14,405 bases of DNA from Candidatus Aerophobota bacterium (lineage in GTDB: Bacteria > Aerophobota > Aerophobia > Aerophobales > B3-G15). How positions within the stretch are numbered: position 1 is the first letter of the stretch; every line of letters begins with the position of its first letter. Made by a program: the position numbers and the translations under genes. Under the pieces are notes generated by a model. The model was not told the DNA's origin. It saw nothing but the letters and a program-made list of their open reading frames with translations, and made no database searches. The DNA lies in assembly GCA_030607715.1 (NCBI GenBank), contig JAUWJM010000028.1:1-14405 (forward strand). Reading direction: 5' to 3'. Positions 1-14,405 of the stretch are shown here, piece after piece.

Positions 1-9
1 GAGAGTAAG

Positions 10-669
10 ATGTTAGAACAAAAAATTACCCAACTTAAGGAAAAGCTTTTTGTTATGGCTTCTTTGGTGGAATCAATGCTGGAAAAAAGTGTAAACTCAC
101 TTGTTAATAAAGATGAAGAACTTGCCAGGGAAGTCATTAATAAAGATGAGCCAAAAGCTAATGAGTCAGAAATAGAAATAGAGGACTCTGGTATAAAGCT
201 CATAGCTTTATACCAGCCAGAAGCTTCTTTCTTGCGGGTTATAGTGGCTATTATTAAAATAAATAATGACCTGGAGAGGACAGGGGACCATGCGGTTAAT
301 ATTGCCGAAAGTGCACTCTATCTAATTCCCAGACCCATGGTTAAGCCCTTAGTTGATCTTCCGAGAATGGGCAAAAAGGTAAGAGAGATGTTGAAGGAAA
401 GTCTTGATTCCTTTGCCAGAAAAGATGCAAACCTGTCAATTCTGGTCTGCAAAGAAGATGAAGAAGTTGATTCTCTCCGAGATCAAATTATCAGAGAACT
501 CATAACTTATATGATAAGTGATCCCTCAACTATAGAGCGGTCTATTCAATTAATTTCTATAGCAAGACACTTAGAACGAGTGGCAGATTTAGCCACCAAC
601 ATTGCCGAAGATGTTGTTTTTACTGTAAAAGGTGAGGTTATAAAACACCACAGAGGAGAAAAGGAATAA
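10..669 (+). CDS. phoU: PhoU-family phosphate signalling regulator
   Basis: PhoU proteins are cytoplasmic three-helix-bundle repeat proteins. They link the Pst phosphate transporter to the PhoR/PhoB two-component system and repress phosphate uptake when phosphate is ample. The 219-residue length is normal. Two copies of the metal-binding signature are visible: ERTGDHAVNIAE at residues 89-100 and ERVADLATNIAE at 189-200, so both halves of the tandem fold are present. The Glu and Asp of the E-x3-D motif are kept in both copies. In the second copy the usual His after Asp is Leu (residue 194). The ATG at 10 fits the family N-terminus; a short purine-rich stretch (GAGAG, 1-5) could serve as its ribosome binding site. 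The gene starts at the window edge, so a pst transporter upstream is likely but unseen. Nothing connects it functionally to the CO dehydrogenase operon further on. Confidence 0.93.
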   Translation: MLEQKITQLKEKLFVMASLVESMLEKSVNSLVNKDEELAREVINKDEPKANESEIEIEDSGIKLIALYQPEASFLRVIVAIIKINNDLERTGDHAVNIAESALYLIPRPMVKPLVDLPRMGKKVREMLKESLDSFARKDANLSILVCKEDEEVDSLRDQIIRELITYMISDPSTIERSIQLISIARHLERVADLATNIAEDVVFTVKGEVIKHHRGEKE

Positions 670-892
670 CATTTAAGCTCCTCGCTTGTCGTCCAGACCT
701 CTTTTGTTTTCTTGAAGTAATAATTCTTGTTATATTTTTCCGTTAAAAAGCGTGCAGTATCATTGTAGCCAAAAGAAAAAAGAAGTTGACAAAGTTATTA
801 GGGTATGGTAAATTAAATAATGTAGAGGTGATGTAAGTATTAGCTTGACCATAGCAAAGTAAGATACTATTTTTTTTTAAGCAGGTGACTAA
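670..892. other. Intergenic region between phoU and the transport pair
   Basis: This 223-base AT-rich gap contains no credible gene. It holds a likely promoter at 786-814, a T-run at 870-878, and the ribosome binding site AGGTGA (883-888) of the next gene. No convincing intrinsic terminator for phoU is visible: the only stem near its end pairs GAGGAG (653-658) with CTCCTC (678-683) across a 19-base loop and has no T-tract. Confidence 0.6.
786..814 (+). promoter_or_regulatory. Putative sigma-A/sigma-70 promoter
   Basis: A perfect -35 box TTGACA (786-791) is followed after 17 bases by TAAATT (809-814), which matches the -10 consensus at 4 of 6 positions. Transcription would begin near 821 and leave a leader of about 70 bases before the ATG at 893. 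It would drive the small membrane protein and the symporter. The prediction rests on motif match and position only. Confidence 0.5.
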
Positions 893-1174
893 ATGAAAAA
901 GATAAAAAGCTCCCCCTTTTTACCCAGAAAAAAAAGAGGATTTTTCTGGTTCCTTCTTTTTGCTCTGATCTTTTTACTTTATTATGATTTCTGGGGCGGG
1001 GAAGGATTTGAACCACTGATAGGAGGCTGGTTACCGGCCTGGTTTCTCTACCTGATGACCCTTATTGTAGCCTATTCTCTGATAGCTTTCTTTTTCACTA
1101 AAAAATATTGGCCTGCACCATCTTTGGATTTAATTAAATCATCTTCAAAGAAAAAATCACGCCAGAAAGAATAA
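893..1174 (+). CDS. Small two-helix membrane protein, likely symporter partner
   Basis: This 93-residue protein has a basic N-terminus (KKIKSSPFLPRKKR), a first hydrophobic segment at about residues 17-32, a short loop rich in Gly and Trp, a second hydrophobic segment at about 48-68, and a strongly basic C-terminal tail (KSSSKKKSRQKE). Both ends therefore probably face the cytoplasm. The gene lies 3 bases before an SSS-family sodium/solute symporter. Small two-helix proteins encoded just upstream of such symporters are a known arrangement (for example DUF3311 and DUF4212 proteins), but I cannot assign this one to a specific family by eye. Its role as a symporter subunit is inferred from layout and topology. 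The start ATG at 893 is supported by AGGTGA at 883-888. Confidence 0.75.
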   Translation: MKKIKSSPFLPRKKRGFFWFLLFALIFLLYYDFWGGEGFEPLIGGWLPAWFLYLMTLIVAYSLIAFFFTKKYWPAPSLDLIKSSSKKKSRQKE

Positions 1175-1177
1175 GAA

Positions 1178-2662
1178 ATGGAAAACTTATGGGTATCTTT
1201 TCTCATACTAATTCTATTTTTAGCCGGGATGAGTCTTTTAGGAATCTATGGATATAAAGTTGGACGAAAGACTGTAGAGGATTATTTTACTGCCTCACGC
1301 ACCCTGGGAACCTTTATTAGTTTATTTACTTACTTTGCCACTCTTTGCAGTGCTTTTACTTTTCTGGGTTGTGCTGGGTGGGGTTATAGTAAAGGATTGG
1401 CCTGGTATGGACCTATTGGAGTAGGAACTGCCCTTATCTCAATAAATTTTTATATTTTTGGCTACCGGGTCTGGTTATTAGGGAAAAAATATGGATACAT
1501 CTCCCCCCCTGAATTGATCAGAGACAGATTTGGAAAGGAACTCCAAATCATCTATTCAGCCGTGATGCTGATTTTTATTCTTCCCTATTTAGCGGTTCAG
1601 GCTATGGGAGCGGGGTATGTTCTCGAGGAAATCTCCCATGGAGTTATCCCTTATGTAGCTGGAGCCGGTATCATTACCCTTTTTATGATTGTTCTTACTA
1701 TGGGAGGTATGAGAAGTGTAGCCTGGACTGATGCTCTGATGGGAATAATGATGTTAGTTTGTCTTTCCCTTGCCTTTGGTTTGGTAAGCTCCGGGTTAGG
1801 TGGACTAAAAGAGGCAACTTCAAAATTAGCTGAGGAGAGCCCGGCCCATTTATCCCGATTAGGAGTGGGTAACTTCTTTACTCCGGGAATATGGTTTGGA
1901 TTTCTTCTTCTATGGGTAGTAGCTGATCCTCTAATGCCTCATCTTTGGACCAGAATGTATGCAGTAAAAAGTCCTCAGGTGATTAAGCGAATGATGTTTC
2001 TTTTTCCCCTGGTTTGTCTGGTAGTATTCTTCTTTCCAGTCTGGATCGGTGCAATGGGTTCAACTGTGATTCCCAATCTTGAAGGACCGGCCGTAGATAG
2101 AATTCTTCCCCTACTTATGATTAAATTTGCTCCCCCCTGGTTGGTAGCCATCATTTTAGCAGGCTCTTTGGCTGCTTTAATTTCTACTGCTGATTCTCAG
2201 GCCCTTTCTTTAAGTTCCATTTTAACCAGGGATATCTATGTTTCTTTTATTAACCGAAAAGCTTCTTCTGCCAGGCAGGTTCTCATAAGCCGAATCATTC
2301 TTATATTTCTCTTTTTATTTGGATTTTTAATCGCTCTAAGACCAGTTTCCACTCTGGTAGCTATAACTACTTCTGCTTTTACTGGAATTGGAGTCCTTTA
2401 TCCGGCTACTCTGGCTGCCCTTTACTGGAAAAGGGCCACTAAATGGGGGGCTATTAGCTCGGTTCTGATAGGGGAGACGGTCTCTGTTCTTCTCATTTAT
2501 AAAATTCTTCCTTCCAGTTTTAATCTTGGTTCTCTTCCTATTCTCCCTGGAATACTATGTGCTCTGATAGCTCTAATAGGAGTTAGTTACCTGACTCCTC
2601 CACCTGATAAAGCGACTACTGAGAAATTTGGTGGATTCCTCAGTTCTATTTTTCATTCTTAG
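1178..2662 (+). CDS. Sodium/solute symporter (SSS family)
   Basis: The 494-residue polytopic inner-membrane protein has about 13 hydrophobic segments, starting with residues 4-24. The conserved SSS stretch AALISTADSQALSLSS, at about residues 330-345 and followed by TRDIY, corresponds to the sodium-site helix of the family. The N-terminal EDYFTASRTLG region matches the usual SSS segment after the first helix. These proteins use the sodium gradient to import solutes such as pantothenate, proline, acetate or sugars; the substrate cannot be read from the sequence. The start at 1178 follows the stop of the small membrane gene by 3 bases and lacks a strong ribosome binding site, so translation is probably coupled. 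The gene ends with TAG immediately followed by an in-frame TAA (2660-2665), a double stop. Confidence 0.9.
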   Translation: MENLWVSFLILILFLAGMSLLGIYGYKVGRKTVEDYFTASRTLGTFISLFTYFATLCSAFTFLGCAGWGYSKGLAWYGPIGVGTALISINFYIFGYRVWLLGKKYGYISPPELIRDRFGKELQIIYSAVMLIFILPYLAVQAMGAGYVLEEISHGVIPYVAGAGIITLFMIVLTMGGMRSVAWTDALMGIMMLVCLSLAFGLVSSGLGGLKEATSKLAEESPAHLSRLGVGNFFTPGIWFGFLLLWVVADPLMPHLWTRMYAVKSPQVIKRMMFLFPLVCLVVFFFPVWIGAMGSTVIPNLEGPAVDRILPLLMIKFAPPWLVAIILAGSLAALISTADSQALSLSSILTRDIYVSFINRKASSARQVLISRIILIFLFLFGFLIALRPVSTLVAITTSAFTGIGVLYPATLAALYWKRATKWGAISSVLIGETVSVLLIYKILPSSFNLGSLPILPGILCALIALIGVSYLTPPPDKATTEKFGGFLSSIFHS

Positions 2663-2674
2663 TAACAGTTCAGC

Positions 2675-2698
2675 CACTAAGTCACCAAGGCACAAAGG
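2675..2698 (+). repeat. Tandem 8-base repeat, three units
   Basis: Three adjoining octamers are visible between the symporter and folP: CACTAAGT (2675-2682), CACCAAGG (2683-2690) and CACAAAGG (2691-2698), consensus CACNAAGG. The last unit runs into an AAAGGAG Shine-Dalgarno-like stretch (2694-2700). This looks like a short dispersed tandem-repeat element, but its copy number in the genome cannot be seen here. Confidence 0.7.
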
Positions 2699-2721
2699 AG
2701 TGATGAGCTCATTAAAGTTCT

Positions 2722-3582
2722 ATGAAGTTAAATGATTCCAATTTTGTTTTGGATTTTTCTCATACCAGCATAGATTTAACCAAAAAAATTGCCCTAATGG
2801 GTGTCTTAAATCTTACCCTGGATTCCTTTTACGATGGAGGAAAATACCGAACCGAAAAAGAGATCCTGGGGCGAGTAGAACAAATGGTTAGAGAAGGAGC
2901 GGATATTATTGATATTGGGGCCGAGTCTACCAGACCGGGTGCACACCAAATTAGCGCAGAGGAGGAGATAAAAAAGGCTATTCCTTATATTAAAAAAATC
3001 ATTGGGTTATTTAAGATCCCTATTTCCATAGATACCTATAAGGCGAAGGTTGCCAGGGAAGGTATTGAGGCAGGGGCAGAAATGGTAAATGATATCAGTG
3101 GATTAAGATTTGATCCAGATATGGCAAGGGTAGTTTCTTCAAATAAGGTTTTTCTTGTTATAGTGCATATCAAGGGGACTCCCAGAGATATGCAAGATAA
3201 TCCTCAGTATAAGGCCTTAATGGATGAGATAATTTCTTATCTTAAACAGGGTCTAAAAATAGCAGTTAGTGCAGGGATTAATCTGGAAAAAGTAATTGTT
3301 GACCCTGGAATAGGTTTTGGTAAGACAGTGGAACATAATCTTTTTATCTTAAAGAACTTAAAGAAATTAAGAGTTTTAAAAAGACCCATTTTAATAGGAG
3401 TTTCCCGAAAATCCTTTATAGGAAAGGTTTTAAATCTTCCATTAGAGGAAAGGCTTTCAGGGAGTTTGGCTGCAACCTGTATAGGTTTAGTAGGTGGTGC
3501 AAGAATTGTGCGATGTCATGATGTAAAACAGACCCGACAGACAGTCGACCTGGTAGAAGCTATTTTACAAAGTAGGATTTGA
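2722..3582 (+). CDS. folP: Dihydropteroate synthase
   Basis: DHPS condenses p-aminobenzoate with dihydropterin pyrophosphate in folate synthesis, in the cytoplasm. At 286 residues it has the usual TIM-barrel length. Family motifs appear in order: GVLNLTLDSFYDGG (27-40, loop 1), IDIGAESTRPG (63-73, loop 2), SIDTYK (102-107), NDISG, GTPRDMQ, DPGIGFGKT, GVSRKSF (226-232) and RCHDV (264-268). Loop 1 differs from the usual T-P-D-S-F-S: Pro is Leu33 and the second Ser is Tyr37. The related methyltetrahydrofolate methyltransferase AcsE is an alternative, but the DHPS-specific STRPG and SRKSF motifs argue against it. The start at 2722 has only weak ribosome-binding complementarity; a TGA at 2704-2706 blocks any longer in-frame start. 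It stands directly before the CO dehydrogenase operon, whose pathway depends on tetrahydrofolate, but that operon has its own promoter. Confidence 0.92.
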   Translation: MKLNDSNFVLDFSHTSIDLTKKIALMGVLNLTLDSFYDGGKYRTEKEILGRVEQMVREGADIIDIGAESTRPGAHQISAEEEIKKAIPYIKKIIGLFKIPISIDTYKAKVAREGIEAGAEMVNDISGLRFDPDMARVVSSNKVFLVIVHIKGTPRDMQDNPQYKALMDEIISYLKQGLKIAVSAGINLEKVIVDPGIGFGKTVEHNLFILKNLKKLRVLKRPILIGVSRKSFIGKVLNLPLEERLSGSLAATCIGLVGGARIVRCHDVKQTRQTVDLVEAILQSRI

Positions 3583-3589
3583 TGTTCGC

Positions 3590-3618
3590 TTGACATAAAA
3601 AAACTTTGCAAGTATAAT
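3590..3618 (+). promoter_or_regulatory. Perfect-consensus sigma-70/sigma-A promoter for the CODH/ACS operon
   Basis: TTGACA (3590-3595) and TATAAT (3613-3618) match both consensus hexamers exactly, with the optimal 17-base spacer. Transcription should start near 3625, giving a leader of about 65 bases before cooC. No other good promoter is apparent before the end of the window, so this one probably drives the whole carbonyl-branch operon at high, possibly constitutive, level. Confidence 0.88.
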
Positions 3619-3689
3619 ACAATTTTACTCAGGAACGAATGGTAATCCATCAATAAGTTATACTAAAGCTATCAAAGGATTTTTAATAA

Positions 3690-4466
3690 GTGAAAATTGC
3701 GGTCACCGGAAAGGGAGGTGTGGGTAAAACCACTATTGCTGCAGGTATTATTAAATGTTTTGCAGTAAATGAAAGGTCAGTTTTTGCCATTGATGCTGAC
3801 CCTGACACTAACCTTGCTTTGACTCTTTCCTTCCCAAATCCATCCAATATTACTCCTCTGATTAAGATGAAAAAATTAATTGAAGAAAGAACTGGAGCTA
3901 AACCGGGCAGTATTTCTCCTTATTTTAAGTTAAATCCCAGGGTTGATGATATTCCAGATAAGTACTTTGTAGAGTACGATGGAATAAAACTTGCTATTAT
4001 GGGAACAGTCAGGGGAGGAGGGCTGGGGTGTACCTGTCCGGAAAATGCCTTTTTAAAAGCACTGCTCTCTCATCTTCTGGTGGAAAGAGAAGAGGTGGTA
4101 ATTCTGGATATGGAGGCAGGTATAGAGCATCTGGGAAGAGGAACAGCGAAAGCAGTAGATGAGTTGATTGTAATTGTTGAGCCAGGTAAAAAGAGCATTG
4201 AGACAGCCTTCCGTATTAAAAAACTTGCACCTCAGATAGGAATACTAAAATTGTCCACAGTTGGTAATAAAATAAGAGGAGAAAAAGATAAAAATTATCT
4301 TTTATCCAATATGCCTGATTTTCATTTTCTCGGATTTATAAGCTTTGATGAGGCTATTATTGAAGCAGACATTAGCGGTTTTTCTCTCTGGGAGAGAGGA
4401 GAACGATTCAGGAAGGAAATAAAAGCTATAGTTAAAAAATTAACTCAGGAGAGGAATTATGGATAA
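3690..4466 (+). CDS. cooC: CooC-type nickel-insertion ATPase for CO dehydrogenase
   Basis: CooC is a MinD/SIMIBI-class ATPase that helps insert nickel into the C-cluster of CO dehydrogenase. The 258-residue protein has the deviant Walker A GKGGVGKTT (7-15, signature Lys8), the DADPDTN switch region (35-41), the metal-binding C-x-C pair of the family (Cys114, Cys116 in GCTCP) and Walker B-like DMEAGIEH (140-147). All key residues are intact. The start is GTG at 3690, chosen because the Walker A motif begins a few residues later as in relatives and because AAAGGA lies at 3674-3679. It is the first gene after a consensus promoter and overlaps cooS by 8 bases (4459-4466), which suggests coupled translation with its client enzyme. 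Confidence 0.95.
   Translation: MKIAVTGKGGVGKTTIAAGIIKCFAVNERSVFAIDADPDTNLALTLSFPNPSNITPLIKMKKLIEERTGAKPGSISPYFKLNPRVDDIPDKYFVEYDGIKLAIMGTVRGGGLGCTCPENAFLKALLSHLLVEREEVVILDMEAGIEHLGRGTAKAVDELIVIVEPGKKSIETAFRIKKLAPQIGILKLSTVGNKIRGEKDKNYLLSNMPDFHFLGFISFDEAIIEADISGFSLWERGERFRKEIKAIVKKLTQERNYG
4447..4454 (+). promoter_or_regulatory. Ribosome binding site of cooS inside cooC
   Basis: AGGAGAGG lies within the last codons of cooC, 4 bases before the cooS ATG. It supports the start at 4459 and the 8-base overlap of the two reading frames. Confidence 0.75.
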
Positions 4467-6366
4467 GGTAGAAAAAAGAACTGTTGATAGAGCAAGTCAG
4501 CAGATGCTAAAAAGAGCAGAGAAGAAAAATATTTTAACAGCTTGGGATCGTCTTGAAATTATGCAACCCCAGTGTGGATTTGGACAATTGGGTATATGCT
4601 GTCGGAATTGCAGTATGGGACCTTGTAGAATTGATCCTTTTGCTGAAGAAGAGCAAACCGGGGTTTGTGGTGCATCAGCAGATACTATTGTTGCCAGAAA
4701 CTTTATTAGAATGATTGCCGGAGGAGCAGCAGCTCATTCTGATCATGGAAGAGATATTACTCATGCTTTGATGTTAGCCGCTCAGGGAAAAGCAGATGCC
4801 TATGGGATAAAGGATGAGATCAAACTAAAAGCTCTGGCTTGTGAATACGGAGTTAAAATTAATGGAAGAGAAAAAAATGAGATTGCTGAGGAGCTGACGG
4901 AAAAAATTTTTGCTGATTTTGGTCGCCAGCACGGTGAAATAAAGACGCCACTCAGGGCACCTGAGAAAAGAGTTAAACTTTGGAAAGAGCTGGGAGTTAT
5001 ACCAAGAGGAATAGATCGAGAAATTGTAGAAACTATGCATAGAACTCATATCGGAGTGGACAATGATTATAAAAATATCTTAATGCATGGTTTCAGGACT
5101 GCTCTATCTGATGGATGGGGTGGGTCTATGTTTGCTACTGACCTTTCTGATGTCTTATTTCATACTCCTGATCCTATATTAGCAAGATCAAATTTAGGCA
5201 CTCTTTCTTTAGATGAGGTTAATGTTGTAGTTCATGGTCATGAACCTACTTTATCTGATGTAGTAGTAGATGCAGTAAGGGATCCTGAAATTGTTGAGCT
5301 TGCTAAGAAAAAGGGGGCCAAAGGCATAAATCTGGTGGGAATGTGTTGCACAGCAAATGAGATTTTAATGCGTCATGGAATTCCAGTAGCGGGAAATTTC
5401 TTGCAACAGGAACTTGCTATTCTTACTGGGGCAGTTGATTTAATGATGGTGGATGTTCAGTGTATAATGCCTGCTTTAGCCAGTGTAGCTACTGCTTTTC
5501 ATACTAAACTTGTAACAACTTCTCCTAAAAATAAAGCACCTGGTGTTACTCATATTGAATTTAAGGAAGAGAAGGCTTATGAAATAGCTAAACGTATAAT
5601 TAAGATGGCTATTGAAAATTTTCCTAATAGAAATGGTAATGATATTCAAATTCCTGATGAAAACGAGGATTTAGTGGCTGGGTTTAGTGCAGAGAATGTT
5701 TATAATTTCCTTGGGGGGACCTATCGTGCTACTTACAGACCCTTGAATGATGCTATAATTCAGGGAAGAGTCAGAGGTTTAGCAGGAGTGGTAGGATGTA
5801 ACAATCCTAAAATTAAACATAACTTTGGTCATATAGAGATGAGCAAAGAGTTAATTAAAAATGATGTTCTGGTAGCTGTAACTGGGTGCACGGCCATTGC
5901 TGATGCTGAAGCAGGATTGTTGAAACCAGAGGCTGCTTTTGAATATGCAGGAAAAGGTCTTCAGGAGATATGTGAGACAGTAGGAATTCCTCCAATTCTT
6001 CATGTTGGCTCCTGTGTTGATAACAGTAGGATTTTAATGACTCTTACCAATGTAGTTCTTGAAGGGGGATTGGGAGAGGATATAAGCGATCTTCCGGCAG
6101 CAGGAGCGGCTCCTGAGTGGATGAGTGAAAAGGCTGTATCCATAGCATCTTATTTTGTTGCCTCCGGCGTTTTCACTGTGCTTGGTGTTCCTTTTCCAAT
6201 TCTTGGCAGTAAAAACGTAACTGATTTCCTGTGCGGTGATATAGAAAATATCTTAGGGGCAAAGTTTGCCTTTGAGGCTGATCCTATAAAAGCAGCCCAT
6301 ATTATGATAGAACATATAGATAAGAAAAGAAAAGCTCTTAAATTAAAACCATTGATGTATCAGTAA
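4459..6366 (+). CDS. cooS: Ni-Fe carbon monoxide dehydrogenase catalytic subunit
   Basis: This is the monofunctional bacterial CooS/AcsA type (635 residues), which interconverts CO and CO2 and, with AcsB, supplies the carbonyl of acetyl-CoA. Cys39 and Cys47 fit the intersubunit D-cluster; Cys48, Cys51, Cys56 and Cys70 fit the B-cluster. These positions equal those I recall for Carboxydothermus CODH-II. C-cluster ligands are visible as His261 (VHGHEP), Cys297 (MCCTANE), Cys335 (VQCIMP), Cys447 (GCNNPK), Cys477 (TGCTA) and Cys519 (GSCVDNS). His93 (AAAHSDHG) and probably Lys558 (SEKAV) match the acid-base residues. Nothing is missing, so the enzyme should be active. It lies between its maturase and a CooF-like ferredoxin, and acsB follows two genes later. 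Confidence 0.97.
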   Translation: MDKVEKRTVDRASQQMLKRAEKKNILTAWDRLEIMQPQCGFGQLGICCRNCSMGPCRIDPFAEEEQTGVCGASADTIVARNFIRMIAGGAAAHSDHGRDITHALMLAAQGKADAYGIKDEIKLKALACEYGVKINGREKNEIAEELTEKIFADFGRQHGEIKTPLRAPEKRVKLWKELGVIPRGIDREIVETMHRTHIGVDNDYKNILMHGFRTALSDGWGGSMFATDLSDVLFHTPDPILARSNLGTLSLDEVNVVVHGHEPTLSDVVVDAVRDPEIVELAKKKGAKGINLVGMCCTANEILMRHGIPVAGNFLQQELAILTGAVDLMMVDVQCIMPALASVATAFHTKLVTTSPKNKAPGVTHIEFKEEKAYEIAKRIIKMAIENFPNRNGNDIQIPDENEDLVAGFSAENVYNFLGGTYRATYRPLNDAIIQGRVRGLAGVVGCNNPKIKHNFGHIEMSKELIKNDVLVAVTGCTAIADAEAGLLKPEAAFEYAGKGLQEICETVGIPPILHVGSCVDNSRILMTLTNVVLEGGLGEDISDLPAAGAAPEWMSEKAVSIASYFVASGVFTVLGVPFPILGSKNVTDFLCGDIENILGAKFAFEADPIKAAHIMIEHIDKKRKALKLKPLMYQ

Positions 6367-6377
6367 AGGGGGATGTG

Positions 6378-6890
6378 ATGAAGAGAGTATTTGTCGATTT
6401 AGATAAATGTTTAGGATGTCACAGTTGTATGATAGCCTGCGCTGTGGAACATTCCTTATCCAAAGATTTATTTAAGGCAATTCGAGAAGTCCCTTTTCCT
6501 AAACCTCGAATTGAAGTTAAAACTGCTGGCGAGGAGGATAGTTTCCCTTTGCAGTGTCGTCATTGTGAGGAACCTTATTGTGTAGATGCCTGCATTGCTG
6601 GAGCCATAAGAAAAGATCCGAAAACAGGTTTAGTTCTTGCTAATGAAGAAAAGTGTATAGGATGCTGGATGTGTGTTATGGCATGTCCTTTTGGCATAAT
6701 AAGATCTTCTCTTCTTCCGAACAAGGAGGAAAAAGTAGCTGTGAGGTGCGATTTATGTCAGGATAGAGAAATTCCAGCTTGCGTTGAGGCCTGTCCTACT
6801 GGTGCCTTATTCTTTGGAGAAGTACAAGATTTTAAAGAGGCTGTTAGTAAGAGCAAGGAGGGAAGAAATGCATTACTTAATAGTGGGTAA
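6378..6890 (+). CDS. cooF: CooF-like 4x[4Fe-4S] ferredoxin
   Basis: The protein (170 residues from ATG 6378) contains sixteen cysteines in four groups typical of the CooF/HycB electron-transfer family: C11-x2-C14-x2-C17-x3-C21, C60-x2-C63-x4-C68-x3-C72, C93-x2-C96-x2-C99-x3-C103 and C124-x2-C127-x7-C135-x3-C139. Four [4Fe-4S] clusters are expected. It probably carries electrons between CO dehydrogenase and the flavoprotein encoded next, in the cytoplasm. ATG 6378 is preferred over the adjacent GTG 6375 because the G-rich site (6368-6372) is then spaced 5 bases away; the difference is one residue. The 3' end overlaps the flavoprotein start by 23 bases, a sign of coupling. Other HycB-like subunits (formate or hydrogen enzymes) look similar; the position after cooS favours CooF. 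Confidence 0.9.
   Translation: MKRVFVDLDKCLGCHSCMIACAVEHSLSKDLFKAIREVPFPKPRIEVKTAGEEDSFPLQCRHCEEPYCVDACIAGAIRKDPKTGLVLANEEKCIGCWMCVMACPFGIIRSSLLPNKEEKVAVRCDLCQDREIPACVEACPTGALFFGEVQDFKEAVSKSKEGRNALLNSG
6855..6862 (+). promoter_or_regulatory. Ribosome binding site fixing the flavoprotein start
   Basis: AAGGAGGG lies 5 bases before ATG 6868, inside the end of the ferredoxin gene. It decides for 6868 over the longer open frame from 6784, whose extra 28 residues (rich in Arg, Leu and Lys) do not resemble a flavoprotein N-terminus. Confidence 0.85.
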
Positions 6891-7758
6891 CTGCGCAGCA
6901 GGGATAAATGCTATTGAGGGAATAAGAAGGCTGGATAAAGATGGTAAAATTACAGTAGTATCAGATGAAAATTTTCCTGCTTACTGTAGATCTCTTATTA
7001 CAGATTATGTTGCAGGAACTCGTCAAAAGAAGGATATTCTATATAGAGAAAAGGATTTTTATGATAAAAACAGAGTAGAGGTAATTCTGGGAGAAAAAGT
7101 AAATAGAATCGATATTTCAAAAAATAAGGTGATTTTGCAAAAAGGGGACTCTTTACCTTACGATAAACTTTTGATTGCAACTGGAGCAAGTCCTAAGCCT
7201 TTAGGGATTAAAGGTGGGGATAAATATGGAGTTTTTGGATTTCGAACATTATCTGATGCTGATGAAATTGTTAAATTAGGTGATAAAACTAAAGAAGCGG
7301 TAATATTTGGCGGAGGGCTGATTGGATTAAAAGCTACTTATGGATTAAAAAAAAGAGGTGTTAATGTTCAGGTAATAGTTAAATCTCCCAGGGTATTATC
7401 GCAGGTTGTAGATATTGAAGCAGCTCAAATAATAGGTAAGTGGCTACAGGAAAATGGAATATCTATCCGAACTGGAATTGCTCCTGAGGAGATTTTGGGT
7501 GAGGGTGAGGTGGAAGAAGTAAAACTTGACAATGGAGAGAAAATTTCTGCTAAGCTTGTGATAGTGGGAAAGGGGGTTATGTGCAACACATCTGTAGTTA
7601 AGGATTCCCTGGTAAAAACTCATTGGGGCATACTCACCGATGATTTTCTCCGGACAAACATTGAAGGAATCTTTGCTGCCGGAGATGTTGCCGAAACCAA
7701 AGACATAGTAACCGGAACCAGGGTGGTAAATGCCTTGTGGACAGCTGCTTGTGAATAG
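6868..7758 (+). CDS. FAD/NAD(P)-dependent oxidoreductase, N-terminal part up to an in-frame TAG
   Basis: This reading frame encodes 296 residues of a pyridine-nucleotide-disulfide-oxidoreductase-like flavoprotein (NADH oxidase/rubredoxin reductase type). Features in order are the FAD dinucleotide fold GNCAAG (7-12), the NPAYCRS-like segment FPAYCRS, the central LLIATGASP, the NAD(P)-binding GGGLIG (148-153), and the second FAD motif with FAAGDVAE (269-276). The frame stops at TAG (7756-7758) right after NALWTAACE, where the family continues with a glutamine and GRIAG. The bases after the stop continue the same frame for 133 more family-like codons, so the intact gene would have 430 residues. 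CODH-CooF-flavoprotein sets are known, and are thought to pass CO electrons to NAD(P)+. Without the C-terminal domain the truncated protein would lack its usual dimerization surface and may be inactive, unless TAG is read through. Confidence 0.85.
   Translation: MHYLIVGNCAAGINAIEGIRRLDKDGKITVVSDENFPAYCRSLITDYVAGTRQKKDILYREKDFYDKNRVEVILGEKVNRIDISKNKVILQKGDSLPYDKLLIATGASPKPLGIKGGDKYGVFGFRTLSDADEIVKLGDKTKEAVIFGGGLIGLKATYGLKKRGVNVQVIVKSPRVLSQVVDIEAAQIIGKWLQENGISIRTGIAPEEILGEGEVEEVKLDNGEKISAKLVIVGKGVMCNTSVVKDSLVKTHWGILTDDFLRTNIEGIFAAGDVAETKDIVTGTRVVNALWTAACE
7756..7758 (+). other. In-frame amber codon interrupting the flavoprotein
   Basis: TAG stands as codon 297 of a frame that is otherwise open from 6868 to 8157. 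The preceding residues TAACE and following GRIAGMNM are contiguous family sequence, with one residue (usually Gln, CAG) replaced. A single C-to-T change explains it; frame is kept, so there is no indel. Confidence 0.9.
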
Positions 7759-7773
7759 GGAAGAATTGCTGGA

Positions 7774-8160
7774 ATGAATATGGTAGAGAGGAATAAAAAA
7801 TATCCCGGTTCTATAGGGGCAAACTCGGCTGACTTTTTTGGATTAGCATTTATCTCAGTTGGTTATGTAAGAGCAAGAGAAGAAGGTTATGAAGAGTTGG
7901 TAAGGTCCAATCCAAAGAAGTATAAATATAAAAAGGTTGTACTTAAAGGGAATAGATTGGTTGGCTTTACCACAATAAATAATATTGAAGATGCTGGAGT
8001 GTATACAGCTTTGATAAGAAAAAAGGCGGATATATCTACAGTAAAAGATATTTTACTGGAAGATTATCTTGACTATCCAAAGGTAAGAACTCTCTTAGAG
8101 GGGGAAGAAGGATTACGAGAAAGCGTTTCTATGCAGGGAGAAATTATAAGGATGGCATAA
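7774..8160 (+). CDS. C-terminal part of the same FAD oxidoreductase, downstream of TAG
   Basis: This 128-residue frame (133 codons if counted from the TAG at 7756-7758) is the C-terminal dimerization domain of the flavoprotein encoded by 6868-7758, in the same frame. The GRIAGMNM start, the SADFFGLAFISVGYV stretch (19-33) and the helix-strand pattern that follows match the end of NADH oxidase-type flavoproteins. It has no FAD or NAD motif of its own. Only a weak purine stretch (GGAAGA, 7759-7764) precedes ATG 7774, so independent translation would be inefficient. Reinitiation could still yield a separate fragment. It is best read as one broken or read-through gene rather than a gene in its own right. 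It ends with TAA 17 bases before acsB. Confidence 0.75.
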   Translation: MNMVERNKKYPGSIGANSADFFGLAFISVGYVRAREEGYEELVRSNPKKYKYKKVVLKGNRLVGFTTINNIEDAGVYTALIRKKADISTVKDILLEDYLDYPKVRTLLEGEEGLRESVSMQGEIIRMA

Positions 8161-8164
8161 TTTT

Positions 8165-8171
8165 AAGGAGG
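8165..8171 (+). promoter_or_regulatory. Strong ribosome binding site of acsB
   Basis: AAGGAGG, near-perfect for the 16S anti-Shine-Dalgarno sequence, lies 6 bases before ATG 8178. It makes acsB translation independent of the interrupted gene upstream. Confidence 0.85.
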
Positions 8172-8177
8172 TTATCA

Positions 8178-10406
8178 ATGTCCAGAATAATAGCTTCAGC
8201 AGCAATACGTGGGGCACATAAGTATGTAAAAGAAGCTGAAGAGAAGTTAAATGAGTTGATTGAGGAAAAAGGTGAAAAACAAGAGGTAGGTTTCCCTAAC
8301 ACTGCTTATTATTTACCTGTAATTTTATCTTTGTTGGGGATAGAGGTGAAAACTTTGGCTGATGTTAAAGAAGCTTTAGAGCAGGCAAGATCTTTTCTTC
8401 CTCCATTGGTAAAGGAGAGAGTTTGGCTTCCCTATCTGGGAAATGCGCTGGATGCGGGAATTGCCACTTTGATTGCTCTGGAGATTATCGAAGCTTTCAA
8501 GTATCTCACCGGGGATGAGCCTAAAGGAATCTGGCTTGGGTTTACTGATGATTCTATCTTGCGAATGCAGGGAATAAAGTTAGTTGATGGGAGAATGCCT
8601 GGTTTTGCTGCCTGTGCAGGAGCTCATCCTACTAATGAACAAGCAGTTGAGCTTGCCAGAGCTCTTCAGGAAAAAAGTATCTTAGTTTTTATGGCTTCCT
8701 CAACTGGTGGAAAGAGCATGGCTGAACAACTTGCCGAAGAAGGAATTGAGATGAACTGGGATACTTTTCTTGTTCCCTATGGTAAGGATACCTCTTCTGC
8801 TATTCATGCCTTGAACTTTGCTGCCAGAGCTGCCCTTACTTTTGGAGGGATAAAACCAGGAGATCCAGAAAAGGCCAGAGAAATAGGCAGAAAATTACTC
8901 CTTTATAACAAAGAAAGAGTTCATGCTTTTGTTCTTGCTCTGGGAGCTGATCCTGAGGTAAATGGTAGCGGACAACTCCTTACTGATGAAAAATATGCCG
9001 CTGCTGCCGGAGCTATTAATTTTGGTTTTCCTATTTTATCTGATGTTGATATACCCCAGATTCTTCCTACAGGAATCTGTACTTATGAGCATGTTGTTTC
9101 TAATATTTCTCTTGATAAGATTGTTAGCAAAGCTATTGAGGTAAGAGGTCTTGAGATAAAGGTAACTGAGGTTCCCATTCCTGTTCCTTATGGTGCTGGA
9201 TTTGAGGGAGAAAGAGTTAGAAAAGAGCAAATGCAGGTTGAATTTGGTGGAAAGCGTAGTGTGGCTTTTGAATTTTTAAGAGGAAAACCCATGGATGAGG
9301 TAGAAGATGGTAAAGTTGAGCTCATTGGTCCTGATGTTGATACAGTTGAAGAAGGCAGCGCCATGAATTTAGGAATTCTGGTAGAGGTTGCCGGAAGAAA
9401 TTTCAGTGAAGATTTTGAGAGCGTTCTTGAGCGCAGAATCCATGAATTTATATCCTGTGCCAATGGTATATTTCATATGGGTCAGAGGGCTATTGCCTGG
9501 ATAAGGATAAGCAAAGAGGCTTATCAAAAAGGGTTCAGGTTAAAACACTTTGGAGAATTACTGGTGGCTAAGATCAAAGACGAGTATTCAAAAATTGTAG
9601 ATAAAGTTCAGGTTACACTTATTACTGATGAGGTAAAAATGAAAAAGCCTTTAGAAGAGGCAAAGAAAATTTATTATCAAAGAGATGAGCGATTGGGTGG
9701 GATGACTGACGAAAATGTTGATACTTACTATAGTTGTATTTTATGTCAGTCTTATGCACCGGATCATGTATGCATTGTAACTCCTGAAAGATTAGGTCTT
9801 TGTGGTGCTTATACCTGGCTTGATTGCAAGGCGTCACATCAGTTAAATCCTCATGGGCCTAATGAGCCTGTGAAAAAGGGTAAAACTTTAGATCCTGTAA
9901 AAGGGCAATGGGAGGGAGTTAATGAATATCTTAAGGTGAAATCTCATGGAAACTTGGAGATATTTAATGCCTACTCTATGTTAGAGGATCCAATGACTTC
10001 GTGTGGCTGTTTTGAGTGCGTTGTGGCAGTTCTTCCAGAGACTAATGGGGTTATGATCGTTAACCGGGAGTTTACTGAAATGACCCCTGTAGGGATGACT
10101 TTTAGCACTATGGCTGGGCAGGTAGGGGGAGGAATTCAGACACCAGGATTTATAGGAATTGGTAAGGTTTACATTACCAGCAAAAAGTTTATCTCTGCTG
10201 ATGGGGGAACAAAGAGGCTGGTTTGGATGCCTGCTGAACTTAAAGAGGAAATAAAGGAGCGATTGGAAAAAAGACTAAAGGAAATAGGAGAGCCTGAACT
10301 CATGGAAAAAATAGCTACAGAAAAGGATGCTATTACCTCAGAGGAGCTTTTAGAGTTTTTGCAAAAAAAAAGTCATCCGGCTCTGTCTATGGAACCAATG
10401 ATGTAA
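8178..10406 (+). CDS. acsB: Acetyl-CoA synthase (CODH/ACS beta subunit)
   Basis: AcsB joins CO from CO dehydrogenase, a methyl group from the corrinoid iron-sulfur protein and coenzyme A into acetyl-CoA. The 742-residue length is that of bacterial AcsB (about 730); archaeal CdhC lacks the roughly 300-residue N-terminal domain that binds CO dehydrogenase. A-cluster ligands are present: Cys520, Cys523, Cys532 and Cys542 (C-x2-C-x8-C-x9-C) for the cubane, and Cys609-Gly610-Cys611 for the dinickel site, with Cys609 bridging. All lie exactly 14 positions after the numbering I recall for Moorella AcsB, which indicates a collinear core with a slightly longer N-terminal part. The enzyme should be functional. 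It is separated from cooS by the ferredoxin and flavoprotein genes, an uncommon order. A strong AAGGAGG site precedes the start. Confidence 0.97.
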   Translation: MSRIIASAAIRGAHKYVKEAEEKLNELIEEKGEKQEVGFPNTAYYLPVILSLLGIEVKTLADVKEALEQARSFLPPLVKERVWLPYLGNALDAGIATLIALEIIEAFKYLTGDEPKGIWLGFTDDSILRMQGIKLVDGRMPGFAACAGAHPTNEQAVELARALQEKSILVFMASSTGGKSMAEQLAEEGIEMNWDTFLVPYGKDTSSAIHALNFAARAALTFGGIKPGDPEKAREIGRKLLLYNKERVHAFVLALGADPEVNGSGQLLTDEKYAAAAGAINFGFPILSDVDIPQILPTGICTYEHVVSNISLDKIVSKAIEVRGLEIKVTEVPIPVPYGAGFEGERVRKEQMQVEFGGKRSVAFEFLRGKPMDEVEDGKVELIGPDVDTVEEGSAMNLGILVEVAGRNFSEDFESVLERRIHEFISCANGIFHMGQRAIAWIRISKEAYQKGFRLKHFGELLVAKIKDEYSKIVDKVQVTLITDEVKMKKPLEEAKKIYYQRDERLGGMTDENVDTYYSCILCQSYAPDHVCIVTPERLGLCGAYTWLDCKASHQLNPHGPNEPVKKGKTLDPVKGQWEGVNEYLKVKSHGNLEIFNAYSMLEDPMTSCGCFECVVAVLPETNGVMIVNREFTEMTPVGMTFSTMAGQVGGGIQTPGFIGIGKVYITSKKFISADGGTKRLVWMPAELKEEIKERLEKRLKEIGEPELMEKIATEKDAITSEELLEFLQKKSHPALSMEPMM

Positions 10407-10414
10407 GGTTAAGA

Positions 10415-10491
10415 CAGTAATATGTAATTAAGTGATTAATGAAGAGTGACAAGTAACCCATTACTTATCACTCATTACCCATTACTCATAT
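10415..10491 (+). repeat. Opposed heptamer repeat arrays forming a hairpin between acsB and acsC
   Basis: The gap between acsB and acsC is built of 7-base units. On the right, five units read CCCATTA, CTTATCA, CTCATTA, CCCATTA and CTCATAT (10457-10491). On the left, units of the opposite sense read TAAGTGA, TTAATGA, AGAGTGA and CAAGTAA (10429-10456), with two poorer units before them from 10415. The centre folds into a stem: GAGTGACAAGTAA (10444-10456) pairs with TTACTTATCACTC (10461-10473), 12 of 13 positions paired, loop CCCA. No T-tract follows, so this is not a standard terminator. It ends directly at the acsC ribosome binding site. It may stabilise mRNA ends or tune expression of acsC relative to acsB, or be a dispersed repeat. 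Confidence 0.8.
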
Positions 10492-10500
10492 AAAGGAGGG
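10492..10500 (+). promoter_or_regulatory. Ribosome binding site of acsC
   Basis: AAAGGAGGG lies 5 bases before ATG 10506 and directly abuts the last heptamer unit. Pairing within the upstream hairpin does not include it, so it should stay accessible. Confidence 0.82.
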
Positions 10501-10505
10501 AGCAA

Positions 10506-11858
10506 ATGGCCTTAACTGGACTGCAAATTTACAAGCTTTTACCTAGAACTAATTGTGGGGATTGTAATTTTCCTACCTGCATGGCTTTTGCTATGCAAGT
10601 GGCAGCAAAAAGGGTTGCTATAGATAAATGTCCACATATAAGTGAGGAAGCAAAAGCTCAGCTTGCTGAGGCTTCAGCACCACCAATGAAGCTTGTTTCC
10701 ATTGGTAGTGACCAAAACAAATTAGAAATAGGACAAGAAACAGTGCTTTTTCGACATAAGGAAAAATTCTATCACCCAACAGGAGTGGCTATTTTAGTTG
10801 AAGATACTTTAACCGATAGTGAGCTGGATAAAGAAATAACTTCCATAAATCAGCTTAAGTTCATTAGAGTAGGTGAGGAAATAGAGATAGATCTTGTAGC
10901 TTTGCAACACAAATCAGTTAGCGCTCAAGAGTTTGCTCGTCTGGCAGAAAAGATAACAGAGAAAACTACTTATCCCCTTATTCTCATCTGCCAGGACCCC
11001 TCTGTTATAGAATCTGTTCTAAAGGTTATTGGTGATAAAAGACCCTTAATTTATTCTGCTAACAAGGAAAATTTTGAAAAAGTAGCTTCCCTTGCCAAAC
11101 AGTATAACTGTCCTCTTGCTGTTTATGCTGAGAGCCTGGAAGAGCTTGCCGACCTTATCCAGAATATAAAGAAAATTGGAGTGGACGATCTTGTTCTTGA
11201 TCCAGGGACAAGAAAAACCAGAACTGCACTTGATTATTTAACGAAATTAAGGCGATTGGCCGTAGAAAAAGTTTTCCGTCCCTTAGGATATCCTACCATA
11301 ATGTTTACCAGCGAGGAAGACCCTTTTCAAGAGATTATTCAGGCATCTACCTATGTATGCAAGTATGCAAATATTGTGGTGATAAAGGCCAAAAATGCCT
11401 GGCAACTTCTACCCTTACTCACTGTGAGGCAAAATATCTATACTGATCCTAAAGTACCTAACGCTGTAGACTCTAAGCTCTACGAAATAGGAGCAGTAAA
11501 TTCTGATTCACCAGTAATTGTTACCACTAATTTTTCTCTTACCTACTTTACTGTTGAATCAGAAGTAGAAAACAGCAAAATCCCCACCTGTATTTCTGTA
11601 GTAGAAACTGAAGGCATGGGTGTTTTAAATGCTTATGCTGGAGATAAATGGTCTGCAGAAAAGGTAGCAAAAACTTTAGAAAAACAAAAAGTCAGAGAAA
11701 AGGTAAATCATAATACTATTATTATCCCTGGTCTTGTTGCTGTTTTTCGGGCCGAACTTATAGATGAATTTGGCTGGAATGTTTTAGTTGGTCCAGAGGA
11801 GGCAGCCAGGATACCCAGTTTCCTTAAGAATGAATGGAAACCAGATGGTAAGAAATGA
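10506..11858 (+). CDS. acsC: Corrinoid iron-sulfur protein large subunit
   Basis: AcsC (gamma subunit, CdhE in archaea) with the small subunit AcsD accepts the methyl group from methyltetrahydrofolate on a cobamide and delivers it to acetyl-CoA synthase. The 450-residue length is typical. The N-terminal [4Fe-4S] motif is complete: Cys17, Cys20, Cys25 and Cys42 (NCGDCNFPTC followed by DKCP). The middle, about residues 90-330, is the TIM-barrel part (for example LVLDPGTRKT), and the C-terminal part (about 330-450, with TEGMGVLNAYAGDKW and PGLVAVFRAELIDEFGW) is the cobamide-binding domain. The stop TGA overlaps the next start (ATGA, 11855-11858), so it is translationally coupled to its own reductive activator. 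The partner AcsD is not encoded in this window. Confidence 0.96.
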   Translation: MALTGLQIYKLLPRTNCGDCNFPTCMAFAMQVAAKRVAIDKCPHISEEAKAQLAEASAPPMKLVSIGSDQNKLEIGQETVLFRHKEKFYHPTGVAILVEDTLTDSELDKEITSINQLKFIRVGEEIEIDLVALQHKSVSAQEFARLAEKITEKTTYPLILICQDPSVIESVLKVIGDKRPLIYSANKENFEKVASLAKQYNCPLAVYAESLEELADLIQNIKKIGVDDLVLDPGTRKTRTALDYLTKLRRLAVEKVFRPLGYPTIMFTSEEDPFQEIIQASTYVCKYANIVVIKAKNAWQLLPLLTVRQNIYTDPKVPNAVDSKLYEIGAVNSDSPVIVTTNFSLTYFTVESEVENSKIPTCISVVETEGMGVLNAYAGDKWSAEKVAKTLEKQKVREKVNHNTIIIPGLVAVFRAELIDEFGWNVLVGPEEAARIPSFLKNEWKPDGKK

Positions 11859-13771
11859 AAAAAGATAAGGTTAAAGTAACTTTTTTGCCTCAAGGTGAAA
11901 CAATACAGGTAGAAAAAGGTGTAACTCTTCTTGAGGCATCAATAAGAGCTGGTGTTTATGTTAACTCTATTTGTGGAGGGGACGGAATCTGTGGTAGTTG
12001 CAGACTTATAGTTAAAGAAGGTGATGTTACCACTCGTCCTACTACTCTTCTTAAAAGAGAAGATATTAAAAAAGGTTATGTTCTTGCCTGCCAGACTGAA
12101 GTTATAGGTAATATAGTAGTTGAGATTCCTCCTGAGGCACGTGCAAAAGGGAAAATCCTTATAGATAAGGATGCTCAAAGGTTCAGAGCTCTTTATGCTC
12201 CCATGAAAGAGCAGGTGTTTTTCAAATATGAGCCCCCTATTCAAAAAATTTACCTTGAACTTCCTCCTCCCTCCTTACAGGACAATATAGCCGATCATGT
12301 TCGTCTTTATCGTGGCATAAGGCGTCAAAGAAAAACCCCTATTATGCAGACCGGGCTCAAGGTAATAAGGACTCTTCCTTACATTTTAAGAGAAAGTGAT
12401 TGGAAGATAACTACCACTTTAGGGATAAGAGGAGGAACAGTTGAGATTATCCAGGTGGAGAGGGGAAATACCACGGATAGAAATTTTGCCCTTGCCATAG
12501 ATGTTGGAACATCAACAGTAGTAGTTCATCTGGTAAATTTAAATACCTTTGAGACTATGGATGCTGAGGCTACTTACAACTCTCAGATGGTTTATGGAGA
12601 AGAGGTTACCCGAAGAATAATTTATGCTGAACTTAAGGGAGAAGAAAAACTAAGAGAAGCAATTGTTGATGATATAAATAATCTTATTACTACTTTAATC
12701 TCCAGAAATAACATAAAACTTAATGATGTGATGGCTATTGTTTGTGCAGGGAATACAGCAATGCTCCATTTTCTCCTTGAGTTAAATCCTTCCTATCTTC
12801 GAAAAGAACCTTATATTCCTGTATGCACTTATCCTTCGCCTATAAGAGCAGCTGAGGTGGGGATAAAGATTAATCCCAGAGGACTTCTCTACTCTCTTCC
12901 CAGTATAGCAAGCTGGATGGGAGCTGACATTACTGCAGGAATACTTGCTACCGGTTTATACCAAACAGATGAGCTCACTATGCTTATAGATATTGGGACA
13001 AATGGCGAAATTGTTATTGGAGATAAAAATTGGATGGTTTGTTGTTCTGCCTCAGCAGGTCCTGCTTTTGAAGGGAGTGGAGTTAAAAGTGGAATGAGAG
13101 CAGCTGAGGGAGCTATAGAGAGAGTTAAAATTTCTGAAGAGGGAAAAATTCAATATATAACTATTGGAGGAGGAAAACCAAGAGGTATATGTGGCTCTGG
13201 ATTGATAGATACTATAGCGGAGCTGTTTAAAGCAGGATTTGTAGACCGATCTGGTAGATTGAATCCTGATATAAATAGTAAAGTAAGAGATGTAAATGGG
13301 GAATTGGAATTTCTCCTGGTGCCATCTTCTCAAACTGCAACTAAAAATGATATAGTTATAGCTCAAGCTGATATAGAAAACCTTCTTAGAGCTAAGGCAG
13401 CTATCTTTGCTGGAATAAATGCACTCACTAAAATGTTGAGTATTAAGTTTTCCGATATTAAAAGAATTTACTTAGCCGGGGGATTTGGTAATTATCTTGA
13501 TAAGGAAAATGCTATAACTCTTGGTCTTATCCCTGATGTTCAAAGGGAGAAAGTACAGTTTGTAGGTAATACCTCTATCTTAGGAGCAAAAATGGCTCTT
13601 CTATCAAAGGATGCTCTTGATACTGCTTATAAGATTAGCAAAAATATAACTTACTATGACCTTATAACTTATCCGTATTATATGGATGAGTTTATGTCAG
13701 CAAAATTTTTACCTCATACTGATGTAAGTGAATTTCCCACTATAATGGAAAAAATAAAAAAGACAGTTTAA
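11855..13771 (+). CDS. acsV: RACo-type ATP-dependent reductive activator of the corrinoid protein
   Basis: The 638-residue protein joins an N-terminal [2Fe-2S] ferredoxin domain to an ASKHA-class ATPase domain (DUF4445 type). Cysteines 40, 46, 49 and 79 (C-x5-C-x2-C and a distant fourth) bind the cluster. The ATPase part shows DVGTST (216-221), DIGTNGE (379-385) and AGGFGN (541-546), the phosphate- and adenosine-binding signatures of the fold. Such proteins use ATP to return the inactive Co(II) corrinoid protein to Co(I); RACo of Carboxydothermus and the Moorella acsV product are the relevant examples. Methyltransferase activators (RamA-like) are alternatives, but those carry [4Fe-4S] clusters. 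The ATGA overlap with acsC makes the assignment to CFeSP strong. Confidence 0.93.
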   Translation: MKKDKVKVTFLPQGETIQVEKGVTLLEASIRAGVYVNSICGGDGICGSCRLIVKEGDVTTRPTTLLKREDIKKGYVLACQTEVIGNIVVEIPPEARAKGKILIDKDAQRFRALYAPMKEQVFFKYEPPIQKIYLELPPPSLQDNIADHVRLYRGIRRQRKTPIMQTGLKVIRTLPYILRESDWKITTTLGIRGGTVEIIQVERGNTTDRNFALAIDVGTSTVVVHLVNLNTFETMDAEATYNSQMVYGEEVTRRIIYAELKGEEKLREAIVDDINNLITTLISRNNIKLNDVMAIVCAGNTAMLHFLLELNPSYLRKEPYIPVCTYPSPIRAAEVGIKINPRGLLYSLPSIASWMGADITAGILATGLYQTDELTMLIDIGTNGEIVIGDKNWMVCCSASAGPAFEGSGVKSGMRAAEGAIERVKISEEGKIQYITIGGGKPRGICGSGLIDTIAELFKAGFVDRSGRLNPDINSKVRDVNGELEFLLVPSSQTATKNDIVIAQADIENLLRAKAAIFAGINALTKMLSIKFSDIKRIYLAGGFGNYLDKENAITLGLIPDVQREKVQFVGNTSILGAKMALLSKDALDTAYKISKNITYYDLITYPYYMDEFMSAKFLPHTDVSEFPTIMEKIKKTV

Positions 13772-13774
13772 AAA

Positions 13775-14405
13775 ATGGGTAAAAAGATTGTTTGCACAGG
13801 AAGAGGCGGTACCGGTAAAACAACTTTTGTAGCTTTGCTGGCTAAGTGCTTATCGCATCCCTTACTTATTGATGCTGATTCTGATCAAAATCTTGCCGAT
13901 ATGCTGGGAGTAGACTTACAAAAAGAGGAAATAAAGACAATATCTGAGGTGCTTTTTGATATTCAAAAAAACAAAACTTATAAAGAGCTAAGCTCTATGC
14001 CTTTACCTGATAAAATAGAATATTTATTTAACACTTCCTGCTTATATGAGTCAGAAAAGTTTGATATAGCCTGTATAGGAGTAAAGTGGACCAAAGGTTG
14101 TTACTGTATGCCCAACAATATTTTAAGGAACATTCTTCCTAAAATGGCTAATAGCTATGAATATACAATTATAGATTCACCAGGTGGCCTGGAACATCTT
14201 AATAGAAGAATAATATGGGAAATAGATGACATATTTGTTATATTAGACCCCTCTAAAAAGGCTTTAAATAATGTAGAAAGGATGAGAAAAATTGCAGGTG
14301 AAATTGGAATCCATTTTGATAATGTTTACCTTATAGGAAATCATAGATTTAAGAAAGCAACAGAGGACTACGTTAAAAGCATAAATGGAAATTATTTAGG
14401 AAAGA
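13775..14405 (+). CDS. Second CooC/AcsF-like ATPase (cut by window end)
   Basis: The first 210 residues are present; the gene runs off the window. It is a MinD/SIMIBI-class ATPase resembling CooC: Walker A GRGGTGKTT (9-17), DADSDQN, the metal-site C-x-C pair Cys109 and Cys111 (GCYCMP), and DSPGGLEH (134-141) at the Walker B-like position. It differs from the first cooC in two places: the signature Lys of the deviant Walker A is Arg10, and the usual D-x-E-A-G is D-S-P-G-G. AcsF, a CooC homologue encoded in acs clusters, is thought to assist maturation of acetyl-CoA synthase or its complex with CO dehydrogenase. The position after acsB-acsC-activator fits that role. ATG 13775 follows the preceding stop by 3 bases, with no clear ribosome binding site, so coupling is likely. 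Confidence 0.88.
   Translation, partial: MGKKIVCTGRGGTGKTTFVALLAKCLSHPLLIDADSDQNLADMLGVDLQKEEIKTISEVLFDIQKNKTYKELSSMPLPDKIEYLFNTSCLYESEKFDIACIGVKWTKGCYCMPNNILRNILPKMANSYEYTIIDSPGGLEHLNRRIIWEIDDIFVILDPSKKALNNVERMRKIAGEIGIHFDNVYLIGNHRFKKATEDYVKSINGNYLGK

Follow-up and report, generated by a model that had tools for sequence, protein, structure and literature searches.

We describe an in-frame TAG codon (positions 7756-7758) within a flavoprotein gene (6868..8160, + strand) of a CO dehydrogenase/acetyl-CoA synthase (CODH/ACS) cluster, in a stretch of 14,405 nucleotides of DNA from a deep-branching Candidatus Aerophobota bacterium, hereafter called the window. The codon lies at a position occupied by glutamine in most relatives. 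It is best read as an isolated single-base change, and a special genetic code is not pointed to. We give about even weight, for and against, to the proposal that this ordinary FNOR-type oxidoreductase gene carries a real and very recent nonsense allele at codon 297, with TAG acting as an ordinary stop.

The interrupted gene and its neighbourhood

Translation of the frame gives 296 residues, the TAG, a further 133 residues and a terminal TAA (8158-8160), and a search of this translation for a second internal stop or a frame shift found none, in agreement with the original prediction of a 430-codon frame open except at the TAG. The letters around codon 297 are ...GCT TGT GAA TAG GGA AGA ATT GCT GGA.... 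With the TAG read as Gln, the product has 14 relatives of 427-431 residues, matched over 100% of the query with 75-86% identity; among the matches listed from the protein database, which is clustered at 90%, the nearest full-length representative shares 86% identity. The product has the FAD/NAD(P) pyridine nucleotide oxidoreductase fold with a Rubredoxin_C-type C-terminus (Pyr_redox_2, residues 2-298; Rubredoxin_C, residues 323-386) and belongs to the NirB/NADH:rubredoxin-reductase family. Because of these full-cover relatives and domains the frame, judged by its sequence, is a real gene, and the family match over the 133 codons past the stop is not due to chance. The N-terminal 296 codons (6868..7755, + strand) comprise the FAD and NAD(P) domains, and the protein database predicts a separate downstream ORF of 126 codons (7780..8160, + strand) bearing the Rubredoxin_C domain. 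The start of this ORF, ATG 7780, was chosen by length, and a second in-frame ATG lies at 7774. No repeats were found within positions 7600-8200 of the window.

The gene order in the window is PhoU, a 93-residue ORF, a sodium:solute symporter, dihydropteroate synthase, a CooC-type ATPase and CODH, followed by a CooF/HydN-like ferredoxin, the flavoprotein, AcsB, AcsC, an AcsV/RACo-like protein and a second CooC-type ATPase. The features located below, from 3690 onwards, lie on the + strand. The catalytic subunit of the anaerobic Ni-CO dehydrogenase (cooS/acsA, 4459..6366) scored over the cut-off of TIGR01702. The 4Fe-4S ferredoxin-type subunit (6375..6890) is CooF/HydN-like by domain and family matches, the CooF label coming from context; its gene shares 23 bases at the 3' end with the start of the flavoprotein gene, an overlap also present in the related locus L001. 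Domain and family matches identified acsB (acetyl-CoA synthase, 8178..10406), which is preceded by AAGGAGG, and a family match identified acsC (10506..11858), encoding the large subunit of the corrinoid iron-sulfur protein (decarbonylase/synthase gamma in NCBIfam). The AcsV/RACo-like corrinoid reductive activator (11855..13771) reached 640.9 bits against a cut-off of 800. The genes at 3690..4466, with a CbiA domain, and at 13775..14404, an ORF cut by the window end, both have counterparts in L001 and presumably encode CooC-type ATPases, a name given from the context. At the end of the symporter gene two stops stand in tandem, TAG TAA (2660-2665).

The closest genome loci come from metagenome-assembled genomes (MAGs) named Candidatus Aerophobetes, L001 matching at 77% over the full length and L003 at 82% over residues 128-430. 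The gene order of L001 is that of the window from the first to the second CooC-type ATPase. L002 has ferredoxin, flavoprotein and CODH in another order, and L003 has the flavoprotein followed by acsB. The acsB gene of MAG B47_G16 (L062:7143-10973, - strand, the same locus as L001) is interrupted by an intein bearing LAGLIDADG domains (Intein_splicing, 72.8 bits; LAGLIDADG_3, 64 bits), located in the ACS C-terminal domain at ...SCILC / CQSYAP.... This intein is absent from the acsB of the window, and the L003 AcsB aligns unbroken over all 742 residues.

Gene clusters of CODH, CooF and FNOR have been described (PMC6344411). The FNOR (COG1251-type) encoded there with Ni-CODH and CooF is the same kind of flavoprotein as ours, which likewise adjoins a CooF-like subunit and CODH/ACS genes; this likeness is one of family and neighbours. 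The window copy differs in its stop at codon 297, where a CODH-linked FNOR would have an uninterrupted reading frame. The best solved match by both sequence and fold is 8c0z_E (29% identity, TM 0.86), the flavoprotein subunit of the Aromatoleum tungsten aldehyde oxidoreductase, which is intact and serves another partner enzyme. The gene is of a known kind, and its one copy here is either broken or mis-called.

The residue expected at codon 297 and its place in the protein

The search for relatives gave 3212 matches, of which the best 120 were listed, one being the window's own protein. The column of codon 297 is present in 118 of the other 119, the exception being the partial sequence P0086, and among these best matches it holds glutamine in 113/118, histidine in 3/118 and glutamic acid in 2/118. 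All 14 close relatives have glutamine, encoded by CAG in L001 and L003 and by CAA in L002, so that the expectation of a glutamine codon at this site was well founded. A pyrrolysine protein would be expected to have relatives with a conserved TAG; here they have glutamine.

Comparison with sister loci, a check proposed with the original prediction, covered 18 strong matches (E ≤1e-60) distributed over 18 genomes from two phyla; 5 came from a set of 17 genomes and 13 from another of 35, and in none of them is the flavoprotein interrupted by a stop. In the 17-genome set 41 matches were listed, including weaker ones of which many do not span residue 297, and none of the 41 contains an internal stop. 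When the downstream ORF alone served as query, two proteins were retrieved, the window's own and a 122-residue C-terminal piece on a contig of 589 bases, an ambiguous case which may be a contig-edge piece. A TAG or split recurring at this site was therefore rejected, given its absence from the 18 strong genome matches and this single ambiguous piece.

In an AlphaFold2 model (56 sequences, mean pLDDT 92.6), residue 297 lies in the middle of helix 291-306 of the FAD domain, the last helix preceding the C-terminal domain. The ...QGRIAG segment, proposed earlier to join the C-terminal domain, is not a linker in this model and belongs to the helix itself. As the stop falls in mid-helix, the two halves are, according to the model, not natural units, and a chain ending at residue 296 is unlikely to fold normally.

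Constraint on both halves of the gene

The dN/dS ratios (Nei-Gojobori) between the window and L001 were 0.132 upstream and 0.043 downstream of the stop, values that are rough since dS was 1.1-2.0, with synonymous sites near saturation. Against L003 they were 0.147 for residues 128-296 and 0.111 downstream, and between L001 and L003 they were 0.081 upstream and 0.086 downstream. Of the columns with at least 90% conservation in 55 other sequences, the window is changed in 0/71 upstream and 0/22 downstream. For columns without any variation among the 14 close relatives, the counts are 5/123 and 2/56, respectively, within the range of these relatives. In trees of 23 sequences, the terminal branch of the window is of normal length (0.090 upstream, 0.072 downstream). 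From dN/dS, conserved columns and branch lengths we therefore infer that normal constraint acts on the gene to this day or ceased only very recently. The absence of decay in either half noted at the outset thus holds, as does its reading as the mark of a recent or tolerated change.

Weighing the readings of the TAG codon

If the base is taken as real, a single-base nonsense mutation would have arisen very recently in the sampled lineage or strain. Translation would end at the TAG, inside the last FAD-domain helix, and the 296-residue product, devoid of the helix end and of the C-terminal domain, would probably be inactive. Since acsB is served by a ribosome-binding site of its own, synthesis of CODH/ACS would continue, and it is reasonable to expect that the CO dehydrogenase would lose its predicted NAD(P)H link, as had been suggested for a terminating TAG. 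A consensus error would explain the absence of decay just as well. Fixation of a nonsense change in a core energy-metabolism cluster should, in our judgement, be uncommon, which makes a minority allele or an error a serious rival; we give a sizeable minority of our confidence to the gene being intact in the cells and the TAG stemming from an error in the consensus or assembly, or from a minority strain represented in the consensus. Internal stops often stem from the assembly of poor or low-coverage data (PMC11017572), and the pseudogenes and artefacts treated in that paper likewise show a single internal stop in an otherwise intact gene; nothing tested sets the flavoprotein gene apart from them. 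It also fits an isolated error that internal stops are absent from the window's other complete genes, of which those with L001 counterparts align nearly end to end. By our own arithmetic, however, the chance of such an error in a given 14-kb stretch is of the order of 1% at the minimum rate, more at very low coverage, and no further signs of error were seen in the contig. Both the mutation and the error envisaged in the original prediction hence survive; sequence comparison does not tell them apart, and the weights given here are judgements. As it stands, the case mainly shows that reads should be consulted before a lone stop codon is given a biological meaning.

The readings in which both halves are used appear much weaker. 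Two cooperating chains, the second restarting at ATG 7774 or 7780, would find possible restart ATGs near the stop that are, by eye, preceded by GGA motifs, but the break falls in the middle of a helix and not at a domain border in the model, no strong genome match is split there and the other short C-terminal match lies on the 589-base contig, so that we regard such an arrangement as highly improbable. Read-through of the TAG by a glutamine suppressor tRNA, pyrrolysine insertion or near-cognate decoding, giving a full-length protein, is unlikely; if it occurred, the set of naturally amber-recoded proteins would gain a partner of CO dehydrogenase. Weak hints in its favour are the undamaged state of the downstream half, on which constraint is the same as on the upstream one, a PylS over the cut-off in one (G017) of the 17 genomes of the phylum of G001, itself one of the two nearest genomes, and the finding that none of the 10 other complete window genes has TAG as its sole stop, since the one further TAG, of the symporter gene (2660-2662), is directly followed by TAA. 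TAG makes up about 20% of stops, however, so that none or one among ten genes is unremarkable. It is an ordinary stop in the relatives, ending 6/31, 7/28 and 10/48 mechanical ORFs in 10 chosen, de-duplicated loci each of G001, G003 and G017, respectively, and RF1 was over the cut-off in 16 of the 17 genomes of the phylum, which we take to be Aerophobota. This use of TAG as a stop, with one in-frame TAG in the window, is what we found in respect of a code in which TAG means Gln (code 15-like). The 105 bases that begin at the stop have no notable RNA fold (z +0.44; 132/200 shuffles at least as stable), and no Rfam match over the gathering score was found in the window.

The proposed check for a CUA-anticodon tRNA and for pylS was run in the two nearest genomes, G001 and G003, and neither was found. 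None of the 67 ARAGORN tRNAs called at Rfam tRNA places (42 in G001, 25 in G003) has the anticodon CTA, in a survey that an unusual tRNA missed by the Rfam model would escape. The ARAGORN input was 44 of 57 tRNA loci, the other 13 places lying inside those 44, and one of the 26 tRNA places of G003, at a contig end, was not called. A weak test, a strict-pattern home-made scan of 12 loci including the window and the G017 pylS contig, found no CUA tRNA either. No PylS over the cut-off is present in G001 or G003 (1/14 in control genomes), and PylD over the cut-off was found in 0/5 genomes, G017 included; both nearest genomes are MAGs of no stated completeness, which makes absences there soft. The flavoprotein shares an in-frame TAG and conserved sequence after the stop with the pyrrolysine-containing methylamine methyltransferases, but it is not a methyltransferase, its relatives have glutamine and no PylS or PylD was found in the two nearest genomes. 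Amber suppression, glutamine recoding and pyrrolysine insertion, raised as options by the original prediction, are thus not supported by these relatives. That the organism decodes some TAG as pyrrolysine, through a pyl system hinted at by the G017 PylS, or as glutamine, and that the flavoprotein, a protein other than the methylamine methyltransferases, has a residue of this kind within the helix of its FAD domain, we consider very improbable.

An MttB-like gene of G013 with an in-frame TAG was discarded, the TAG being by eye the gene's own terminal stop. G017 is distant from the nearest genomes, its RF1 being 65% identical to that of G001 and 61% to that of G003. Its two MtmB homologues, L168 (G017:C39) and L169 (G017:C115), both lack an in-frame stop; in L169 a Val aligns with residue X of PDB 1l2q, taken as pyrrolysine, and in L168 a Met by eye. 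The G017 PylS C-terminal-type protein (L056:16841-17674, G017:C38) scored 351.6 bits, and its best database match (P0121) is 99% identical. ARAGORN called no tRNA on this contig, which may be a binning contamination. The ORF after pylS has by eye the look of a corrinoid protein, and the region upstream (L056:16080-16300) has that of a tandem glycine riboswitch.
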